A stretch of DNA of 64,000 bases from a virus. The first letter of the stretch is position 1. The number at the start of each line of letters is the position of its first letter. Under the pieces are notes generated by a model that was not told the origin of the DNA, did not search any database, and was given only the letters and a program-made list of their open reading frames with translations. The DNA lies in IMG/VR virus record IMGVR_UViG_3300043434_000295, positions 1 to 64,000 of that record; one strand, given 5' to 3'. The translations under genes and the position numbers were made by a program. Positions 1 to 64,000 of this stretch are shown piece after piece.

Positions 1-2
1 TT

Positions 3-2117
3 ACTAACGTAGAAATTGATCAAAACTTTTATGCATTAGAACGAGACAAGTTTGATAAAGTTCTTGGTGGAACTATCACTGGTAATGCTACATTTGCGTC
101 TTCATCCACTGTAACGATTGATGGTAACCTTATCGTAAATGGTACTACAACTACGATCAATAGTACAACAGTAGACGTAGATGATATTAATATTACGTTA
201 GGTTCTGTTGCAAGTCCATCTAATACTACTGCAAATGGTGGTGGTATCACTCTAAAAGGTACTACTGATAAGACCTTCAATTGGAGTAGTTCTACTTCCG
301 CTTGGACTTCTTCTGAACATCTTTCTCTTGCATCTGGCAAAAATATATTATTAAATGGTTCTAGTTCCGGAACTATCACTCTTGCAGCTCCAGCGTCGGC
401 AGGCGTTAACACGATTACATTCCAAGCTGCATCAGGAACCGTAGCACATCTGAGTAACATTGGTGATGGTAGTATAACTGTCAACACTGGAAGTGGTTTA
501 AGCGGTTCTGGCAGTTTTACTACTAATCAAAGTGGTAATACTATCGTAACATTAAGTCACGCTGATACAAGTTCAGTTGCTGATTTAACTGCAGCGAATA
601 ATACATTTGTTTCAGGTATTACGTTTGATACGTTTGGACATATTTTAACACGCACAACTGGTGCTGTAGACTTTACAGTATCAGCAAACTATGCATTCCA
701 AAATATTGCTATTTCGTCTAATAGTGGATATACGTGGGGAACCGTTAATACAAACACTACTCAAGTAGCTGATTCCTCAAGTGATACGTTTACACTCGTT
801 AACGGTGGTGGTATAAACTTATACACTTCTACTGTAAGTGGTACTGATGCTGTTCTTATTGAACATGCTGATACAAGTTCAGTTAGTAATTTAAGCGTTG
901 ATAATAGTAATGGTACAGTGCTTCAAGATATAGCACTTACTTTTGACACATATGGTCACGTAACTGGAATATCTGCTGCTTCATTAGACGGTGATGCACG
1001 TTGGGTTAATACATCTGGCGATACAATGACAGGTTTGTTGACAACACGTTCAACTGCTGGTGCCATGGCTGTAGCAACTCAAGGCACAGATGGTATTCAA
1101 GTTATTTCTGATGGAAGTAGTTCTGCAGCATATATGACATTCCATCGTCCAGGTGCATATGCTGTACGATTTGGATTAGACACCGATAATATTTTAAAAG
1201 TTGGTGGTTGGTCAATGGGTGCTGCAGCGCACACCATTTGGCATTCTGGCAATGATGGATCTGGTTCTGGTTTAGATGCAGATACTGTTGATGGTTTACA
1301 TATTCATACTGGAAGAAACAACGAAGCAAACAGATTAGTTCGTACAGATGCAAGTGGTTATATCCAAGCTGGGTATATTAATTCGTCTTCAGGTGATGAA
1401 AAGAACGCAAGTAATCCTAGTTATGTATGGGGTACTAATGGTTCTGACAGTTATTTACGTACATATAGTACTGGATCATTGAGTGTAAATTATGCAAATA
1501 GCGCAGGTTCTGCTGGTTCTGCTGGTTATACCACTAAATTACGTCGTAGAGATGATGCGTCGGATTATAACGTTCAAACTTCGTGGGGAACAGATAAAAC
1601 TGGTTATTGGTCACTAAGAGGATATTCTGGCGATACATATCATGCCGGAGTATGGGTAGCTTGGGCCGGAGATGCTACAAACGCTGGCTATTCTTCTACA
1701 GTTGGTATTAACTATAGCAATGATTCAAATTCAACGTATTCGATGCTATGGGGTTCTGGCAATAGCGTATATGGTACAGGTGGTATTTACTGTAATCCTT
1801 ACACCGATATGGTGTATGCAGATTCTTTTAATGCTACATCGGATATCAGAAAAAAGCATAATATAAAAACAATTGATAATGCTTTATCTAAAGTTGAAGA
1901 ACTTCGTGGTGTAAGTTTCACAATGAATGATTCTGGTAAGAATATGATTGGTGTTGTAGCTCAGGAAATTCTAGAAGTTATACCAGAAGTTGTAGATGAA
2001 GGTGCTGATGGCACTTTAACCGTCGCATATGGAAACATTGTTGGTGTTCTAATTGAAGCAATTAAAGAATTAAATGCAAAAGTTGAAGATCTTCAAAATC
2101 AACTTGCAAATAAATAA
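3..2117 (+). CDS. Tail fibre / receptor-binding protein with C-terminal S74 chaperone (5' end outside window)
   Basis: The reading frame is open from the window edge, so the N-terminus is missing; at least 704 residues are present. The sequence is Ser/Thr/Asn/Gly-rich with short beta-type repeats, as in trimeric phage fibres. A module built on NGTTTTINST (near nt 140-170) recurs in the downstream fibre genes. The last 90 residues form a peptidase S74 intramolecular chaperone: the S-D-I-R catalytic motif is at about nt 1839-1850, followed by VAQEILEVIPE and a terminal coiled coil. In this family the domain drives trimerisation and then cuts itself off. A GTG at 918 is an internal codon, not the start. 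Receptor binding is inferred from the family. Confidence 0.85.
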   Translation, partial: TNVEIDQNFYALERDKFDKVLGGTITGNATFASSSTVTIDGNLIVNGTTTTINSTTVDVDDINITLGSVASPSNTTANGGGITLKGTTDKTFNWSSSTSAWTSSEHLSLASGKNILLNGSSSGTITLAAPASAGVNTITFQAASGTVAHLSNIGDGSITVNTGSGLSGSGSFTTNQSGNTIVTLSHADTSSVADLTAANNTFVSGITFDTFGHILTRTTGAVDFTVSANYAFQNIAISSNSGYTWGTVNTNTTQVADSSSDTFTLVNGGGINLYTSTVSGTDAVLIEHADTSSVSNLSVDNSNGTVLQDIALTFDTYGHVTGISAASLDGDARWVNTSGDTMTGLLTTRSTAGAMAVATQGTDGIQVISDGSSSAAYMTFHRPGAYAVRFGLDTDNILKVGGWSMGAAAHTIWHSGNDGSGSGLDADTVDGLHIHTGRNNEANRLVRTDASGYIQAGYINSSSGDEKNASNPSYVWGTNGSDSYLRTYSTGSLSVNYANSAGSAGSAGYTTKLRRRDDASDYNVQTSWGTDKTGYWSLRGYSGDTYHAGVWVAWAGDATNAGYSSTVGINYSNDSNSTYSMLWGSGNSVYGTGGIYCNPYTDMVYADSFNATSDIRKKHNIKTIDNALSKVEELRGVSFTMNDSGKNMIGVVAQEILEVIPEVVDEGADGTLTVAYGNIVGVLIEAIKELNAKVEDLQNQLANK

Positions 2118-2133
2118 GTAAGAGGTAAATAAT

Positions 2134-2475
2134 ATGGCAATGACCGCTTACTTAGATATAGATCAAGGTTCTGATTTTTCAGTTACTATTGATCTAGAAA
2201 ATGACGATGGTACTCCAATGAATCTCTCAGGATGTCAAGTCTATTCGCAATTTAGAAAAAGTTTTAATGCAACAACTGCATATCAGTTTAATTGTGAAAT
2301 ATTAGATTCGATTAATGGGAAATTTCAATTAAAACTAGCTGGAATGACTTCTTCTAATATAAGACCAGGCAGATACTTATATGATGTTGAAATTCTCAAT
2401 ACATTAAACAATGCTAAAAGTAGAGTAGTCGAAGGCATTGTAACGATCAATCCGGAAATAACTAAAATACCATGA
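2134..2475 (+). CDS. Small virion-associated protein, unknown role
   Basis: A 113-residue protein starting at ATG 2134 behind an AGAGGT ribosome site. It looks like one beta-rich domain: an N-terminal acidic strand with Q-G-S-D-F, a central SGCQVYSQFRK segment and a GRYLYDVEI segment near the C-terminus. This resembles small immunoglobulin-like or baseplate-upper-protein-like domains in fibre loci of T4-like marine phages, but that is an impression of fold and not an identification. Its stop overlaps the start of the next small gene by 4 bp, so the two are probably translated together. Its place inside the fibre cluster argues for a structural or fibre-attachment role. Confidence 0.55.
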   Translation: MAMTAYLDIDQGSDFSVTIDLENDDGTPMNLSGCQVYSQFRKSFNATTAYQFNCEILDSINGKFQLKLAGMTSSNIRPGRYLYDVEILNTLNNAKSRVVEGIVTINPEITKIP

Positions 2476-2711
2476 AGGTAAAAGTATCAAACCAATCTTC
2501 TAAAGTAGTTTCTGTAAACACACAGGGAACTACTGAAGTTGTTTCTGTTGGAGTGCAAGGACCATCTGGTCCTAATAACATTTCTACTGCAACTGATGTA
2601 GACGTCAGTGATCTTGAGGATGGATCGGTTTTAGTATATAAAAGTAGTTCTCTAAAATGGAAAGCTACTAGAACTCTAGAACAACAAAATCTAGAGGGCG
2701 GACACTATTAA
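2472..2711 (+). CDS. Small fibre-locus protein with collagen-like GPSGP element
   Basis: A 79-residue protein that begins inside the last codons of the preceding gene (ATGA overlap), indicating translational coupling. It contains VQGPSGP, a minimal collagen-like stretch seen in fibre linkers. It also has a DVSDLEDGSVLVYKSSS-type motif resembling one in long fibre proteins (the 5187 gene has a related LLVYNA segment). It may be a detached fragment or adaptor of a fibre. No enzymatic signature is visible. Function is unknown, and a virion role is inferred from position only. Confidence 0.5.
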   Translation: MKVKVSNQSSKVVSVNTQGTTEVVSVGVQGPSGPNNISTATDVDVSDLEDGSVLVYKSSSLKWKATRTLEQQNLEGGHY

Positions 2712-2723
2712 AGGAAAAAATAA

Positions 2724-5114
2724 ATGGCATCACTCATTAGAATAAAGCGTTCTGGCACCTCTGGTAATCCGTCAGTTCTTGGTCAAGGCGAATTAGCTTA
2801 TTCTTCTTTACCAAACGATGATATCAACGGTGGTGATAGATTATACGTTGGTGTTGGTACAGAAACTGCTGGTAATGCAGCAGACCACGTAGTTATTGGT
2901 GGTAAGTACTTCACTGATCTTCTTGATCACACCCGTGGTACGCTACAGGCAAGTTCTGCTCTTATAACAGACGCAGATAGTAAGATTGATCAACTTAATG
3001 TTGATAATTTAAATCTTAATGGCAATACACTCATTTCTACCGATACAAATGGCGATATCAACATTACGCCAAATGGAACTGGTTCAACACGTGTTAAAAA
3101 TCTAATTGCATCTAACGTAACCAATTCAGATCTTACTGCTGGTCGAATTGTATTTGCTGGTACTGCCGGTATTTTAGACGACGATGCCAATTTCCTTTGG
3201 GATGATACAAATAAACAATTAAACATCACTGGTGCTGCAAAGATTGATAACATTAAGCTTGATGGCAACGTTATCTCTACTACAAACAGTGATGGTAATT
3301 TAATACTTCGTCCAATTCAGGTTAATGCAGATACGACTGCGTCACAAGCTGTTGTACAAATTGACAACGTTCGTGGTTTAGTAATCCCAGTTGGTACTAC
3401 TGCACAACGTCCATCAAGCCCAATGCAAGGTTTGATTCGTTATAATACTTCTATTTCTCAATTTGAAGGTTATAACGGTACAAGTTATATTTCCATTGGT
3501 GGCGTTCGTGACGTTGATGGTAATACGTATATTATCCCTGAACTTTCTCCAGGGTCTAACGAAAATACATTATTCTTCTACACCGATGGTGTTGAAAGAG
3601 CAACTCTTTCTACTACACAGTTAAATGTTGACACCAGCATTACTACATTCTTTAATGCAACAACTGCATCTAGCACTACAACTACTGGTGCAGTACAGGT
3701 TGCAGGTGGCGTTGGTGTTGGCGGACAATTAAACGTTGGCGGTGCAACTAACAAGTTTACGGCAAGCACTGCTTCTACTTCTTCTACAACAGGTGCAGTA
3801 GTAGTAACTGGTGGCGTTGGTATTGGTGGAAATCTAAATGTTGCAGGAAATGCTGCAATCACCGGTACATTCACTGTAGCATCAGATGGTGCTCCTCAAG
3901 CAGTCGATATTGAAGCTTCTACGCTTAATTTACAAGCTCAACAAGATGCTTCGATTGGTGTAAACACTAATAGTGCATCAACGTATACTCTTACAATTGA
4001 TGCTCTTAACTCAGGTGTTGGTGGAGCAAACCTCGATGTTAATGTTGAATCCGACTTTACATTAGATGCTACAACAGTAAGTATTGATACCACAGATTCT
4101 AGCAACTTCTCAATGACTGCAAATAGTTCGTCTACTAAGACAGTAACTATTGATGCTACGAATGCTGGAAGTGGAACTGCAGGAATCATTATCGGTTCTA
4201 ATGATACCGATAACGTTACAGTTAACGCAAATGCATCAACTGGTCTAGTAGATGTTAATGCAAGTCAATTAACGGTTGATGTTCCTAACGTAGACGTTAA
4301 TTCTTCTACTGTTGACATTATTACATCTGGCGGTGGCGATGGCGTAACGGTTACAACCGGTACTACACAAGTAAATTCTAATACTGTCAACGTAATTGGT
4401 AAAAATGGTACTGCTGATTCTACAGTCAATATCACTGGTATTCTTAATGTAGATAATATTCGTCTTGATGGTAACACTATCTTTACGACTGATGGATCTA
4501 ACACATTATACTTAGATCCAGCACCAGCAAATGATAATGGCGGTGTAGTTGTCATTAAAGGTGATTTACAAGTCGATGGTACTACAACTACTATTAACTC
4601 TACACAAGTTACAATTGACGATCCAATCTTTGTTCTTGGTGGAGATCAAACACCAACATCCGATGATAACTTAGATCGTGGTATTGAGTTTAAGTGGTAC
4701 AATGGCGCTGCTAAACTTGGATTCTTCGGTTTTGATGATTCTGCAAACGAATTCATCTTCATTCCAGATGCAACAGATACTTCGGGTGTAATTAGTGGAA
4801 CAAATGGTAATGCAGTATTTGGTAAGTTACGTTTAACCGATACGACTGCATCTACAACCACAACAACTGGTGCATTCACAGTTGCAGGCGGTGTTGGTAT
4901 ATCTGGTCAATTGAACGTAGGTGGCGCAACTAATAAATTCACTGCTTCTACTGCTTCTACTTCAACAACATCCGGTGCAGTGGTTATAACTGGTGGCGTA
5001 GGTATTGGTCAAACAGTTTATGTAGGTGATGATATTGTTGGTTCTGGTGCTGGTACACTTGCTTCACCAGGATCTGTAATCGATGGATTCATGATTGATG
5101 GCGGAACATATTAA
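2724..5114 (+). CDS. Tail fibre / virion structural protein
   Basis: A 796-residue protein starting at ATG 2724 after AAAGGAAAAA. The N-terminus has the GQGELAYSSL type of fibre-attachment motif followed by DRLYVGVG, common at the start of fibre proteins in T4-like marine phages. The body is made of beta-repeat units, including two copies of a GAVxVxGGVGIGG unit (about nt 3680-3840 and 4870-5010) and the shared DGTTTTINST module (near nt 4575). No S74 domain is present; the C-terminus ends in GFMIDGGTY. Transcription probably ends at the hairpin at 5138-5160. It is one of five large fibre-like genes in a row; which are alternative and which are assembled together cannot be told. Confidence 0.75.
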   Translation: MASLIRIKRSGTSGNPSVLGQGELAYSSLPNDDINGGDRLYVGVGTETAGNAADHVVIGGKYFTDLLDHTRGTLQASSALITDADSKIDQLNVDNLNLNGNTLISTDTNGDINITPNGTGSTRVKNLIASNVTNSDLTAGRIVFAGTAGILDDDANFLWDDTNKQLNITGAAKIDNIKLDGNVISTTNSDGNLILRPIQVNADTTASQAVVQIDNVRGLVIPVGTTAQRPSSPMQGLIRYNTSISQFEGYNGTSYISIGGVRDVDGNTYIIPELSPGSNENTLFFYTDGVERATLSTTQLNVDTSITTFFNATTASSTTTTGAVQVAGGVGVGGQLNVGGATNKFTASTASTSSTTGAVVVTGGVGIGGNLNVAGNAAITGTFTVASDGAPQAVDIEASTLNLQAQQDASIGVNTNSASTYTLTIDALNSGVGGANLDVNVESDFTLDATTVSIDTTDSSNFSMTANSSSTKTVTIDATNAGSGTAGIIIGSNDTDNVTVNANASTGLVDVNASQLTVDVPNVDVNSSTVDIITSGGGDGVTVTTGTTQVNSNTVNVIGKNGTADSTVNITGILNVDNIRLDGNTIFTTDGSNTLYLDPAPANDNGGVVVIKGDLQVDGTTTTINSTQVTIDDPIFVLGGDQTPTSDDNLDRGIEFKWYNGAAKLGFFGFDDSANEFIFIPDATDTSGVISGTNGNAVFGKLRLTDTTASTTTTTGAFTVAGGVGISGQLNVGGATNKFTASTASTSTTSGAVVITGGVGIGQTVYVGDDIVGSGAGTLASPGSVIDGFMIDGGTY

Positions 5115-5128
5115 TCTAACAATTAGAT

Positions 5129-5136
5129 TATAAATA
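5129..5136 (+). promoter_or_regulatory. Late promoter TATAAATA abutting a terminator
   Basis: An exact match to the T4 late-promoter octamer recognised by gp55-bound RNA polymerase. By T4 spacing the start site would be near 5142, inside the 5' arm of the hairpin at 5138-5160. Transcripts starting here would lack a complete hairpin and escape it, while read-through transcripts from upstream would form it. It would serve the 5187 fibre gene. Confidence 0.7.
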
Positions 5137-5137
5137 T

Positions 5138-5160
5138 AGGGAGAGTTTTTACTCTCCCTT
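5138..5160 (+). terminator. Rho-independent terminator after the 796-residue fibre gene
   Basis: AGGGAGAGT (5138-5146) pairs perfectly with ACTCTCCCT (5151-5159) around a TTTT loop, followed by a short T-rich run. The late promoter octamer ends two bases before the stem. Confidence 0.75.
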
Positions 5161-5186
5161 TTCATTTCTCCTTTTTAGGGTTCAGC

Positions 5187-7922
5187 ATGGCAAATAAGAT
5201 TGTTCTCAAAAAGTCCTCTGTTGTAGGACGCGTACCAACTCCCGAAGATTTAGACTATGGCGAACTTGCATTAAATTACGCCGATGGTCGATTATACTAT
5301 AAAAATAGTAGTAATGCAATTGCGAGTTTAGGCGGCGCACAAAACTTTGTCGAAATCGATAGACAATCTTATACAGCTGTTGCCGGATACTATACATTTG
5401 ATATTAAATATTCTCCGCCATATGTTGATGTATATATCAACGGTATTCACTTAAGTGACGAAGATTATACTGCGACAAATGGAAGTTCTATTACACTAAC
5501 TGAACCATGTAATGCTGGTGATCAGGTAGACTTAGTTGGGTATAGTGGCGGATTGATTAGTGTAGCACCAAAGGCTGATGGTGACTTGCTAGTTTATAAT
5601 GCAGATCTTCAAATGTGGGAAAACTTTCCACAGTCTGCAGTCACGGTTGGAAATACTGATAGAGTAGACAATTATCACGCAGATATATCTAACACAGGTG
5701 AAACGGTTGTTGTACGAGATGTAAATGAATTCATTAACATCAGTGGTATAAACTTAACAACAAATGATGTTTCTGCACCATTGGTTACTACTAGTTGGAA
5801 TTCAACTGAAGCAACCTGGGACTTTACATTAAAGAATGGCGTTACTCTTCAGGCTGGTCAGGAATTACATGTTTATGGTAGAGCGGTAGGTGTTATTCCA
5901 AATGGTTCTATTGTTATGTTTGCAGGAGCTCAGGGTGATGGCATTCTCATCAAAACTGCTGATGCAACAACACCAGGATTTCATCCAAGTTGGATTGTTG
6001 GAGTAGCCACACAAGATCTTGCGAACAACGAATGGGGTTATATAACGTGGTTTGGTAAAGTAAGAGATATTAATACGTATGGGCATACGCTAGGTGCAAT
6101 ACTGTACTTAGATCCAACATCTCCAGGTGGTCACACAGACATAGAACCTATAGCACCAAATCCTAAGATTCAAGTTGCTGCAGTTTTACGTGTATCTAAT
6201 AGTCTTACATCTAATGATGGTATTATTATGGTACGTCCATCATTTGCGCATAAACTGGGAGAATTGCAAGATGTCTATATTAATGGTGTTACTAATAAAG
6301 ACGTATTAGTTTATAATGCATCATCTTCTCGTTGGGAAAATAAGCAACTTACACTTGGTACAGATACTACTGGCAATTATCTTGCAACACTTGCATCTTC
6401 AGCGTCAACAATAGCTGTCACAGGTTCTGGAAGTGAAACCGCAGCAGTCAATATAGATCTTCCTGCAACAGGTGTTATTGCTGGATCATATGGTACAGCG
6501 AGTGCAGTTCCAGTTCTAACAGTTGACATTTATGGTAGAATTACTTCTGCAAGTACTACCGCAGTAGCTGGTGTTTCTGGCGTAAGTTACAATTCATCTT
6601 CAGGTGTATTATCAATTGACACATCTGCTGGTACTACATTTACAGCAGATCTTGGCGTTGGTACTGCAGACAGTCCTTCATTTACAAACCTATCTACAAC
6701 AGGTGATCTTACAATCGGTGGAAACCTTATTGTAAATGGTTCTACTACAACGCTAAATACAGCAACACTTTCTGTAGACGATATTAATATTACTGTTGCA
6801 GATGGTGCACCAAATGCTGCTGCAGCGAATGGCGCAGGTTTAACTGTTGCTGGTGCAAATGCAACTATTACATATACGTCTGCCGATGATCGTTGGAATT
6901 TAAATAAGAATCTAAATGTTAGTACAGTGTATGGCGCGTTAAGTGGCAATGCATCTACTGCTTCTACATTACAAACTGCAAGAACTATTGCGTTATCTGG
7001 AGATGTTGTTGGCAGTATTTCATTTAATGGCTCTTCAGATGTTACTATAGCAACGGCAATACAACCGAATTCAGTTGCTCTTGGAACTGACACTACTGGT
7101 AATTACATGCTAAACGTAATTGCTGGTTCTGGTATTGACGTAGTACACACACAGAGTGAAGGTTCTACTGCAACAATATCACATTCAGATACATCTTCTG
7201 TTACTAATCTTTCAAGTGATAACACTGGCAATACTTTTATTCAAGATATCGCACTTACGTTTGATACCTTTGGACACGTAACTGGTGCATCAGTTGCTAC
7301 TGGAACAGTATCAGTTGGTGATGGCACCATGACAGTTACTGCTGGAACTGATTTGTCGGGCGGTGGACAAGTTGGTACAGCTAACCAGACTGGCTCAAGT
7401 AGCGTAACAGTTAATCACGCAGATATTACTAGAACAAATACTACAAGTACTGCATCGCCTGCACGCAATGGATCCTTCACTGTAGTAGATTCGGTTACAA
7501 CTAATGCAAGAGGACACGTAACTGGTGTTAACACTAAGACAGTTACACTCCCAGATTTTGAAATTGTAAGTATTAGCAAGTCGCTTACACTATCAACAAC
7601 TTGGCAGGACACTGGCATTTCTAGTACAGATTTAGCAACAGGTTCGTATATGATTCAAATTGAAAGTGTATCTGACAACACTGTTGGTGGTGGTCACTAT
7701 TCTGAATACTATACTGGTATTATGAGTTGGTATTCTGGAGCTACTAACTCAACCGTGATTGACGAAGTTGTTCTTCATAGAGCAGGTTATGCGCCAAACT
7801 CTGGTATTATTTTCTTAAGAACACAACGCAATAGTGCGGGTGTATTAAAACTACAGATTGCCGCTAGTACAACAAACACTGGAGCATATACATATAACTT
7901 CAAGTTTAGAAGAATGATTTGA
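5187..7922 (+). CDS. Tail fibre protein
   Basis: A 911-residue protein from ATG 5187. The N-terminal 50 residues carry the attachment motif LDYGELALNYADGRLYYKN, widespread in fibres of T4-like phages. The middle holds the shared NGSTTTLNT module (near nt 6735) and the TFDTFGHVTG / GGGQVGTANQTG block (about nt 7255-7400), both nearly repeated in the two downstream fibre genes. The C-terminus is a distinct beta domain ending in YNFKFRRMI and lacks an S74 chaperone, so it matures without that self-cleavage. It has its own late promoter and follows a terminator, so it starts a transcription unit. Confidence 0.75.
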   Translation: MANKIVLKKSSVVGRVPTPEDLDYGELALNYADGRLYYKNSSNAIASLGGAQNFVEIDRQSYTAVAGYYTFDIKYSPPYVDVYINGIHLSDEDYTATNGSSITLTEPCNAGDQVDLVGYSGGLISVAPKADGDLLVYNADLQMWENFPQSAVTVGNTDRVDNYHADISNTGETVVVRDVNEFINISGINLTTNDVSAPLVTTSWNSTEATWDFTLKNGVTLQAGQELHVYGRAVGVIPNGSIVMFAGAQGDGILIKTADATTPGFHPSWIVGVATQDLANNEWGYITWFGKVRDINTYGHTLGAILYLDPTSPGGHTDIEPIAPNPKIQVAAVLRVSNSLTSNDGIIMVRPSFAHKLGELQDVYINGVTNKDVLVYNASSSRWENKQLTLGTDTTGNYLATLASSASTIAVTGSGSETAAVNIDLPATGVIAGSYGTASAVPVLTVDIYGRITSASTTAVAGVSGVSYNSSSGVLSIDTSAGTTFTADLGVGTADSPSFTNLSTTGDLTIGGNLIVNGSTTTLNTATLSVDDINITVADGAPNAAAANGAGLTVAGANATITYTSADDRWNLNKNLNVSTVYGALSGNASTASTLQTARTIALSGDVVGSISFNGSSDVTIATAIQPNSVALGTDTTGNYMLNVIAGSGIDVVHTQSEGSTATISHSDTSSVTNLSSDNTGNTFIQDIALTFDTFGHVTGASVATGTVSVGDGTMTVTAGTDLSGGGQVGTANQTGSSSVTVNHADITRTNTTSTASPARNGSFTVVDSVTTNARGHVTGVNTKTVTLPDFEIVSISKSLTLSTTWQDTGISSTDLATGSYMIQIESVSDNTVGGGHYSEYYTGIMSWYSGATNSTVIDEVVLHRAGYAPNSGIIFLRTQRNSAGVLKLQIAASTTNTGAYTYNFKFRRMI

Positions 7923-7928
7923 TAAATA
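7921..7928 (+). promoter_or_regulatory. Late-promoter-like GATAAATA
   Basis: One mismatch from TATAAATA, overlapping the stop of the upstream fibre gene and 38 bp before the start at 7966. The same variant precedes gene 22 (27121) and the last gene of the window (62794), which suggests that it is functional here. Confidence 0.45.
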
Positions 7929-7965
7929 AATCAACTAACCTCCGATTTATTGGGACGAGGAATCT

Positions 7966-10900
7966 ATGACATTTAAAGTAAAAGAAGGCGTGCAAGTTGG
8001 ATCTACACTTGCACTAGATGCCAATGGTAAATTGACAACAGGTTTGTCAACTGGAAGATCAATCTCTCTATCTGGTGATGTTGCGGGTAGTGCTACCTTT
8101 GATGGTACATCTAACATCAATATTTCTACAACAGTACAAGCAAACTCGGTAGCACTTGGAACTGACACCACTGGCAATTATATGGTGGATGTAACAGCTG
8201 GTACTGGTGTATCAGTTTCACATACACAAGGTGAAGGTTCGACTGCAACAGTTTCCATTGGTCAAGCAGTCGCAACTACGTCAAACGTAACATTTGCAAA
8301 TATTAATGCAAGTGGGAACTTAGTTATTGATGGCAACTTAACTGTTAATGGTACGACTACAACAATTTCTGCAGCAAACCTTGCTATTGAAGATAACCTC
8401 ATTTATTTAAATGAAGGATCTACTACTGCTAACCCTGATTTAGGTATTACTGGCAACTATAACGATGGCACTTATGCACACGCTGGTGTGTTTAGAGATG
8501 CTACAGATAACCGTTGGAAATTCTTTAAAGGTTATACACCAGAACCTAGTACTTCAATCGATACAACACATGCATCTTTTGCGTACGCAGATGTTCAAGC
8601 AGCTACCTTTTATGGAGCATTAAGTGGAAATGCATCTACTGCGTCTGCATGGCAAACCGCAAGAACACTAAGTTATACTGGTGACGTAACCGGTTCAATG
8701 TCAGTTAATGGATCTGCAAACGTATCAACAGCGCTAACTCTTGCAAACTCCGGTGTTACTGCAGGATCATATGGTTCTGGCACAGCGATTCCAGTATTAA
8801 CTATTGACGCTAAAGGGCGTATTACTGCTGCAAGTACTAGTGTAGTGACTATTGGCGATGGCGCTATGACGGTTACTGCTGGTAGTGGTTTAACTGGTGG
8901 TGGACAAGTTGGTACAGCAAACCAAACAGGTGCTTCAAGTGTAACTATTAGTCACGCTGATACTTCATCAGTTGCAAACGTAACTGCTGCAACCAATACA
9001 TTCATTTCTGGAATTACCTTTGATACATATGGTCACGTTCAGACTGTGACGACTGGTGCTCCATCTGGATTCGCTTCTTCTACGCACTACCATGATAGAA
9101 TTTATAATGGTGCATCTGGTTCTAGTTCATATCTTGCATTAAGTTCTGGAAATGAACTAGAATATTATAATTCATCAGGCGTTATTGATACATTATATTT
9201 ACAGTATAGTGGTACTGCTGCACAACTTAAAGGACCAGGTGGCGCTCAGATATGGATGGATTCTAATGATGGATCCGGATCTGGTTTAGATGCAGACTTA
9301 TTAGATGGCCAACATGGTTCATATTATGCACCAAGCAGTTCGTTGGCAAGTTATGTCCTTAAGTCTGGTGATACGATGACTGGCGCACTAACTATTAATA
9401 GTGCTGGATCATATCCACTACAGTTATCGTCTTCGCAAAGATATCAACTCAGAATTAGAAATACAGCAGCAACTGCTCAGACTGCTGGATGGTGGTTGGC
9501 GCACGATGGTGGAGGAAGTCTATATTTCCATGCTGATTCTACTGGCGATAGAGCATATTTAACTTCAGGTGGCACTCTCATGTCCACTGGAGATATGAGA
9601 TCACCTATATTCTATGATTCTGATAACACTTCATACTATTGGAATCCAAATACTTCATCAGCACACCGTTTACAGACACCAACTGGTTACTTAGATTTGG
9701 GATCTATGAACTCTTCTTGGTGCCATTTCCAAACAGATAGACCAGGATTCTATTTTGGAGTTAAGACCAGTCATGATGGCGGTATCTCAGCGTACGACTC
9801 TAATGACTACGCGTATTTTCCAATCTATTATGACTATAATGATACTGGATACTATTTAGATGCAAATTCTACATCTAGATTAAATACAACGAATATTACC
9901 ACTTTAACAGTATATGGAAACTCCAATCTTGGCGATGGGAATGGGGATACCACATGGGTAAATGACATTTTATACGTAGGTGCGTCAGACTCTGGTGATT
10001 CGCACTTCTACTTAGGCGAAAATTCTTCGTCATGGTATGGTGACCATTGGTATTGGGATAGTGCATATACTGTTTACAGATATAGTAGATATGCTGGAAC
10101 CGATAGTTTAATTCATTATCATGATACTAGAGATACGACACGTATTACATATGGTCGTAACATTGTATTTGACAATTACGGTAAGGGCATTGTAGGAACA
10201 TATGCATCTACACGATATCAAGGCGTGTTTGCTATGGGTGACAGCTATAAGTTACCAGCAGATGGTTCTACTACAGGTACTCTATATGGTCTTGCGTGGT
10301 CACATCCCAATGCTGGCGGTGTTGCAGCTAACTTGAATACACATGGTCTGTTAGCAATGGAAAATGGAACATGGCTTGCGTCTTTATCGGGAAGTGTTCG
10401 TGCCCGTGATGATATGAGAGCACCTATCTTCTATGATTCTAATGACACTAGTTACTATATAAATCCAAACAGTTTAAGTGTATTCAATCAACTAAATATG
10501 TGGGGTCGACTTGCTGTTGATAATCCAATAGACTACGCATCAAGTGCCGTTACTGGGTTAACCAGTGCACCATTGTCTTCTTATGCATTATATGATACGA
10601 ACGTTGGATCTACGAGCTATTTCTTACCATTTACACATCAAACTGCACTATATACAAGCGGTTATCGAACACACTGCAGCACGGGTTTATACAAATATGC
10701 CTCTGGTTGGGGTGATAATAACACTGGTTGGTATGTAGCACTTGGTGGAAGTGATAGTTATCCAACCATGCATTGGAAACTAACATATGGTTCTGATCTA
10801 TATAACTCTAATGGGTATGTTTCGCAGCCTGGATCATTTAGAGCGCCAATTTTCTATGATACAAACGATACTGCGTATTATGTAGATGCACGTTCAGCTT

Positions 10901-11532
10901 CTGTTTTAAGTGGTCTTAAGCTTAATGGTGTTGATAATAATGCGTCTGGTAATGATTATATCTTATGGATCAATAAGCCAAATAACAATGACTGGGGTGT
11001 TTCTATCACAGGTCAGTATGACTATAACTATATGTATGATGGCGCTGCATCACACTCGTATGGTGTACGTGGTCTTGCTGCAGGCGGTGAATATTGGAGA
11101 GTTGGTACTGATCTATTGTATCATAATTCTAATATTCGTGCTCCAATCTTTTATGATCAGAATAACACTGGTTACTATGTAGACCCAGCATCTACAACAT
11201 ATATAAACGTACTAACAACTGCTGGTAATATTACGTCTAACTCGGATATTAGACTTAAGCGTGATATCCAAAAAATCACAAATGCTACCGATAAGGTTAA
11301 AAAACTAAATGGCGTAACATTTACACGTATAGATGTAGAAGATACTACAAAACGTTATGCAGGTCTTATTGCGCAGGAAGTTTTAGAAGTTTTACCTGAA
11401 GCTGTTGAAGGCACTGCAACTTATTCGGTTGCATATGGAAATATGGTTGGTCTTCTTGTAGAAGCAATCAAAGAACAACAATCGGAAATCGATGAGTTGA
11501 AGTCGCTAGTAAAACAATTGCTAGCAAAATAA
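7966..11532 (+). CDS. Large tail fibre with C-terminal S74 chaperone
   Basis: A 1188-residue protein. The N-terminal 400 residues share modules with neighbouring fibres (NGTTTTISAA near nt 8340; GGGQVGTANQTGASSVT near nt 8895-8945). The central part carries repeats of the form APIFYDSNDTSYYINPNS (near nt 9600, 10425, 10840 and 11135), spaced by sequence of varying length, typical of a trimeric beta-structured shaft with receptor-binding insertions. The last 100 residues are a peptidase S74 domain with NSDIRLKRDI (about nt 11240), GLIAQEVLEVLPE and a terminal coiled coil. The domain acts in cis to fold the trimer and then cleaves itself. Receptor specificity is unknown. Confidence 0.85.
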   Translation: MTFKVKEGVQVGSTLALDANGKLTTGLSTGRSISLSGDVAGSATFDGTSNINISTTVQANSVALGTDTTGNYMVDVTAGTGVSVSHTQGEGSTATVSIGQAVATTSNVTFANINASGNLVIDGNLTVNGTTTTISAANLAIEDNLIYLNEGSTTANPDLGITGNYNDGTYAHAGVFRDATDNRWKFFKGYTPEPSTSIDTTHASFAYADVQAATFYGALSGNASTASAWQTARTLSYTGDVTGSMSVNGSANVSTALTLANSGVTAGSYGSGTAIPVLTIDAKGRITAASTSVVTIGDGAMTVTAGSGLTGGGQVGTANQTGASSVTISHADTSSVANVTAATNTFISGITFDTYGHVQTVTTGAPSGFASSTHYHDRIYNGASGSSSYLALSSGNELEYYNSSGVIDTLYLQYSGTAAQLKGPGGAQIWMDSNDGSGSGLDADLLDGQHGSYYAPSSSLASYVLKSGDTMTGALTINSAGSYPLQLSSSQRYQLRIRNTAATAQTAGWWLAHDGGGSLYFHADSTGDRAYLTSGGTLMSTGDMRSPIFYDSDNTSYYWNPNTSSAHRLQTPTGYLDLGSMNSSWCHFQTDRPGFYFGVKTSHDGGISAYDSNDYAYFPIYYDYNDTGYYLDANSTSRLNTTNITTLTVYGNSNLGDGNGDTTWVNDILYVGASDSGDSHFYLGENSSSWYGDHWYWDSAYTVYRYSRYAGTDSLIHYHDTRDTTRITYGRNIVFDNYGKGIVGTYASTRYQGVFAMGDSYKLPADGSTTGTLYGLAWSHPNAGGVAANLNTHGLLAMENGTWLASLSGSVRARDDMRAPIFYDSNDTSYYINPNSLSVFNQLNMWGRLAVDNPIDYASSAVTGLTSAPLSSYALYDTNVGSTSYFLPFTHQTALYTSGYRTHCSTGLYKYASGWGDNNTGWYVALGGSDSYPTMHWKLTYGSDLYNSNGYVSQPGSFRAPIFYDTNDTAYYVDARSASVLSGLKLNGVDNNASGNDYILWINKPNNNDWGVSITGQYDYNYMYDGAASHSYGVRGLAAGGEYWRVGTDLLYHNSNIRAPIFYDQNNTGYYVDPASTTYINVLTTAGNITSNSDIRLKRDIQKITNATDKVKKLNGVTFTRIDVEDTTKRYAGLIAQEVLEVLPEAVEGTATYSVAYGNMVGLLVEAIKEQQSEIDELKSLVKQLLAK

Positions 11533-11556
11533 ACGCCAATATTTTAGGAGAAAAGA

Positions 11557-11916
11557 ATGGCAGTTACATATACATGGAAAGTTACTTCGGTCAAAACAAA
11601 GAACGAAGGTGGTAATCAAGACGCAGTAGTTCAAACATATTGGACAAAGACTGGTGTAGATGAAGATGGACACGAGGGTACATTCTCGGGTGCAACTCCA
11701 TTTACTTCAGTAAACGTTCCAGCTGGAGAGTTTGTTCCATTTGCAGAACTTACTGAAGCAACAGTACTTGGTTGGATTCAATCTGTTGTAGTCGGTGGAT
11801 ACGAAGAGCATGTAAATGCACAGATCCAAAAACAAATCGACGAAAAGCACAATCCAATTGTTGAAGCAGCGTTACCTTGGGCGCCACCAGTAGAGACACC
11901 ATCTACACCAGCGTAA
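11557..11916 (+). CDS. Conserved small virion-locus protein
   Basis: A 119-residue protein with TTTTAGGAG as ribosome site. It starts AVTYTWKVTSVKT, has a central GHEGTFSGATPF turn and a helix ending KQIDEKHNP, followed by a proline-rich tail. Proteins of this general form are frequent beside fibre genes in T4-like and other phages, and no function is established that I can name. It lies between two S74 fibres; a fibre-associated or chaperone role is possible but is only inferred from position. Confidence 0.5.
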   Translation: MAVTYTWKVTSVKTKNEGGNQDAVVQTYWTKTGVDEDGHEGTFSGATPFTSVNVPAGEFVPFAELTEATVLGWIQSVVVGGYEEHVNAQIQKQIDEKHNPIVEAALPWAPPVETPSTPA

Positions 11917-11932
11917 TCAAATAAATATTTGA
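11917..11932 (+). promoter_or_regulatory. Palindrome containing AATAAATA late-promoter-like box
   Basis: TCAAATA-AA-TATTTGA forms a 7-bp inverted repeat that contains AATAAATA (11920-11927), a variant of the late octamer also found before genes 18 and 19. It lies 30 bp upstream of the start at 11962. Confidence 0.35.
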
Positions 11933-11961
11933 TAACTCTGTTTTAAAGTTAAAGGTTAGAA

Positions 11962-14900
11962 ATGGCAACATCGTCAAGAGCAAGATACGTATCGGTTTTA
12001 GCAAACACACTCAATTCGTCCGGTAAAATCACGAGTGATAACGTGTTGTTGCCAGACTCCGGAGTCACTGCCGGTTCGTATGGCAGTGCTTCGCAAGTTC
12101 CAGTTCTAACAGTTGATTCTAAAGGACGAGTAACATCTGCTTCTGTAACTTCAGTTGCAGGTGTTACTGCCTATTCATATAATACGTCATCTGGACGTAT
12201 GACAATTAACACAGCAGATGGTGGATCATTTACTGCTGATGTTACGCTTGCTCCATTTAGTACTACAAATCTAACCGAAGGTACTAATCAATATTTTACA
12301 ACAGCAAGAGCAAGATCATCTATATCATCAACAGGAACAAATTTAAGTTATAACTCAACAACAGGTGTATTGAGTTATACACAGGGTAATACAGACACTG
12401 TTGCCGAAGGCGCAACAAATCTTTACTATACTGATGCTCGTGCTCGTGGAGCACTAAGCTATACAACTGGTAGCGCGAATTATAATTCAACTAGTGGCCA
12501 ATTCACAATACCTAGTACTACCTCTCATATCACTGAAGGTAGTAACTTATACTACACCGATTCAAGAGTTCGTGCAGCGCTTGCAGCCGGAACAGGTGTA
12601 ACATATAATTCTTCAACTGGTACATTCTCGATTGGACAACCAGTTGCAACGACAGATAACGTCACATTTGCAAACGTAACTGCAAGTGGTAATTTAACAA
12701 TCGCTGGTAACTTAACAGTAAGTGGTACAACTACTACAGTTAATTCTACTACAGTTTCTGTTGCAGATATTAATATTGAAGTTGCACGTAATGCAACAAC
12801 TGCTGCTCAAGCAAATGGTGCAGGTATCACTGTAACAGGTCCTATAGTACCAGCAACGTTGACGTATTCTTCAGCAGATGATCGTTGGAATCTTAATAAA
12901 GATCTAAACATCAACCGTGTTTACGGCAATGTAACAGGTGCATTAAATGGAAATGCATCTACAGCAAGTACACTTCAAACAACTCGTAGTATTACTGCAA
13001 CAGGCGATGCTTCTTGGACTGTCAACTTTGATGGATCGACTAACGTATCCGGTGCATTAACACTTGCAAACTCTGGAGTTACTGCAGGATCATATGGTTC
13101 TGGCACAGCAATTCCTGTTTTGACAATAGATTCTAAAGGTAGAGTTACATCTGCTAGTACAGTAGGCGTTGTCATCGGTGATGGCACGCTTACAGTTTCT
13201 GCAGGTGATGGTTTAGCAGGATCCGGAACGTTCACTGCTAATCAAACGACAAACAATACTATTACCATTAGTCACGCTGATACATCCTCTGTTGCAAATC
13301 TTTCAAGTGATAACGCTGGCAACACATTCATTCAAGACCTGTCTCTAACATTCGATACGTATGGTCACGTAACAGGTGCAACCGTTGCCACTGGAACTGT
13401 ATCAGTTGGCGATGGTGTCATGACAGTTATTGCTGGTAGTGGTTTAACTGGTGGTGGTCAAGTTGGTACAGCAAATCAAACAGGTGCTTCAAGTGTAACA
13501 CTTTCTCTTGCTACTGTGGGAACTGCTGGGACATACACTAAAGTAACAACCGATGCATATGGGCGTATTACTTCTGGAACTACACTAAGCGCAAGTGACA
13601 TTCCTTCGTTATCGGCAACGTATCTTCCTTTGTCTGGTGGTACACTAACTGGACGCACTATAATTAACGTAACTGGACGAGCATTTACAGTTGGTGGTTC
13701 GCCAGGTGGTGCACCAAATGCAACCATTGCAACACAAACATCATATTTAGAAATTTCAGCTGGGTCTGGCGGTAATACAAACTCAAGCGCTTTAATTTTT
13801 CACAACCCAAACGTGTCGACTTCTGTTCTTGAGTATGTTAACACTTCAGCCGATAACGCATACTTCAATTTTCGTTCTGATGACACAACCTGGAACGTAC
13901 GTGTAAATGGCAATCAAGTTTGGCATGCTGGTAACTTAACAAACCTGAATCAGCTTACAAATGGCCCTGGGTATATCACGGGCGAATCAGATACTCTTGC
14001 AACTGTAACGGCACGTGGCGCATCAACGTCAACTAGTGTAACCTTAAGTAGTAATGGAAATCAATATAGCGGTCACCTTTATTACTTACCACATGATTCT
14101 GCGGGTAATCATTATCCTCATTTCAATGACGGAGCATCTGCGTCCGGATCTAAAATTAATTGGAGACTATTCACCGGGGGCACCAACAGTATAACACATA
14201 CATGGAGAACTGATTATACTTATTTTGCCAATCGTGTGGAATCGGCTGGTGATATGCGCAGTCCTTTATTTTATGACAGCAATGATACTGCTTGGTATGT
14301 TGATCCAAACTCTACAACTAGACTTTCTAGCTTAACTGTCGTAAATACGATTAGTGGAAATATTTCTGGAAATGCAGATACTGTCGATAATAGACATGCT
14401 GATTATTTCTATCCATCCAACACCGATAATGGATATTCGACAGGGGATATTAATGGTAATACCACACATCAAAGGTTGTGGGCCCCTGATACCGTTCAGG
14501 ATATGTTTGCATTCAATCCTCCAACGACTGTAGAATATTCGACAAATGGATCTACATGGACAAGCAGTTCAATATCTTCTGATGTATTTTCTGGAAAGAT
14601 GAATGGACAGTGGGGCGGATTCAATGCTAACGTCGGCAATAATATTGGAGGATGGCGTTTTGTTCGTCTTACATGGCAAAACTTTGGTTACAGATTCTTC
14701 TCACACTTTACACTAGCACATAGCACAAATGGCCATAACTTTAATTTTGTATTTTATAAGTCAAGCTTAGATGGATCTACTTGGACAGAAGCATTTAGAC
14801 AAAATGGAATAAGCTCATGGCCAGGTTATACCGTAACCAAACACAGTAACGTGAGTGGATGGTGGGATACGCGAGATATTAGAATTGTTTTTGAATTAAA

Positions 14901-16362
14901 TCACTCCGGTTCTGCAGATAATGCTATTAATATTGGTCATATTGGATTGCATGGTTCATATGGTGGATTCAATAGACTATTTGACTGGAATGGCTCAAAG
15001 GCTATTACGTTTAATGGAAATATAACTGCTCCTATATTATACGACTCGAATGACACAAGTTACTATTTAAATCCAAATAGCACTTCTGTTCTAAATGCTG
15101 TAAATTATTGGGGTGTTCAATTCTGGAATGGTGATGGTGTGTATGCTCGTGGTACTAATTCATATGGCTACAGATTCAATAACTATGCAGATACGATCAA
15201 TGCATTCGTAATCAATAATAGCGGTGATACTACTTCATATTCTTCGTCACGCGCACCAATCTTCTATGATTCTAACGATACCTACTACTATACAAACCCG
15301 AATTCGTGGTCGCAGTTATCACACGCTAACTTCAATTCTTCCCCAAGTGGAAGAACGTTATCGTTAGGCGGCGATCAAACAAACAGGGTATACAATGATT
15401 CTGCTAGGGCGAGTTTAGTTATAAATGCGTCTTATTATCCACATTTGTATTTGAATGCCGTAGACGACTCTGGAAACACTACTCATGGTGCAGTTTTATC
15501 AATGACAGGTGTTTTAACTTCTGGTGGATATCGTCGTTGGGGTATGGGTATTTCTAATAGAAATCCTAACGAATTAAGTTTTGGTTGGCATGATAATGAT
15601 TCTAACCCTCATAATGGTGTGGGTATAAATTGGTCTTATCCAGCATCGATGTGGATCGACACTGGTCATAACTTATATGCTCGTGGGTCGATGAGAGCAC
15701 CTATTTTCTATGATTATAATGATACATCATACTATGTAGATCCTAGTGCAGACCTATCGGTAAGAGTTTATGGTGAGATATGTAACTCTAATTATGCTCA
15801 AGGTAATTTACAACCAGGTACCTTAAATATTGGAAGAATTGACACCGATTATAGATGGGATGGAACATCATGGTCTGGTGATATACGTGTTGGTATGCTT
15901 GCAAACTGTTCAGAGTATTGGGAATTTGCAATTCATGACTCAGGTGATTCGGTTATGTCGGCGTTATATTTTGATGGCGGCAGTACGATATACATGGGAC
16001 GAAACTTAGGATGGGGATCTTGTAGCGTATATGTTGGAGGAAATATAACTGCAGCGTCTGATGTTCGATTAAAAGAAAATATAGTTACTATAGACAATGC
16101 ATTAAATAAAACTCTGTCTTTGCGTGGAGTGAATTATACACGTAAAGATGATAATGAAAAAACACTTCAAATAGGTTTAATTGCTCAGGAAGTTTTAGAA
16201 GTAGTACCAGAAGCAGTGGTATTGACTAAAGAAGGTACTTATGGTGTACATTATGGAAACTTAGTTGGTCTTCTTGTAGAAGCAATCAAAGAACAAGATG
16301 ATAAGATTACTCGATTAGAAGCTCTAGTGGAAACACTTATAAATAAATTAGGAGAAAAATAA
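11962..16362 (+). CDS. Very large tail fibre with C-terminal S74 chaperone
   Basis: The longest gene in the window, 1466 residues. The N-terminal region has repeats of the type TEGTNQYFTTARARS / AEGATNLYYTDARARG / TEGSNLYYTDSRVRA (about nt 12270-12580). These are followed by the shared SGTTTTVNST module (near nt 12725) and the GGGQVGTANQTGASSVT block (near nt 13450-13500). The shaft has SNDTSYYLNPNS-type repeats near nt 14275, 15040, 15265 and 15715, as in the 7966 gene. The C-terminal S74 domain is clear: ASDVRLKENI (about nt 16055), GLIAQEVLEVVPE and a terminal heptad coil. A late promoter for gene 13 lies within its final codons. It is likely a distal, receptor-contacting fibre. Confidence 0.85.
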   Translation: MATSSRARYVSVLANTLNSSGKITSDNVLLPDSGVTAGSYGSASQVPVLTVDSKGRVTSASVTSVAGVTAYSYNTSSGRMTINTADGGSFTADVTLAPFSTTNLTEGTNQYFTTARARSSISSTGTNLSYNSTTGVLSYTQGNTDTVAEGATNLYYTDARARGALSYTTGSANYNSTSGQFTIPSTTSHITEGSNLYYTDSRVRAALAAGTGVTYNSSTGTFSIGQPVATTDNVTFANVTASGNLTIAGNLTVSGTTTTVNSTTVSVADINIEVARNATTAAQANGAGITVTGPIVPATLTYSSADDRWNLNKDLNINRVYGNVTGALNGNASTASTLQTTRSITATGDASWTVNFDGSTNVSGALTLANSGVTAGSYGSGTAIPVLTIDSKGRVTSASTVGVVIGDGTLTVSAGDGLAGSGTFTANQTTNNTITISHADTSSVANLSSDNAGNTFIQDLSLTFDTYGHVTGATVATGTVSVGDGVMTVIAGSGLTGGGQVGTANQTGASSVTLSLATVGTAGTYTKVTTDAYGRITSGTTLSASDIPSLSATYLPLSGGTLTGRTIINVTGRAFTVGGSPGGAPNATIATQTSYLEISAGSGGNTNSSALIFHNPNVSTSVLEYVNTSADNAYFNFRSDDTTWNVRVNGNQVWHAGNLTNLNQLTNGPGYITGESDTLATVTARGASTSTSVTLSSNGNQYSGHLYYLPHDSAGNHYPHFNDGASASGSKINWRLFTGGTNSITHTWRTDYTYFANRVESAGDMRSPLFYDSNDTAWYVDPNSTTRLSSLTVVNTISGNISGNADTVDNRHADYFYPSNTDNGYSTGDINGNTTHQRLWAPDTVQDMFAFNPPTTVEYSTNGSTWTSSSISSDVFSGKMNGQWGGFNANVGNNIGGWRFVRLTWQNFGYRFFSHFTLAHSTNGHNFNFVFYKSSLDGSTWTEAFRQNGISSWPGYTVTKHSNVSGWWDTRDIRIVFELNHSGSADNAINIGHIGLHGSYGGFNRLFDWNGSKAITFNGNITAPILYDSNDTSYYLNPNSTSVLNAVNYWGVQFWNGDGVYARGTNSYGYRFNNYADTINAFVINNSGDTTSYSSSRAPIFYDSNDTYYYTNPNSWSQLSHANFNSSPSGRTLSLGGDQTNRVYNDSARASLVINASYYPHLYLNAVDDSGNTTHGAVLSMTGVLTSGGYRRWGMGISNRNPNELSFGWHDNDSNPHNGVGINWSYPASMWIDTGHNLYARGSMRAPIFYDYNDTSYYVDPSADLSVRVYGEICNSNYAQGNLQPGTLNIGRIDTDYRWDGTSWSGDIRVGMLANCSEYWEFAIHDSGDSVMSALYFDGGSTIYMGRNLGWGSCSVYVGGNITAASDVRLKENIVTIDNALNKTLSLRGVNYTRKDDNEKTLQIGLIAQEVLEVVPEAVVLTKEGTYGVHYGNLVGLLVEAIKEQDDKITRLEALVETLINKLGEK
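16338..16345 (+). promoter_or_regulatory. Late promoter TATAAATA for the neck-terminase operon
   Basis: An exact late octamer inside the last codons of the fibre gene. By T4 spacing the start site is about 16351, the first G of GGAG, giving a leader of only about 13 nt before gene 13, with the ribosome site at the very 5' end. Confidence 0.75.
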
Positions 16363-16363
16363 C

Positions 16364-17104
16364 ATGGCCGTTACTACTAGACAAGGTTTAATCGATTATT
16401 GCCTCAGAGCTCTAGGCGAGCCTGTTGTCGAAATCAACATTGATGATCAACAAATTGAAGATCGTGTTGATGAAGCTATCGAGTTCTTTCGTCAATATCA
16501 CTATGATGGTATTGAAAAGGTATATTTAAAACACTTAGTTACTGAAGACGATGTTGCACAGAAATCAGTTCCAATCAGTGACTTGGTCTATGGTGTAACA
16601 AGAGTATTTCCGATTGCAGCAGGAACATCTACTTCAAAGTCTATCTTTGATCTTCAGTATCAACTACGTCTTAACGATCTATATGATTTGACGTCTACTT
16701 CAGTAATCTATTACTCGATGGTTATGTCACATCTTGCGTTATTAGATCTAACGTTAAATGGACACCCATTATATAGATTTAATCGTTTAACCAATCGTCT
16801 ATACATCGATGAGAACTGGGCAGAGAATATTGCACCAGGAACTTATATTCTAGTTGAATGTTATCGTGCATTAGATCCAGCAGTTGCACCTAGAATGTAT
16901 GGTGATAATTGGCTTAAGCATTATACAACTGCATTAATCAAAAAGCAATGGGCTGTTAACATTAAGAAGTTCTCAGGTTTACAACTTCCGGGTGGTGTAA
17001 CTCTCGATGGTGATAAGCTTTATCAAGAAGCACAAGACGAAATTAAACAACTCGAAGATGACTTAATGAATAAGTCTGCACCTCTCGAATTCATGATGGG
17101 TTAA
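16364..17104 (+). CDS. gp13: Neck protein gp13
   Basis: A 246-residue protein resembling T4 gp13 (309 residues), which with gp14 forms the neck that closes the filled head and joins it to the tail. The N-terminal TRQGLIDYCLRALGEPVVEINIDDQQIEDRVDEAIEFF segment is the most recognisable family signature (residues about 5-42). The acidic C-terminal helix ends MNKSAPLEFMMG. It starts 2 bp after the fibre gene, with GGAGAAAAAT as ribosome site, and is 1 bp from gene 14. Gene order 13-14 matches T4. The protein is shorter than in T4, as is common in marine relatives. Confidence 0.85.
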   Translation: MAVTTRQGLIDYCLRALGEPVVEINIDDQQIEDRVDEAIEFFRQYHYDGIEKVYLKHLVTEDDVAQKSVPISDLVYGVTRVFPIAAGTSTSKSIFDLQYQLRLNDLYDLTSTSVIYYSMVMSHLALLDLTLNGHPLYRFNRLTNRLYIDENWAENIAPGTYILVECYRALDPAVAPRMYGDNWLKHYTTALIKKQWAVNIKKFSGLQLPGGVTLDGDKLYQEAQDEIKQLEDDLMNKSAPLEFMMG

Positions 17105-17105
17105 T

Positions 17106-17825
17106 ATGCCAAACGTATATTTTTCGCATGGTACACGAAATGAGCAGTATCTTCTCGAAGATCTGATCATCGAGTCCATTACTATCTGGGGACAGGAATT
17201 TTATTATATTCCTAGAGTCCTTGTTGCAAAGGATGAAATCCTGGGCGAAGATAGACTATCAAAATTCGAAAATGCATTTCCAATCGATATGTATTTAGAA
17301 ACAGTTGATGGATTTGAAGGTCAAGGTGCATTCATTCAAAAATTTGGTCTAATGATGGAACAGTCTGCTACACTTACTGTAGCACGTCGCACTTGGGAAA
17401 GATTGGTTGGAAAGCATAATGTAATGCTTCCAAATCGTCCGGCCGAAGGAGATCTTCTATATTTTCCATTGACAAAAGGCTTATTTGAAATTAAGTTTGT
17501 AGAACATCAAGATCCATTCTATCAACTTAAGAAACTTTATGTGTATCGTTTGCAAGTTGAACTATTCCAATATGCTTCTGAGCGTATTGAAACTGGAATG
17601 AAAGATATAGACGTATTTGAAACTCTCAAGACTACAGATATTGACAAACAACCTGATGTCGAAGTTTCTCAGTCGTATGGTGACAATAATAACTTCATAA
17701 GAGAAGCAGAAGATACTATCTTTGATCATTCAAATCCATTTGGTGATATCGCTACAATATCATATACAACAGATTCTGGTACGATTTATACAGATTCGTC
17801 TAACGCAACAGTAGATAGAGAATAA
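17106..17825 (+). CDS. gp14: Neck protein gp14
   Basis: A 239-residue protein (T4 gp14 has 256). It partners gp13 in the head-tail neck. The FSHGTRNEQYLLEDLIIESI start and the I-W-G-Q-E-F-Y-Y-I-P-R segment near residue 30 are typical of the family, as is the F-E-I-K-F-V-E-H-Q-D-P-F-Y-Q segment near residue 130. The C-terminal 40 residues are rich in D, S, N and T and probably extended. It sits one base from gene 13 and one base from the next gene, within the same late operon. Confidence 0.85.
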   Translation: MPNVYFSHGTRNEQYLLEDLIIESITIWGQEFYYIPRVLVAKDEILGEDRLSKFENAFPIDMYLETVDGFEGQGAFIQKFGLMMEQSATLTVARRTWERLVGKHNVMLPNRPAEGDLLYFPLTKGLFEIKFVEHQDPFYQLKKLYVYRLQVELFQYASERIETGMKDIDVFETLKTTDIDKQPDVEVSQSYGDNNNFIREAEDTIFDHSNPFGDIATISYTTDSGTIYTDSSNATVDRE

Positions 17826-17826
17826 A

Positions 17827-18405
17827 ATGGCAAGACAAAACATCAATATTGGTACCGGTACCAACACTAAAACCGGTGAAGGATTAAGAACAGCATTTAC
17901 AAAAGTAAATGATAACTTTACAGAATTGTATGCATTAGCAAATGCCGACATTCAGATTCCATCGCAAAATGGAAATGCCGGAAAAGTTCTTAAAACAACA
18001 GGTTCATCACTCTTGTTTGAAAATATTTCGTATAATGAATTAACAGATAGACCTACATTATTCAGCGGATCTTATAATGATCTGTCTAATAAGCCTTTAA
18101 TCTTCTCTGGCAACTATGCCGATTTATCAGGCAAACCTCTTCTATCAGATGTTGCAACAAGTGGAAATTATGCAGATCTAGCTAATAAACCGGTTTTAGC
18201 TTCAGTTGCAACAAGTGGAAGTTATTCTGATTTAACTGGTAAACCACCATTTGCTTTAGCATCTGTTCCTTCTAGTTCTATTGGAGCTGAAGGCAATATT
18301 GGTGGTATGATAGCAGTTGACTCAACTTATTTTTATTATTGTGTTCAAACCTACGATGGTACAAATTCTATATGGAAACGAATTCCATGGGATACTCAAT
18401 GGTGA
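17827..18405 (+). CDS. Fibre-like structural protein inserted between gp14 and gp15
   Basis: A 192-residue protein beginning ARQNINIGTGTNTKTGEGLRTAFTKVNDNFTELY, a motif found at the base of fibres and whiskers in T4-like marine phages. The middle has three to four copies of an SGxYxDLxxKPxL repeat (about nt 18050-18250), a pattern typical of extended fibre segments. T4 has no gene at this position; fibritin (wac) lies just before gene 13 there. It might serve as a neck or collar fibre, but this is an inference from position and repeats. Confidence 0.6.
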   Translation: MARQNINIGTGTNTKTGEGLRTAFTKVNDNFTELYALANADIQIPSQNGNAGKVLKTTGSSLLFENISYNELTDRPTLFSGSYNDLSNKPLIFSGNYADLSGKPLLSDVATSGNYADLANKPVLASVATSGSYSDLTGKPPFALASVPSSSIGAEGNIGGMIAVDSTYFYYCVQTYDGTNSIWKRIPWDTQW

Positions 18406-18409
18406 TTAA

Positions 18410-19138
18410 ATGCTAAGCAATAACATTTTTTATCACGGGATTACACGAAAAGTTATCGTTGCATTCGGTAGCTTATTTAGTAATATCCGTATAGAGCGTA
18501 AAGTTGATGGAAACGTAGAACAGACGCTCGCAGTTCCTATTGCATATGCTCCAAAGGAAAAGTGGATTGTTAGAATAGAACAAGATTCATCTTTAGAAAA
18601 TCATACTTATACTACGTTGCCGCGTTTGTCTTTTGAAATAACCGGTATGAGTTATGATTCTAGCCGTAAGACTAATAGAATGAATTACATCACATGTGGC
18701 GATGGTCAATCTATGACAAAGTTATATTCGCCCGTACCATATAATATTGACATATCTTTGTATTGTTTAACAAAAACACAGGAAGATGCGCTACAAATAG
18801 TAGAGCAAATTCTTCCATACTTTACTCCAGATTATACACTATCGATAAAAGCTATTCCAGACAGTAATGTCATAATGGACATACCAATCATATTAGAAAG
18901 TGTAAATATTCAAGATGATTACGATGGTGATTTTAACCAGCGTAGATTCGTAACATACACTATGAACTTTACTTTGAAAGCTAACTTCTATGGTCCTGTC
19001 GTCGATGGTAGAGTTATTACTAATACTATCGTTGATGTAAGCAATATAACAAATAACATTTCTATTGCTGGTCATATGGCAGAAGGTGATACGACAACAG
19101 GTGAAGTCACAACGGATAGTTGGACAGAAAATATCTAA
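18410..19138 (+). CDS. gp15: Tail terminator / sheath stabiliser gp15
   Basis: A 242-residue protein like T4 gp15 (272 residues), which caps the finished tail and binds the neck. Recognisable elements are the N-terminal NNIFYHGITRKVIVAFGSLFSNI and the central R-L-S-F-E-I-T-G-M-S-Y-D segment. An N-x-R-R-F-V-T-Y-T-M-N-F-T-L-K-A segment lies near residue 180. Its stop codon shares a base with the start of gene 17 (TAATG), so the two are coupled. In T4 gene 16 lies between them; here there is no room for it. Confidence 0.85.
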   Translation: MLSNNIFYHGITRKVIVAFGSLFSNIRIERKVDGNVEQTLAVPIAYAPKEKWIVRIEQDSSLENHTYTTLPRLSFEITGMSYDSSRKTNRMNYITCGDGQSMTKLYSPVPYNIDISLYCLTKTQEDALQIVEQILPYFTPDYTLSIKAIPDSNVIMDIPIILESVNIQDDYDGDFNQRRFVTYTMNFTLKANFYGPVVDGRVITNTIVDVSNITNNISIAGHMAEGDTTTGEVTTDSWTENI

Positions 19139-20754
19139 TGAGTGATGAACTAAAATATTATAATTCAAATTCGAACTTAAAAGCCGCAGATCAATCTATA
19201 TCATTTACTCAAGAACAACTTGAGGAATATGTAAAATGCGCTGAAGATCCAATTTACTTCATTAGCAATTATTGCATGATTGTTACGCTTGACCACGGCC
19301 TTCAAAAGTTTAGTTTATATCCATGTCAGATTAATAAGATAAATGTGATCCATCGTAACCGCATGGTTATATTGATGGAAGGACGTCAACAGGGTAAAAC
19401 TACTACATCTGCAGCATACATCCTTTGGTATACACTTTTCCAAGAAGCTAAAACAGTTGCTATTTTGGCAAACAAAGCAAGTGCTGCTCGAGAAGTTCTT
19501 GATCGTTACCAGATCATGTATGAGTCACTTCCAAAATGGATGCAACAAGGTGTCGTAACATGGAACAAAGGTGACATTGAACTTGAAAACAGATCAAAAG
19601 TATTCACAGCAGCAACCACTGCGTCTGGTATCCGTGGTAAAACTGTTAACATGTTATACATCGATGAAGCTGCTATTATCCCTAATAACATTGCTGATGC
19701 TTTCTTTGCTTCTGTTTATCCTACGATTTCCTCGGGTTCTGACACGAAGATTCTTTTAAGTTCTACACCTCTTGGTTATAATCACTTTTGGAAATTCTGG
19801 AATGATGCAGAACATGGACGAAATGGATTCGTACCATTGTTTATTCCATATTGGGAAATTCCGGGTCGTGATCAGGCTTGGGCAGATAACCAACATCGTT
19901 TACTTGGAGATCTTAAGTTTAACCAAGAAGTTTTATGTAAATTCCTTGGTTCGAGTCTTACACTCATTTCTGCAAATGCTATTTCACAGATGTCTCCTGG
20001 TGAAATCATCTATCATAAAGATGGTTTAGATGTATATGAAAAACCAGTACGCGAAAGCAATGAAGGTCCTGGAAGAGCATACTGTCTTATAGCAGATACT
20101 GCAAAAGGCGTTGGTGGAGATTATTCTGCATTTGTCGTAGTTGATATGACAGAAATGCCATACAAAGTTGTTGCTAAATATAAAGACAACAAAATTAGTC
20201 CTCTTCTCTATCCATCGGTCATATACAAAGTAGGCACTGAATACAATAATGCTTATGTTTTAATTGAAATAAATTCATCCGAACAAGTTGCCGATATTCT
20301 CTATAACGAGTATGAATATGACAATATCGTTTTTGTTAATAGATCCGGCGACGGTCAAACTATATCTGGTGGTTTCGGAGGTGGACGAACACAACTTGGT
20401 GTTGTCACAGATAAAAGAGTTAAAAGAATTGGGTGTTCAAATTTTAAAACATTAGTCGAAGAAAAGAAACTCTTAATTCCTGATGCAGATATTATTTCAG
20501 AAATTTCTACGTTTATTCAAGTGAAAAATTCGTATGAAGCTGACGAAGGATATCATGATGACTTAGTTATGCCATTAGTGTTGTTTTCCTGGGCAACTAC
20601 CAACAATTACTTTAAAGAACTTAGTAATATAAATATTAGACAAGTGATATACGAAAACCAAATGAAAATGATTGAACAGGATTTGACTCCGTTTGGTTTC
20701 TATGATGATGGACAACAAACGGATATGCGAGAAGGTTTAGAACTTCTCAAGTAA
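19138..20754 (+). CDS. gp17: Terminase large subunit gp17
   Basis: A 538-residue packaging motor with an N-terminal ATPase and a C-terminal RNase-H-fold nuclease (T4 gp17 has 610 residues). Walker A is GRQQGKTT (residues about 82-89), and Walker B with the catalytic Glu is MLYIDE (about 172-177). The nuclease begins at CLIADTAKGVGGDYSAF and its last acidic residues lie in YHDDLVM. I take ATG 19138, which overlaps the gene 15 stop, rather than the in-frame TTG at 19120, because the family starts near there and coupling explains the overlap. Gene 16, the small terminase, is not adjacent. Confidence 0.92.
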   Translation: MSDELKYYNSNSNLKAADQSISFTQEQLEEYVKCAEDPIYFISNYCMIVTLDHGLQKFSLYPCQINKINVIHRNRMVILMEGRQQGKTTTSAAYILWYTLFQEAKTVAILANKASAAREVLDRYQIMYESLPKWMQQGVVTWNKGDIELENRSKVFTAATTASGIRGKTVNMLYIDEAAIIPNNIADAFFASVYPTISSGSDTKILLSSTPLGYNHFWKFWNDAEHGRNGFVPLFIPYWEIPGRDQAWADNQHRLLGDLKFNQEVLCKFLGSSLTLISANAISQMSPGEIIYHKDGLDVYEKPVRESNEGPGRAYCLIADTAKGVGGDYSAFVVVDMTEMPYKVVAKYKDNKISPLLYPSVIYKVGTEYNNAYVLIEINSSEQVADILYNEYEYDNIVFVNRSGDGQTISGGFGGGRTQLGVVTDKRVKRIGCSNFKTLVEEKKLLIPDADIISEISTFIQVKNSYEADEGYHDDLVMPLVLFSWATTNNYFKELSNINIRQVIYENQMKMIEQDLTPFGFYDDGQQTDMREGLELLK

Positions 20755-20792
20755 TAAATACATGTAGACAGACATCTCTGTTTACCTATAAT
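20753..20792 (+). promoter_or_regulatory. Candidate promoter region and hairpin before gene 18
   Basis: AATAAATA (20753-20760) resembles the late octamer. It is followed by a 9-bp hairpin, GTAGACAGA (20764-20772) with TCTGTTTAC (20777-20785), and then TATAAT (20787-20792). The hairpin has no T-run, so it is more likely an mRNA or operator element than a terminator. Confidence 0.4.
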
Positions 20793-20815
20793 ATAACTCT
20801 CAAGGAGAATCGAAA

Positions 20816-23095
20816 ATGCCTTTTGCACTATCTCCAGGCGTAACAGTAATCGAGAAAGACTTCTCATCTATTATCCCTGCAGTTTCAACTTCTGCTGGCG
20901 CAACTGCTGGCGTATTTTCATGGGGTCCTGTTTCTGAACCTACTACAGTTACTTCGGAAGATGTGCTCGTAGAGTTATTCGGCAAGCCTAATGATTCAAA
21001 TTTCAAATCTTTTTTCACTGCTGCAAACTTCCTTTCTTATACCAACAATCTTATCGTTAATCGTGTAGATACTGCTGGTATTCGTAATGCCGTTGTTTCT
21101 GCTGGTGGTGAAGTTTTAGATGTATCTTTCACTGATGGTGGTTCTGGATTTAAACCAGGACATAACACTATCGTTCAATTCAGTGCTCCACAAACTGCTG
21201 GCGGCGTAACCGCGACCGGTACTGTTGTACTTTCCGGTGGTGCAGTTGTTGGTTTCAACGTATCTTCAGGTGGTTCTGGTTATCTAACAGCTCCAACTGT
21301 TACTCTTTCTGCTCCAGAAGTTGAAGGTGGCCAACAAGCTCTTGCGACAGCAACAATCACTAACGGTGTTGTTACAGCAATTACTTTAGTATCTGGTTAC
21401 GAAGGTTCTGGTTATCTAAATGCACCAACCGTAACAATTGATGCTGCTCCTCAAGGTGGTACAAACGCAATTGCTTCTGCATCGGTTGCTACTTCCGAAA
21501 TTGCAAAGATCAACATTACAAATGGTGGTTCTGGATACACTGCTGCTCCAACCGTAACTATCACCGCTTCAAACCAGGGTACGATTGGTGTTGTTGTATT
21601 ACCATCGGATGTTGCTGCTGTACTTTCTTCTAACAGCGGTGTTAAAATCCGCAATGCTCAGCACTATGTTTCTGACTTCCGTGATTTCCAACAATCTGTT
21701 TATGGTATGTTTGCAGCTAAATACGCCGGAACATTAGGTAATGGCTTACAGATTATTCTAGTTGACAATGCAGTATATGCATGGGCTGCAGCGAATACAA
21801 GTAATGCTACTGCTAAGTTAATTCTCAATTCTTTCCCAGGTGCACCAGGTACTTCTACACAAGCATCTCGTAAAGGTATTGTAAATGACGAGTTACACGT
21901 TCTAGTATTAGACGGTGCTCAAGGCACATGGACTGGTACACCTGGTTCCGTATTAGAAAAGTACACATATCTTTCTAAGTTGAAAGGTGTTACTCGTGCT
22001 GATGGTACTAACTTATACTTCCGTGATGCTATCAACTCTGGATCTAAGTATCTTTGGGTTCTAAACACTCCATCTGCTGTTCAAATCAACGACCCACAAA
22101 ACGCTGATTGGAATCTAAGTGTTGATACAGTTGTTGCAGGTACTAACCTACGTGATCTTAAGCCTACACCACAAGTTCTAACACTTACTGGTGGTGCTGA
22201 TGATTTCACAGCAACAGCAGGTGACGTTGAAGCAGCATATATGCAATTCTTAAATGCAGATTTGTATGATATCTCTTTAGTCGCTGCTGGCGATGTTAGT
22301 GTATCTACTGCAAATAAACTAATTGGCGATTTAGCAGAAGTACGTCGTGATTGCGTTGTATTCGTATCTCCACGTAATGCAGATGGTACACCAATCATTG
22401 CTTCTGGTGATGCTGGTGTACAAGCAATTAGAACATTCAAGAACACTATGACTAATAGTACATATGCAGTTCTTGATTCTGGTGCAAAGTACCAGTACGA
22501 TCGTTACAACGATACATATCGTTGGATTCCACTAAATGGCGATATCGCTGGTCTATGTGCTCGTACAGATTACACAGCAGATCCATGGTTCTCTCCAGGT
22601 GGATTCACACGTGGTCAAGTCAAGAATGTTGTTAAGCTTGGTTTCAACCCAGGTCAAGTAGAACGTGATAACCTCTATAAAGAAGGTGTTAACCCAGTTG
22701 TTACTTTCCCAGGTCAAGGTACTATCCTCTTTGGTGATAAGACATTCACATCTAAGCCAAGTGCATTCGATCGTATCAACGTACGTCGTCTATTCATCGT
22801 ACTAGAAAAAGCAATTGCAACTGCTGCTAAATACCAGTTGTTCGAATTCAACGATGATTTCACTCGTGCACAATTCCGCAATTTAGTGGAACCATTCTTA
22901 CGTAATGTTCAAGGTCGTCGTGGTATTATCGACTTCCGTGTTAAGTGTGATGCAACCAATAACACTGGTGAAGTTATTGATCGTAACGAATTTGTCGCTA
23001 GCATCTTTGTTAAGCCAAATCGTTCTATCAACTTTATCACTCTCAACTTCGTGGCAGCTCGCTCTTCAGTAAGCTTTGACGAAATCGGTGGTTAA
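20816..23095 (+). CDS. gp18: Contractile tail sheath gp18
   Basis: A 759-residue sheath subunit; T4 gp18 has 659. The start [33 protein letters not shown] is the classic sheath N-terminus. The C-terminal core runs from about [18 protein letters not shown] to [11 protein letters not shown]. The extra length is largely explained by about four repeats of the type GGSGYxxAPTVTI between residues about 105 and 250, which probably form an exposed beta-repeat insertion. The ribosome site is AAGGAG. Gene 19 follows after a stem-loop, and a late-type box lies upstream. It acts in the contractile tail during injection. Confidence 0.92.
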
Positions 23096-23100
23096 TTTAT

Positions 23101-23131
23101 CGGGAGGAGCCATCCTCCCGTTGAATAAATA
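23101..23131 (+). promoter_or_regulatory. Stem-loop plus AATAAATA box between sheath and tube genes
   Basis: CGGGAGGA (23101-23108) pairs with TCCTCCCG (23113-23120). The sequence after it is TTGAATAAATA, not a T-run, so it is a weak terminator at best and may act as an mRNA stabiliser or attenuator. AATAAATA at 23124-23131 is a late-promoter-like box that could boost gene 19 separately from gene 18. Confidence 0.5.
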
Positions 23132-23152
23132 AAGAATAAAGGAGTCATTTAC

Positions 23153-23746
23153 ATGGCAAACATTTCAGATTTTAAGGCACAGTTAACCGGTGGTGGCGCA
23201 CGCGCTAACCAATTCCGTGTTGAATTGTCCTTTCCATCGTTCGTAACGCTAGGAGCAGTTGCTGGAGTACAAGCACAATTCTTGTGTAATGCTGCACAAC
23301 TTCCTGCTTCTACGATCGAACCTATTAGCGTTTTATATCGTGGTCGTCCAGTAAACTTTGCAGGCGAACGCACTTTCCAACCTTGGACAATTGCAGTCTA
23401 TAACGATACCAACTTCAATATTCGCAATGCTTTAGAACAATGGTCTAATGGCATTCAGAATAATGGTGCTACAACTGGTATCACAAATCCTGCAAACTAT
23501 CAAGTCGATTTATCAGTTCACCAACTCGACAGAAATGGTGCTACTGTTAAGACTTATAAGTTTGTTGATGCATTCCCAACAGAAGTTGGTGATATTGCAC
23601 TTGGATACGATCAAGGCAATGCAATCGAAACTTTCAACGTTACTTTCATGTACAATTATTGGACATCCAATACTTCTACCGAAGGTGGTTCTGGATTCGG
23701 TCTAAGCGGTACAATCAACACACCAGTTGGTTCTTTCCCACTATAA
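23153..23746 (+). CDS. gp19: Tail tube protein gp19
   Basis: A 197-residue tube subunit (T4 gp19 has 163) that stacks as hexamers to form the inner tail tube. The N-terminus ANISDFKAQLTGGGARANQFRV, the F-L-C-N-A-A-Q-L-P segment and N-F-A-G-E-R-T-F-Q-P-W-T-I are family hallmarks. The C-terminal extension is Gly/Ser-rich. The ribosome site is AAAGGAG. It lies directly after the sheath gene, as in T4, and 16 bp before the portal gene. Confidence 0.92.
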   Translation: MANISDFKAQLTGGGARANQFRVELSFPSFVTLGAVAGVQAQFLCNAAQLPASTIEPISVLYRGRPVNFAGERTFQPWTIAVYNDTNFNIRNALEQWSNGIQNNGATTGITNPANYQVDLSVHQLDRNGATVKTYKFVDAFPTEVGDIALGYDQGNAIETFNVTFMYNYWTSNTSTEGGSGFGLSGTINTPVGSFPL

Positions 23747-23762
23747 TTGGATAATATAGATT

Positions 23763-25325
23763 ATGAACGTATTTGGTTTTGAGATAAAGCGTAAACAAGA
23801 CGCACCTCAGCCTTCAATAGTAGCTCCTTCATCTGACGACGGGGCTACTGTTGTTAACTCTGCTGCAGGATATTATGCACAAGTGATGAGCTTAGACGCT
23901 ATCATCAAGAGCGAAAACGATTTGATTCGTAGATATCGTGAAATAGCGCTATACCCTGATACGGATAGCGCTATTGAAGATATTACAAATGAAGCAATCG
24001 TTATTGACGACGATGCGCAATCGGTGAAAATCATATTAGATGATGTAAAACTTTCGGCTGGTATTAAAAATAAGATCAAAGACGAATTTGATACATTATT
24101 ACATACTCTTAAATTTGACGAAAGAGGCCATGACATATTCCGTAATTGGTATGTTGATGGTAGAATTTATTATCATGTATTGATAGATGAAAAGAATCCT
24201 AAAGGTGGTATTGTCGAATTACGACAAATTGATCCACGTAAGATTCGTAAAATTAAACACGTCAATAAAGAAAAGAATGCTCATGGTGTAGAAATCGTTA
24301 AATCGATTGATGAGTATTATCTCTATAACGATAAAGGAATCAGTGAAGCGTCTACTTCGGGCGTTAAGCTTCCTATCGATTCTGTGATCTATGTTCCATC
24401 CGGATTAGTAGATCATAATAGTGGTATGGTTCTTTCTTATCTTCATAAAGCTATTAAAGTAGTTAATCAATTGAAGATGATGGAAGACGCATTGGTGATT
24501 TATAGAATTAGTAGAGCACCAGAACGTAGAATTTTCTATGTTGATGTAGGTAACTTACCTAAAATCAAAGCGGAACAATATGTCAATGACATTATGAATA
24601 AGTTCCGCAATAAAATTGTTTATGACGCGACAACAGGTGAAGTTCGCGATGATCGTAAACATATGTCGATGATGGAAGACTTTTGGATGCCACGTCGAGA
24701 GGGTGGTAAGGGCACGGAGATAACCACGCTTCCCGGTGGACAAACATTAGGTCAAATCGAAGACATTGAGTATTTTCAGAATAAATTATATCAGTGCTTA
24801 AATGTTCCTGCAAGTCGATTACAAAAGACTGATGGTTTCAATTTAGGTCGTTCTTCAGAAATTACTCGCGATGAAATTAAATTTACTAAATTCATTGCAC
24901 GAATCCGTAAGAAATTTACAAACCTATTCCTTGATGCATTAAGAATTCAACTTATCATAAAAGGAATATGTACTCATGACGACTGGGAGATTATTCGTCC
25001 TCAGATTTCGTTTGACTTCATGCGTGATAATCATTACGCTGAACTAAAAGAATCTGAACTACTAACAGGACGTCTAAATATTCTTCAAATGATTGATCCA
25101 TTTGTTGGTAAATACTATTCAGCAACATATGTTAAAAAGAATATTCTTCGTTTAGACGACGATGAAATTGAAGAAATTGATGCTGAAAACGAAGAATATA
25201 ATAAAGAACAACATGCAATGGAACTCGCCAAGATGAAATTACAAGGTGATGTACAGAATGAAATTGATGCCGGAGCACAAGATCAACAAGATGCTGTTCC
25301 GCAATGGCCACTACAAGGAAACTAA
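23763..25325 (+). CDS. gp20: Portal vertex protein gp20
   Basis: A 520-residue protein, close to the 524 of T4 gp20. It forms the dodecameric portal that nucleates prohead assembly and through which gp17 pumps DNA. Typical features are S-E-N-D-L-I-R-R-Y-R-E-I near residue 50, followed by YPDTDSAIEDITNEAI. V-D-G-R-I-Y-Y-H-V lies near residue 127, and the helical wing contains MEDALVIYRISRAPERRIFYVDVGNLP. The C-terminal tail is Gln- and acid-rich. The ribosome site is weak. Gene 67 follows after 2 bp. Confidence 0.93.
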   Translation: MNVFGFEIKRKQDAPQPSIVAPSSDDGATVVNSAAGYYAQVMSLDAIIKSENDLIRRYREIALYPDTDSAIEDITNEAIVIDDDAQSVKIILDDVKLSAGIKNKIKDEFDTLLHTLKFDERGHDIFRNWYVDGRIYYHVLIDEKNPKGGIVELRQIDPRKIRKIKHVNKEKNAHGVEIVKSIDEYYLYNDKGISEASTSGVKLPIDSVIYVPSGLVDHNSGMVLSYLHKAIKVVNQLKMMEDALVIYRISRAPERRIFYVDVGNLPKIKAEQYVNDIMNKFRNKIVYDATTGEVRDDRKHMSMMEDFWMPRREGGKGTEITTLPGGQTLGQIEDIEYFQNKLYQCLNVPASRLQKTDGFNLGRSSEITRDEIKFTKFIARIRKKFTNLFLDALRIQLIIKGICTHDDWEIIRPQISFDFMRDNHYAELKESELLTGRLNILQMIDPFVGKYYSATYVKKNILRLDDDEIEEIDAENEEYNKEQHAMELAKMKLQGDVQNEIDAGAQDQQDAVPQWPLQGN

Positions 25326-25327
25326 TT

Positions 25328-25519
25328 ATGACAACTACCCGCGAACTAATTGATGCTTTAATTTCTGGCGATAGTATTGCTATCGAAAATACTTTTAATT
25401 CAGTAATGTCTGACAAAGTATCATCGGCTTTAGATACATATAGAGTTGATGTTGCACAAAAGATGTTTGTGCAAAAAGAACAAGAAGTAAATTCTGATGA
25501 TAACATTCAACAAGCTTAA
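25328..25519 (+). CDS. gp67: Prohead core protein gp67-like
   Basis: A 63-residue helical protein between portal and gp68-like genes, the T4 position of gene 67, whose 80-residue product is an inner-core component cleaved by gp21. I choose ATG 25328 (MTTTRELIDALISG) over the in-frame ATG at 25304, because the latter would overlap the portal and lacks a ribosome site; AAGGAAAC precedes 25328. The start motif (R-E-L-I-D-A-L-I-S-G-D-S) recurs in gp67 of marine T4-like phages. The end overlaps the next gene by 23 bp. Confidence 0.75.
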   Translation: MTTTRELIDALISGDSIAIENTFNSVMSDKVSSALDTYRVDVAQKMFVQKEQEVNSDDNIQQA

Positions 25520-26030
25520 GACAAAACTTACAGAAAGTTCTGGAATTCTTGATAGTTTTATCTATCAAGAAAAGCGCGTTGTCATTAGTGAAAATTTTTC
25601 TATTTCTGTTGGCGGTGAAAATATAGAAATAGAATTAAACGATTTGGAAGAAGCAAGGGAATACGCTAAATCATATATCAATAATAGTATTACACTTAAA
25701 GATATCGACGCTGTAATTCCGGAAGAAAAAATAGTAAATTTAATTAGCAAATATCATAGCATTAAGATAACAGATAAAATAGTCGAATCATACTTAGATC
25801 TTGCTTCTTCCAATCTATTTACGATTGATCCAGTCTTAGTAGAAATAAAACAAAAGTCTAGTTCAATCCCAGGAAAAATCGAACATAATCTGAATGATGG
25901 CAGTGTTGTTGCAATTGATGAAGATACACAAACTAAATTAAACACTCTATTAGAAGATAAATATCAAATAGTAGAATATATGCGTGAATCTAAACAAAAT
26001 TTCATGCGAATAATTAGAGAGGTCAATTAA
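25497..26030 (+). CDS. gp68: Prohead core protein gp68-like
   Basis: A 177-residue, mostly helical, charged protein in the position of T4 gene 68 (141 residues), an internal scaffold protein that influences head length. The N-terminus MITFNKLKTKLTE recalls the capsid-targeting peptides of T4 internal proteins, including an L-T-E site matching the gp21 consensus (L/I-x-E). Similarity elsewhere is too weak to judge by eye, so the name rests on position and composition. It overlaps gene 67 at its start, and its stop is fused to the next start (TAATG). Confidence 0.6.
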   Translation: MITFNKLKTKLTESSGILDSFIYQEKRVVISENFSISVGGENIEIELNDLEEAREYAKSYINNSITLKDIDAVIPEEKIVNLISKYHSIKITDKIVESYLDLASSNLFTIDPVLVEIKQKSSSIPGKIEHNLNDGSVVAIDEDTQTKLNTLLEDKYQIVEYMRESKQNFMRIIREVN

Positions 26031-26458
26031 TGGCAATGAATCTTACAACAATCAAGAATACTGGTCAAGAAACCATTATTCATTTTGAAGCAACAGACGC
26101 TTCATTTGCAACAATTACTATTGCAGATTTGGCTGCTACATCACAAGCAAGAAACTCTGACGCTCCAGAAGTTAATATCGTTCGTTTTGTTTCAACGGGC
26201 GAAGATGGTGCATCCGTTATTGTTTCTCGCAACAATAAGAATATCATTGCATGTGCTCCAGAGAATGCACCATTTTTAGATTTAACATCAATGGGTATCA
26301 CAGAATCACAACAAAATACGTATGATATTAAGATTTCTAGCACTGTTGCAAAGGCAGTTTCTGGATATATCACTTTACGTAAAGTTGCAGGTTGGTCTGG
26401 TAAGATTGAAACTGCAGAGTTTGGTTCTTACGATAACGAAAACGTAGTAGGAAGTTAA
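26030..26458 (+). CDS. Virion structural protein, possibly capsid-associated
   Basis: A 142-residue beta-rich protein between the gp68-like gene and gene 21, a position empty in T4 but often occupied in marine T4-like phages. It has an N-terminal TIKNTGQETIIHF strand, a VIVSRNNKNIIACAPENAP segment and a C-terminal SGYITLRKVAGWSGKIETAEFG tail. No enzyme motif is seen. Head decoration or prohead content is a reasonable guess from context, not a demonstrated role. It starts at the last base of the preceding stop codon. Confidence 0.5.
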   Translation: MAMNLTTIKNTGQETIIHFEATDASFATITIADLAATSQARNSDAPEVNIVRFVSTGEDGASVIVSRNNKNIIACAPENAPFLDLTSMGITESQQNTYDIKISSTVAKAVSGYITLRKVAGWSGKIETAEFGSYDNENVVGS

Positions 26459-26459
26459 A

Positions 26460-27113
26460 ATGAAACTAATTAAAGAAGTATTCGATACTACTTCCTTTGT
26501 TGTCGAGAACAAACTCGGCAAGGGTAAGGACTATTTTATTGAAGGTATTTTCCTTCAATCTAACCTTAAGAATCGTAATGGTCGTATGTATCCAGAAGAA
26601 GTTATGGATAAAGAAGTTGGTCGTTACATGGAATCTTTGGTTAAACAGAATCGCGCTTATGGTGAATTAGGTCATCCAGATAATCCACAGATCAACTTAG
26701 ATCGTGTATCTCACCTAATAGTTGACCTTCGTAAAGAAGGAACTAATTATATTGGTAAAGCAAAGATTATGGAAACACCAATGGGTAATATTGCACGTGG
26801 TCTTTTAGACGGCGGTGCAAATCTTGGCGTTTCTTCAAGAGCACTAGGTTCCCTTCAAATGAATAAAGAAGGTGTCCAAGTAGTTCAAGACGATTTCATG
26901 TTGTCAACAGCAGCAGACATCGTCGCCGACCCTTCAGCACCTGATGCTTTCGTAAGAGGCATTATGGAATCTGTGGAATGGGTTTTTGTTGATGGAAAAT
27001 TTGAGCAAAGACAGATAGAGGAGACAAAGAAGTTAATTCAAAGAACTCCTTCTAAGAGATTAACTGAGGCCTCTATTGCGGCTTTTCAGAATTTTCTAAC
27101 AAATCTGAAATAA
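26460..27113 (+). CDS. gp21: Prohead core protease gp21
   Basis: A 217-residue serine protease (T4 gp21 has 212) of the herpesvirus-assemblin-like fold. It cleaves scaffold, capsid and internal proteins after L/I-x-E sites during head maturation. The catalytic His lies in Y-G-E-L-G-H-P (residue about 64-70) and the Ser in N-L-G-V-S-S-R-A-L-G (about 120-129). It lies one base after the preceding gene. Its substrates visible in this window include gp23 (L-N-E near residue 52) and, by inference, the proteins with targeting peptides at 59692-64000. Confidence 0.92.
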   Translation: MKLIKEVFDTTSFVVENKLGKGKDYFIEGIFLQSNLKNRNGRMYPEEVMDKEVGRYMESLVKQNRAYGELGHPDNPQINLDRVSHLIVDLRKEGTNYIGKAKIMETPMGNIARGLLDGGANLGVSSRALGSLQMNKEGVQVVQDDFMLSTAADIVADPSAPDAFVRGIMESVEWVFVDGKFEQRQIEETKKLIQRTPSKRLTEASIAAFQNFLTNLK

Positions 27114-27120
27114 CAAAATA

Positions 27121-27128
27121 GATAAATA
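27121..27128 (+). promoter_or_regulatory. Late-promoter-like GATAAATA before gene 22
   Basis: One mismatch from the late octamer, 33 bp upstream of gene 22, in the short gap after gene 21. It could give the extra transcription that abundant scaffold and capsid proteins need. Confidence 0.45.
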
Positions 27129-27161
27129 ATTATAGAACTCATCCAGTTATAGGAGAACACG

Positions 27162-28091
27162 ATGTCAATCGAACAAAAGATTGCTGAACTTCTAGAAGAA
27201 TCTAAGAAGTTGCAAGCAGAAGAAATTAAAATTGAAGGTTTAACTGAAGAAGAATTCAAAGCTCTTTCTGAAGAAGAACAAACTCAATATGAACTAGACG
27301 AAGCATCTTCTTGCTACAAAAAGAAAGAAGAAGAAGAAGAAGTTAAGGAAGAACTAGAAGTTAAAGAAGAGCTTAAGGTTGACGTTTCTGAAGACGTTGC
27401 TGCTCTCGTTAATGGTGAAGAACTTTCAGAAGAATTTAAAACTAAAGCAGCTACTATTTTTGAAGCTGCTGTAGTAACTCGTGTTAAGTCTGAAATGACT
27501 AAACTCGAAGAACAGTTTGAAACAAAACTTGCTGAGCAAGTTGAGTCAATCAAAGAGGGTCTCGTTGAAAAAGTTGATGGATATCTCAACTACGTAGTTG
27601 AGCAGTGGATGACAGATAATGAACTTGCCCTTGAAAATGGTATGAAGACTGATATCATGGAAAGCTTTGTAGCTGGCATGAAGAATCTCTTTATGGAACA
27701 CTATATCGAAGTTCCTGCTGAAAAGTATGACCTAGTTGGTGAATTGCAAGAACAAGCTGATAGCACTAAAGCTAAGCTTGACGAGCAATTAGCTGCTAAT
27801 GTTGAACTAACTAAGCAGATCAATGAGATGAAACGTGTTTCGTCAATTGGTGAATTCTGTGCTGACCTAGCAGATACAGATGCTGAGAAGTTCAAAGGCC
27901 TTGCTGAAGAACTAGCATTTGAAGATGCTGAGTCGTTCAAGACTAAGCTTCAAACTATTAAAGAAAATTATTTTGGTAAGAAGGCTACTGTTGATGTTAA
28001 GTCTCCAGTAACCAATGATCCTGTGCAATTAGAAGAAGAGCAAAAATCTGTAGATCCAGTTATGGCTCAATATCTAGCAGCACTCAAATAA
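27162..28091 (+). CDS. gp22: Prohead scaffold protein gp22
   Basis: A 309-residue, strongly acidic, helical protein (T4 gp22 has 269) with long Glu/Lys coiled-coil stretches, including an E/V/K-rich run near residues 50-75. It forms the inner core around which gp23 assembles and is later degraded by gp21. The C-terminal D-P-V-M-A-Q-Y-L-A-A-L-K resembles scaffold tails that contact the capsid protein. The ribosome site is AGGAG, and gene 23 follows 25 bp downstream. Confidence 0.88.
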   Translation: MSIEQKIAELLEESKKLQAEEIKIEGLTEEEFKALSEEEQTQYELDEASSCYKKKEEEEEVKEELEVKEELKVDVSEDVAALVNGEELSEEFKTKAATIFEAAVVTRVKSEMTKLEEQFETKLAEQVESIKEGLVEKVDGYLNYVVEQWMTDNELALENGMKTDIMESFVAGMKNLFMEHYIEVPAEKYDLVGELQEQADSTKAKLDEQLAANVELTKQINEMKRVSSIGEFCADLADTDAEKFKGLAEELAFEDAESFKTKLQTIKENYFGKKATVDVKSPVTNDPVQLEEEQKSVDPVMAQYLAALK

Positions 28092-28116
28092 ATTAACATC
28101 CACAAAGGAAAATAAA

Positions 28117-29388
28117 ATGACTACACGTCCAGAATTAGTTAAAAAGTGGGCTCCGATTCTCGAGTCTACATCTGCACCATCTTTCAAAGATGACTATCGC
28201 AAACAAGTAACTGCACAACTTCTTGAGAACCAAGAAACTGCAATGAAGCAGAGCGCTCAAGCTCTTAACGAAATCGCTAACGTTGGCGGTGACGGTATTG
28301 CTCTTGGCGGTGCTGGTACCAACGCTAACATGGCTGGTTACGATCCAGTTCTTATCGCTATGGTTCGTCGTGCTGCTCCACAGATGATCGCTTATGACAT
28401 CGCTGGTGTTCAGCCAATGACTCAACCTACTGGTCTTATCTTCGCAATGAAGAGCAAGTATGCTGCACAAAACGGCGCAGAAGCTCTCTTCAATGAAGCA
28501 GATACCGACTTCTCCGGTACAGGCACCCACGCTGGTTCTAATCCAGTTGACGGTTCTTACACAACTGGTACTGGTATGTCTACAGCAACTGCTGAAGACC
28601 TAGGTGCTGGTACTGCATTCGGTCAAATGGCTTTCTCAATCGAGAAGACTACCGTTACTGCTAAGACTCGTGCTCTACGTGCTGAATACACCGTAGAACT
28701 TGCACAAGATCTTAAGGCAGTTCACGGTCTTGATGCTGAAAACGAACTCAGCAACATTCTTTCCAGCGAAATTCTTAACGAAATCAACCGTGAAGTTGTT
28801 CGTACAGTTTACGCTGCTGCTAAGACTGGTGCACAAGCAGGTACTGCAACTGCTGGTACTTTTGACCTCGACGTTGACTCCAACGGTCGTTGGTCTGTTG
28901 AAAAGTTCAAGGGCTTAATGTTCCAAATCGAACGTGAAGCAAACGCTATTGCACAAACAACCCGTCGTGGTCGTGGTAACTTCCTCATCTGTTCTGCAGA
29001 CGTTGCATCCGCACTCGCAATGGCAGGTGTTCTTGACTACGCTCCAGCATTGAGCACTGGTCTTAATGTTGACGAATCTTCTACTACTTTCGCTGGTGTT
29101 CTAAACGGCAAGTACAAGGTTTATGTTGATCCATATAGCGCAAATGCTAACGCATCCAATGCTACCCAATTCTTCGTAGTTGGTTACAAGGGTACTTCTG
29201 CATATGATGCTGGTCTCTTCTACTGCCCATACGTTCCACTAGAGAAAGTACGTGCTGTTGACCCAGCAACATTCCAACCAAAGATTGGTTTCAAGACCCG
29301 TTATGGTATGGTTGCAAACCCATTCACTAGCCTTTCCGCTGGTCAGAACATCTACTATCGTAAGGTAGCAGTTACTAACCTCATGTAA
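28117..29388 (+). CDS. gp23: Major capsid protein gp23
   Basis: A 423-residue HK97-fold capsid subunit, shorter than T4 gp23 (521), as in several non-enteric relatives. The start TTRPELVKKWAPILE is characteristic. A predicted gp21 cut lies after L-N-E at residue 52, giving a mature chain starting I-A-N-V-G-G-D-G; T4 is cut at residue 65. The C-terminal motif GFKTRYGMVANPF is also typical. Codon use looks optimised compared with neighbours (more C-ending codons), as expected for the most abundant protein. It closes the head operon and is followed by a strong terminator. Confidence 0.95.
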   Translation: MTTRPELVKKWAPILESTSAPSFKDDYRKQVTAQLLENQETAMKQSAQALNEIANVGGDGIALGGAGTNANMAGYDPVLIAMVRRAAPQMIAYDIAGVQPMTQPTGLIFAMKSKYAAQNGAEALFNEADTDFSGTGTHAGSNPVDGSYTTGTGMSTATAEDLGAGTAFGQMAFSIEKTTVTAKTRALRAEYTVELAQDLKAVHGLDAENELSNILSSEILNEINREVVRTVYAAAKTGAQAGTATAGTFDLDVDSNGRWSVEKFKGLMFQIEREANAIAQTTRRGRGNFLICSADVASALAMAGVLDYAPALSTGLNVDESSTTFAGVLNGKYKVYVDPYSANANASNATQFFVVGYKGTSAYDAGLFYCPYVPLEKVRAVDPATFQPKIGFKTRYGMVANPFTSLSAGQNIYYRKVAVTNLM

Positions 29389-29420
29389 TTGAGGAAAAGC
29401 CTACGTAGATAGGTATTTTA

Positions 29421-29449
29421 AAGAGGGACTTCGGTCCCTCTTTTTTTCT
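29421..29449 (+). terminator. Strong Rho-independent terminator after gene 23
   Basis: AAGAGGGAC (29421-29429), TTCG loop, GTCCCTCTT (29434-29442), continuing into a T-rich run. It is a perfect 9-bp stem with a stable UUCG tetraloop. Confidence 0.92.
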
Positions 29450-29450
29450 T

Positions 29451-29458
29451 TATAAATA
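29451..29458 (+). promoter_or_regulatory. Late promoter TATAAATA giving a leaderless transcript
   Basis: An exact late octamer immediately after the gene 23 terminator. In T4 the +1 lies six bases after the octamer; here that is 29464, the A of the ATG. No ribosome-binding site precedes that ATG. Confidence 0.75.
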
Positions 29459-29463
29459 CTAAT

Positions 29464-30000
29464 ATGACTACACGAACTCTTACATGTCCTTTGCCAGAAA
29501 ACATTAATCCATTATCTCCAAATGGATACATGTTTACGCTTCAGCGTTTGCCAGAATTAAGTTACTTCTGCCAAGAAGTATCTTTGCCAGCAATTACGTT
29601 ACCCGAAGCAACGCAATTAAACCCATTCTCTAAGATTCCATTATCGGGCGATCAGATAGACTTTGATACTTTACGTGTTCAGTTTTTGATTGACGATAAG
29701 ATGAAAAACTATCGTGCAATTCATGATTGGATTGTTGGTTTAGGATTCCCAGAAAACAATAGTCAATATACACAAACTATTGAAGTTTCCAATATGCCTG
29801 GTCTTTCAGAAGTTGCAAAATCTACTTCAGACGCAACTTTAATCATTCTTGGTAATAACAATATGCCAATCCAAGCAATTCAATTTGCTGATTGCGTACC
29901 AGAAAGTTTAGAATCAATTACGTTTGTTTCTAACAATCAAGACGTCCAATATCTAATTGGATCTGCTTCTTTCAGATATACATACTACAAATTTATATAA
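29464..30000 (+). CDS. Tail-tube-fold virion protein (gp19/gp54-like paralogue)
   Basis: A 178-residue protein. Its layout parallels gp19: a Y-F-C-Q-E-V-S-L-P-A segment (compare F-L-C-N-A-A-Q-L-P in gp19), S-G-D-Q-I-D-F-D-T-L-R-V-Q-F-L-I-D, then N-Y-R-A-I-H-D-W-I-V-G-L. That order is shared with tube and tube-initiator proteins of contractile tails. It could be a tube initiator (as T4 gp54), a tube terminator (as gp3, similar in length) or a second tube protein. The exact name cannot be fixed by eye. It is transcribed from its own late promoter and apparently translated without a leader; the next Met is at residue 22. Confidence 0.6.
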   Translation: MTTRTLTCPLPENINPLSPNGYMFTLQRLPELSYFCQEVSLPAITLPEATQLNPFSKIPLSGDQIDFDTLRVQFLIDDKMKNYRAIHDWIVGLGFPENNSQYTQTIEVSNMPGLSEVAKSTSDATLIILGNNNMPIQAIQFADCVPESLESITFVSNNQDVQYLIGSASFRYTYYKFI

Positions 30001-30001
30001 T

Positions 30002-30036
30002 TGTACAATCTAATTGATACATGTTATAATGTATCA
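30002..30036 (+). promoter_or_regulatory. Sigma70-type promoter with -10 inside a palindrome, before uvsY
   Basis: TGTACA (30002-30007), 17 bp, TATAAT (30025-30030). The -10 sits in the loop and 3' arm of a perfect 8-bp inverted repeat, TGATACAT (30015-30022) and ATGTATCA (30029-30036), which could be an operator or a 5'-end hairpin. No T-run follows. Confidence 0.75.
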
Positions 30037-30050
30037 TAAGGAGATTTATT

Positions 30051-30488
30051 ATGACACTAGATGAATTACATGACTTGTGGGATGTTGATTGCGCGATTGA
30101 CGATGATCGTTTAGATCGTGAATCTGTAAAAACACCAAACTTACATGCAAAATATTTGCGCTATCTTATTCAGCATAAGATGAAACTTGCTGCGCTTCAA
30201 ACAGAATATAACCTTATGCGCCAGCGTAAGTTTAGATACTATCGCGGTGAAATGGGAAAGAATGAGTTAGATGAACTCAAGTGGTCTCAATGGCAGGGTG
30301 TTAAACCTCTTAAAAATGAGATGGAAGAATTCCTTGATGGTGATCAAGACTTGAACAAGATCACTATTAAATGTGAATATATAAAGAATATGATCGAAGC
30401 ATTAGAGTCTATACTCAATCAGATTAAATCTCGTGATTGGCAGATTCGTAATGCTATACAATGGAAACAATTCGTGGCAGGTTCATAA
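30051..30488 (+). CDS. uvsY: Recombination mediator UvsY
   Basis: A 145-residue protein like T4 UvsY (137). It loads UvsX recombinase on gp32-covered single-stranded DNA. The N-terminal DELHDLWDVDCAIDDDRLDRESVKTPNLHAKYLRYL and the C-terminal helix with S-R-D-W-Q-I-R-N-A-I-Q-W-K-Q-F are clear family features. The ribosome site is AAGGAG. The stop shares a base with the uvsW start (TAATG). Its promoter is of the early/middle class, consistent with recombination genes acting before and during late replication. Confidence 0.9.
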   Translation: MTLDELHDLWDVDCAIDDDRLDRESVKTPNLHAKYLRYLIQHKMKLAALQTEYNLMRQRKFRYYRGEMGKNELDELKWSQWQGVKPLKNEMEEFLDGDQDLNKITIKCEYIKNMIEALESILNQIKSRDWQIRNAIQWKQFVAGS

Positions 30489-31969
30489 TGATTAATGTTG
30501 AGAAGATAAACGACGTACATATTAGAATTTTTACAGACCCAGGTGTAGCGCAGGAAATTTCAGAATTTTTCACATTTGAAATGCCTGGGGCAAGATTTAC
30601 TCCACAGTACAGAGCAAAGTTGTGGGATGGTAAAATTCGTATGTTTGACTTACATCGTAAGACTCTATACGTTGGTCTTCTCAAATATCTTCTTGACTTT
30701 GCAGAACGTAATGGTTACGAAGTAAAGTATCTTAACGATATCGATACTCACGAAGATATCGATCTATCTCAATTAAAAGAATTCTTAAATTGGCTTAATC
30801 TTCAAGGTCGTGGAAAACCTATTGAAATCTACGACTATCAGATTGAAGCTATTCATCATGCGTTAGAAAATAAACGCTGTCTTCTATTATCCCCAACGTC
30901 TTCAGGTAAGTCGCTAATCATTTATTCTACGATTAGATGGCATCTCGAACATTCGCGCAAGTGTATTATTGTTGTACCTACAACTTCTTTAGTTGAACAA
31001 TTATACTCAGACTTTGAAGATTATTCTTCTGCAAACAATTGGAAAGTTGCTAGACATTGCCAAAAATTGTATTCTGGATTTTCAAAGGACTTCCAAGCTG
31101 ATGTATTGATTACTACATGGCAATCGATTGTTAAACAACCTGCTACATGGTTTAAACAGTTTGATGTCATCGTTGGTGATGAAGCTCATACTTTTAAAGC
31201 TAAGTCTTTAACTTCTATCATGGAAAAACTATCTTCTTGTTCTTATAGAATGGGTACTACGGGAACGATAGATAATAAGAAGGTACATAAACTTGTGTTA
31301 GAAGGAGTCTTTGGTGCAGTACATAAGGTTATATCCACTAAACAATTAATGGATACTGGCCGTGTAGCTAAGTTAAAAATCACTGGTTTACTTCTAAAGT
31401 ACGATGATGTCACACGACAAATTGTCAATAAATCTTCTTATCAAGAAGAAATGGATTTCATTGTTAAACATGAACAAAGAAATAAGTTTATAAGAAATCT
31501 CACACTTGCGTGTGAGGGGAATACATTAGTTCTATTTCAATACGTTGAAAAACATGGCAAAGTTCTTTACGATATGATTAAAGAAAAAGCAGGAGATAAA
31601 CGTAAAGTGTTTTTCATCTATGGTGGAACTGACACTGAAGCAAGAGAAGCTGCTAGAAAATTGATGGAAAAGGAAGATGATGCAATCTGTATTGCCTCCT
31701 TCGGAGTTTTCTCTACAGGAATTAATATTCCATCAATTGAAAATGTAGTATTTGCTTCACCTTCTAAATCTAAGATTCGTAATCTACAATCTATTGGTAG
31801 AGGATTACGACTTAAGGAAGGAAAGTCTCATTGTAATTTGTTTGATATTGCTGATGACTTCCAGAGAAAGTCTTGGAAGAATCATACTCTTGGTCACTTT
31901 GCAGAAAGACTCAAGATATATTCTGAAGAGCAATTTGACTATAAGATAGTAGAAGTACCAATACAATAA
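30488..31969 (+). CDS. uvsW: ATP-dependent helicase UvsW
   Basis: A 493-residue SF2 helicase. It remodels forks and R-loops and drives the switch from origin- to recombination-dependent replication. The N-terminal DNA-binding domain (M-P-G-A-R-F-T-P-Q-Y-R-A-K-L-W-D-G-K) is followed by the Y-D-Y-Q Q-motif, Walker A SPTSSGKS (residues about 135-142), DEAH (about 231-234), GTTGT, and helicase motif VI Q-S-I-G-R-G-L-R. I use ATG 30488, coupled to uvsY, not the in-frame TTG at 30461, which would lie inside uvsY without a ribosome site. Confidence 0.92.
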   Translation: MINVEKINDVHIRIFTDPGVAQEISEFFTFEMPGARFTPQYRAKLWDGKIRMFDLHRKTLYVGLLKYLLDFAERNGYEVKYLNDIDTHEDIDLSQLKEFLNWLNLQGRGKPIEIYDYQIEAIHHALENKRCLLLSPTSSGKSLIIYSTIRWHLEHSRKCIIVVPTTSLVEQLYSDFEDYSSANNWKVARHCQKLYSGFSKDFQADVLITTWQSIVKQPATWFKQFDVIVGDEAHTFKAKSLTSIMEKLSSCSYRMGTTGTIDNKKVHKLVLEGVFGAVHKVISTKQLMDTGRVAKLKITGLLLKYDDVTRQIVNKSSYQEEMDFIVKHEQRNKFIRNLTLACEGNTLVLFQYVEKHGKVLYDMIKEKAGDKRKVFFIYGGTDTEAREAARKLMEKEDDAICIASFGVFSTGINIPSIENVVFASPSKSKIRNLQSIGRGLRLKEGKSHCNLFDIADDFQRKSWKNHTLGHFAERLKIYSEEQFDYKIVEVPIQ

Positions 31970-32044
31970 TAGTTTGTACCCAGAGATACATTATAAAACC
32001 AAATGTACACTATGTAAAATCTAAAGTGCGATATAACAAAAAAT

Positions 32045-32073
32045 TTTACAAGAGGCAAATTTTAGTATATAAT
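32045..32073 (+). promoter_or_regulatory. Sigma70-type promoter for gene 55
   Basis: TTTACA (32045-32050), 17 bp, TATAAT (32068-32073), 26 bp before ATG 32099. The 129-bp gap from 31970 also has another TGTACA (32004) without a well-spaced -10. Nothing else is seen there. Confidence 0.75.
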
Positions 32074-32098
32074 TGATCATTATAACACCGGAGTTCTA

Positions 32099-32647
32099 AT
32101 GGCAACACACTATGTAAATAATGCCGAAATGCTTGAGTCTATCAAGAAATATAAGGCAGATCTAAAAGAAGCACGTGCCAATGGACAAGATGACCCGCGA
32201 ATTCCAGAATACCTTGGTGAGTGTATTTTGAAGATTGCGACTAGATTGTCCCATAAGCATAACTTTATCAATTATTCATATCGTGATGATATGATTCTAG
32301 ATGGTATTGAAAACTGCATACAGTGTATGAACAGTTTTGATCCAGAAAAATCATCAAATCCATTTTCGTATTTTACCCAAGTTATCTACTTTGCTTTCCT
32401 TCGAAGAATTGCAAAGGAAAAGAAACAATCTTATATTAAGGGTAAACTTATTCAAGATCTTGCATTTGAAACTTTTGAATTACAAGATCACGACGATGAT
32501 GGCGACTTTAAAAATGCCTATGCATCTTTCATGCAAGCTAATTCAACATTTGATGATTCTTTTATAAAAGCTAAAGAAAAGAAAAAGAAACCAAAATCTG
32601 AAACTTCATTAGAAAATTTCTTGCAAGAGGAACCTAAAGATGAATGA
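32099..32647 (+). CDS. gp55: Late-transcription sigma factor gp55
   Basis: A 182-residue minimal sigma factor (T4 gp55 has 185) that directs host RNA polymerase to TATAAATA late promoters, coupled to the gp45 clamp. Recognisable parts are A-T-R-L-S-H-K-H-N-F and D-D-M-I-L-D-G-I-E-N-C-I in the sigma region-2-like core, and N-P-F-S-Y-F-T-Q-V-I-Y-F-A-F-L-R-R-I. The C-terminus is charged. The many TATAAATA boxes in this window fit its presence. No clear gp33 co-activator is seen nearby. Confidence 0.9.
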   Translation: MATHYVNNAEMLESIKKYKADLKEARANGQDDPRIPEYLGECILKIATRLSHKHNFINYSYRDDMILDGIENCIQCMNSFDPEKSSNPFSYFTQVIYFAFLRRIAKEKKQSYIKGKLIQDLAFETFELQDHDDDGDFKNAYASFMQANSTFDDSFIKAKEKKKKPKSETSLENFLQEEPKDE

Positions 32648-32789
32648 TAGAACTTGGCTTGATAAAGTTGCTTTAGCTGCATCTGTGTATTGTGAAAGAC
32701 CTGATGTAAACGAAGATGAAATTGATAAGTTCATCGAATTCTTGTTTAAAGCTTATGGATATGAATGTTTATTGAAAGCACCTAAATGA
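32640..32789 (+). CDS. Small protein, unknown
   Basis: A 49-residue reading frame, ATG overlapping the end of gene 55 by 8 bp and its own stop overlapping the next start (ATGA). It encodes an amphipathic helical protein starting M-N-D-R-T-W-L-D-K-V with an acidic middle (D-V-N-E-D-E-I-D-K-F) and ending Y-E-C-L-L-K-A-P-K. The tight overlap on both sides argues that it is a real translated gene in the 55-47-46 operon. No family is recognised. Confidence 0.6.
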   Translation: MNDRTWLDKVALAASVYCERPDVNEDEIDKFIEFLFKAYGYECLLKAPK

Positions 32790-33181
32790 AAATTGGTTTT
32801 ACTTGTTCATGTTTTGATTTGTTTCATGCTGGTCATGTTTTGATGTTAGAGGAAGCAAAAACAGTATGTGATTATCTTATTGTTGGTCTACAATCAGATC
32901 CAACTATTGATAGGCCAGAGAAGAATAAACCTATTCAATCGTTATATGAAAGATTTGTTCAATTAAAAGGTTGTAAGTTTGTAGATGAAATCGTTGTATA
33001 TGATACAGAAAGCGATTTGCAAAATGTTTTAAGATCTCTACCAATTGATGTTCGTATTCTAGGAGAAGAATACAGAAACAAATATCCAACTGGTTGGGAA
33101 TTACCTATTGAAATGTATTACAACAAACGTAATCATTCTTTTAGTTCTACTGAACTTAGAAAGAGAATAAAAGAACAATGA
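32786..33181 (+). CDS. Cytidylyltransferase-like protein (TagD/glycerol-3-phosphate type)
   Basis: A 131-residue member of the nucleotidyltransferase superfamily. The H-x-G-H motif is H-A-G-H at residues 14-17 after the G-F-T-C-S-C-F-D-L-F strand. The second signature, S-S-T-E-L-R-K-R-I, is near the C-terminus. The length matches single-domain glycerol-3-phosphate cytidylyltransferases (about 130 residues), which make CDP-linked precursors. Substrate in the phage is unknown; a CDP-alcohol or sugar nucleotide is possible. Both ends overlap neighbours by 4 bp, within the 55-47-46 operon. Confidence 0.8.
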   Translation: MKIGFTCSCFDLFHAGHVLMLEEAKTVCDYLIVGLQSDPTIDRPEKNKPIQSLYERFVQLKGCKFVDEIVVYDTESDLQNVLRSLPIDVRILGEEYRNKYPTGWELPIEMYYNKRNHSFSSTELRKRIKEQ

Positions 33182-34233
33182 AAGTTGCAATTATAACTGA
33201 TCAACACTTTGGTGCTCGTGGCGATAGTGTTCAGTGCCTAGATTATTATGAAAATTTCTATAGTACCATATTCTTTCCTAAATTGCAAGAACAGGGAATT
33301 AAGCACATCTTAATATTAGGCGATACATTCGATAGACGCAAGTTTGTGAATTTTAACACACTTGCTCGTGCTAAAAGAATGTTCTTTGATGTTGCATACG
33401 ACAATGATATCATGATTACTATGATTGCGGGTAATCATGATACGTATTACAAAAATACAAACGAAATCAATAGTCCAGAATTAACGCTTGCCGAATACGT
33501 TAATATCAATGTTGTAACTAAGCCGGAAACTATTGACGTATATGGAGTACCAATTTGTTTTCTACCTTGGATCTGTGCAGACAATTACACAGAATCCATG
33601 AACGAAATAAAGAATACAAAATCAGACATTTGCATGGGGCATTTGGAAATTGCAGGATTTGCAATGTATAGAGGGGCAGAATCGCATGATGGATTATCTA
33701 AAGACTCGTTTAACAAGTTTGACATGGTTTTTTCAGGACACTATCATCATAAGTCTGACGATGGTCACGTGTTTTATCTTGGCAACCCGTACGAACTAAC
33801 GTGGCAAGATTATAATGATCCAAGAGGATTTCATATCTTTGATCTTCAGACACGTAAGTTAGAATTTGTACAAAACACTTTCTCTCTATTTGAACGATTT
33901 GAATACGATGACACAGAGTTTGATCCCGATAATGTTGATCATAGTATCTTTTCAAACAAATATGTAAAAATCATTGTCATTAATAAAACAGATTTTTATA
34001 GATTTGACAAATTTATCAATAGACTGTATCAATCAAATCCTCTTGAAGTTAAAATAGTAGAAGACTTCTCAGAATTTACTGAAGGTGAAGTAGACGAAAC
34101 TATTAATTTAGAAGACACTTCTAGTGTGTTGTCTAATTATATTGACTCGCTTGAAACAGAAGTTGATAAGGAAAAGGTTAAGAGCTTCATGAAATCTTTA
34201 TACACTGAAGCTCTCAATAGGGATATTGCATGA
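33178..34233 (+). CDS. gp47: Recombination nuclease subunit gp47 (SbcD/Mre11 family)
   Basis: A 351-residue calcineurin-like phosphoesterase, close to T4 gp47 (339). Metal-binding motifs are in order: D-Q-H-F-G (residues about 8-12), G-D-T-F-D-R-R (about 49-55), G-N-H-D (about 84-87), G-H-L-E and G-H-Y-H-H. With gp46 it forms the complex that resects DNA ends for recombination-dependent replication and host DNA degradation. It overlaps gene 46 by 4 bp, indicating coupled synthesis of the two subunits. Confidence 0.93.
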   Translation: MKVAIITDQHFGARGDSVQCLDYYENFYSTIFFPKLQEQGIKHILILGDTFDRRKFVNFNTLARAKRMFFDVAYDNDIMITMIAGNHDTYYKNTNEINSPELTLAEYVNINVVTKPETIDVYGVPICFLPWICADNYTESMNEIKNTKSDICMGHLEIAGFAMYRGAESHDGLSKDSFNKFDMVFSGHYHHKSDDGHVFYLGNPYELTWQDYNDPRGFHIFDLQTRKLEFVQNTFSLFERFEYDDTEFDPDNVDHSIFSNKYVKIIVINKTDFYRFDKFINRLYQSNPLEVKIVEDFSEFTEGEVDETINLEDTSSVLSNYIDSLETEVDKEKVKSFMKSLYTEALNRDIA

Positions 34234-35942
34234 TCATATTTAAAACTCTGAGTTGGCGTAATTTTTTATCTACGGGCAACTCTGAAAATAAAATCCTACT
34301 CAATAAATCGCAAAGTACTCTCGTCGTTGGTCGCAATGGTGAGGGTAAGTCTACCATGCTCGACGCATTGACATTTGCTTTATTTGGTAAACCATTTCGA
34401 AATATCAATAAGCCACAGTTGATCAATTCAATAAATGGTAAGAACTGCGTCGTAGAAATTGAATTCGATATTGGCACAAATGAATACAAAGTTATTCGTG
34501 GTCTAAAACCAAACGTGTTTGAAATTTGGCTAAATGGTACGAAGGTCAATCAAGACGCTGCTGCTAAAGATTACCAGAATATGCTTGAACAACAAATTCT
34601 TAGATTGAACTATAAGACTTTTACACAAGTTATTATTCTTGGGTCTGCATCATTTGTTCCATTCATGCAATTACCTGCGCATCAACGACGTGAAGTGATT
34701 GAAGATATTCTTGATATAGGAATCTTTTCAACAATGAATCAGATTCTTAAGGAGCGTATTAATGAAAACAAAGATGAGCTCAACGCAATTGAGAATAAGA
34801 TTGAAATCGCGAAAAACAATGTTGAGGTTCAGAAAAAACTCATTGGGACATTGGTTAGTTCTAAGAAAGAACAAGTGGACCAGATTCGTAAGCAAATTGC
34901 GCATAATGAAGCAGAGATTGAGGCAAACAACAAACGTTGGGAAGAGTTAAACGATCAGATGACTGAAATGATGATCGCTGCTGATAATGCTAAAGAACTA
35001 GAAGAATCTATTACTAAAGCAACTAAAGCGTATGACAAACTTCTTCATAAGAAAGAATCACAAGACGAAGCATTAAATTTCTTTACTGAAAATGAAACAT
35101 GCCCATCATGTTCGCAGGGAATTCCACACGAACATAAGACGAGTATCATCGAGAAAATCACAATAGATCAACGTGCTGTGATTGAAGACATTGCTATTAT
35201 TGAAGAAGCACATGCTAAATTGCTTACTCGTCAAACAGAACTCAATAGAGTTAATAAAGAATTATTAGCTTTAAACGTTCAAAGCAATGCGTGTATAAGT
35301 TCTAATAAGATATTAAGTAAGCAAAACGAAAAACTTGAAGCTGATATCGCTGCAATGAAACAAGATACTGCTAATGTAGATGAAGAAAGACGCAAACTCA
35401 AAGACATTGCAGATGAAGCATTAGTTCTTATTGATAAGAAAAATCAATTATTTAGTGAAAAACAAATCCACGAAATATCCTCAATTTTACTAAAAGATAC
35501 AGGAATTAAAACTGCTATCATTAGAGAATACTTACCAGTCATGAATAAGTTCATCAATGGATACTTGTCTGCTATGGATTTTTATGTTCACTTTGAGTTA
35601 GACGAATCTTTCAATGAAGTGATTAAATCCAGATTCCGTGACGAGTTTACTTACGCAAGTTTTTCTGAAGGTGAAAAGATGCGCATTGACTTGGCTATAC
35701 TTTTCACTTGGCGTCAAATCGCTAAAATGAAAAACTCTGTGAATACAAACCTTTTAATTCTTGACGAAATCTTTGATTCTTCTCTCGATAATTCTGGTAC
35801 AGACTATTTCTTATCAGTGATGAATGCTCTTGGAGATAAGTCAAATGTGTTTGTCATCTCACACAAAGGTGACCAACTTTTCGATAAGTTCCATTCTGTT
35901 ATTAAGTTCGAGAAGAAGAATGACTTCTCTTCAATAGTCTAA
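34230..35942 (+). CDS. gp46: Recombination nuclease ATPase subunit gp46 (SbcC/Rad50 family)
   Basis: A 570-residue SMC-like ATPase (T4 gp46 has 560). Walker A is GRNGEGKS (residues about 34-41). Two coiled-coil arms flank a zinc-hook C-P-S-C (about 291-294). The ABC signature F-S-E-G-E-K and Walker B L-L-I-L-D-E are in the C-terminal lobe. It partners gp47. The stop is followed 50 bp later by the next gene, with a separate promoter in between, so this ends the 55-47-46 unit unless there is read-through. Confidence 0.93.
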   Translation: MIIFKTLSWRNFLSTGNSENKILLNKSQSTLVVGRNGEGKSTMLDALTFALFGKPFRNINKPQLINSINGKNCVVEIEFDIGTNEYKVIRGLKPNVFEIWLNGTKVNQDAAAKDYQNMLEQQILRLNYKTFTQVIILGSASFVPFMQLPAHQRREVIEDILDIGIFSTMNQILKERINENKDELNAIENKIEIAKNNVEVQKKLIGTLVSSKKEQVDQIRKQIAHNEAEIEANNKRWEELNDQMTEMMIAADNAKELEESITKATKAYDKLLHKKESQDEALNFFTENETCPSCSQGIPHEHKTSIIEKITIDQRAVIEDIAIIEEAHAKLLTRQTELNRVNKELLALNVQSNACISSNKILSKQNEKLEADIAAMKQDTANVDEERRKLKDIADEALVLIDKKNQLFSEKQIHEISSILLKDTGIKTAIIREYLPVMNKFINGYLSAMDFYVHFELDESFNEVIKSRFRDEFTYASFSEGEKMRIDLAILFTWRQIAKMKNSVNTNLLILDEIFDSSLDNSGTDYFLSVMNALGDKSNVFVISHKGDQLFDKFHSVIKFEKKNDFSSIV

Positions 35943-35957
35943 AACTAAAGTTTACAG

Positions 35958-35986
35958 TTTACAATAATTCGTCTTTGTGATAGAAT
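35958..35986 (+). promoter_or_regulatory. Sigma70-type promoter with extended -10
   Basis: TTTACA (35958-35963), 17 bp, TAGAAT (35981-35986) preceded by TGA, an extended -10. ATG follows at 35993, so the transcript would start at or just after the start codon region, and no good Shine-Dalgarno is seen. Promoters of the same design precede 38079 and 39252. Confidence 0.7.
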
Positions 35987-35992
35987 TTCTAT

Positions 35993-38026
35993 ATGAAATC
36001 ACAAAGCCAAGACATTCTAGCCAAGCTGTTAGCCACTGAAAATATTACGGTTGTCCGTAGTAATGTGGCAACAGCTTCGTTTGACATTAAGAATCGCGTT
36101 CTAACACTTCCTCGTTGGAAAAAACTTACAACTGAAATTGAAGAAATGCTTATTCTTCATGAAGTTGGCCACGCACTTTATACGACTGAAGAAGGGTATG
36201 GAATCGTTCATACACCTGAAAAACGATATCTTAAAGGATACGCGAATATCATTGAAGATGTTCGTATTGAAAAGAAGATGAAGGAGCGATATCCTGGATC
36301 TCGTAAGTCGTTCAACTTGGGTTATACACAACTCAATGAACGTGACTTCTTTGGCATCAAAAACAAGTCATTTGATGATCTTCTTCTCATTGATCGTATC
36401 AATCTATATTACAAAGCTGGTTATTCATGTGGTGTACAGTTCACTGCAGAAGAATATGTTTTTGTTCAACGTGCCGATCGCTGCGTAACTGAACAAGATG
36501 TGATTGATCTGTCTGAAGATATCTTTGAATTCTCTAAGCAAAAAATGCTTGAAGAACAAGAAGAACAACAAATGCAACGCAAACTTGTTCGCAGCGATGA
36601 CGAAGATGATGAAGAGTTTGAAGAAACATCTTTTGACGACGATATTGAAGATCAAATTCAACCAGAAACAAATGATGCGTTTGACGATGCACTGAGTAAA
36701 CTTCAAGATCGTGATTCTAGAACATATTATTTAGAACCCAAGTTTGAAATTGATAACACAGATCCAATTGTTCCTTACAAACAGATCATCGATGAATTGA
36801 CTTTGAATCAACATAGCGATACACTTTTAAAGTGGAAGCAGAACGCAAACACTTTCAAGATTGAAAGCAACAACATTGTTAATTATCTTGTTAAAGAATT
36901 TGAAATGCGTAAGTCTGCTACTGCACATAAACGTATACAAATTTCTAAACTTGGTCAATTGGATATGCGTAAACTCTATGCATATAAGATTAAAGAGGAT
37001 TTGTTTAAACAGGTTGCATCTGTTCAACAAGGTAAAAATCATGGTATGATTTTTCTTCTTGACTGGTCTGGATCTATGTCTAACAATATGGTTGAAACAG
37101 TAGAACAAGTCGTTAATTTGGCTATGTTTTGCCAAAAGATAAAGATTCCATATCAAGTATTTGCATTTAGTGATGGTTATGTAAATGCAAACCGTATTCA
37201 ACCTACAAACGATATGATTAATGAAAATGGTATTGATAACGTCAATGGTTTGACATTGTTTGAGTTGTTCAGTGATAAGATGAGTACGCGTGATTTCAAT
37301 TCAATGACAGAAGTTCTTCTTAGTCAACCCTGGCACAAGAATTACAACTATACTTTGAATGGTACTCCTTTGAATCTAGCACTCATGTATATGTGTGATC
37401 ATGTTGGTGAGTTTATTCGCAAGAATCAAGTTGAAAAGATGAATATAGTTGTATTGACAGATGGTGAAAGCAATGCTCTTCATCACTATGACTACACTAA
37501 TAAAAACAAATCTGGTATTTCAAATGGTCAAACTACTATCGTAGAGAATGGTCAATATAAGCGTGTAAACGCTACAACTATTCTGCGTGATCATATTACA
37601 CGTAAAGAATATGTCTTTACTGATACTGCTAGTCAACAAACCGGTGTTCTTCTTCAACTTATGAAAGATCGATATAACGCCCGAGTTACTGGATTCTATA
37701 TTCTTGGTAGTTCTCACAGAAACATAGAACGTTTTATTCAGTATAATACTGAAGAAGAAATTATTAAAAAGAATGGCGGCCGTTATCATATGGCAATCGA
37801 ACTTCAGGCTAAACTTCGTAAAGACAAAGCAGTTGTTGTTAAGTACATTCCAGGACGCGATGAAATGTACTTGATTCTGAGTACAAACAAAATTGTTGAT
37901 GAAGAATTGGAAAATGTTAATTCTGATATGACTGCAACACAGATTTCTAAACAACTTACAAAGATGTTTACTACACGTAAAACATCTAGGGTTGTGCTGA
38001 ATAGTTTCATTGGAGTCGTTGCCTGA
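35993..38026 (+). CDS. HExxH metallopeptidase-VWA protein (CobT-like)
   Basis: A 677-residue protein in two visible parts. The N-terminal part has H-E-V-G-H (residues 56-60), a zinc metallopeptidase motif, in the context E-E-M-L-I-L-H-E-V-G-H-A-L-Y. An acidic Glu/Asp/Gln-rich linker follows (about 185-230). The C-terminal half is a von Willebrand A domain whose MIDAS motif is D-W-S-G-S (residues 357-361), followed by V-L-T-D-G-E. The next gene is a MoxR/CobS-type AAA+ ATPase. Such VWA-AAA pairs remodel protein complexes or insert metals. True CobT lacks HExxH, so cobalamin synthesis is unlikely to be the whole story. Confidence 0.8.
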   Translation: MKSQSQDILAKLLATENITVVRSNVATASFDIKNRVLTLPRWKKLTTEIEEMLILHEVGHALYTTEEGYGIVHTPEKRYLKGYANIIEDVRIEKKMKERYPGSRKSFNLGYTQLNERDFFGIKNKSFDDLLLIDRINLYYKAGYSCGVQFTAEEYVFVQRADRCVTEQDVIDLSEDIFEFSKQKMLEEQEEQQMQRKLVRSDDEDDEEFEETSFDDDIEDQIQPETNDAFDDALSKLQDRDSRTYYLEPKFEIDNTDPIVPYKQIIDELTLNQHSDTLLKWKQNANTFKIESNNIVNYLVKEFEMRKSATAHKRIQISKLGQLDMRKLYAYKIKEDLFKQVASVQQGKNHGMIFLLDWSGSMSNNMVETVEQVVNLAMFCQKIKIPYQVFAFSDGYVNANRIQPTNDMINENGIDNVNGLTLFELFSDKMSTRDFNSMTEVLLSQPWHKNYNYTLNGTPLNLALMYMCDHVGEFIRKNQVEKMNIVVLTDGESNALHHYDYTNKNKSGISNGQTTIVENGQYKRVNATTILRDHITRKEYVFTDTASQQTGVLLQLMKDRYNARVTGFYILGSSHRNIERFIQYNTEEEIIKKNGGRYHMAIELQAKLRKDKAVVVKYIPGRDEMYLILSTNKIVDEELENVNSDMTATQISKQLTKMFTTRKTSRVVLNSFIGVVA

Positions 38027-38043
38027 CAAAGGCCTGACGGCTA

Positions 38044-38072
38044 TTTACAATAATTCGTCCATTTGATATAAT
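38044..38072 (+). promoter_or_regulatory. Sigma70-type promoter with extended -10
   Basis: TTTACA (38044-38049), 17 bp, TATAAT (38067-38072) preceded by TGA. ATG of the CobS-like gene is at 38079, only 6 bp after the -10, so transcription from here would start close to the start codon, as at 35958-35993. Confidence 0.75.
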
Positions 38073-38078
38073 TATATT

Positions 38079-39194
38079 ATGAAAACTGATCAAACATTCC
38101 TCGATACCCTCTTCCAAGAATTTCCGGATACAAAAACATCTGGGCATGTTAATCGTGCACAGATTGTCCATGTAATGGAAAAACTTGATACCTCTAAATG
38201 GCCAACTTGGCTTATGCAACACAAGGCAGGACGTGGAGTCTATGTTCTTCCTGGAAGCAATGTTGTACACAAAGAAGAACCGCAACCAGTGATTGTCAAT
38301 ATGGAAGACACGTCTAGCCTCATTCCTAAAGTAGATTCGAACTACGTCCCATTCGGAAACCATAAAGACATTGATACTATTATCAAGTCTCGTCAATTCT
38401 ATCCTGCTTACATTAGTGGTCCCACTGGAAACGGGAAATCCACAACCGTCGAACAGGCGTGTGCCAAAAACAAACGTCCTCTTATTCGTGTTAACTTGAA
38501 TATGATGACTGACGAAGATCAACTTATTGGATCTAAAACTCTAGTTGATGGTAACGTAGAAGTTGTAGAAGGCCCAGTCATCATTGCAATGCGTAATGGC
38601 ATTCCCCTTCTACTCGACGAAATTGATGCAGGTTCGGCAAACACATTGCTTTGCTTGCAACCTATCCTTGAAGGTAAGCCATATTACTTCAAGCTAAAAA
38701 ATGAATTGATCTATCCAGCTCCCGGTTTCACTGTTTTTGCTACTGCAAACACTAAAGGTAAAGGCAGTGATGATGGTCGATATATCGGTACTAACGTTCT
38801 GAACGAAGCTTTCCTAGAACGTTTCGCAATCACTTTCAACCAAGACTACCCAAGTGCTTCTGTTGAACGTAAGATTGTCATGAATCTAATGAAGTCCTTG
38901 TCTTGTGAAGATGAAGAATTTGCAGATACACTTACTAAGTGGGCTGATGCAATTCGTAGGACTTTTGCAGATGGTGGTGTGGATGAAACCATTACTACCC
39001 GTCGATTGGTACACATTGTACGTGCTTATTCTATCTTCAAAGATAAGAAGAAAGCAGTAGAACTTTGTATTAATCGATTTGATGACATCACTCGAAACGC
39101 ATTTGCAAATCTTTTTGAGAAGGTGTCTACTCCGGAAGTTCTACAAACTCCTGAAGTTCAAATTGAACAAAAGGATGTTGAAATCCCATTCTAA
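38079..39194 (+). CDS. cobS-like: CobS/MoxR-type AAA+ ATPase
   Basis: A 371-residue protein. Residues 1-65 form a small winged-helix-like domain ending W-L-M-Q-H-K-A-G-R-G-V-Y. The AAA+ core has Walker A GPTGNGKS (114-121), Walker B L-L-L-D-E-I-D (about 177-183), sensor I F-A-T-A-N-T and an arginine-finger region E-A-F-L-E-R-F. CobS homologues are common in T4-like marine phages and are usually annotated as cobaltochelatase subunits. The VWA partner upstream supports a MoxR-like complex. The N-terminal domain occurs again as a stand-alone gene at 39252. Confidence 0.85.
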   Translation: MKTDQTFLDTLFQEFPDTKTSGHVNRAQIVHVMEKLDTSKWPTWLMQHKAGRGVYVLPGSNVVHKEEPQPVIVNMEDTSSLIPKVDSNYVPFGNHKDIDTIIKSRQFYPAYISGPTGNGKSTTVEQACAKNKRPLIRVNLNMMTDEDQLIGSKTLVDGNVEVVEGPVIIAMRNGIPLLLDEIDAGSANTLLCLQPILEGKPYYFKLKNELIYPAPGFTVFATANTKGKGSDDGRYIGTNVLNEAFLERFAITFNQDYPSASVERKIVMNLMKSLSCEDEEFADTLTKWADAIRRTFADGGVDETITTRRLVHIVRAYSIFKDKKKAVELCINRFDDITRNAFANLFEKVSTPEVLQTPEVQIEQKDVEIPF

Positions 39195-39200
39195 TTGGGG

Positions 39201-39229
39201 TGTACAATCATTCCGGGTTGTGATATAAT
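39201..39229 (+). promoter_or_regulatory. Sigma70-type promoter with extended -10
   Basis: TGTACA (39201-39206), 17 bp, TATAAT (39224-39229) with TGA before it. It serves the gene at 39252, 22 bp downstream. Confidence 0.8.
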
Positions 39230-39251
39230 TTAACTATCAAGGACTTTTATT

Positions 39252-39611
39252 ATGAACTATTCTGATCTGACAAAAACTCAAAAGCGTTGTATTGATGCTT
39301 TCGTTAAACTTCGCCCTGAACTTGCTTCACAGGAAACGATTACTCGTACTGAAATTGAAGATATGTTTAAACAGTTGTACGATAATCGTGAATCTGGTGG
39401 CGAAAAGATTGGTTACCCAATGTGGTTGGTTAAGGGTGAAAAGACTGGTCGTGGTGTTTACAAATTCCCCGCACCAGCTCTTGCCAAAACTGAAGTTAAA
39501 TCTTCTAAGTCTGTAAAATCTAATTCTGCTACTTCTCAGATCAAAACTGACGAAGAAGATAAAGAATTTTTTACAGATCTTAAAGAATATGGTATTATGG
39601 AAACAGCTTAA
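39252..39611 (+). CDS. Stand-alone paralogue of the CobS-like N-terminal domain
   Basis: A 119-residue protein. Residues about 25-75 match the N-terminal domain of the upstream ATPase in layout and sequence: an R-T-E-I-E-D-M helix, then P-M-W-L-V-K-G-E-K-T-G-R-G-V-Y-K-F-P against P-T-W-L-M-Q-H-K-A-G-R-G-V-Y-V-L-P. The rest is a low-complexity Lys/Ser linker and an acidic tail. It looks like a winged-helix adaptor that could bind the same target as the ATPase (DNA or protein) and compete with or recruit it. It has its own promoter and is followed by a terminator. Confidence 0.65.
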   Translation: MNYSDLTKTQKRCIDAFVKLRPELASQETITRTEIEDMFKQLYDNRESGGEKIGYPMWLVKGEKTGRGVYKFPAPALAKTEVKSSKSVKSNSATSQIKTDEEDKEFFTDLKEYGIMETA

Positions 39612-39631
39612 TAAACAAGCTGTACATTTTA

Positions 39632-39657
39632 AGGCGTAAGCAATTGCGCCTCTTTTT
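39632..39657 (+). terminator. Rho-independent terminator
   Basis: AGGCGTA (39632-39638) pairs with TGCGCCT (39645-39651), one G-U pair, followed by a run of T. It ends the 39252 gene's unit. Confidence 0.8.
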
Positions 39658-39673
39658 TAACTATGGAGTTATT

Positions 39674-39919
39674 ATGACTAAACTTTCTCGTCTTGAAGCT
39701 TATTTGAAATCTGGTTCTACCGCAACCCCACGCCAAATTACTGGCATGTTTGGTTTGCAGAATCCTACCGCAGCAATCCATGCACTACGTAGCAAAGGTG
39801 TTTGTGTATATGCAAACGAAGCAACTCTTTCTACTGGTGAGCGTACTGTCAAGTACGCAGTTGGTACACCAACTAAGAAGATGATTCAAATGGCACACAC
39901 CTTGGGTCTCTTTGCGTAA
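39674..39919 (+). CDS. Small helix-turn-helix protein
   Basis: An 81-residue protein. The start at 39674 has GGAG 6 bp upstream and follows the terminator; the in-frame ATG at 39644 lies inside that terminator and is unlikely. Residues 15-50 (T-P-R-Q-I-T-G-M-F-G-L-Q-N-P-T-A-A-I-H-A-L-R-S-K-G) read as a winged helix-turn-helix with the recognition helix at P-T-A-A-I-H-A-L-R. It could be a transcription regulator. No promoter is obvious between the terminator and the gene, so it may rely on read-through. Confidence 0.65.
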   Translation: MTKLSRLEAYLKSGSTATPRQITGMFGLQNPTAAIHALRSKGVCVYANEATLSTGERTVKYAVGTPTKKMIQMAHTLGLFA

Positions 39920-39925
39920 TTAAAT

Positions 39926-39954
39926 TGTACTTTAAAGAGGGATCCTAGTATAAT
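39926..39954 (+). promoter_or_regulatory. Sigma70-type promoter whose -10 lies in a terminator stem
   Basis: TGTACT (39926-39931), 17 bp, TATAAT (39949-39954). The -10 falls in the loop-proximal part of the hairpin at 39940-39966, so terminator and promoter share bases. It serves the gene at 39999. Confidence 0.75.
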
Positions 39955-39970
39955 ATACTTGGATCCTTTT
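39936..39970 (+). terminator. Terminator overlapping the next promoter
   Basis: GGATCC (39940-39945) and AGTA (39947-39950) pair with TACT (39956-39959) and GGATCC (39961-39966), with one T-T mismatch, followed by TTTTTT. It ends the helix-turn-helix gene. Confidence 0.85.
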
Positions 39971-39998
39971 TTAATTTAAAATTATAGCAAAAGAAACA

Positions 39999-40349
39999 AT
40001 GGTTACTGCAAAAGATAAAAAGAAAGATGCTGTAGCTGCATCACAAAATGCTACAACTGGTGGTCGTAAGTTTGATGGAAACAAACTCGAATATGGACTT
40101 ATTCCACCTCTTGCAATGAAAGAAATGGTAAAGGTACTAACATTTGGCGCACAAAAGTATGAACGCGACAATTGGAAGAGAGTTCCGGATTCTAAGCGTA
40201 GATATTTCGATGCTCTAGAACGTCATGTGTGGGCTTGGAAAATGGGTGAACAACTTGATCCAGAATCTGGCATTCATCACCTTGCACACGCGATGTGCTG
40301 TTTAGCTTTTCTTTATGAACATGATGTTGAATATTCTAAAGGTGAATAA
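39999..40349 (+). CDS. dATP/dGTP diphosphohydrolase-like protein (DUF5664)
   Basis: A 116-residue all-alpha protein with the DUF5664 signature G-R-K-F-D-G-N-K-L-E-Y-G-L-I-P-P followed by V-L-T-F-G-A-Q-K-Y-E-R-D-N-W-K. The later R-H-V-W-A-W-K-M-G-E and G-I-H-H-L-A-H-A segments carry likely metal and substrate residues. The family is MazG-related, and some members hydrolyse purine deoxynucleotides. It would adjust the dNTP pool during phage replication. It starts 45 bp after the -10 of its promoter and overlaps the next gene by one base. Confidence 0.75.
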   Translation: MVTAKDKKKDAVAASQNATTGGRKFDGNKLEYGLIPPLAMKEMVKVLTFGAQKYERDNWKRVPDSKRRYFDALERHVWAWKMGEQLDPESGIHHLAHAMCCLAFLYEHDVEYSKGE

Positions 40350-40702
40350 TGTTTAATTGTTTTAAAAAACAAGAAGTGCTTGAAAAGCAAAAACCCGTTA
40401 GGGAACAACTTCTTGAAAATGAGATTGCTAATCTTAAAGAGTTTATTGCTTCACTTGAAAGTAAGACAAGAAATTGTACATTTGTATTTGATTTTAATGC
40501 AGTGAATGCATTTTCTGTAGAGCGCAATTGGAATAATGGCAAGGTTTGCACTGTCATTGGATATACTATTGATGAACAAACAATTCATGATAATGGTAAA
40601 ATTCTAGATAAGCAAATCGTAAAGGAGTGGTATCTTTATTGCTCTGAAGAACAACATGAAAAGCTCGTGAAAGAATTTAACGAGCACAAGAAAGGAAACT
40701 AA
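40349..40702 (+). CDS. Hypothetical protein upstream of the clamp gene
   Basis: A 117-residue protein with a Lys/Glu-rich helical N-terminus (residues 5-40, a probable coiled coil) and a beta-rich second half (F-V-F-D-F-N-A-V-N-A-F, V-C-T-V-I-G-Y-T-I, K-E-W-Y-L-Y-C). It ends in a charged helix. It is coupled to the previous gene (TAATG) and to gene 45 (TAATG). No family is recognised. The position between a nucleotide hydrolase and the sliding clamp suggests an early role. Confidence 0.5.
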   Translation: MFNCFKKQEVLEKQKPVREQLLENEIANLKEFIASLESKTRNCTFVFDFNAVNAFSVERNWNNGKVCTVIGYTIDEQTIHDNGKILDKQIVKEWYLYCSEEQHEKLVKEFNEHKKGN

Positions 40703-41361
40703 TGGAACTCTCTAAAGACACGTTGGCACTCATTAAAAACTTTGCAAGTATTAATGGTAGTCTGATGCTTAAAGCTGGAAACAAACTTGCTACTATTTCT
40801 GAAGGCAAGAATGTAATGGCAGAAGTAAGTATCTCTGAAGACCTACCACTTGATTTTGGAATTTACGACCTCAATGAATTTCTAAATGTTGTATCCCTCT
40901 TTCAAACCACAAACCTCGAATTCTCGGAAAAATACGTCATGGTTTCCGACGGTGGATCTAGTAAGATTAAATACTTCGCAGCAGGCGAAGGTGTCGTCAA
41001 ATCGGCACCAACGACGATCAAGTTTCCAGGTGCAGACGTCAACTTTACGCTCGAAGCCGCTCAATTGGCTATGATTCAACGAACATCTTCTGTGCTTAAA
41101 GCATCCGATGTTTCTATCGTTGGTGTTGATGGTGCACTTAAAGTTATCGTTTCCGATAAGAAGAATGATACGTCCAATGCATATGAAGTTACTATTGGCG
41201 AAACTGATGAAACATTCAAAGCCAATATTAAAGTTGAAAACTTGAAGATGCTTCCTAACGACTATGAAGTTTCTATTTCCAAGAAGAAGATTTCTAAATT
41301 CAAGCATACCGCATCCGACCTAACTTACTACGTTGCAATCGAAGCTGACTCGGAGTTCTGA
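40702..41361 (+). CDS. gp45: Sliding clamp gp45
   Basis: A 219-residue processivity clamp (T4 gp45 has 228). It forms a trimeric ring for gp43 polymerase and is also the mobile enhancer for late transcription with gp55. The N-terminus L-S-K-D-T-L-A-L-I-K-N-F-A-S-I-N-G-S and the G-I-Y-D-L-N-E-F-L-N-V-V segment are typical, as is the closing Y-Y-V-A-I-E-A strand. It is preceded by AAAGGAAAC and overlaps a small membrane-protein gene at its stop. The 45-44-62-regA order matches T4. Confidence 0.9.
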   Translation: MELSKDTLALIKNFASINGSLMLKAGNKLATISEGKNVMAEVSISEDLPLDFGIYDLNEFLNVVSLFQTTNLEFSEKYVMVSDGGSSKIKYFAAGEGVVKSAPTTIKFPGADVNFTLEAAQLAMIQRTSSVLKASDVSIVGVDGALKVIVSDKKNDTSNAYEVTIGETDETFKANIKVENLKMLPNDYEVSISKKKISKFKHTASDLTYYVAIEADSEF

Positions 41362-41504
41362 TGATAGAAGGTGTATTTAAAGGAGTAAGCGAAACCATTG
41401 CCTTTGGTTTCATTCTCCTTTGTATCTTCGTTCCACTAGGATTATGGAAACTAGTGGACATTGTCATTTGGTTATATAAACATGTGAGTATTACTATATT
41501 ATGA
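41361..41504 (+). CDS. Small membrane protein inside the replication operon
   Basis: A 47-residue reading frame that starts at the last base of the gene 45 stop and ends overlapping gene 44 (ATGA). It has a long hydrophobic stretch from about residue 12 to 30 (I-A-F-G-F-I-L-L-C-I-F-V-P-L-G-L-W), a second hydrophobic patch with V-D-I-V-I-W-L-Y, and few charges. One or two membrane segments are likely. Coupling on both sides argues that it is real. T4 has no such gene here. Function is unknown. Confidence 0.6.
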   Translation: MIEGVFKGVSETIAFGFILLCIFVPLGLWKLVDIVIWLYKHVSITIL

Positions 41505-42439
41505 GCAAACAGTATTTGTGGGTAGAAAAGTATCGTCCTCAAACGATTGATGAATGTATTCTACCCGACTCGATGAAAAAGACTTTCCGCGAGTTTATTA
41601 ACTCTGGAGAGTTGCCTAACTTCTTGTTTTGTGGGGGCGCGGGTGTAGGTAAGACCACAGTTGCTAAAGCTCTCTGTAATGAGATTGGTGCAGAATACCT
41701 TTTCATTAACGGTTCTGAAGAATCCGGTATTGATGTTCTTCGCAATAAGATTAAGAATTTTGCATCGTCAGTTTCTCTTACTGATGCAAAGAAAGTAGTT
41801 ATTCTAGATGAAGCAGATTATCTTAACGCTAATAGTACTCAGCCTGCTCTTCGTGGTTTTATTGAAGAGTTCAGTAATAACTGTAGGTTCATCTTCACCT
41901 GTAACTTCAAAAACCGAATCATCGAACCTCTGCATTCTCGCTGTGCAGTAGTCGAATTCAAAATAGAAAATTCTGAAAAGCCAAAGATTGCTGCAGGTTT
42001 CTATAGACGTGTTCTTGATATTCTTTCGCAAGAAAAGATTGAAGCTGATGGTAAAGTTATCGCCGAGATTATCACTAAATATTTCCCTGATTATCGTCGT
42101 GTTCTCAATGAACTCCAACGATATTCTGTCAGTGGTATTATTGATGCTGGCATTCTTGTCAATCTTGGCGATGAGTCTTACGTCGAACTTGTAAAGAATC
42201 TTAAAGTAAAGAACTTTACTGAAGTTCGTAAATGGGTTGGTAAGAACAGTGACATTGAATCAACAGAATTATTCCGTAAACTTTACGACAAAGCAATTGA
42301 CTATCTTGAACTTGGATCTATTCCACAATTGGTTTTGATTCTTGCAGATTATCAATATAAGTCTGCATTTGTTGCAGATCGTGAAATTAATACAATGGCT
42401 GCACTTACTGAAATCATGGGTCAACTAAAGTTTAAATAA
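41501..42439 (+). CDS. gp44: Clamp loader large subunit gp44
   Basis: A 312-residue AAA+ ATPase (T4 gp44 has 319), the motor of the clamp loader with gp62. It begins W-V-E-K-Y-R-P-Q-T-I-D-E-C. Walker A is GGAGVGKT (residues about 44-51), Walker B L-D-E-A-D-Y (about 102-107), sensor I F-T-C-N-F and the S-R-C motif H-S-R-C-A. It loads gp45 onto primer-template junctions. The ribosome site lies inside the upstream small gene. One base separates it from the next gene. Confidence 0.93.
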   Translation: MSKQYLWVEKYRPQTIDECILPDSMKKTFREFINSGELPNFLFCGGAGVGKTTVAKALCNEIGAEYLFINGSEESGIDVLRNKIKNFASSVSLTDAKKVVILDEADYLNANSTQPALRGFIEEFSNNCRFIFTCNFKNRIIEPLHSRCAVVEFKIENSEKPKIAAGFYRRVLDILSQEKIEADGKVIAEIITKYFPDYRRVLNELQRYSVSGIIDAGILVNLGDESYVELVKNLKVKNFTEVRKWVGKNSDIESTELFRKLYDKAIDYLELGSIPQLVLILADYQYKSAFVADREINTMAALTEIMGQLKFK

Positions 42440-42440
42440 T

Positions 42441-42764
42441 ATGGAAACTGTATTTTTATATATTGCCATTGGCGCTATCTGGTTTTTCATAGGCTGGAAA
42501 GCTCGTGAAATTCATGCTATGCGCATGATGAATAAAGTAATTGAACAAGTTACTGAAGATACCGTTGACGAATTTAGAAAGAAAGTCATTGACATTAAAG
42601 TTGAAAGTCACGATGGTCAACTTTTTATTTACAAAAAAGATGATGGTAGCTATTTAGCGCATGGTACTAATAAGACTACATTAGAAGATATTCTGAATGA
42701 AAAGTTTCCAGGTAAGTTGTTTAATGCTTCCCCTGAAGATTTAGAAAAGCTTAACGCACGATGA
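42441..42764 (+). CDS. Membrane-anchored small protein between gp44 and gp62
   Basis: A 107-residue protein with one N-terminal hydrophobic helix (residues about 4-20, F-L-Y-I-A-I-G-A-I-W-F-F-I-G-W), then a positively charged stretch K-A-R-E-I-H-A-M-R, so the bulk is probably cytoplasmic. The soluble part has a beta hairpin (G-Q-L-F-I-Y-K-K-D-D-G-S-Y-L-A-H-G-T) and an L-N-E-K-F-P-G helix. It overlaps gene 62 by 4 bp. Proteins with this soluble part occur in other marine T4-like phages. Function is unknown. Confidence 0.55.
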   Translation: METVFLYIAIGAIWFFIGWKAREIHAMRMMNKVIEQVTEDTVDEFRKKVIDIKVESHDGQLFIYKKDDGSYLAHGTNKTTLEDILNEKFPGKLFNASPEDLEKLNAR

Positions 42765-43141
42765 GTTTTTTTGATTTTTTAAATGCAATTAATGACACTA
42801 AGAAAGATCTCTTAAAAGAAGATCCTCTTAGTGAAAAAGATTACGTACCATTCATGGTGAATCGCGGATTGTCTTACTTTCCGGATACTATACTGTATGC
42901 AAATGAAATGAATCAGCATGCAAGTATTCCGAAAGATTGGCAGTTTGACTTTTACCGAATTGGTGTGTCTAAACGTAAACGTTTTTCAAAATGGCATAAA
43001 CAGGAAAAGATTCAAGAAGATGTTAAGCTTCTTATGAAAGAGTATAATTACTCACATCAAAAAACTCTTCAAATCATAGATCTTATAAGCGAAAAACAAA
43101 TGCAAGAATTGCGCGATAAGTATAAAACAGGAGGTCGTTAA
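42761..43141 (+). CDS. gp62: Clamp loader small subunit gp62
   Basis: A 126-residue protein, shorter than T4 gp62 (187) but similar in size to the gp62 of marine T4-like phages. It begins F-F-D-F-L-N-A-I-N-D-T-K and contains Y-V-P-F-M-V-N-R-G-L-S-Y-F-P-D-T-I and the positively charged S-K-R-K-R-F-S-K-W segment. It completes the gp44/gp62 clamp loader. The stop is followed by a late promoter and regA. Confidence 0.85.
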   Translation: MSFFDFLNAINDTKKDLLKEDPLSEKDYVPFMVNRGLSYFPDTILYANEMNQHASIPKDWQFDFYRIGVSKRKRFSKWHKQEKIQEDVKLLMKEYNYSHQKTLQIIDLISEKQMQELRDKYKTGGR

Positions 43142-43144
43142 ACG

Positions 43145-43152
43145 TATAAATA
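43145..43152 (+). promoter_or_regulatory. Late promoter TATAAATA before regA
   Basis: An exact octamer in the 60-bp gap after gene 62, expected start near 43158, giving a leader of about 44 nt. A late promoter here would keep RegA, the gene at 43636 and Hsp20 expressed late. Confidence 0.65.
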
Positions 43153-43201
43153 CTATAGTCTAATGCTTAATTATGACAATTATTAAAAGAAGGATTGTGA
43201 A

Positions 43202-43624
43202 ATGACTGTAGAATTAATTTATTACGATTGGTCACCAGACTCAATGCTTGAAGTGACGTTACCGGAACCAGATAACTTTTTAAAGGTTCGTGAAACTCTC
43301 ACTCGCATCGGAGTGGCATCAAAAAAAGATAAAACACTATATCAATCTTGCCATATTTTACACAAGCAAGGTAGATATTTTATTGTTCACTTCAAAGAAT
43401 TGTTTGCGCTCGACGGTAAAGAGGCTAACATTACTTTAGGAGATATTGAACGCAGAAATACTATTGCCGGTCTATTAACAGACTGGGGATTGTTGAAGAT
43501 CGTTATTCCGGCGAAAGCAGAGAAACGTGTTTCGTTGTCGCAGATTAAGGTAGTATCCTTTAAGGAGAAAGCCGACTGGACTTTAACTGCCAAGTATAAT
43601 ATTGGCAAAAAACCAACTAAGTAA
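43202..43624 (+). CDS. regA: Translational repressor RegA
   Basis: A 140-residue RNA-binding protein (T4 RegA has 122) that blocks ribosome access on early mRNAs. The resemblance is strong: L-K-V-R-E-T-L-T-R-I-G-V-A, K-T-L-Y-Q-S-C-H-I-L-H-K-Q-G-R-Y-F-I-V-H-F-K-E and L-L-T-D-W-G-L all match T4 RegA blocks. An N-terminal extension of about 10 residues is extra. The ribosome site is AGAAGGA. It follows gene 62 as in T4. Confidence 0.93.
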   Translation: MTVELIYYDWSPDSMLEVTLPEPDNFLKVRETLTRIGVASKKDKTLYQSCHILHKQGRYFIVHFKELFALDGKEANITLGDIERRNTIAGLLTDWGLLKIVIPAKAEKRVSLSQIKVVSFKEKADWTLTAKYNIGKKPTK

Positions 43625-43635
43625 ATGGAGAAACC

Positions 43636-43848
43636 ATGCTAAAATTTGAATTGACTCTTGACGAAGCTAACCTTATTCTTGCTGCATTGAGCAAGGCACC
43701 TTTTGAACAGGTTGCGGGTTTGATCGGCAAACTTCGTGAACAAGCTCAACCTCAGCTTCCAGCTCTTGAAGCAGCACAACGTGCTGCTCAGGAAGCAGCA
43801 CAAAAGACTATGGAAGAAACTCCAGTCGAACGCAAGCTTCCTAACTAA
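43636..43848 (+). CDS. Small helical protein, unknown
   Basis: A 70-residue protein with an N-terminal L-T-L-D-E-A-N-L-I-L-A-A-L-S-K-A-P-F-E-Q-V helix-turn-helix-like pair. An Ala/Gln/Glu-rich helix follows, likely a coiled coil. The motif E-A-N-x-I-L-x-A-L near the start is common in small proteins of marine T4-like phages. The ribosome site is GGAG. It lies just before a 200-bp non-coding segment. Function is unknown. Confidence 0.6.
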   Translation: MLKFELTLDEANLILAALSKAPFEQVAGLIGKLREQAQPQLPALEAAQRAAQEAAQKTMEETPVERKLPN

Positions 43849-44051
43849 TTCCCCTTCGGGATGGGAATGGCAGGGGATGCGACCTACGCCATAAGTTAAA
43901 ACGCATACTAATTCATCCCACTACCTTGGGAACCGTTTGACGTTCACGGTATAAGGCGTCAACCAGCTGCCTTGGCACTGGCTAAACAAACCAAGGATAA
44001 CGCTACGCCAAATGGGTAGCACTTTTAATACTCGCTTAATAGGAGAAAACT
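43849..44051 (+). ncRNA. Candidate structured RNA leader upstream of hsp20
   Basis: This is the longest gene-free stretch in the window (203 bp) and visibly richer in G+C than the flanks. Complementary pairs suggest an organised fold. CCTTGG (43924-43929) pairs with CCAAGG (43991-43996), enclosing TTGACG (43937-43942) with CGTCAA (43957-43962) and the hairpin CCAG-TGCC/GGCA-CTGG (43963-43981). Other pairs are CTACC (43921-43925) with GGTAG (44015-44019), and ATGCG with CGCAT (43877-43906). A 6-mer, TACGCC, occurs twice and can pair with GGCGT at 43955, so alternative folds exist. A 12-codon frame starts at 43861. Possible roles are a leader or thermosensor for Hsp20, or a separate RNA. No known class was recognised. 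Confidence 0.45.
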
Positions 44052-44558
44052 ATGAACGCAAAATTCATCCCAGCCGTCTGGCAAGAACAATTCAAAGACT
44101 TCGATAAATTCTTCGTCGGATTTGATGATCAGTTCACCCGTCTTCAGAAGATTCATGATGACATCACGAAGAACATTCCCAACTATCCTCCATACAACAT
44201 TCGCAAAACTGGTGATAATACTTACACCATTGAAATGGCTGTTGCTGGTTTTGGTCAAAGCGAAATTGACATTGAAATCGATGGTGGTAAATTAATAGTT
44301 CGTGGTAATGTTTCTGCTGATAATGAAGCTAATGATTACCTGTTCAAAGGAATTGCTTCACGTGCTTTCACCAGAGCTTTTGCTATCGATGATCAAATCG
44401 AAGTTAAAGACGCTGAACTTTTTAACGGTATGCTTCGTATTGCGCTAGAACGACTAGTGCCTGAAGAAAAGAAGCCAAAGAAAGTTGCAGTAAAGACTAA
44501 AGACCAAAAACAGATGTTGACCGAGGAAGAAAAAGATGAAATTGCTTCAAAGTTTTAA
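44052..44558 (+). CDS. hsp20: Small heat-shock protein Hsp20
   Basis: A 168-residue alpha-crystallin-type chaperone. The core domain spans residues about 40-145 with N-I-R-K-T-G-D-N-T-Y-T-I-E-M-A-V-A-G-F, I-D-I-E-I-D-G-G-K-L-I-V-R-G-N and F-K-G-I-A-S-R-A-F-T-R-A-F, then G-M-L-R-I-A-L-E-R. The last motif replaces the usual G-V-L-T-I. Hsp20 genes are a common trait of marine T4-like phages and may protect capsid or replication proteins. It follows the structured leader, with AGGAGA as ribosome site. Confidence 0.93.
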   Translation: MNAKFIPAVWQEQFKDFDKFFVGFDDQFTRLQKIHDDITKNIPNYPPYNIRKTGDNTYTIEMAVAGFGQSEIDIEIDGGKLIVRGNVSADNEANDYLFKGIASRAFTRAFAIDDQIEVKDAELFNGMLRIALERLVPEEKKPKKVAVKTKDQKQMLTEEEKDEIASKF

Positions 44559-44603
44559 ACTATTCATTGAATCTTTTCGTAATTATAAGAAAGGAAAGGT
44601 AAA

Positions 44604-44747
44604 ATGAAAGACTTCTGGCAGTGGGTTATAAAAGCTTTTCAACCACAAATTCAGGATGAGATAGAGAATTATCTATCTCAAGCAGTTGACATCAAAGATC
44701 TTGAAGAACGTATGAAACGTATCATGTATCGAGGAATGCCTATTTAA
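44604..44747 (+). CDS. Small protein, unknown
   Basis: A 47-residue reading frame with AAGGAAAGG upstream of ATG 44604. It encodes M-K-D-F-W-Q-W-V-I-K-A-F, an acidic helical middle and ends M-K-R-I-M-Y-R-G-M-P-I. It is predicted to be amphipathic. It is preceded by a 23-codon frame (44536-44607, overlapping Hsp20 in another frame) whose stop overlaps its start, which could be a coupling leader. No family is recognised. Confidence 0.5.
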   Translation: MKDFWQWVIKAFQPQIQDEIENYLSQAVDIKDLEERMKRIMYRGMPI

Positions 44748-44758
44748 CAGGAGATATT

Positions 44759-45070
44759 ATGGGTGTAAAAGTATGCAAATTGAGTAGCGGTGAGGATATC
44801 ATCGCAGACGTTGAAGTAGATCAACATGGTTATTTGTTTTCAAATCCAGCTCAAATCGTAGTTCAACAATCACAAGATGGTAGAGTTGGTGCAGCTTTTG
44901 CTCCATTTGCTCCATACGCAAAGGATGGAAAAGTTCGTATCTTCAAGGAATTCGTTGCTGGAGAAATGGACATTGACATCAAATTGATTAATGAATATAA
45001 TCGTATTTTTGGATCAGGAATTATGATTGCTGCGGCAAATGATATTCCACCTTCTCCAATTATTACATAA
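44759..45070 (+). CDS. Conserved Sm-like-fold candidate protein
   Basis: A 103-residue protein starting G-V-K-V-C-K-L-S-S-G-E-D-I-I-A-D-V-E, which reads like an Sm/SH3-type barrel opening (strand, G-x-x-I, strand). The middle has S-N-P-A-Q-I-V-V-Q-Q and P-F-A-P-Y-A, and the C-terminus I-N-E-Y-N-R-I-F-G-S-G-I is helical. Related small proteins occur near gene 43 in T4-like marine phages. An RNA-binding role would fit the fold but is not shown. GGAG precedes the ATG and a terminator follows. Confidence 0.5.
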   Translation: MGVKVCKLSSGEDIIADVEVDQHGYLFSNPAQIVVQQSQDGRVGAAFAPFAPYAKDGKVRIFKEFVAGEMDIDIKLINEYNRIFGSGIMIAAANDIPPSPIIT

Positions 45071-45072
45071 GA

Positions 45073-45101
45073 TTGTACTTTTAATCACCAACGGGATATA
45101 A
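45073..45101 (+). promoter_or_regulatory. Sigma70-type promoter for gene 43, -10 inside a terminator stem
   Basis: TGTACT (45073-45078), 17 bp, TATAAT (45096-45101). The -10 is part of the 5' arm of the terminator at 45091-45117, the same arrangement as at 39926-39970. Confidence 0.78.
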
Positions 45102-45117
45102 TTATTATATCCCGTTT
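45091..45117 (+). terminator. Terminator overlapping the gene 43 promoter
   Basis: CGGGATATAAT (45091-45101) is the exact reverse complement of ATTATATCCCG (45103-45113), followed by TTTT. Confidence 0.8.
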
Positions 45118-45128
45118 TCATTTCTACT

Positions 45129-47651
45129 ATGCGATTTTATACAAACATTAGCCGGTACGGCAATAATCTATTATACAGAGGCTATGATGATGGCCGAAGA
45201 GTTAAACGCAAGATTCCATTTAAGCCTACGCTTTACGTTAAAGGTAAAGGTGGATCTAAGTTCAATGCATTAGATGGTACAAACGTAGATCCAATTAAAC
45301 TGGACTCTATGCGTGAAGCGAAAGAATTCATCGAAAAATATAAAGATGTAGAGAACTTTAAGATCTATGGGAATACTAATTACATCGCTCAGTTCATTGC
45401 TGAGGAGTTTCCCGGTGAAATTAAATTTGATCGTGCTAAAATTCGTATTCATAATATCGATATCGAAGTTGCATCCGATGCAGGATTTCCAGAACCAGAA
45501 GAAGCTAAACATCCAGTAATCTCAATTGCTATTAAAGATAGCATTCTCGATACATACTTCGTTTGGGCTCTAGGTGACTATGATGTAGACAAATCAATCA
45601 TGAAAGAATTCCAAGTTAAGTACACGAAGTGTACTTCCGAGGAACATCTTCTTAAATTGTTTATTCAATTTTGGTTTGAAGAACATACTACGCCAGACGT
45701 AGTTACTGGTTGGAACATTCGCGGATTCGATATTCCATATCTCGTTAATCGAATTAATCGTATTCTCGGTGAAGATGAAGTTAAAAAACTTTCACCTTGG
45801 GGTATGGTTGAAGAACGCATGGTTACTATGCGTAAAGGTATGGTTCAGTTGTATGATATCATTGGTATTGCACAACTCGATTATATGGACATCTTCCAAA
45901 AGTTTGGATATTCGTTTGGTCCTCAAGAATCATATCGTCTTGATCATATTGCACACGTAGTTCTTGGTGAACGTAAACTTGCATACGATGGTACACTACA
46001 CACGCTATATCAAACTGATCACCAAAAGTTTATTGACTACAACATTAAGGACGTAGATCTTGTCGATCGTATGGAAGACAAGATTGCTATGATTACGTTG
46101 ACAATGACTATGGCTTATAAAGCAGGTGTCAACTATTCTGATACTATGGGTACTGTAGGTATTTGGGATTCGCTAATTCACAAATATTTGCTTGAACAAA
46201 ATATCATTGTTCCACCGAATAAAGATAGTTTCAAATCGGATTATGAAGGCGGTTATGTTAAAGATCCACACTGTGGTGTCCATGACTGGGTGTGCAGTTT
46301 TGACGTAAACTCACTTTATCCTAACATCATTGTTCAATGGAACATGTCTCCTGAAACAATTGTTCGTAAGGTAGAACCTGGAATCACTATTGAAAAGATT
46401 CTACATGGATATGTCGCAGAAACCGCAAAAGCTAATAATATGTCTATGGCAGCAACAGGCCAATACTTCTCAAATGAGAAGCAAGGGTTTATGCCAAAGA
46501 TCATTGAAGAAATGTATGATGAACGTGTTGTAATCAAGAAGAAGATGCTTGCATCTAAACAAGAACTTGAACAATGTGATAAAACAAATAAAGCTGAAGT
46601 GTATCGTATCGAACGTGATATTGCACACTTTGAAAACCAACAAACTGCTATTAAGATTCTTCTTAACTCGCTTTATGGCGCTTTGGGTAATAAGTACTTC
46701 CGTTACTTTACGATGGAAATTGCCGAAGGTATTACTATAACTGGTCAAACGATCATTAAGTGGGGTGAGAAGCATATCAATAACTATCTCAACAAAGCAC
46801 TTAAAACTAACAATGACTATGTTATCGCAATCGATACTGACTCAATTTATGCAAACTTCTCGTCACTGGTTAACGCTGTCATGCCAGACGCAGACACCGG
46901 AAAGAAAGTTGACTTCCTTTCAAAAGCCTGTAAACGAATCGAAACTGACGTTTTCGATACCGCCTTCAAAGAACTCGGTGAAAACCTAAACGTTCATAAG
47001 CTTCGTATTGGTATGAAGCGTGAAGGTATTGCTGATCGTGGTATTTGGACTGCAAAGAAACGATATATTTTAAATGTATGGGACAATGAAGGTGTACGAT
47101 ATGCAAAACCAAAACTTAAAATCATGGGCATCGAGGCGATCAAATCGTCTACTCCGGCGCCGTGTAGAGAGGCTATGGAAGAACTCTTCCAGATTCTCAT
47201 TAATGGTACTGAGCTTGAAACTCAATCCTTTATACAAGACTTTAGGAATAGATTTGATGCTTTACCCGTCGAAGAAAAAGCATTCCCACGTGGTGTATCC
47301 TCCCTCAAGCAATATGCGGATGCTAAGCTAATCTATAAGAAGTCTACTCCAATCAATTCACGCGCTGCATTAATGTATAACCATTTACTTAAGCAGCACG
47401 GATTGGAGAATAAATATGAAACCATTAAGGAAGGTGAAAAGATTAAATACATTCACTTAAATCCAAAGAATCCTACTCGTGAGGATGTAATTGGATTTTC
47501 GCAAGTACTTCCACCTGAATTTGGTTTACATCGTTATATTGATAATCAAACACAGTTTGAAAAATCATTCCTCGATCCTGCTAAAATCATTTTAGATTCT
47601 ATCGGATGGAAAGCAGAAGAGGAAGCTTCGTTAGAGGATTTCTTTGGATGA
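45129..47651 (+). CDS. gp43: DNA polymerase gp43 (family B)
   Basis: An 840-residue replicative polymerase with proofreading exonuclease (T4 gp43 has 898). Exo I is D-I-E (residues about 111-113), Exo II G-W-N-I-R-G-F-D-I-P and Exo III Y-N-I-K-D-V-D. Polymerase motif A is D-V-N-S-L-Y-P-N (from about 392), motif B K-I-L-L-N-S-L-Y-G-A-L-G-N and motif C D-T-D-S (569-572). The C-terminus ends S-L-E-D-F-F-G, a clamp-binding tail like that of T4. It has its own promoter, no clear ribosome site, and overlaps the next gene (ATGA). Confidence 0.96.
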   Translation: MRFYTNISRYGNNLLYRGYDDGRRVKRKIPFKPTLYVKGKGGSKFNALDGTNVDPIKLDSMREAKEFIEKYKDVENFKIYGNTNYIAQFIAEEFPGEIKFDRAKIRIHNIDIEVASDAGFPEPEEAKHPVISIAIKDSILDTYFVWALGDYDVDKSIMKEFQVKYTKCTSEEHLLKLFIQFWFEEHTTPDVVTGWNIRGFDIPYLVNRINRILGEDEVKKLSPWGMVEERMVTMRKGMVQLYDIIGIAQLDYMDIFQKFGYSFGPQESYRLDHIAHVVLGERKLAYDGTLHTLYQTDHQKFIDYNIKDVDLVDRMEDKIAMITLTMTMAYKAGVNYSDTMGTVGIWDSLIHKYLLEQNIIVPPNKDSFKSDYEGGYVKDPHCGVHDWVCSFDVNSLYPNIIVQWNMSPETIVRKVEPGITIEKILHGYVAETAKANNMSMAATGQYFSNEKQGFMPKIIEEMYDERVVIKKKMLASKQELEQCDKTNKAEVYRIERDIAHFENQQTAIKILLNSLYGALGNKYFRYFTMEIAEGITITGQTIIKWGEKHINNYLNKALKTNNDYVIAIDTDSIYANFSSLVNAVMPDADTGKKVDFLSKACKRIETDVFDTAFKELGENLNVHKLRIGMKREGIADRGIWTAKKRYILNVWDNEGVRYAKPKLKIMGIEAIKSSTPAPCREAMEELFQILINGTELETQSFIQDFRNRFDALPVEEKAFPRGVSSLKQYADAKLIYKKSTPINSRAALMYNHLLKQHGLENKYETIKEGEKIKYIHLNPKNPTREDVIGFSQVLPPEFGLHRYIDNQTQFEKSFLDPAKIILDSIGWKAEEEASLEDFFG

Positions 47652-48226
47652 ATAATTTATCACATTATGTTCGTGTTTACGATAACGCGTTTTCTGAACC
47701 ATTTTGTAAATTTCTAATTTATCAATATGAATTAGAAAAACAAAAATTTCAAACAGCACGTATTTCTGAACACGAGTGGGACTTTGATTATAGATGTTTT
47801 GAAGAAGTAAACATTTGTGCTGAAGACGTATTTAAACCATATCTTCAGCAATATTATGATCGTATAAAACACGTGTATACACAATATACGAAAGACATTG
47901 GATCAAAATATCTTCCAAGCGACGTAAATTTAGAAAGCGCTCGTTTGAAGAAATACGAAAACAATGACAATGATCAATTTGGTTGGCATACTGATGTTGG
48001 AGATGCTTCTTCAGCAAGTAGATTCCTAGTTATGTTTACGTATCTAAATGACGTAGATGAAGGCGGAGAAACTGAATTTGAATCAGATGAAAATAATCTG
48101 TTTACAGTTAAGCCCAAATGTGGTAGAATAGTAGTATTCCCGCCAATGTGGACATTTCCGCATCGTGGTAAGAAACCTATCAGCAATCCAAAGTATATCT
48201 TATCGACATACTTACACTACAAATAG
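47648..48226 (+). CDS. 2-oxoglutarate/Fe(II)-dependent dioxygenase
   Basis: A 192-residue enzyme of the prolyl-4-hydroxylase type. Iron ligands are H114 and D116 in F-G-W-H-T-D-V and H172 in F-P-H-R-G, and the 2-oxoglutarate-binding basic residue is probably K182. Start at 47648 overlaps the gene 43 stop; an in-frame non-ATG codon at 47606 lies inside gene 43 and is rejected. Such oxygenases are frequent in marine T4-like phages. Substrate is unknown: protein prolyl groups or a nucleic acid base are both possible. It is coupled with the polymerase and sits 9 bp before uvsX. Confidence 0.88.
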   Translation: MNNLSHYVRVYDNAFSEPFCKFLIYQYELEKQKFQTARISEHEWDFDYRCFEEVNICAEDVFKPYLQQYYDRIKHVYTQYTKDIGSKYLPSDVNLESARLKKYENNDNDQFGWHTDVGDASSASRFLVMFTYLNDVDEGGETEFESDENNLFTVKPKCGRIVVFPPMWTFPHRGKKPISNPKYILSTYLHYK

Positions 48227-48234
48227 GAAATACA

Positions 48235-49314
48235 ATGAGCATACTAGACAAAATCAAGAAAAATACTACGATTAAAGAATCCGCAATACTTTCTCAATCA
48301 AAGTTCTTCACAAAGAAGGACATGATTCCAACATCAATCCCTGTCATCAACGTTGCACTCAGTGGACGACTTGACGGTGGTCTTACACCAGGTCTCACTA
48401 TGTGGGCTGGTCCTTCCAAACACTTTAAGACGGCGTTTAGTTTACTAATGGCCCGTTCTTATTTGGACAAATATCCAGATGCAGCTCTTCTCTTCTACGA
48501 TTCTGAGTTCGGTACTCCGCAATCTTATTTTGATAGCTTTGGTATCGACACTGAGCGGGTGCTCCATACTCCTATTACAGACCTTGAACAACTTAAGTTC
48601 GACGTCATGCAACAAATCAACAACCTCGACCGAGGCGATCGAGTAATGATCGTTATTGATTCTATCGGTAACCTTGCTTCTAAGAAAGAAGTAGAAGATG
48701 CACTCGAAGGTAAATCTGTTGCAGACATGTCTCGTGCAAAACAGATTAAATCACTATTCCGTATGGTGACACCTCACCTTACGATTAAAGATATCCCTAT
48801 GGTTGTAGTGAACCATACGTATATGGAACAAGGTATGTTTCCGAAAGCAATTGTTTCGGGTGGTACTGGTCCTTATTACTCTGCTGACAACATCTTTATT
48901 CTTGGTCGTCAACAAGAAAAGGAAGGTACTGAAATCGTTGGCTATAATTTTATTATCAACGTAGAAAAATCTCGATATGTTAAAGAAAAGTCTAAAATAC
49001 CTGTATCTGTTTCCTTTGATGGTGGCATTAGCAAGTGGTCTGGTTTACTTGATATTGCACTTGAATCCGGACATGTTGTCAAACCTAGTAATGGCTGGTA
49101 TTCGAAAGTAGACAAAGAAACTGGTGAAATTGAAGATAAAAAGTATCGACTAAAGGATACAGACACTAAAGATTTTTGGATGTCTATTGTTACTTCAAAA
49201 TCTTTTAATGAATTTGTTAAGAGTCGATATGCAGTTGCGCATGGAGATATTATTCGTGATGATGAAATTATTGAGGATTTAGAAAACTATGAAGACGAAA
49301 CTACGTCCGCATAA
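48235..49314 (+). CDS. uvsX: RecA-like recombinase UvsX
   Basis: A 359-residue strand-exchange protein (T4 UvsX has 391). The Walker A is the unusual GPSKHFKT (residues about 59-66), like the GPSKSFKS of T4 UvsX. Walker B is V-M-I-V-I-D-S-I-G-N and the DNA-binding loop region follows V-S-G-G-T-G-P-Y. The acidic C-terminal tail is typical. It works with UvsY and UvsW encoded upstream. The ribosome site is AGGAAA. The next gene starts 26 bp inside it. Confidence 0.93.
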   Translation: MSILDKIKKNTTIKESAILSQSKFFTKKDMIPTSIPVINVALSGRLDGGLTPGLTMWAGPSKHFKTAFSLLMARSYLDKYPDAALLFYDSEFGTPQSYFDSFGIDTERVLHTPITDLEQLKFDVMQQINNLDRGDRVMIVIDSIGNLASKKEVEDALEGKSVADMSRAKQIKSLFRMVTPHLTIKDIPMVVVNHTYMEQGMFPKAIVSGGTGPYYSADNIFILGRQQEKEGTEIVGYNFIINVEKSRYVKEKSKIPVSVSFDGGISKWSGLLDIALESGHVVKPSNGWYSKVDKETGEIEDKKYRLKDTDTKDFWMSIVTSKSFNEFVKSRYAVAHGDIIRDDEIIEDLENYEDETTSA

Positions 49315-49633
49315 AGTTTTAGGTAGATCTACTCCAGAGGGCGAACTTCATGCCCTCTGTTTTACTACTGGACCATTTGCAGAAATTGTATTTTCTTATA
49401 ATACAGTTGACTTCGTAGAAAATGATTCACAAGATCATTTGACTATTAAATTTGATTATGATGTGCACTATGTACCAGAAGATAAATTAGGATTTGACAC
49501 AAAGTCTTTTGAAAACGAATTAGGAGACTTTGTTGTACAAATGCTAATGTATGGTGTAGAAAAAGAAAACCTAGGATTTATTAATGACAATGAAATTGGA
49601 AAAGACAATACTATCGAATCTGATTCACAATGA
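49289..49633 (+). CDS. Hypothetical protein between uvsX and gene 41
   Basis: A 114-residue acidic protein starting within uvsX and ending within gene 41, both in other frames. The N-terminus is basic (K-T-K-L-R-P-H-K-V-L-G-R-S), the rest beta-rich then helical (F-E-N-E-L-G-D-F-V-V-Q-M-L-M-Y-G-V). The double overlap resembles translational coupling in this operon. No family is recognised. T4 has gene 40 in this interval, but no similarity is visible. Confidence 0.5.
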   Translation: MKTKLRPHKVLGRSTPEGELHALCFTTGPFAEIVFSYNTVDFVENDSQDHLTIKFDYDVHYVPEDKLGFDTKSFENELGDFVVQMLMYGVEKENLGFINDNEIGKDNTIESDSQ

Positions 49634-50972
49634 AGAGTATTGTCGTAGGGTTGTACCATTCCTAAAAACTGAATATTTTGCAGATCCTTTCGAAAAGGTT
49701 GTTGCTCAAGAACTATTAACATTCTTCACAGAATATAACAAACCAGCATCTCTTGATATTCTCGCAATCCAACTTGGAAAGCGCAAACTTCATAAAGATC
49801 AAATTGAAGGCATTGAAAAATACATCAATGAACTAACGTTCAGAACTGATAACGAAGAATGGTTGCTTAAAAATACTGAAAGCTTTTGCAAAAAGCAAGC
49901 AGTATATAACGCAATTATTGATTCGTTTGAAATTATTGAAGGAAAGAATAACGTATTGACTGAAGACGCTATTCCTTCAATGTTATCTGAAGCGCTTGCT
50001 GTATCTTTTGATAAGTCTGTAGGCCATGATTATTTGGAAGACTTTGCAGATCGTTATGATTTTTATCATAGACTTGAAGAAAAGCTTTCATTCGATTTAG
50101 ATCTATTCAACAAGATCACTAAGGGTGGTCTATCAAAGAAAACATTAAACGTAATTCTTGCCGGCACTGGTGTTGGTAAGTCTTTGTTCATGTGTCACGT
50201 TGCGGCCGCAGCATTAAATCAAGGTAAGAACGTATTATATATCACCATGGAAATGGCTGAAGAACGTATTGCTGAACGTATTGATGCAAACTTGCTTAAT
50301 ATGACAATGGACGAATTGAGTAAGGTTGAAAAGGATATCTATGAAACACGGATTGGTAAACTAATTAAAAAGTCTACTGGTAAGTTAATCATTAAAGAAT
50401 ATCCTACGGCATCTGCTCATGCAGGTCATTTTAAAGCTCTATTAGAAGAACTTAAAATGAAACGTAACTTCATGCCGGATCTTATTGTTATCGATTATTT
50501 AAATATTTGCGCTTCTTCACGTATGAAACACGGCGCTGGAGTGAATTCTTACACATACATTAAGTCTATTGCAGAAGAACTTCGTGGTCTAGGTGTAGAA
50601 TATAATGTTCCTGTGCTTTCAGCAACACAAACAACGCGAGGTGGATATGACAATACCGATGTGGATCTTACCGACACTTCCGAGTCTTTTGGCTTGCCTG
50701 CTACTGTGGATTTTATGTTCGCCCTTATTTCTACAGAAGAACTCGAGAATCTTAACCAGATCATGGTTAAACAGCTTAAGAATCGCTACAATGATCCTTC
50801 TTATTACAAGCGTTTCGTTATTGGTGTTGACCGTGCTAGGATGAAACTATACGATGTTGAAGATTCTGCACAAAAGAATATTGCAGATTCTGGACAAGAT
50901 GATGGCCCAGCATTTGATAAATCTTCATTTGGACAAAGGATGAAATCTGCTGGAGATGGGTTTAACTTTTAA
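49584..50972 (+). CDS. gp41: Replicative DNA helicase gp41 (DnaB family)
   Basis: A 462-residue hexameric 5'-3' helicase (T4 gp41 has 475). The N-terminal domain is E-K-T-I-L-S-N-L-I-H-N-E-E-Y. The RecA core has Walker A GTGVGKS (about 194-200), Y-I-T-M-E-M-A-E-E, Walker B L-I-V-I-D-Y-L-N-I and Q-T-T-R-G-G. The C-terminal tail is G/D/S-rich. ATG 49584 is used; 49590 is a possible alternative. It works with the primase, probably the gene at 51447. Confidence 0.93.
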   Translation: MTMKLEKTILSNLIHNEEYCRRVVPFLKTEYFADPFEKVVAQELLTFFTEYNKPASLDILAIQLGKRKLHKDQIEGIEKYINELTFRTDNEEWLLKNTESFCKKQAVYNAIIDSFEIIEGKNNVLTEDAIPSMLSEALAVSFDKSVGHDYLEDFADRYDFYHRLEEKLSFDLDLFNKITKGGLSKKTLNVILAGTGVGKSLFMCHVAAAALNQGKNVLYITMEMAEERIAERIDANLLNMTMDELSKVEKDIYETRIGKLIKKSTGKLIIKEYPTASAHAGHFKALLEELKMKRNFMPDLIVIDYLNICASSRMKHGAGVNSYTYIKSIAEELRGLGVEYNVPVLSATQTTRGGYDNTDVDLTDTSESFGLPATVDFMFALISTEELENLNQIMVKQLKNRYNDPSYYKRFVIGVDRARMKLYDVEDSAQKNIADSGQDDGPAFDKSSFGQRMKSAGDGFNF

Positions 50973-50990
50973 TAGTTAATGTGATAAAAT
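50962..50990 (+). promoter_or_regulatory. Weak sigma70-type promoter before the MazG-like gene
   Basis: TTAACT (50962-50967), 17 bp, TAAAAT (50985-50990) with TGA before it. It overlaps the end of gene 41. It has the same spacing as the strong promoters but a poorer -35. Confidence 0.45.
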
Positions 50991-51009
50991 ATTATTTTAG
51001 GAGATTAAT

Positions 51010-51447
51010 ATGTCAATGAATTGGGTTGCCGACATGGCATCAATGCACCAAAAGTTTGGTGTTAATCCTGTTGTACGAAACTTTGATAAAGAAAAAGCAC
51101 GTGCATTTCTTGAATTTAGAATTCGATTCCTTCAAGAAGAACTCGATGAAATGCAAAAAGCGTTGAATCAGTTTGATGCTGGTGAGATTGATGGTACTAA
51201 AGCCGCAGATGATATTGTTGATGCAGCAATTGATTTATGTGTGGTTGCAATTGGAACACTCGATGCGTATGATGTTAATTCATATACCGCATGGAATCGT
51301 GTTTGGGAAAAGAATATGGAAAAGGAAGTAGGTATTAAAGCTTCTCGTCCTAATCCACTTGGACTACCAGACCTCATTAAACCGGAAGGTTGGACTGCAC
51401 CAACTCACGCAGATAACGTTGGAACTTTGAAAAAGGTATTCGAATAA
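51010..51447 (+). CDS. mazG: MazG-like nucleotide pyrophosphohydrolase
   Basis: A 145-residue all-alpha protein. The catalytic pattern is visible as E-E-L-D-E-M-Q-K-A-L (residues about 36-45) and, 27 residues later, D-D-I-V-D-A-A-I-D-L, giving the ExxE-ExxD metal cluster of the family. Cyanophage and marine phage MazG enzymes hydrolyse dNTPs or alarmones. It sits between helicase and primase candidate and overlaps the latter by one base. AGGAG is the ribosome site. Confidence 0.85.
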   Translation: MSMNWVADMASMHQKFGVNPVVRNFDKEKARAFLEFRIRFLQEELDEMQKALNQFDAGEIDGTKAADDIVDAAIDLCVVAIGTLDAYDVNSYTAWNRVWEKNMEKEVGIKASRPNPLGLPDLIKPEGWTAPTHADNVGTLKKVFE

Positions 51448-52412
51448 TGATTTCACTCACCGTCTTTAAATCGATATTCGATAATAAGACTGATACACGT
51501 GTAGACTTCGATACGTTTGAAAAATTCGAAAAATCGTTGTATCACCTATCAACGCTGCCAGGCTATAAAGCTAAGCGTGGTGAGTTTACAAAGAAAGCAT
51601 CACCTTTAATTTCTCCAGCAACTTATAAGCCCGATACTACTCGGGCTAATGCTAATGTAATTGAATGGGCAGGTTGGGCTGCCCTTGATGTTGATAATCA
51701 TAAATTTGATGGAGATCTTGAAAGTGAATTGGCTAGGCTTTACCCTGATACTTATTTTATTTGCTACTCAACTGCTAGCTCTACGATCGATCATCCGAAG
51801 TTCCGTTTGGTCTTCCCACTTACAAGAGCTATTAGGTCTGAAGAAATTAGGCACTTCTGGTTTGCGCTCAACACCGAATTTGGCATGGTGGGAGATACCC
51901 AGACTAAAGACCTCTCTAGAATGTATTACGTTCCAGCGCAATATCCTAAAGCATATAATTTTATCTTTACTCATCGCGCAGATAGGTATCTTGACGTTGA
52001 TGTTCTCTTAAGAAAGCATGAATATAATGATAAGTCTACTAGTTCTAATTTTATCGATAGGCTGCCTCCTGAGATTCAAAAGGCTGTCATTGCTCACAGA
52101 CAAGAAGAACTTGAAAGAGGAAAGCGCGAAATAGAATGGACGTCATACAAAGATTGCCCATTCGTAAATCGTCGTTTAATTCAAGATTATAAACAAATTG
52201 CCAATGTCGATGGATCTGGTCGTTATTCGATGATTTACAAAATTATGACTTCGATTGCGTGTAATGCCGTCAAACGTAAATATCCAATTACAGAGTATGA
52301 AATAGTAGATCTTGTTCGTGGATTAGATCGTGAGACATCAAACATATATGCTAAAAGACCTCTGAACGTCGAAGCATCTCGGGCGATTGAATTTGCATAC
52401 CGTAATACTTAA
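51447..52412 (+). CDS. AEP/PrimPol-like primase candidate
   Basis: A 321-residue protein. W-A-A-L-D-V-D-N-H (D81, D83) fits the hhhDhD motif of archaeo-eukaryotic primases. It is followed by a Y-S-T-A-S-S-T-x-x-H-P-K-F-R-L-V-F-P-L segment and a third acidic motif at D155 (T-Q-T-K-D-L-S-R). The C-terminal half is helical with a possible DNA-binding role. The gene lies where T4-like phages often carry gp61, but I see no DnaG zinc finger or TOPRIM motif. Call it a primase candidate on motif and position only. Confidence 0.6.
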   Translation: MISLTVFKSIFDNKTDTRVDFDTFEKFEKSLYHLSTLPGYKAKRGEFTKKASPLISPATYKPDTTRANANVIEWAGWAALDVDNHKFDGDLESELARLYPDTYFICYSTASSTIDHPKFRLVFPLTRAIRSEEIRHFWFALNTEFGMVGDTQTKDLSRMYYVPAQYPKAYNFIFTHRADRYLDVDVLLRKHEYNDKSTSSNFIDRLPPEIQKAVIAHRQEELERGKREIEWTSYKDCPFVNRRLIQDYKQIANVDGSGRYSMIYKIMTSIACNAVKRKYPITEYEIVDLVRGLDRETSNIYAKRPLNVEASRAIEFAYRNT

Positions 52413-52420
52413 GTATACGG

Positions 52421-52449
52421 TGTACAAATATTCAAATTTGTGATATAAT
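52421..52449 (+). promoter_or_regulatory. Sigma70-type promoter with extended -10
   Basis: TGTACA (52421-52426), 17 bp, TATAAT (52444-52449) with TGA before it, 21 bp ahead of ATG 52471. Confidence 0.8.
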
Positions 52450-52470
52450 AGTACTATCTCTGGAGATAAT

Positions 52471-53109
52471 ATGAAATTATATGCGCCTGAAGTCATGGAT
52501 CAATTGTCTGATTTACGTATGACAGTTGACTTCAATAAAGAACATATTGAAGATCTTAAAAAAATGACTGAGAATAACTGGAAGCAAGAAAAGAAACGTC
52601 GAGGCAAACGTGACTATGATACTGTGAAAATGCACACAGCAATGGGTTTAGGCTTTGAAAAAGTTCTATTGTCGCTTCCATACTTTGGTGAGGTTAGTGA
52701 AATTGTAGAAAATGCAATGGAATTAAATTTCATCGATCGTATGCGCGATTACAAATACTTAATGGGAGAAGGATGTTTTGGACAACAAAAAACTTTCAAT
52801 CTAAAATATCCTGGTTTACAATGGTATATTAGCTTTAGTCAACTAGAATCATTGTTAAGAAGTGCTCCATTCAATGAACACCTAATGTTAGGTGGTTATA
52901 ATGAAATTGGACATTTGATTTATGAATATCGTCCTGCATTTCTCATGGATATGAAGTCGGTTATTTCGTATGATTCTAAATACATCACTAAAGCACCTAA
53001 CAGCAAATATGATAGCTATATTTTTAATTGGCGCAAAGCCGTAGAAGATGGCGTCTGTATTAAATTAATTAAGGAACACCCTCTTCAAGAAAGTAAAAGT
53101 TATAAATAG
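52471..53109 (+). CDS. Hypothetical protein, unknown function
   Basis: A 212-residue protein. The N-terminal 60 residues are charged and helical (K-R-R-G-K-R-D-Y-D), then a core with A-M-G-L-G-F-E-K-V-L-L-S-L-P-Y-F-G, Y-L-M-G-E-G-C-F-G and W-Y-I-S-F-S-Q-L. It ends in a Lys-rich tail. A nuclease-like fold is possible, but no complete motif can be read. It has its own strong early-type promoter. The homing endonuclease gene follows, so this could be next to or part of its recognition neighbourhood. Confidence 0.5.
   Translation: MKLYAPEVMDQLSDLRMTVDFNKEHIEDLKKMTENNWKQEKKRRGKRDYDTVKMHTAMGLGFEKVLLSLPYFGEVSEIVENAMELNFIDRMRDYKYLMGEGCFGQQKTFNLKYPGLQWYISFSQLESLLRSAPFNEHLMLGGYNEIGHLIYEYRPAFLMDMKSVISYDSKYITKAPNSKYDSYIFNWRKAVEDGVCIKLIKEHPLQESKSYK
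53101..53108 (+). promoter_or_regulatory. Late promoter TATAAATA for the homing endonuclease
   Basis: An exact octamer overlapping the last codons of the upstream gene; expected start near 53114, just before GGAGGA and the ATG at 53126. Confidence 0.7.
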
Positions 53110-53125
53110 AACAGGAGGAATTTTT

Positions 53126-53809
53126 ATGTTCTATTTAATGATTAAAACACATAATAAAACTAAATTAAAATATCTTTGCAAATGTACTAATAGAGATCCA
53201 TACAAATATAAAGGTTCCGGAGTTTATTGGAAAAGACATCTCAAAGATCATGGAAGCGATATTACTACCGAAGTGATATTTCAGACTGAAGATTTAAATG
53301 AATTTAATTCAGCGTGTTTACGCTATTCTAAAGAATTTAATGTAAAAGATTCTGATGAATGGGCTAACCTAATAGAAGAAAATGGATTAGATGGAGGTAC
53401 AACTCACACTAACCCGTATTGGCTAAAAGGATTTAAACATTCAAATGAATCAAAAAGTAAAATATCAGAATCTTCGAAAAAGAAAAGAGTACCTCTATCT
53501 GAAAACGTTAAACAAAAGATAAGCGATGCTTTACGCGGAAAATCTATAAAATGTTCTCCTAAGGGCGTTGCAAAAACAGAAGAACATAAACGTAAAGTAT
53601 CTCAAGCTTTAAAAGGAAAGCCTAAGAATTTTTCTAAAAATGGTTTAGAAAATATGAAGACGTCAGTTAGTGAACGCCAAAAAAGAAAATATAAATGTTC
53701 AGTTTGTGGTAAAATAGGAAATGCTGGGCAAATCGGTCGTTATCATAAAGAATGTATGAAGGAGTTATCATGGAACAAAATGGAAATCAATCAGAGCGAG
53801 CATCAGTAA
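53126..53809 (+). mobile_element. Free-standing homing endonuclease gene (GIY-YIG-like with NUMOD3)
   Basis: A 227-residue protein. The N-terminal domain begins F-Y-L-M and has K-Y-L-C-K-C-T and Y-K-Y-K-G-S-G-V-Y-W-K-R-H-L, a degenerate GIY-YIG layout seen in phage homing enzymes. Three NUMOD3 DNA-binding motifs follow (residues about 105-120, 124-140, 149-166; K-I-S-D-A-L-R-G-K type), then a zinc finger (C191, C194, H207, C210). The gene carries its own late promoter and strong ribosome site, as T4 homing genes often do. Its 3' end holds the ribosome site and start of the next gene. It is AT-richer than its neighbours, a sign of transfer. Confidence 0.8.
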
Positions 53810-54267
53810 AAGTTTTAAAAGAAGCAATGGATTTGCAGAATCGAAAGTCACAAGATTATCAGAATCCTTTGAGCCGTGTACGCCAAGCCGATCACTATCC
53901 GCGTGGCGTTTATACTATCCTTGACACCATTAATGGCAAGATGCTTCGCATGTATTCTGTATTAGAAACTATGGAACAAGGTGGCAAAGTCAATTTTGAA
54001 TCTATTGAAGATTCTGCAATTGATATGATTAACTACGCGTCATTTCTTGTTGCATATATGCGTGGTGATATCGATGGTCAAGAAACGGGCAAGGATATCT
54101 TCAATCGTCGTGTAAGCAAAGCAACACATCCTACTACAGATTTGTATCCTGCAAAGTTCCGTGCAATCACCAAAGAACAAACAACTCTTGATGCACGCAA
54201 TTTTACAAATATTGTACCACAGGATGAAGTTGGAAAGTACGTACCTACTGGAAGATTTGAAGAATGA
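53770..54267 (+). CDS. Nucleotide-modification-associated protein (DUF1599-like)
   Basis: A 165-residue protein with K-S-Q-D-Y-Q-N-P-L-S-R near residue 25 and a long helical core ending E-D-S-A-I-D-M-I-N-Y-A-S-F-L-V-A-Y, the layout of DUF1599. This family is thought to be linked to modified nucleotides and is distantly MazG-like. ATG 53770 with GGAG 6 bp upstream is preferred over 53752, which lacks a ribosome site. It overlaps the endonuclease gene by 40 bp and gene 42 by 4 bp. The neighbours make a role in the modified-base pathway plausible. Confidence 0.65.
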   Translation: MEQNGNQSERASVKVLKEAMDLQNRKSQDYQNPLSRVRQADHYPRGVYTILDTINGKMLRMYSVLETMEQGGKVNFESIEDSAIDMINYASFLVAYMRGDIDGQETGKDIFNRRVSKATHPTTDLYPAKFRAITKEQTTLDARNFTNIVPQDEVGKYVPTGRFEE

Positions 54268-55019
54268 GTTACGATTATTACAATATGAAAACATGTCATG
54301 AAATTCGCCAAGAATTCGCTAGACTTTATCGTCAGCAAAAGTTTGTAACAGATAAATCCGGCGTTAAAACCGTTGAAATCATGGGTGCTAGCTTCTGGGC
54401 TAATTCACCTATGATCTTTGGTGCAGTCAATGAAGACTACGTTCAACGTGAACTTGACTGGTATAAGTCACAATCCTTGAACGTAAATGATATTCCCGGT
54501 GGACCTCCAGCTATTTGGAAACAAGTTGCTGATAAAGATGGAATGATCAACTCTAACTATGGCTGGTGTATCTATTCAGCAGAAAACAATCATCAGTTTG
54601 CACACGTTGTAACTGAACTTGAAGAACGTCCAGATTCTCGTCGTGCAACGATGATTTATACACGTCCCACGATGTGGGGTGATCACAATAAGAATGGTCG
54701 TTCTGACTTCATGTGTACTAACAGCGTGCAATATATGATTCGCAATAATCGAATCTATGCTATCGTACAAATGAGAAGTAATGATGCATGGGCTGGATAT
54801 CGCAATGACTATGCTTGGCAGAAATATGTTCTGCAGGAAGTCAGAAATGAATTGCAGTATCGTGGAAAGTTTTATGATTGCGGTGAAATCTTTTGGAATG
54901 TAGGTTCACTTCACATTTATGAACGTCAATTCTATTTGCTTGATCATTACATAAAGACGCACGAATTGTCTATAACTAAGGAAGAATATGACAAACGCTA
55001 TAAGCAAGCGACTGTCTAA
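54264..55019 (+). CDS. gp42: dCMP hydroxymethylase gp42
   Basis: A 251-residue member of the thymidylate-synthase fold (T4 gp42 has 246), converting dCMP to 5-hydroxymethyl-dCMP with methylene-tetrahydrofolate. Similarity to T4 gp42 runs the whole length: V-K-T-V-E-I-M-G-A-S-F, I-N-S-N-Y-G-W, P-D-S-R-R, I-Y-T-R-P-T-M. The catalytic Cys is C151 in D-F-M-C-T-N. D182 (R-N-D-Y-A-W) occupies the site that is Asn in thymidylate synthase and Asp179 in T4 gp42, which selects cytosine. This implies hydroxymethylcytosine in the phage DNA. Confidence 0.93.
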   Translation: MSYDYYNMKTCHEIRQEFARLYRQQKFVTDKSGVKTVEIMGASFWANSPMIFGAVNEDYVQRELDWYKSQSLNVNDIPGGPPAIWKQVADKDGMINSNYGWCIYSAENNHQFAHVVTELEERPDSRRATMIYTRPTMWGDHNKNGRSDFMCTNSVQYMIRNNRIYAIVQMRSNDAWAGYRNDYAWQKYVLQEVRNELQYRGKFYDCGEIFWNVGSLHIYERQFYLLDHYIKTHELSITKEEYDKRYKQATV

Positions 55020-55455
55020 ATGGGATCAACGTTATGTTGAACTAGCTAAACAAATTTCTACTTGGAGTAAAGATCCAAGTAGAAAGATTGGTGCGGTTGC
55101 CGTAGGTTCTAAAGGTCAGATTCTATCGCAAGGATATAATGGCTTTCCACGAGGAATCCTCGATCTTCCTGAACGTTATGAGAACCGAGAGGTAAAGTAT
55201 AAGCATGTTGTTCATGCAGAAATGAATGTAATCTATAATGCAACGTTCAGCGGCGTTTCTCTTGATGGTGCTTCTCTTTTTGTATACGGTCTCCCAGTGT
55301 GCAACGAATGCGCAAAGGGAATTATCCAGGTTGGTATAGAACGAGTTGTCATATATACAGATGAGCTTGTGCCAACGATTTGGACAGATGCTTTTAATTT
55401 GACTTGGCAAATGTTTAAAGAAGCAGGTGTAAAATGCAATTGGATTCAAACATGA
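54988..55455 (+). CDS. cd: dCMP deaminase
   Basis: A 155-residue zinc enzyme (T4 Cd has 193) making dUMP for dTMP synthesis. The zinc and catalytic residues are H76-A-E78 in V-V-H-A-E-M-N and C105, C108 in L-P-V-C-N-E-C. The G-Y-N-G-F-P-R-G segment is typical of phage and bacterial dCMP deaminases. The start overlaps gene 42 by 32 bp, with GGAAG as ribosome site. Pairing with gene 42 lets the phage steer dCMP between the hydroxymethyl and thymidine routes. Confidence 0.92.
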   Translation: MTNAISKRLSKWDQRYVELAKQISTWSKDPSRKIGAVAVGSKGQILSQGYNGFPRGILDLPERYENREVKYKHVVHAEMNVIYNATFSGVSLDGASLFVYGLPVCNECAKGIIQVGIERVVIYTDELVPTIWTDAFNLTWQMFKEAGVKCNWIQT

Positions 55456-55634
55456 AATGTTATTGCTATACATGCAAGAGTAAAGAAGTAGACGAAAGAG
55501 GATTTTCTCCTGTGATGTATACTTTTATTGTGTGTCCTGAATGTGGTAATAAACGTTGTCTAAAGTCTACAGATCATAATTTCAAATGCACAAATAGCAA
55601 CGAACCAGGACAAGAAGGAAGTAGATATAAATGA
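55452..55634 (+). CDS. Small zinc-ribbon protein
   Basis: A 60-residue protein with Cys pairs C-Y-C-Y-T-C near the N-terminus and C-P-E-C-G-N-K-R-C, enough for one zinc ribbon. I take ATG 55452, which overlaps the deaminase stop; the in-frame ATG at 55434 is an alternative that would add 6 residues. Its stop overlaps the glucosyltransferase start (ATGA). Function is unknown; DNA or protein binding within the modification block is possible. Confidence 0.6.
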   Translation: MKCYCYTCKSKEVDERGFSPVMYTFIVCPECGNKRCLKSTDHNFKCTNSNEPGQEGSRYK

Positions 55635-56836
55635 AAATCGCAATTATTATGGGTCGTGGCATCGAAGGATGTGGTGTTACGAAGTTTACTGTTGAACAAA
55701 CAAAATGGATGGCAAAGAATAGCCATGATTTTGTTGTATTTTCTTCTAAAGATAAATCGTGGACTCGTAAGAATGCCCATGACGTTTCAAATGTAGTGCA
55801 ACTTAAGTTTGCAAAGCAAGAAGAAATGAATAAACTAATTGAAGGTTGTAATAAAGCCGATGTAGTTATTATCAATAGTCTTCCTTCACTTAGTCATCCC
55901 GAAGAAGCAATCAATCAGTTCAAACGATCTCTTGAAGAAATTCAAAAACCAATTGTTCTAGTTCAACACGATCATTCATCTTTATCAATTAAACGTAATG
56001 CTGCTATTGAAGAAGCTGTAAAACGTGCTAATATTCTATTTGGTCATAGCGATACAAACGACTTTGCAAAATATGTTGGCGAAGTTACTGGTGGAGGTGG
56101 ACTTGCCGGATTCTTTGGTGACGATGAATCAAAAACTATATTGAACTTCCAGCCGGGCATTGACTTTGATTCTATTCGCGCTAAGTATTGGCTTGACATT
56201 GATCAGACGCGTCCATTAGAACACAAATGGATTGGCCGTACTACAAGTTGGAAAGGCTATGTTCAGATGTTTAAATTCCATAATGAATTCTTACGTCCTG
56301 GTGGTTATATCACTACGTTTGAAGGTATTGAAAAGTCTCCAGCTTATCTTGATTTTAGAAAGCTTTCTGAATTTCATGGAATGATTGATAAAGACATCAA
56401 TACTATTTCACTTGAAAAAGATCAACCAGCATATGTCTTTGGTCCATATATCAATGAACAGATGTTGTACCGAATGGCTTCAACTGGTTTTGGTTATCAG
56501 TTATCTATTCTAGATGAACGATTTATTCAACGATCTATTGAATATACACATTGTGAATTGGCTGCTGTTGGTGTAGTACCGGTCTTCCGCAAGTTATATG
56601 GTGAACGTTGTACACACCGCAAATATGGTGATAAACTAATCAATTGCAAGAATACTGGAACGATTTGGTTAGATGATACTAATATGCAACCAGCTTATGA
56701 TTTGGTCAACAAACTAACCAAAGATAAAGTCATGCGAAACGAATATCGTGAAATGGCGTTCGAATTTTACAAACAACATCAAGATTCACAATATACATTT
56801 GCAGAAATGATGAAACTTATACAAGATAATCTATGA
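55631..56836 (+). CDS. agt-like: DNA alpha-glycosyltransferase, T4 AGT-like
   Basis: A 401-residue GT-B enzyme, almost the size of T4 alpha-glucosyltransferase (400), with family blocks all along. These include R-G-I-E-G-C-G-V-T-K-F near residue 9, I-I-N-S-L-P-S, V-Q-H-D-H-S-S-L-S-I-K-R-N, W-I-G-R-T-T-S-W-K-G, and the sugar-nucleotide site G-F-G-Y-Q-L-S-I-L-D-E-R-F with I-E-Y-T-H-C-E-L. T4 AGT adds glucose from UDP-glucose to hydroxymethylcytosine in DNA, protecting it from restriction. The donor sugar here is not certain, because the next gene is a UDP-sugar dehydrogenase. Confidence 0.9.
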   Translation: MKIAIIMGRGIEGCGVTKFTVEQTKWMAKNSHDFVVFSSKDKSWTRKNAHDVSNVVQLKFAKQEEMNKLIEGCNKADVVIINSLPSLSHPEEAINQFKRSLEEIQKPIVLVQHDHSSLSIKRNAAIEEAVKRANILFGHSDTNDFAKYVGEVTGGGGLAGFFGDDESKTILNFQPGIDFDSIRAKYWLDIDQTRPLEHKWIGRTTSWKGYVQMFKFHNEFLRPGGYITTFEGIEKSPAYLDFRKLSEFHGMIDKDINTISLEKDQPAYVFGPYINEQMLYRMASTGFGYQLSILDERFIQRSIEYTHCELAAVGVVPVFRKLYGERCTHRKYGDKLINCKNTGTIWLDDTNMQPAYDLVNKLTKDKVMRNEYREMAFEFYKQHQDSQYTFAEMMKLIQDNL

Positions 56837-57627
56837 ATATTTGCATAGTTGGCCATGGTGTTGTTGGTAAAGCTGTACAACATGGTTTTACCAACAATTT
56901 GACACATCTGTATGTTGTAGATCCTCAGTACGATACATATATAGATTCGTTATATGATTTGTTTAAACCAGACATTGTTTTTATATGTGTTCCAACACCA
57001 ACTACGAAAGATGGGATAGACTCTTCTATAATTGAAAGTGTATTAAAAGAAATTAGTTTGCGTGAACATAAGCCTATAGTTGTAATAAAGTCTACTGTTA
57101 CGCCCGATGTTTGTGATAAACTTTCTTCTATATACTCACCTATAGTTTATAATCCAGAATTTCTAACTGAAGCAAATTGTATTAATGATTTTGTTAATCC
57201 AAAATTTATTTTGCTTGGCGGTGAAACACGCAACGTATTAGAAGTTGCAGAAGCGTATTCACAATATTCTTTATGCAACCCATGTCCAGTCTATATGGTT
57301 GATGAAAAAACTGCGTGTTTGATTAAATATACGTTGAATAGTTTTCTTGCAACCAAAGTTGTATTTTTCAACCAAATGTATGACATATATAAAAAGTCTG
57401 GCGCTGATATCACTTGGGAAAATTTTATAAAGATCATATCAAACGATGATCGAATCGGAGATACTCATATGAATGTTCCAGGTAAAGATGGTATGCGTGG
57501 ATTTGGTGGCATGTGCTTTCCAAAAGACACTAAAGCTATTATTCATTATGCTAAAACAGTGGGTGCACCATTTAGTATTCTTGAAGAAGTTGTTGATATA
57601 AATTATAAATTGCGAGATATGAAATGA
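56833..57627 (+). CDS. Short UDP-glucose/GDP-mannose dehydrogenase-like protein
   Basis: A 264-residue protein. The NAD-binding motif is G-H-G-V-V-G (residues 7-12), then F-I-C-V-P-T-P-T-T and K-S-T-V-T-P. The catalytic Cys is C228 in G-F-G-G-M-C-F-P-K-D. Full-length enzymes have about 390-450 residues; the C-terminal nucleotide-sugar-binding domain is absent here, yet the gene ends cleanly, overlapping the next by 4 bp. Related short forms occur in phages. Between a UDP-sugar-using transferase and a DNA methyltransferase, it could alter the donor sugar, for example to a uronate; this is inference. Confidence 0.82.
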   Translation: MNICIVGHGVVGKAVQHGFTNNLTHLYVVDPQYDTYIDSLYDLFKPDIVFICVPTPTTKDGIDSSIIESVLKEISLREHKPIVVIKSTVTPDVCDKLSSIYSPIVYNPEFLTEANCINDFVNPKFILLGGETRNVLEVAEAYSQYSLCNPCPVYMVDEKTACLIKYTLNSFLATKVVFFNQMYDIYKKSGADITWENFIKIISNDDRIGDTHMNVPGKDGMRGFGGMCFPKDTKAIIHYAKTVGAPFSILEEVVDINYKLRDMK

Positions 57628-58808
57628 AACACGCATCTATTGTACCATTAATTGGTGGAGAAACTCTTGGACAAATTAATGCTTTTGGCACAAAGCCTGA
57701 TTACTTACTTTCGTATACCCCCTTCTCTAATAATGATTCGCACTTGGTTAATTACCTTAAAGATGTTCCTTACATCTTACTCGACCAAGGCAGAACGCAT
57801 CCTGGGTATGTTGATATTGTTAATGCTGTGTGTCCTTGCGCTGGCCTCAGCTCTTTATCTCCATCGGCAAGCTCAGATTCTGCTGTTAACGACTGGATGA
57901 TGATCACTGCAAAATATGTACTTGAGGAAATGAAACCTCAAGTATTTTGGGGAGAGAATGCTCCTCGATTTGCAGGTGAAATGGGTAAACCAATCGTTGC
58001 AAAATTACATAAACTGGCTCGCGAAAATGGATATACAATGTCCATTTATAGGACTAAGTCCCTATTACACGGACTTAGTCAAGTTAGAGAGCGTTCTTTC
58101 TATTTCTTTTGGAAAGGCGATAAGGTACCCATTTTTAAATTCTTTGATGAATATCGTATTAGTATCGAAGATCAAATTAATTTGGTTAAACCTGAGTCTA
58201 CTCAACAAGAAGTAACTAATAAGAAAATTCCAAGTAAAGATGATCCTTATTATCGATATGTTCTTGAAGTTATGCATAAGGGTATTAGTCATTCTGAATT
58301 CCAGAAGACACTAATAAAATCTGCTGATGCAATGCATTATATCGAAGAGAATGGACATAACTATCGTATGCTGAAACCTTTCTTTGAGAAAGAAGGTTAT
58401 ACTAAACTTGCAAATAAAATGGAAGCCATTCAAGCAAAACTTGATGCAGGTGGAAATATTATGAGACGTGCTTCCTATATTCCAAAAGATTATATTGGTG
58501 CCTTTGTTGGTCATTTACCAGTTTCGATGACACACCACAGTGAAGATCGATACTTGACTTATCGTGAATGTATGACTATTATGGGTTTACCTCAGGACTT
58601 TGAGTTATTGAATCCTGCAAAAAACTTAAATCACGTATGTCAAAATGTACCAGTTCATACCGCTACAGATATGGCCATGGAGATTAAAGCTACTCTAGAA
58701 GGTAGACGTGATATGATGAATAGTACATTGATGTATCAGTTTAATCCTCAGAAAACATATGAACTTAGAGATCCAGAAGAATTAAGTAGTTTAGAATCCT
58801 TCATGTAA
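57624..58808 (+). CDS. C5-cytosine DNA methyltransferase-like protein
   Basis: A 394-residue protein with class motifs in the right order. A degenerate motif I lies near the N-terminus (P-L-I-G-G-E-T-L-G). Motif IV with catalytic Cys is C-P-C-A-G-L-S (C72), motif VI G-E-N-A (about 110-113) and motif VIII Q-V-R-E-R (153-157). A C-terminal T-Y-R-E-C-M-T-I-M-G-L-P-Q-D-F and V-P-V-H-T-A-T block corresponds to motifs IX-X. Motif I is unusual for AdoMet binding, and motif IV has Ala in place of Gln. In DNA with hydroxymethylcytosine the C5 position is blocked, so its target is unclear. A terminator follows. Confidence 0.8.
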   Translation: MKHASIVPLIGGETLGQINAFGTKPDYLLSYTPFSNNDSHLVNYLKDVPYILLDQGRTHPGYVDIVNAVCPCAGLSSLSPSASSDSAVNDWMMITAKYVLEEMKPQVFWGENAPRFAGEMGKPIVAKLHKLARENGYTMSIYRTKSLLHGLSQVRERSFYFFWKGDKVPIFKFFDEYRISIEDQINLVKPESTQQEVTNKKIPSKDDPYYRYVLEVMHKGISHSEFQKTLIKSADAMHYIEENGHNYRMLKPFFEKEGYTKLANKMEAIQAKLDAGGNIMRRASYIPKDYIGAFVGHLPVSMTHHSEDRYLTYRECMTIMGLPQDFELLNPAKNLNHVCQNVPVHTATDMAMEIKATLEGRRDMMNSTLMYQFNPQKTYELRDPEELSSLESFM

Positions 58809-58810
58809 TC

Positions 58811-58831
58811 ATCGCCCTTCGGGGCGATTTC
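58811..58831 (+). terminator. Rho-independent terminator ending the modification block
   Basis: ATCGCCC (58811-58817), TTCG loop, GGGCGAT (58822-58828), then TTTC. It has a UUCG loop like the gene 23 terminator. Confidence 0.85.
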
Positions 58832-58835
58832 TATT

Positions 58836-58843
58836 TATAAATA
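58836..58843 (+). promoter_or_regulatory. Late promoter TATAAATA for the 58870-64000 block
   Basis: An exact octamer, 26 bp before ATG 58870, expected start near 58849. It directs late expression of the downstream cluster, whose products appear to be packaged. Confidence 0.78.
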
Positions 58844-58869
58844 TAAGTAGATTTATTAATGGAGATTCT

Positions 58870-59688
58870 ATGGCAGCATCAGAAGGCGTAGATCTTGAGT
58901 GGTGTATTGTTGAAAAGATAAAAATCAGAAACAATCTACTCAAGAAATACACAAAATCGTATTCAAGTAACATTGACCGTCAGGCTGAGCAGTGCGTTGA
59001 GCACATATACAAATTTGCAAAGAATGCTAAAGTTCAAGCTTGGCATTCTGATGATGCTTCCAATCCATTTGGAATAGCAATATATGCTAAACCAGAACCA
59101 AAGACCGACATTGTATTGAAAATAGGTAATAAGGTATATTCTACTTCTGTCAAGATGGCAGGTGGTGTACAATTGGCATCCGGTCAAGGTGGATCTACAG
59201 CTGAACTCTTTGAGGCAGCTGCTAAAAATATTCCTTCTTCTCAAAAGAGTAAAGTTCTTAAGTCAATCATTGATGAACTTAAAACAATGCCTACGAGACT
59301 ATTGTCTGAATCAAACAAGGCAAGAATTTTAGAAGAAGCAAAACCAAAAGTTATAGAAGAATTTATTAAGAATGGTAAAATCATTCAAGATAAAAATTAT
59401 GAATATTGGTTACAAAATAACAAAGAAACACTGATGCAATCTTTGTTAGAATTCATAAATGAAGATAAAGAATTTTTAAAAGCACTTCTAAAAGAAGCTG
59501 TTACTGGTGAATTATCACTTGCTTCTTATAGAGGTGCTGTTGCCGATAGTATCATATCACCAAAGGGTTTTTATTTAGTGAATGATACATATATCAACAG
59601 TATCATATCGAAAGTCAAGTTTGATATCCGTGGTAAATCAAGAAGTGGTATCACTGGCGTTGCGTTTAGAATAGATTTAAAAGGTTAA
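58870..59688 (+). CDS. PD-(D/E)XK-like protein, unknown role
   Basis: A 272-residue protein, start preceded by GGAG. K-T-D-I-V-L-K-I-G-N-K-V-Y-S-T-S-V-K (D80 to K95) has the spacing of a PD-(D/E)XK nuclease core with Ser in place of the second acid. This is followed by a G-G-V-Q-L-A-S-G-Q-G-G-S-T-A turn and helices. The next gene has a parallel motif. It lacks the targeting peptide found on the following five genes. A nuclease or DNA-binding function is possible but unproven. Confidence 0.5.
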   Translation: MAASEGVDLEWCIVEKIKIRNNLLKKYTKSYSSNIDRQAEQCVEHIYKFAKNAKVQAWHSDDASNPFGIAIYAKPEPKTDIVLKIGNKVYSTSVKMAGGVQLASGQGGSTAELFEAAAKNIPSSQKSKVLKSIIDELKTMPTRLLSESNKARILEEAKPKVIEEFIKNGKIIQDKNYEYWLQNNKETLMQSLLEFINEDKEFLKALLKEAVTGELSLASYRGAVADSIISPKGFYLVNDTYINSIISKVKFDIRGKSRSGITGVAFRIDLKG

Positions 59689-59691
59689 TAC

Positions 59692-60621
59692 ATGTTTGCT
59701 ACGTTTATAGATTTCTTAACTGAAGAAGCTGCATTATCTTCCAACGATAAGGGTGTTCTTCATGAACTGCTTGTTGGTAAAGAATTAAATAAAGGCAAGC
59801 ATATGTCTCCTGAAGCAGAGCGTACTCATAATATTATTAAGTCTAAAACTTCTAAAGAAGAATATGATAACGCAACAAAGTTAGCAAAAGGTACTGCTGA
59901 ACATTTAAGACAAAAGTTTGGCAAAGACATTGCGTCAGCACACTGGTCTTCAAAGCCAGGTGACATTGGTAGAATTACTGGCGTAGAAGAATCGCAACAG
60001 GAAAACTCTGCTGATATTATTCTACGTCATAAGAACGGAGCCCACGTTGGTATATCACTTAAGGTTACCAAAAAGAAAGGCGGTAAAGTTCCTGTTGGAA
60101 ATCCAGGTGCTAAACAAACCGATCAACAACTCGGCACAAACGCTACTCAACATTATGAGAATGCTAGAGCTGCACTTGTTAAGAAGCATAAAGTTCTTCA
60201 AGGTAAGACTAATAAAGAAATGAAAGAGATCATTAAGAATGATCCAAAGATCGGCGCAGATGCTCAAAAAATGTCAAATGAAGCTATTGGCAAAATCAGA
60301 GATGAATGGCACCATGCACTATCACAGATGCATCCTAAATCTTTAAGCGATCATCTTCGCAATAATTTGTTACATGCTCACGCAACAAAGTTACCTCTAT
60401 ACAAAACCACAACAGGTGGAACTGGTGATGATCATAGTGTAGAAACAGAACATTCTCATACATCACACGATGAAATATTAAATGATCATAAAAACATTAC
60501 TGTTCATAAAGCAGGTAACAACTCAATTGAATTTAAACACAATGGTAAGACATTCTTACGTCATAGACTTAAACCAGAGAGTACTCCTCTTGCAACTGCA
60601 CTAAAAGGATCTGCAGAATGA
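59692..60621 (+). CDS. Candidate packaged PD-(D/E)XK-like protein
   Basis: A 309-residue protein. The first 11 residues (MFATFIDFLTE) resemble the T4 capsid-targeting peptide, with L-T-E matching the gp21 cut site. The core has a helix with H-E-L-L (E25) and S-A-D-I-I-L-R-H-K-N-G-A-H-V-G-I-S-L-K (D108 to K124), a PD-(D/E)XK-like arrangement. The C-terminal third is His-rich (H-S-H-T-S-H-D). It lies 3 bp after the previous gene and overlaps the next by 4 bp. It is likely a head-packaged protein ejected with DNA; nuclease activity is inferred. Confidence 0.55.
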   Translation: MFATFIDFLTEEAALSSNDKGVLHELLVGKELNKGKHMSPEAERTHNIIKSKTSKEEYDNATKLAKGTAEHLRQKFGKDIASAHWSSKPGDIGRITGVEESQQENSADIILRHKNGAHVGISLKVTKKKGGKVPVGNPGAKQTDQQLGTNATQHYENARAALVKKHKVLQGKTNKEMKEIIKNDPKIGADAQKMSNEAIGKIRDEWHHALSQMHPKSLSDHLRNNLLHAHATKLPLYKTTTGGTGDDHSVETEHSHTSHDEILNDHKNITVHKAGNNSIEFKHNGKTFLRHRLKPESTPLATALKGSAE

Positions 60622-61850
60622 AATCACTGAAATCATTTATAGTTGAAGAGAAGAACACACACATGGAACATGTTGAAGATTTGGTCTTCAACGAAGGCGT
60701 TAATGGTACTCGTAAAGCAATTAATTTTCTTAGATCATTAAGAGATATGTTAGCAGGACATTCCAAGTCTCCAATTACTTCTACAGTGAAGTGGGATGGG
60801 GCTCCTGCTATTTTTGCTGGTATAGATCCAAGAGATGGAAAGTTCTTTGTTGCTAAGAAGGGTGTCTTCAATAAAGAACCAAAGGTGTATAAGACTGCAG
60901 CAGATATTGATGCAGATACGTCGGGCGATTTAGCAGATAAGTTAAAGATCGCATTAAAAGAATTCTCTAAACTTGGCATTAAGTCAGGTGTTTATCAGGG
61001 TGATCTTATGTTTACCCAAGGCGATTTGAAAAAGGAAACAATTGATGAAGTTGATTATATTACTTTTCATCCTAATACTATCGTATACGCTGTACCAGCC
61101 AATAGCGAACTTGGCAAACGTATTAGAACAGCGAAAGTCGGCGTTGTCTGGCACACTACTTATATTGGAGAGTCCTTCGAATCAATGAGGGCTTCGTTTG
61201 GTCATTCAATTGTTTCAAAATTGACACAAGTGTCATCGGTATGGATGGATGATGCAAATTACAAAGATTATTCGGGTACTGCAACCTTTACGGCTGAAGA
61301 AACCAAAAAGGTTACAGATGTGTTATCACGCGCTGGTAGTCTTTTTAATTCAATCAGCGCTCAAACTCTTAATGGGATTAGCAGCGATGAAGACCTCCTA
61401 TTGGCAGTTAAAACCTTTAACAATTCAAAAATTAGAAAGATGGAACAGATTAGTGACACTCGAGCTCACGTCAGAGATCTATTCCACTACATTCACGATA
61501 AATACCAAAAAGAAATCGAAAAGAAAAAGACTGCAGCAGGAAAACAGAAACAAGAAGATGCGCGCAAAAGGGTCCTAAGTTTCTTTGCTCATCACGATCA
61601 AAATCAGATTGTGGCTATTTTCGATTTAGTTAACTTGTTGGTTGAAACTAAGAAAATGATCATCGAAAAGATGAATCAGGCAGGACATATAAACACTTTC
61701 CTAAAGACAGCAAACGGATTTAAAGTAACAGGAGTAGAAGGCTTTGTTGCAATAGATCATCTTAGTGGTGGCGCTGTTAAGATAGTAGATCGCATGGAAT
61801 TTAGCTATGCGAATTTTTCACCAGAAATTTTAAAGGGTTGGCAAAGATGA
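60618..61850 (+). CDS. Candidate packaged nucleotidyltransferase-like protein (DUF6267-like)
   Basis: A 410-residue protein. The N-terminal MKSLKSFIVE is close to the T4 capsid-targeting peptide, with I-V-E a gp21 site. V-K-W-D-G-A-P-A (K58) resembles motif I (K-x-D-G) of DNA/RNA ligases and capping enzymes, and G-V-Y-Q-G-D-L-M-F (124-132) resembles motif III. G-V-V-W-H-T-T-Y and a basic C-terminus follow. Similar proteins in T4-like phages are annotated DUF6267. Covalent nucleotidyl transfer is suggested, but the motifs are divergent. Confidence 0.6.
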   Translation: MKSLKSFIVEEKNTHMEHVEDLVFNEGVNGTRKAINFLRSLRDMLAGHSKSPITSTVKWDGAPAIFAGIDPRDGKFFVAKKGVFNKEPKVYKTAADIDADTSGDLADKLKIALKEFSKLGIKSGVYQGDLMFTQGDLKKETIDEVDYITFHPNTIVYAVPANSELGKRIRTAKVGVVWHTTYIGESFESMRASFGHSIVSKLTQVSSVWMDDANYKDYSGTATFTAEETKKVTDVLSRAGSLFNSISAQTLNGISSDEDLLLAVKTFNNSKIRKMEQISDTRAHVRDLFHYIHDKYQKEIEKKKTAAGKQKQEDARKRVLSFFAHHDQNQIVAIFDLVNLLVETKKMIIEKMNQAGHINTFLKTANGFKVTGVEGFVAIDHLSGGAVKIVDRMEFSYANFSPEILKGWQR

Positions 61851-62641
61851 TTAAATTTTCAGAATTCATAGATGAAGGCAAGCGCGGTCTATGGGATAAT
61901 ATCCACGCAAAGCGCAAGCGCATTAAGAACGGTTCGGGCGAACGTATGCGCAAGCCCGGAGAAAAGGGTGCTCCTACTGCTGCTGACTTTAAAGCTGCAA
62001 ATGAAGAAGTTGAGCACACTGATTATCTCTTAGAATATCCTGAAGATCTACAGAAGATGAAGAAAGCTGACTCATATAAAGTTGGTGACAAAGTCTTTAC
62101 AAAAGTTGGTGGCAAATGGCACAAGGGGCATGTCACGACTCCGTTGAATAAAGCTGGTAATCACGGCGTAAAATTTCAACATAATGGGCAAACACACTCT
62201 TACGTTAGTTCGCCAGACCAACTTAGATTACACGTTGAAGAAGTTGTGGCGGAAGAACTCTCGGTTGACGAACAATTTGATTTGATTGAAGAAGTTGTAG
62301 AAGAACTAGCAATTCAAAATGGAATTGATTCTGAATCTATCTGGGAAACTCTAGAATCAGTTGATGACACAGAACTTCTAGAATATGCTATAGATAAGAA
62401 AGGCCATAAGTCTTCTACTGGTGGTCTAACACAAAAAGGTGTAGATGCTTATAATCGTAAGACTGGTGGAAATCTTCAAACGGCTGTAACAACTCCTCCA
62501 TCAAAGTTAAAACCAGATAGCAAAGCTGCTAAGCGCCGCAAGTCTTTCTGCGCTCGCATGGGCGGAGTCAAAGGACCTATGAAAGATGAGAAGGGTCGTC
62601 CAACACGTAAAGCATTAGCTCTTAGAAAGTGGAATTGTTGA
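61847..62641 (+). CDS. Candidate packaged protein (DUF6321-like C-terminus)
   Basis: A 264-residue protein. ATG 61847 overlaps the previous stop; the in-frame TTG at 61838 is rejected. The N-terminus MIKFSEFIDE fits the T4 capsid-targeting peptide with an I-D-E cut site. Next come a basic region, a central K-V-G-D-K-V-F-T-K-V-G-G-K-W-H-K-G-H-V SH3-like segment and an acidic helical segment. The C-terminus R-R-K-S-F-C-A-R-M-G-G followed by A-L-R-K-W-N-C is a signature of the DUF6321 family. Both basic ends would suit DNA binding inside the head. Function is unknown. Confidence 0.6.
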   Translation: MIKFSEFIDEGKRGLWDNIHAKRKRIKNGSGERMRKPGEKGAPTAADFKAANEEVEHTDYLLEYPEDLQKMKKADSYKVGDKVFTKVGGKWHKGHVTTPLNKAGNHGVKFQHNGQTHSYVSSPDQLRLHVEEVVAEELSVDEQFDLIEEVVEELAIQNGIDSESIWETLESVDDTELLEYAIDKKGHKSSTGGLTQKGVDAYNRKTGGNLQTAVTTPPSKLKPDSKAAKRRKSFCARMGGVKGPMKDEKGRPTRKALALRKWNC

Positions 62642-62802
62642 TGTTAAGCTTTAAACAATTTAATGAAGAAAATAATATTGGTTATGAAGGTACTGATAAA
62701 CTTACACAACATCGTAAGAAAATGACACCTGGAGAAAAGCCAGAAACTCCTAATATGTTACCTAGTTATGAAGAATCTGAAAACATAAAAACAGATAAAT
62801 AA
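62641..62802 (+). CDS. Small candidate packaged protein
   Basis: A 53-residue reading frame sharing a base with the previous stop. It begins MLSFKQFNEE, the same pattern as the neighbouring targeting peptides (Phe at positions 4 and 7, Glu at 10) but with Asn where they have Ile or Leu, so the cut-site match is poorer. The remainder is charged (H-R-K-K-M-T-P-G-E-K-P-E) and lacks hydrophobic core, like a small internal protein. No family is recognised. Confidence 0.55.
   Translation: MLSFKQFNEENNIGYEGTDKLTQHRKKMTPGEKPETPNMLPSYEESENIKTDK
62794..62801 (+). promoter_or_regulatory. Late-promoter-like GATAAATA
   Basis: One mismatch from the octamer, overlapping the stop of the small gene and 30 bp before ATG 62832. 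Confidence 0.4.
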
Positions 62803-62831
62803 CTAATAATCTTATTAATTGATGGAAGCTA

Positions 62832-64000
62832 ATGAAACAATTTAAACAGCTCATTAAAGAGCTACCCTCTAAAAAAGTAGTGTTTGCTTTCGGTCGTTTT
62901 CAACCGCCAACGACCGGACACGAGTTATTGGTAAACGCTGTCAAAAAGATCGCTTCTGCACAGAAAGCCGATCACGTCATATTTGCTTCCCGCACACAAG
63001 ATAAGAAAAGCAATCCACTTCCAGTGGATCGTAAGGTGTACTACCTTAAAAGAATGTTTCCAAATACTAACTTCATTGCTGCTAATGAAGAGATTAGAAC
63101 ATTCATGGAAGCAGCAAAGGCTTTATCTAAAAAGTATAAAAATCTAGTAATGATTGCTGGATCTGATAGAGTTCCAGAATATAAGAAACTATTAGATCGT
63201 TATAACGGCGATGTATTCCACTTTGATACTGTTGAAGTAGTATCTGCGGGTGAACGTGATCCAGATGCCGATACTGCGTCGGGTATGTCTGGTACGAAGA
63301 TGAGAGAAGCTGCAAAGAAGAACGACTTTGCATTATTCAAAAAAGGATTACCGCATACTCTAACTGAACTTGATGGCAAACGCCTGATGAATGAAATTCG
63401 TCAAGGCATGGGTATGGATATTGTTAAAGAACAAGTAAAGTTTGAAACAGATGATATTCGTGAAAAGTATTTCTCAGGTGATATCTTTCACGTTGGCGAT
63501 ATTGTCGAATCAAATGGTGTAGTTTATCAAATCGTTAAGCGTGGTTCTAATCATCTATTAGTAGAAGACGAACAGGGTAATAAGATTAGTAAATGGCCAC
63601 AAGATTTACAGGAATCTACGAAAGAATTTAAAGGTCTAAACGAAATGTTAATCAAGTCAGCTGATAAGTTAAAAGTTGCACGTATCATTGCATCTTCTCT
63701 AGGTATGGAAGATGTTGATGAAAAGACTGGTGCAGAACAAATGGTTAATGTTTCTCTTCGTAAAATTAAGAGCAAGAATTTAACACCCGAAGCATGGAAG
63801 ATTCTTGGCAATATGCTTAAACTTGCGACAGATGCAGGTATTAAATATGATTCATCTATCATTCCAGAAACTAAATTCAAAGTAATGGGTTTAGAGGAAG
63901 AAAAAGAATCAGAAGAATATGTCGAAATGGAAGACAATGATATCGATGATATGATCAATGGACTTACAGATGACGATTATCTGGAAGCATATGATGATGA
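62832..64000 (+). CDS. NMN-adenylyltransferase/cytidylyltransferase-like protein, candidate packaged (3' end outside window)
   Basis: The frame is open to the window edge, 389 codons so far. The N-terminus MKQFKQLIKE matches the capsid-targeting pattern with I-K-E as cut site; removal would leave L-P-S-K-K ahead of the domain. The nucleotidyltransferase core starts F-A-F-G-R-F-Q-P-P-T-T-G-H (the T-T-G-H form of H-x-G-H, as in NMN adenylyltransferases) and has the second signature S-G-T-K-M-R-E-A. After residue about 200 it has a separate domain with S-G-D-I-F-H-V-G-D-I-V and a long acidic tail. A role in NAD or another nucleotide cofactor is inferred. Confidence 0.78.
   Translation, partial: MKQFKQLIKELPSKKVVFAFGRFQPPTTGHELLVNAVKKIASAQKADHVIFASRTQDKKSNPLPVDRKVYYLKRMFPNTNFIAANEEIRTFMEAAKALSKKYKNLVMIAGSDRVPEYKKLLDRYNGDVFHFDTVEVVSAGERDPDADTASGMSGTKMREAAKKNDFALFKKGLPHTLTELDGKRLMNEIRQGMGMDIVKEQVKFETDDIREKYFSGDIFHVGDIVESNGVVYQIVKRGSNHLLVEDEQGNKISKWPQDLQESTKEFKGLNEMLIKSADKLKVARIIASSLGMEDVDEKTGAEQMVNVSLRKIKSKNLTPEAWKILGNMLKLATDAGIKYDSSIIPETKFKVMGLEEEKESEEYVEMEDNDIDDMINGLTDDDYLEAYDD

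Follow-up and report, generated by a model that had tools for sequence, protein, structure and literature searches.

The window, by which we mean the whole 64,000-nucleotide stretch of DNA analysed, comes from a virus genome of 166,832 nt that carries its replication genes in T4-type order. Within this array a gap of 203 nt (43849-44051) is bounded exactly by the stop codon of a small open reading frame (ORF) and by the start codon of hsp20 at 44052. The hsp20 product matches the Pfam HSP20 family (7.6e-16), while Pfam and PHROG searches with the 70-aa product of the small ORF gave no match. The features of the locus, with the basis for each, are as follows.

40702: sliding clamp, gene-order neighbour
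41501 and 42761: clamp loader, gene-order neighbours
43202: regA, gene-order neighbour
43636-43848: small 70-aa ORF, 5' of the leader
43849..44051, plus strand: entire structured leader, from the 70-aa ORF to hsp20 (position conserved in ~80 IMG/VR loci)
43850..43866, plus strand: 5' hairpin of module M1, UCCC(CUUCGGGAU)GGGA, with core GGGAUGGGA (linkage to the thermometer)
43867..43906, plus strand: H-type pseudoknot of M1 (loop-tail complementarity)
43916..43931, plus strand: hairpin P2 of module M2, UCCC(ACUACCUU)GGGA (comparison of relatives)
43932..43962, plus strand: hairpin P3 of M2, ACCGU/ACGGU, plus pseudoknot (mostly conserved, some compensating variants)
43963..43996, plus strand: class IV hairpin of M2, CCAG(C)UGC-CUUG-GCA-CUGG (one pair exchange; CCUUGG/CCAAGG invariant)
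44002..44020, plus strand: putative thermometer hairpin I, GCUAC(G)CC-AAAU-GGGUAGC, with bulged G44007 (covariation, ROSE_3 alignment)
44031..44045, plus strand: ROSE-type hairpin II of the putative thermometer, CUC(G)CU-UAAU-AGGAG (predicted to pair with the Shine-Dalgarno sequence)
44041..44045, plus strand: hsp20 Shine-Dalgarno sequence AGGAG, within hairpin II
44052..44558, plus strand: hsp20, the gene that would be under control (PF00011 HSP20, phrog_432)
45129: DNA polymerase, gene-order neighbour

The preliminary description of this DNA had drawn attention to an uncoding, G+C-richer gap, and this proved accurate: G+C-content is 47.8% in the gap and 37.3% in the window, just 1.2% of 203-nt windows are equally G+C-rich, and no other long gap in the window reaches the same value. 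The gap is apparently non-coding, as it holds no long ORF of its own; a listed 52-aa ORF extends in as far as 43894. On a rough gene call the intergenic gaps in the window have a median length of 16 nt and just five measure at least 200 nt, so the gap before hsp20 is long, but not unique (the others are 53810-54263, 488-917, 49315-49583 and 63334-63550).

The complementary segments that had been pointed out (UCCC/GGGA, CCUUGG/CCAAGG, GGCGU and two copies of TACGCC) are all present. As proof of structure, single-sequence folding of either strand was nonetheless weak and uninformative: the fold of the gap has a z-score of -1.16 and 29 of 200 shuffled sequences folded as well. With so small a margin over shuffled sequences, the case for structure comes from comparison of relatives, in which an element at the same place carries compensatory changes. 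An Rfam scan at gathering scores found nothing in the gap, a tRNA/tmRNA search of the gap found none, and phage records contained no blastn match to the region.

Relatives were gathered by an Hsp20 protein search of IMG/VR, which yielded 80 loci. A small ORF of the same type (~55-70 aa) sits 5' of the leader in most of them, and most loci holding the region have a non-coding stretch of ~140-230 nt after this post-regA ORF, with additional sequence between ORF and element in some. The gene 3' of the non-coding stretch is hsp20 or, in many relatives, a short ORF followed by hsp20; in L044, L022, L070 and others the ORF between thermometer and hsp20 is ~72-76 aa long. One representative of these ~75-aa ORFs had no Pfam or PHROG match, and a phasin-like identity was dropped on that account. 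The leaders are modular, with the two hairpins of the thermometer preceded by M1 and M2, both of which are optional: many phages are without both and retain the thermometer. In the minimal form, found in many phages, TATAAATA as late promoter is followed by the two thermometer hairpins and then by hsp20.

Both thermometer hairpins (44002-44045) carry a bulged G, and in the predicted fold hairpin II occludes the Shine-Dalgarno sequence of hsp20. UCGCU at 44032-44036 faces AGGAG at 44041-44045, an instance of the U(U/C)GCU motif in the 3'-proximal hairpin; the motif occurs in just one of the 83 ORF upstream regions of the window. Using cmscan, the ROSE_3 model (RF02523) aligned to 43999-44057 over all 69 model positions with 24.6 bits. 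The same model aligned at the equivalent place in four further loci (L109, L042, L125 and L039; 33.2 to 24 bits) and in the phages Melnitz-3, DSL-LC03 and C48C1 (34.1 to 26.8 bits). Since 24.6 bits for the window and 34.1 bits for the best phage fall short of the gathering threshold of 43 bits, we do not claim membership of ROSE_3. The comparison nevertheless supports the view that 44002-44045 would work like a short ROSE element. The suggestion of a thermosensor made in the preliminary description is supported for the 3' quarter of the gap, by anatomy (ROSE motif, bulged-G hairpin, sub-threshold ROSE_3 alignment) and by conservation before hsp20 in very distant phages.

Hairpin I provides the covariation. 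All seven pairs are always paired in 51 distinct sequences, and four of them vary on both sides; this paired percentage is biased upward because four of 55 sequences unpaired in the chosen register were excluded and the best-paired register was taken if several fitted. Double-changed cells numbered 93 compared to 21.5 in shuffles, and the covariation score was 0.758 compared to 0.195. Hairpin II, by contrast, is near-invariant in the close set and shows little covariation, an invariance that arises by construction because the loci were partly selected by hairpin-II sequence. Searching IMG/VR for hairpin II as an exact string together with a start codon retrieved at least 120 stretches, and nearly all matches listed precede hsp20 or a ~75-aa ORF. 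Simple pattern classing of the matches listed placed 74 before hsp20, 39 in a second class and few elsewhere, the second class being the ~75-aa short ORF apart from at least one misassigned locus (L101).

Twelve named phages, chosen by protein similarity or synteny and, unlike the other loci, without selection by RNA or hairpin-II sequence, are free of this circularity. U(U/C)GCU...GGAG lies 19-26 nt upstream of the hsp20 start in all twelve, if in S-CAM7 the distance is counted from an ATG 5' of the annotated start. A covariance model, R1, was built from 21 metagenomic leaders (its E-values are rough) and used to search the named phages, which had been held out. It found 11 of the 12 (among them phages of Pelagibacter, Methylophilales, Synechococcus and Prochlorococcus), each exactly at hsp20; Atu_ph07 was missed despite carrying the motif. 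In 58 kb searched, R1 gave no matches beyond the hsp20 sites of the searched loci, and in the complete phage genome of 166,832 nt it found one site. Conservation and covariation in relatives, the check that the preliminary description had proposed, were therefore both found. In S-CAM7 (L206, KU686213; ~1414-1504) the thermometer precedes this ATG, and the start annotated for hsp20, ~80 nt further on, is probably placed too far downstream.

The 5' 150 nt of the leader are a different matter. The preliminary description had raised a new regulatory RNA, and for this part the idea of a new structured RNA is supported: the M1/M2 region (43850-43996) matches no Rfam family and holds both covariation and pseudoknots. 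The 166,832-nt genome contains a single copy of the M1 core GGGATGGGA. Among fetched loci this core lies 5' of the thermometer in 84 of 88 occurrences, and two of the other four are also inside such a leader. The pseudoknot of M1 has a stem formed by AUGGC (43867-43871) and GCCAU (43888-43892), with the loop AUGCG (43877-43881) complementary to the tail CGCAU (43902-43906). In 23 of 26 distinct types the complementarity score between a type's own loop and tail is at least four, compared to a mean of 9.8 types after tails were swapped between types, and the observed mean was reached by none of 2,000 shuffles.

M2 comprises four classes, of which the window belongs to class IV. The P3 loop UUGACG (43937-43942) is complementary to CGUCAA (43957-43962), and compensating variants exist, such as GCGUUAA opposite UUGACGC in L357. 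In alignments of classes I to III, helices P4 and P5 repeatedly vary on both sides. Class IV is nearly invariant; its one clear change affects a pair of the 43963-43981 hairpin, from U-A to A-U. The loop CCUUGG of the class IV hairpin is complementary to CCAAGG at 43991-43996, and there are two CCUUGG copies, either able to pair with this single CCAAGG; the candidate long-range pairing of the first copy, in the P2 loop, is consistent but invariant, and absent from classes I-III. As to linkage, the class III string has a thermometer plus hsp20 or short ORF downstream in 119 of 129 occurrences. The remaining ten comprise four cut by a contig end, three without the motif in unrelated sequence, one too short and two classed as 'other', both of which are hsp20-like by listed start. 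The class IV string occurs 29 times 5' of a thermometer and ten times without one, in unrelated sequence. A search of the genome collection with the exact class I string gave no occurrence and so no bacterial source; one string is a weak test.

In many relatives the modules begin where a late transcript is predicted to start. Of 134 leaders with M1 and M2, 96 carry TAAATA no more than 26 nt 5' of their first element, compared to four of 207 background windows; the corresponding figures are 38 of 61 for minimal, four of six for M1-only and nine of 50 for M2-only leaders. The gap from TAAATA to the first element is nearly always 4-8 nt, and 5-8 nt in nearly all such leaders with both M1 and M2. 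The late promoters reported are NATAAATA for S-PM2 and TATAAATA for T4 (PMC2984593). In the window and its closest relatives, which form a subgroup, a T4-type late promoter is absent at the expected place. TATAAATA is present at 43145-43152, just upstream of regA, and marks a possible late start from which transcription could continue across the 70-aa ORF and on into the leader of hsp20. Elsewhere in the neighbourhood, a perfect sigma-70 consensus (TTGACA-17-TATAAT) at 44973-45001 and, further on at 45090-45116, a hairpin of 12 pairs both lie upstream of the DNA polymerase gene.

Taken as computed (location, conservation, covariation, motif identity and, in relatives, late-promoter spacing), these data make it probable that the gap is the leader of an hsp20 mRNA with a short ROSE-like thermometer at its 3' end and the optional modules M1 and M2 upstream. 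At low temperature U(U/C)GCU would pair with the Shine-Dalgarno sequence AGGAG and hide the ribosome site. On warming, the weak, bulged hairpin II would melt and ribosomes would start on hsp20, whereas the stable hairpin I should remain folded. Counting against such a response, an energy model of the two-hairpin leader has the accessibility of the Shine-Dalgarno sequence increase only from 0.06 (5 C) to 0.40 (37 C), which is not extreme compared to other genes of the window. M1 and M2, placed at the predicted transcript 5' end in relatives, may form a compact fold that stabilises or insulates a late transcript. We favor this role over those of a sensor or an independent RNA, while holding it tentatively, at somewhat less than even chances.

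The principal competitor is that M1 and M2 form a riboswitch-like domain that senses a ligand or protein in tandem with the thermometer. Conserved loops between covarying helices and pseudoknots usually point to a tertiary fold, and the modules have exactly these, M2 being moreover linked almost exclusively to the hsp20 leader. Yet the modules are optional, many phages having lost them and kept the thermometer, their sequences are freely exchanged, and conserved alternative pairings with the Shine-Dalgarno sequence or with hairpin I were not found, TACGCC/GGCGT being the one candidate searched systematically. We regard a sensing domain as possible though on the unlikely side. Slightly less likely still is its fullest form, in which M1 and M2 would constitute a new, module-exchangeable class of multi-pseudoknot regulatory RNA, sensing a second signal, be it a metabolite, a protein or the state of infection, beside a ROSE-like thermometer on a late phage hsp20 mRNA. 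The candidate switch of the preliminary description, two TACGCC copies competing for GGCGT, fares far worse: the window does show the complementarity, but only one of 186 distinct M2 leaders, the window itself, has two TACGCC copies and GGCGT, and in relatives the conserved GGCGUC is able to pair with the P3 loop instead. It is refuted as a conserved mechanism, and we give it next to no credence.

Two further explanations concern the hairpins themselves, and both seem improbable to about the same degree. The 5' 170 nt might be an independent small RNA with hairpin 44002-44020 as its intrinsic terminator. At least four consecutive T lie within 9 nt 3' of hairpin I in 113 of 161 M2 leaders, so that hairpin I could also act as a (weak) terminator, and in many relatives the 5' element begins at the predicted late start site. 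Against this, a terminator scan of the window does not list the hairpin, the T run is absent in several leaders, M2 is nearly always linked to the hsp20 leader, and the Rfam consensus has the same bulged-G hairpin ahead of the ROSE_3 hairpin. Alternatively, and by analogy, hairpin II might serve mainly as a docking site for Hsp20 in autorepression, temperature being sensed via titration by clients. The phage element does stand 5' of an Hsp20 gene, and E. coli IbpA is reported to repress its own translation via its 5' UTR (PMC10474464); in many relatives, however, another short ORF lies directly 3' of the hairpin. Such autorepression and the thermometer are compatible.

The thermometer reading gains from comparison with known systems. 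Short two-hairpin ROSE thermometers precede Pseudomonas ibpA, where melting of hairpin II has been measured (PMC3669281). The present element shares with these and with ROSE_3 the two hairpins, U(U/C)GCU opposite the Shine-Dalgarno sequence in the second, a start codon 3' of the hairpin and a small heat-shock gene downstream; with the ROSE_3 consensus it also shares the bulged G in the first hairpin. ROSE-like elements have two to four hairpins, the short form two, as here (44002-44020 and 44031-44045). The present element differs in being phage-borne, in its sub-gathering Rfam scores and in the extra 5' modules M1 and M2, and in many relatives a T4-type late promoter takes the place of the heat-shock sigma promoter of the ibpA ROSE element. 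The leader of phage lambda cIII is likewise a phage mRNA leader with temperature-dependent access to the ribosome site; unlike that two-fold switch, which closes when hot (PMC4166951), the present ROSE-type zipper should open when hot.

If the thermometer reading is correct, T4-like phages of dominant aquatic bacteria (hosts include Pelagibacter, Prochlorococcus, Synechococcus, Methylophilales and uncultured hosts) bear bacterial-type RNA thermometers on a small heat-shock gene, and the virus itself would sense temperature, timing a chaperone late in infection. In the open-access literature searched, we found no prior report of phage hsp20 RNA thermometers. The separate pseudoknotted modules covary strongly and make up a new, well-defined RNA motif. 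They invite comparison with manA RNA (RF01745), another structured cis RNA, found in T4-like cyanophages, that may contain a pseudoknot; it has been reported upstream of genes including ibpA chaperone genes (PMC2864571). Homology of M1/M2 to manA was rejected: the RF01745 model matches neither the window nor the relatives, and the manA sequence of P-SSM2 differs. In P-SSM2 (L208), manA RNA lies at 538-735 (181.6 bits), between regA and hsp20, so that related phages carry two unrelated structured RNAs in the regA-hsp20 neighbourhood.

Follow-up and report, generated by a model that had tools for sequence, protein, structure and literature searches.

A Viral Gene Cassette for the Predicted Synthesis and Decoration of Hydroxymethylcytosine, Ending in a C5-Methyltransferase-Fold Protein With a Rebuilt Cofactor Site

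The window analyzed here is a stretch of 64,000 nucleotides (positions 1 to 64,000 of IMG/VR record IMGVR_UViG_3300043434_000295) from an uncultured T4 relative, whose whole record is 166,832 bases long (about 167 kb) and may be incomplete. Seven overlapping genes form one run on the plus strand at 53752–58808, in the order MazG-like ORF, dCMP hydroxymethylase (HMase), dCMP deaminase, 66-aa ORF, DNA alpha-glucosyltransferase (AGT), short UDP-glucose dehydrogenase (UGDH), and C5-methyltransferase-fold protein (C5MT). The MazG-like ORF (171 aa, 53752–54267) matches PHROG 18404 (“hydrolase,” 45 bits) and PHROG 1485, and directly precedes HMase in most relatives. HMase (251 aa, 54264–55019) matches the T4 gp42 structure 1b49 (phmmer E 9.9e-89, aligned over residues 9–246) and overlaps by 32 bp the deaminase (54988–55455; PF00383, 66.7 bits; PHROG 174), which carries HAE and PVCNEC zinc motifs. 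The cysteine-rich 66-aa ORF (55434–55634) has no match in Pfam, PHROG, or NCBIfam; it precedes AGT in seven relatives and here overlaps AGT (401 aa, 55631–56836) by 4 bp. UGDH (264 aa, 56833–57627) lies between AGT and C5MT (57624–58808), again with 4-bp overlaps. A second MazG-like pyrophosphohydrolase (51010–51447, plus strand; PF01503, 23.1 bits) lies upstream of the run and is a possible part of the cassette. The same gene order is kept at AGT loci in dozens of further contigs, and the arrangement is therefore not due to chance.

Both central enzymes of the run can be matched to T4 proteins at the level of individual residues. T4-type HMases are distinguished by the nucleophile Cys148, by Asp145 three residues ahead of it, and by Asp179 for cytosine specificity (PMC6400193); all three are kept in the window HMase, within the motifs SDFMC and RNDYAW, when it is aligned to T4 gp42. 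AGT is a full-length member of its family, scoring 302.7 bits against PF11440 (curated cut-off, 25), and its residues 1–397 match T4 AGT (1xv5) with an E-value of 4.9e-105 and about 41% identity. It retains EGCGV, R203, K208, E304-Y305, and E309, which stay unchanged from T4 through to phage G and S-TIM54. Because HMase and AGT match solved T4 enzymes and carry their diagnostic residues, glycosylated hydroxymethylcytosine (hmC) is the best reading of the locus. The AGT donor is most likely UDP-glucose, from which alpha-glucose would be added to hmC in DNA. A preliminary description of this DNA had proposed that HMase, dCMP deaminase, and a full-length T4-AGT-like transferase are linked, with overlapping starts, in a T4-like virus of non-enteric type; homology bears out all three genes, their overlaps are as described, and the presence of HMase plus AGT in such a virus is supported, with the T4 key residues retained. 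The interval it covered, ending at 57627, also holds UGDH, which it did not mention. The run extends past that interval on both sides, with the MazG-like ORF (53752) before and C5MT after, and neither the conserved C5MT nor the variable sugar slot figured in that description.

UGDH (PF00984, 71 bits; PF03721, 62 bits; 4a7p, E 1.7e-27) has the N-terminal and central domains but not the C-terminal one, and its GGxCFPKD catalytic motif is intact in comparison with 4a7p. Among the close AGT clade, it is confined to the lineage of the window. UGDH could alter the sugar donor of AGT; comparison of AGT sequences for such a change revealed lineage-specific substitutions (e.g., K244 for E), none of them at invariant residues. 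The slot between HMase and C5MT is variable across loci and may hold AGT, TAGT, a sugar epimerase, UGDH, UDP-galactopyranose mutase, or 5-hmdU-DNA-kinase-like proteins; the sugar enzymes of this slot are exchangeable among viruses. Two slot families of unassigned function showed no similarity to AGT in profile comparison, and only weak N-terminal similarity (25–64% probability) to T4 beta-GT.

The last gene of the run has the C5-MTase fold, as judged from PF00145 (57.7 bits), an AF2 model (pLDDT 86.7), and Foldseek, in which the top matches were C5-MTases. Motifs were placed by alignment to 3g7u and M.HaeIII. The catalytic residues Cys72 (PC), Glu111 (EN), and Arg155/157 (RxR) are kept in all 121 aligned C5MTs. 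The cofactor site is another matter: the SAM motif FxGxGG is replaced by [VI]PLIGG in about 120 of the 121 and the ribose-binding Glu by Ser/Thr (position 30) in 120, so that neither of these two SAM-binding features is found in C5MT. Given this rebuilt site, C5MT most likely does not carry out simple SAM methylation. The changed motif is by itself no proof of lost SAM use, as the adenine-contact Asp (D54) is kept in 100/121 and the motif X Asn in 120/121.

C5MT belongs to a coherent viral family found in at least 591 IMG/VR stretches. HMase is present at all 68 C5MT loci examined and at all 47 that remain after clustering at 90% identity (a non-redundant set, each locus having 4 kb or more of sequence upstream); it lies upstream on the same strand in 46 of the 47, at a median distance of 3 kb, and AGT is present at 24 of them. 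In a comparison set of helicase-anchored contigs, each 10 kb or longer, 6/23 carried HMase (Fisher p ~9e-14, calculated with the 68 undeduplicated loci). An apparent tie of C5MT to AGT held in a set selected on AGT, but sets selected on C5MT place the tie with HMase. One gene considered as a C5MT without HMase (L314, 932–2080) turned out to be an ordinary C5-MTase that keeps FAGGGG and NE. In the opposite direction, among 38 HMase loci whose downstream sequence extends for 8 kb or more, 15 lack C5MT, which is therefore not required by every hmC cassette; where it occurs, it sits as the fixed last gene. Of four unrelated C5MT lineages (the window clade, the S-TIM5 group, phage G, and XG4), each has a TS-type enzyme bearing the dCMP-type Asp, and AGT-like genes occur in three.

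Several T4 functions were not detected in the 167-kb record. A gp1-type hm-dCMP kinase gave no PF21448 or phmmer match in this possibly incomplete record, and no homologue of the gp56 dCTPase, beta-GT, denA, alc, or TAGT was found in it. Nor was TET/JBP, although the TET and beta-GT searches matched no control genome either. The suggestion that the route looks complete was therefore overstated, lacking as it does gp1-type kinase, gp56, beta-GT, and TAGT. The related statement that marine T4-like phages usually lack these genes holds as a proportion (the 6/23 above), but HMase genes are no rarity among uncultured viruses, with at least 561 stretches carrying them. In the absence of gp1 and gp56 homologues, phosphorylation of hm-dCMP and exclusion of dCTP must come from unrelated phage genes, such as the two MazG-like ORFs, or from the host, and hm-dCTP supply is accordingly putative. 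The MazG-like ORF at 53752 is a candidate dCTP/dNTP pyrophosphohydrolase in place of gp56 activity; as a gp56 homologue proper it gave no signal in profile search, and its AF2 model was poor (pLDDT 61).

A pathway can be proposed from these genes. HMase would make 5-hm-dCMP, while the deaminase and MazG-like ORFs would shift nucleotide pools away from dCTP; a kinase, probably the host’s, would phosphorylate hm-dCMP, and the resulting hm-dCTP would be built into DNA. AGT would then decorate hmC with a sugar, most likely alpha-glucose donated by UDP-glucose. C5MT would flip a cytosine-type base, its Cys attacking C6 as in a methyltransferase, and, using a different cofactor or none at all, would act on hmC or on remaining C; C5-MTases are able to act on hmC in vitro (PMC7176277). 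We consider it likely, with fair confidence, that the cassette is such a pathway for hmC synthesis and decoration, with exchangeable sugar enzymes and a C5MT that is most likely not a simple SAM methylase.

The most serious alternative would make C5MT an ordinary SAM-dependent cytosine-5 methyltransferase acting on cytosines left by incomplete hmC replacement, the remainder being a T4-like glucosyl-hmC pathway. The fold, the catalytic residues, and the retained D54 and motif X Asn would all fit, and residual dC is plausible because gp56 and gp1 were not found. However, family-wide substitutions affect both the ribose Glu and, in motif I, the Phe and first Gly, whereas the control enzyme L314, with both motifs standard, lies on a piece without HMase; a near-absolute tie to HMase would also be odd for a generic methylase, and we regard this explanation as unlikely. 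Far less probable still is a CmoX-type identity for C5MT, with carboxymethyl transfer from Cx-SAM. CmoX (8yf3) ranks with the top Foldseek hits (E 6e-12) and is itself a phage-encoded C5-MTase employing a new cofactor (PMC12783734), but C5MT departs from it in two defining features: Arg350 of CmoX corresponds to Asn341 in 120/121 C5MTs, and SPPC is replaced by xCPC. In addition, CmoA was not found in the record (no TIGR00740 match), and C5MT has lost the cofactor Phe and Glu, both retained by CmoX. C5MT would thus act on cytosine or hmC in DNA by cofactor chemistry that is non-standard, unlike that of CmoX, and probably new.

Two further alternatives concern the sugar genes. UGDH might feed UDP-glucuronate to AGT, giving glucuronosyl-hmC, and epimerase-bearing relatives might make a further uronic acid, e.g., galacturonate. 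The position of UGDH between AGT and C5MT, its intact catalytic motifs, and the recurrence of an AGT-epimerase-UGDH-C5MT arrangement in several other contigs point this way, as does the slot epimerase of relatives, whose nearest neighbours are the 5u4q/6zl6 SDR group, presumably including UDP-glucuronate 4-epimerases; the 167-kb record itself yielded no epimerase or decarboxylase of the SDR type. Yet AGT shares about 90% identity with the AGTs of relatives that lack UGDH and departs from them at no family-invariant residue, the missing C-terminal domain of UGDH argues against this donor, and UGDH and epimerase also occur near helicase without HMase, in helicase-anchored contigs, and may serve other ends. 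We find this alternative quite doubtful. It is highly improbable that the sugar genes remodel cell-surface glycans and the DNA is unmodified, although glycosyltransferases and UDP-glucose dehydrogenase of pelagimyophages were interpreted as LPS-related (PMC7029224). Against it, AGT belongs to a DNA-specific T4 family and shares one overlapping run with HMase. Moreover, we know of no role for HMase apart from hmC synthesis.

Returning to the preferred hmC pathway, a bolder version can be advanced tentatively, although it may well prove wrong: the C5MT family could be a new class of DNA-modifying enzyme in which the MTase fold has lost SAM chemistry and performs covalent Cys-C6 catalysis on hmC (with the hydroxymethyl OH swapped or removed, or with another cofactor), as the common last step across a large, modular family of cassettes that hypermodify hmC in viruses and can swap their sugars, with uronic acids and galactofuranose among those predicted. 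Most of what is known of glycosylated hmC comes from T-even phages and their cultured relatives, and the cassette would represent a modular form that is common among uncultured viruses. Its variable slot points to DNA sugars not yet seen, it holds a conserved enzyme whose cofactor site is rebuilt, and its genes could bring new DNA chemistry to light. They are also possible hmC-modifying tools, and the modified DNAs possible new targets of modification-dependent restriction. No description of the cassette was found in the literature searched, which included few subscription papers.

The T4 hmC pathway is the closest known system, with a homologous HMase, deaminase (T4 Cd), and AGT bearing the same key residues. 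Here, however, the genes are packed in one overlapping run, gp1, gp56, beta-GT, TAGT, denA, and alc are not detectable, and UGDH and C5MT are added. RB69-type arabinosyl-hmC (PMC6024577) and the pentose-cytosine modification of Thanatos (PMC12838424) similarly combine a phage-encoded sugar on cytosine with phage sugar genes, but Thanatos has a UDP-xylose pyrophosphorylase and another transferase candidate (PMC12838424) where the window has an AGT family enzyme and UGDH. In MetaGPA, TS, PF01503, and dCMP deaminase domains co-occur on contigs whose cytosine modification was established by experiment, and those encoding a 5-hmC carbamoyltransferase likewise place a TS-type enzyme, PF01503, and dCMP deaminase beside an hmC-tailoring enzyme, on DNA shown to be modified. 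In that case, however, tailoring falls to a carbamoyltransferase, and the main text does not name PF00145 (PMC8670742). The DNA cytosine C5-carboxymethyltransferase CmoX (8YF3, PMC12783734) resembles C5MT in its C5-MTase fold, its Cys/Glu/Arg residues, its phage origin, and its changed cofactor use, whereas C5MT is without SPPC, Arg350, and a CmoA partner and is tied to HMase instead.

At 53752-58808 of the window, seven ORFs form a single co-directional run, with overlaps of 4-32 bp between successive members, in the order MazG-like, dCMP hydroxymethylase (HMase), dCMP deaminase, a 66-aa Cys-rich ORF, T4-type DNA alpha-glucosyltransferase (AGT), a short UDP-glucose dehydrogenase (UGDH), and a C5-methyltransferase-fold protein (C5MT). 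The virus record (166,832 bases) carries T4-like replication genes (gp43, 41, 44, 45, 46, 32, 59, regA, and gp55). The preliminary description had placed a complete-looking route to glycosylated hydroxymethylcytosine (hmC) here, and its HMase, deaminase, and AGT are borne out, as HMase matches T4 gp42 at 1e-88 and AGT matches T4 AGT at 5e-105 over the full AGT length. All three residues by which a hydroxymethylase is told apart from thymidylate synthase (TS) are retained in the HMase (PMC6400193), and AGT retains those invariant between T4 and phage G. Right at the gene level, that description nonetheless under-read the locus: its interval (54264-57627) also contains the unmentioned UGDH and ends one gene before C5MT. 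A homing-endonuclease-like ORF with NUMOD3 repeats (53126-53809) is inserted just ahead of the cassette, with a homologue at the same site in contig L048. Elsewhere in the record, adjacent ORFs at 102282-104708 resemble by eye nicotinamide-nucleotide adenylyltransferase and NAMPT (candidate NAD salvage), and two neighbours at 133937-135366 resemble fatty-acid desaturases (candidates).

Completeness held only in part. HMase and AGT have their key residues, but no counterpart of gp1, gp56, beta-GT, denA, denB, or alc emerged when the record was searched by phmmer using T4 proteins, and family searches gave no match there to the PF21448 kinase, PF20691, or PF09198 (the last without a match in any control). 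The MazG-like ORF immediately 5′ of HMase is a plausible candidate dCTP pyrophosphatase, a reading supported by the joint occurrence of PF01503, TS-type and dCMP-deaminase domains in experimentally modified contigs (MetaGPA; PMC8670742); the host may supply hm-dCMP phosphorylation.

An AGT-based search of IMG/VR yielded 52 loci, among which the order MazG-like, HMase, deaminase, AGT, C5MT was repeated; C5MT followed AGT in all contigs extending far enough except L044, and UGDH lay between them in the window lineage only. Two C5MT-based searches with different leading sequences, meant to avoid AGT bias, were also run, each sample being the best 80 matches, with an HMase profile built from the window clade, T4, and XG4. 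Within these samples, HMase was present in 68/68 C5MT loci having 4 kb or more of sequence upstream and, after collapse at 90% identity, in 47/47 clusters (same strand and upstream in 46), against a base rate of 6/23 in a small control of helicase-anchored T4-like contigs. C5MT occurred in 23 of 38 HMase loci followed by 8 kb or more of sequence, also among the best 80 matches per sample. C5MT therefore implies HMase, whereas HMase does not imply C5MT.

Two elements are new: this C5MT family tied to HMase and, between the two genes, a modular slot. Across the same 47 clusters, AGT occupied the slot in only 24, followed by SDR epimerase (11), the uncharacterized families PHROG 14998 (7) and PHROG 13881 (6), UGDH (5), UDP-galactopyranose mutase (4; PF03275, 170 bits), and 5-hmdU-DNA-kinase-like PF18723, inositol-phosphate-synthase-like, and PALP-like genes (3 each); TAGT and GT4-like genes were also seen. 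In the window the slot holds UGDH as one of its occupants. AGT, TAGT, and HMUDK were previously named for DNA hypermodification. The two PHROG families (examples L108 6419-7543 and L144 2656-3873) show glycosyltransferase-like placement and weak N-terminal similarity to T4 beta-GT. The mutase (L134 8236-9264; also L108, L110, L111, L143, L149, and L268) predicts a galactofuranose-type DNA sugar. PF18723 genes beside C5MT in hmC cassettes (L125, L136, L175, L222, L278, L284, and L286), often accompanied by inositol-phosphate-synthase-like genes, hint at a possible kinase-based hypermodification of hmC. In L064 (Phage C48C1) and the helicase loci L300, L315, L319, L331, L339, L348, and L370, UGDH and an SDR epimerase neighbour the helicase with no HMase present, as a separate sugar-nucleotide module of T4-like viruses.

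C5MT occurs in eight annotated phage records, from the S-TIM5 group, Bacillus phage G, and Pseudoalteromonas phage XG4. In each of these lineages a TS-type enzyme bears the specificity-determining Asp: VPLDM in S-TIM5, TPYDI in the second phage G copy, and PNDLA in XG4. S-TIM5 and S-TIM54 have AGT-like genes, as does phage G with two copies, and none was found in XG4. Given the Asp in VPLDM, the cyanophage S-TIM5 protein annotated ThyA (AEZ65733.1; L060 2766-3602), encoded about 3 kb from C5MT, may be a dCMP hydroxymethylase or methylase; with Cys at the Asp145 position, its product might be 5-methyl-dCMP instead of the hydroxymethyl form. In phage G (219303-234188; L063, L069, L071, and L079), C5MT-like gp301 clusters with the two AGT-like genes and the second TS-type enzyme, in which both hydroxymethylase positions are Asp; this suggests glycosylated hmC in phage G DNA.

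For the window virus, glycosylated hmC is likely, and glucose is its likeliest substituent, at somewhat better than even chances. Relatives with the order AGT, epimerase, UGDH, C5MT suggest a path via UDP-glucuronate, and glucuronate is a possible though considerably less probable sugar. The C5MT model (AF2, pLDDT 86.7) has C5-MTases as its top Foldseek matches, and Cys72, Glu111, Asn112, Arg155, Arg157, and Gln340 are invariant in 121/121 aligned sequences (117 IMG/VR clusters, the window, and three isolates), so the protein should be able to flip a base and attack C6 covalently. These features would also suit a plain SAM methylase, which we consider rather unlikely given the cofactor site: [VI]PLIGG stands at the canonical FxGxGG position, and the ribose-binding Glu is Ser in 114 sequences, Thr in six, and Glu in one. 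A natural C5-MTase-type enzyme acting on hmC would be chemically reasonable, since in the laboratory C5-MTases use formaldehyde to form hmC and also join thiols to hmC (PMC7176277). The phage DNA cytosine C5-carboxymethyltransferase CmoX holds its cofactor by that Phe and Glu, plus Asp69 (PMC12783734), and L314, an ordinary C5-MTase from the control set, retains FAGGGG and NE; the C5MT family has replaced both positions, which points to altered cofactor chemistry as a family trait.
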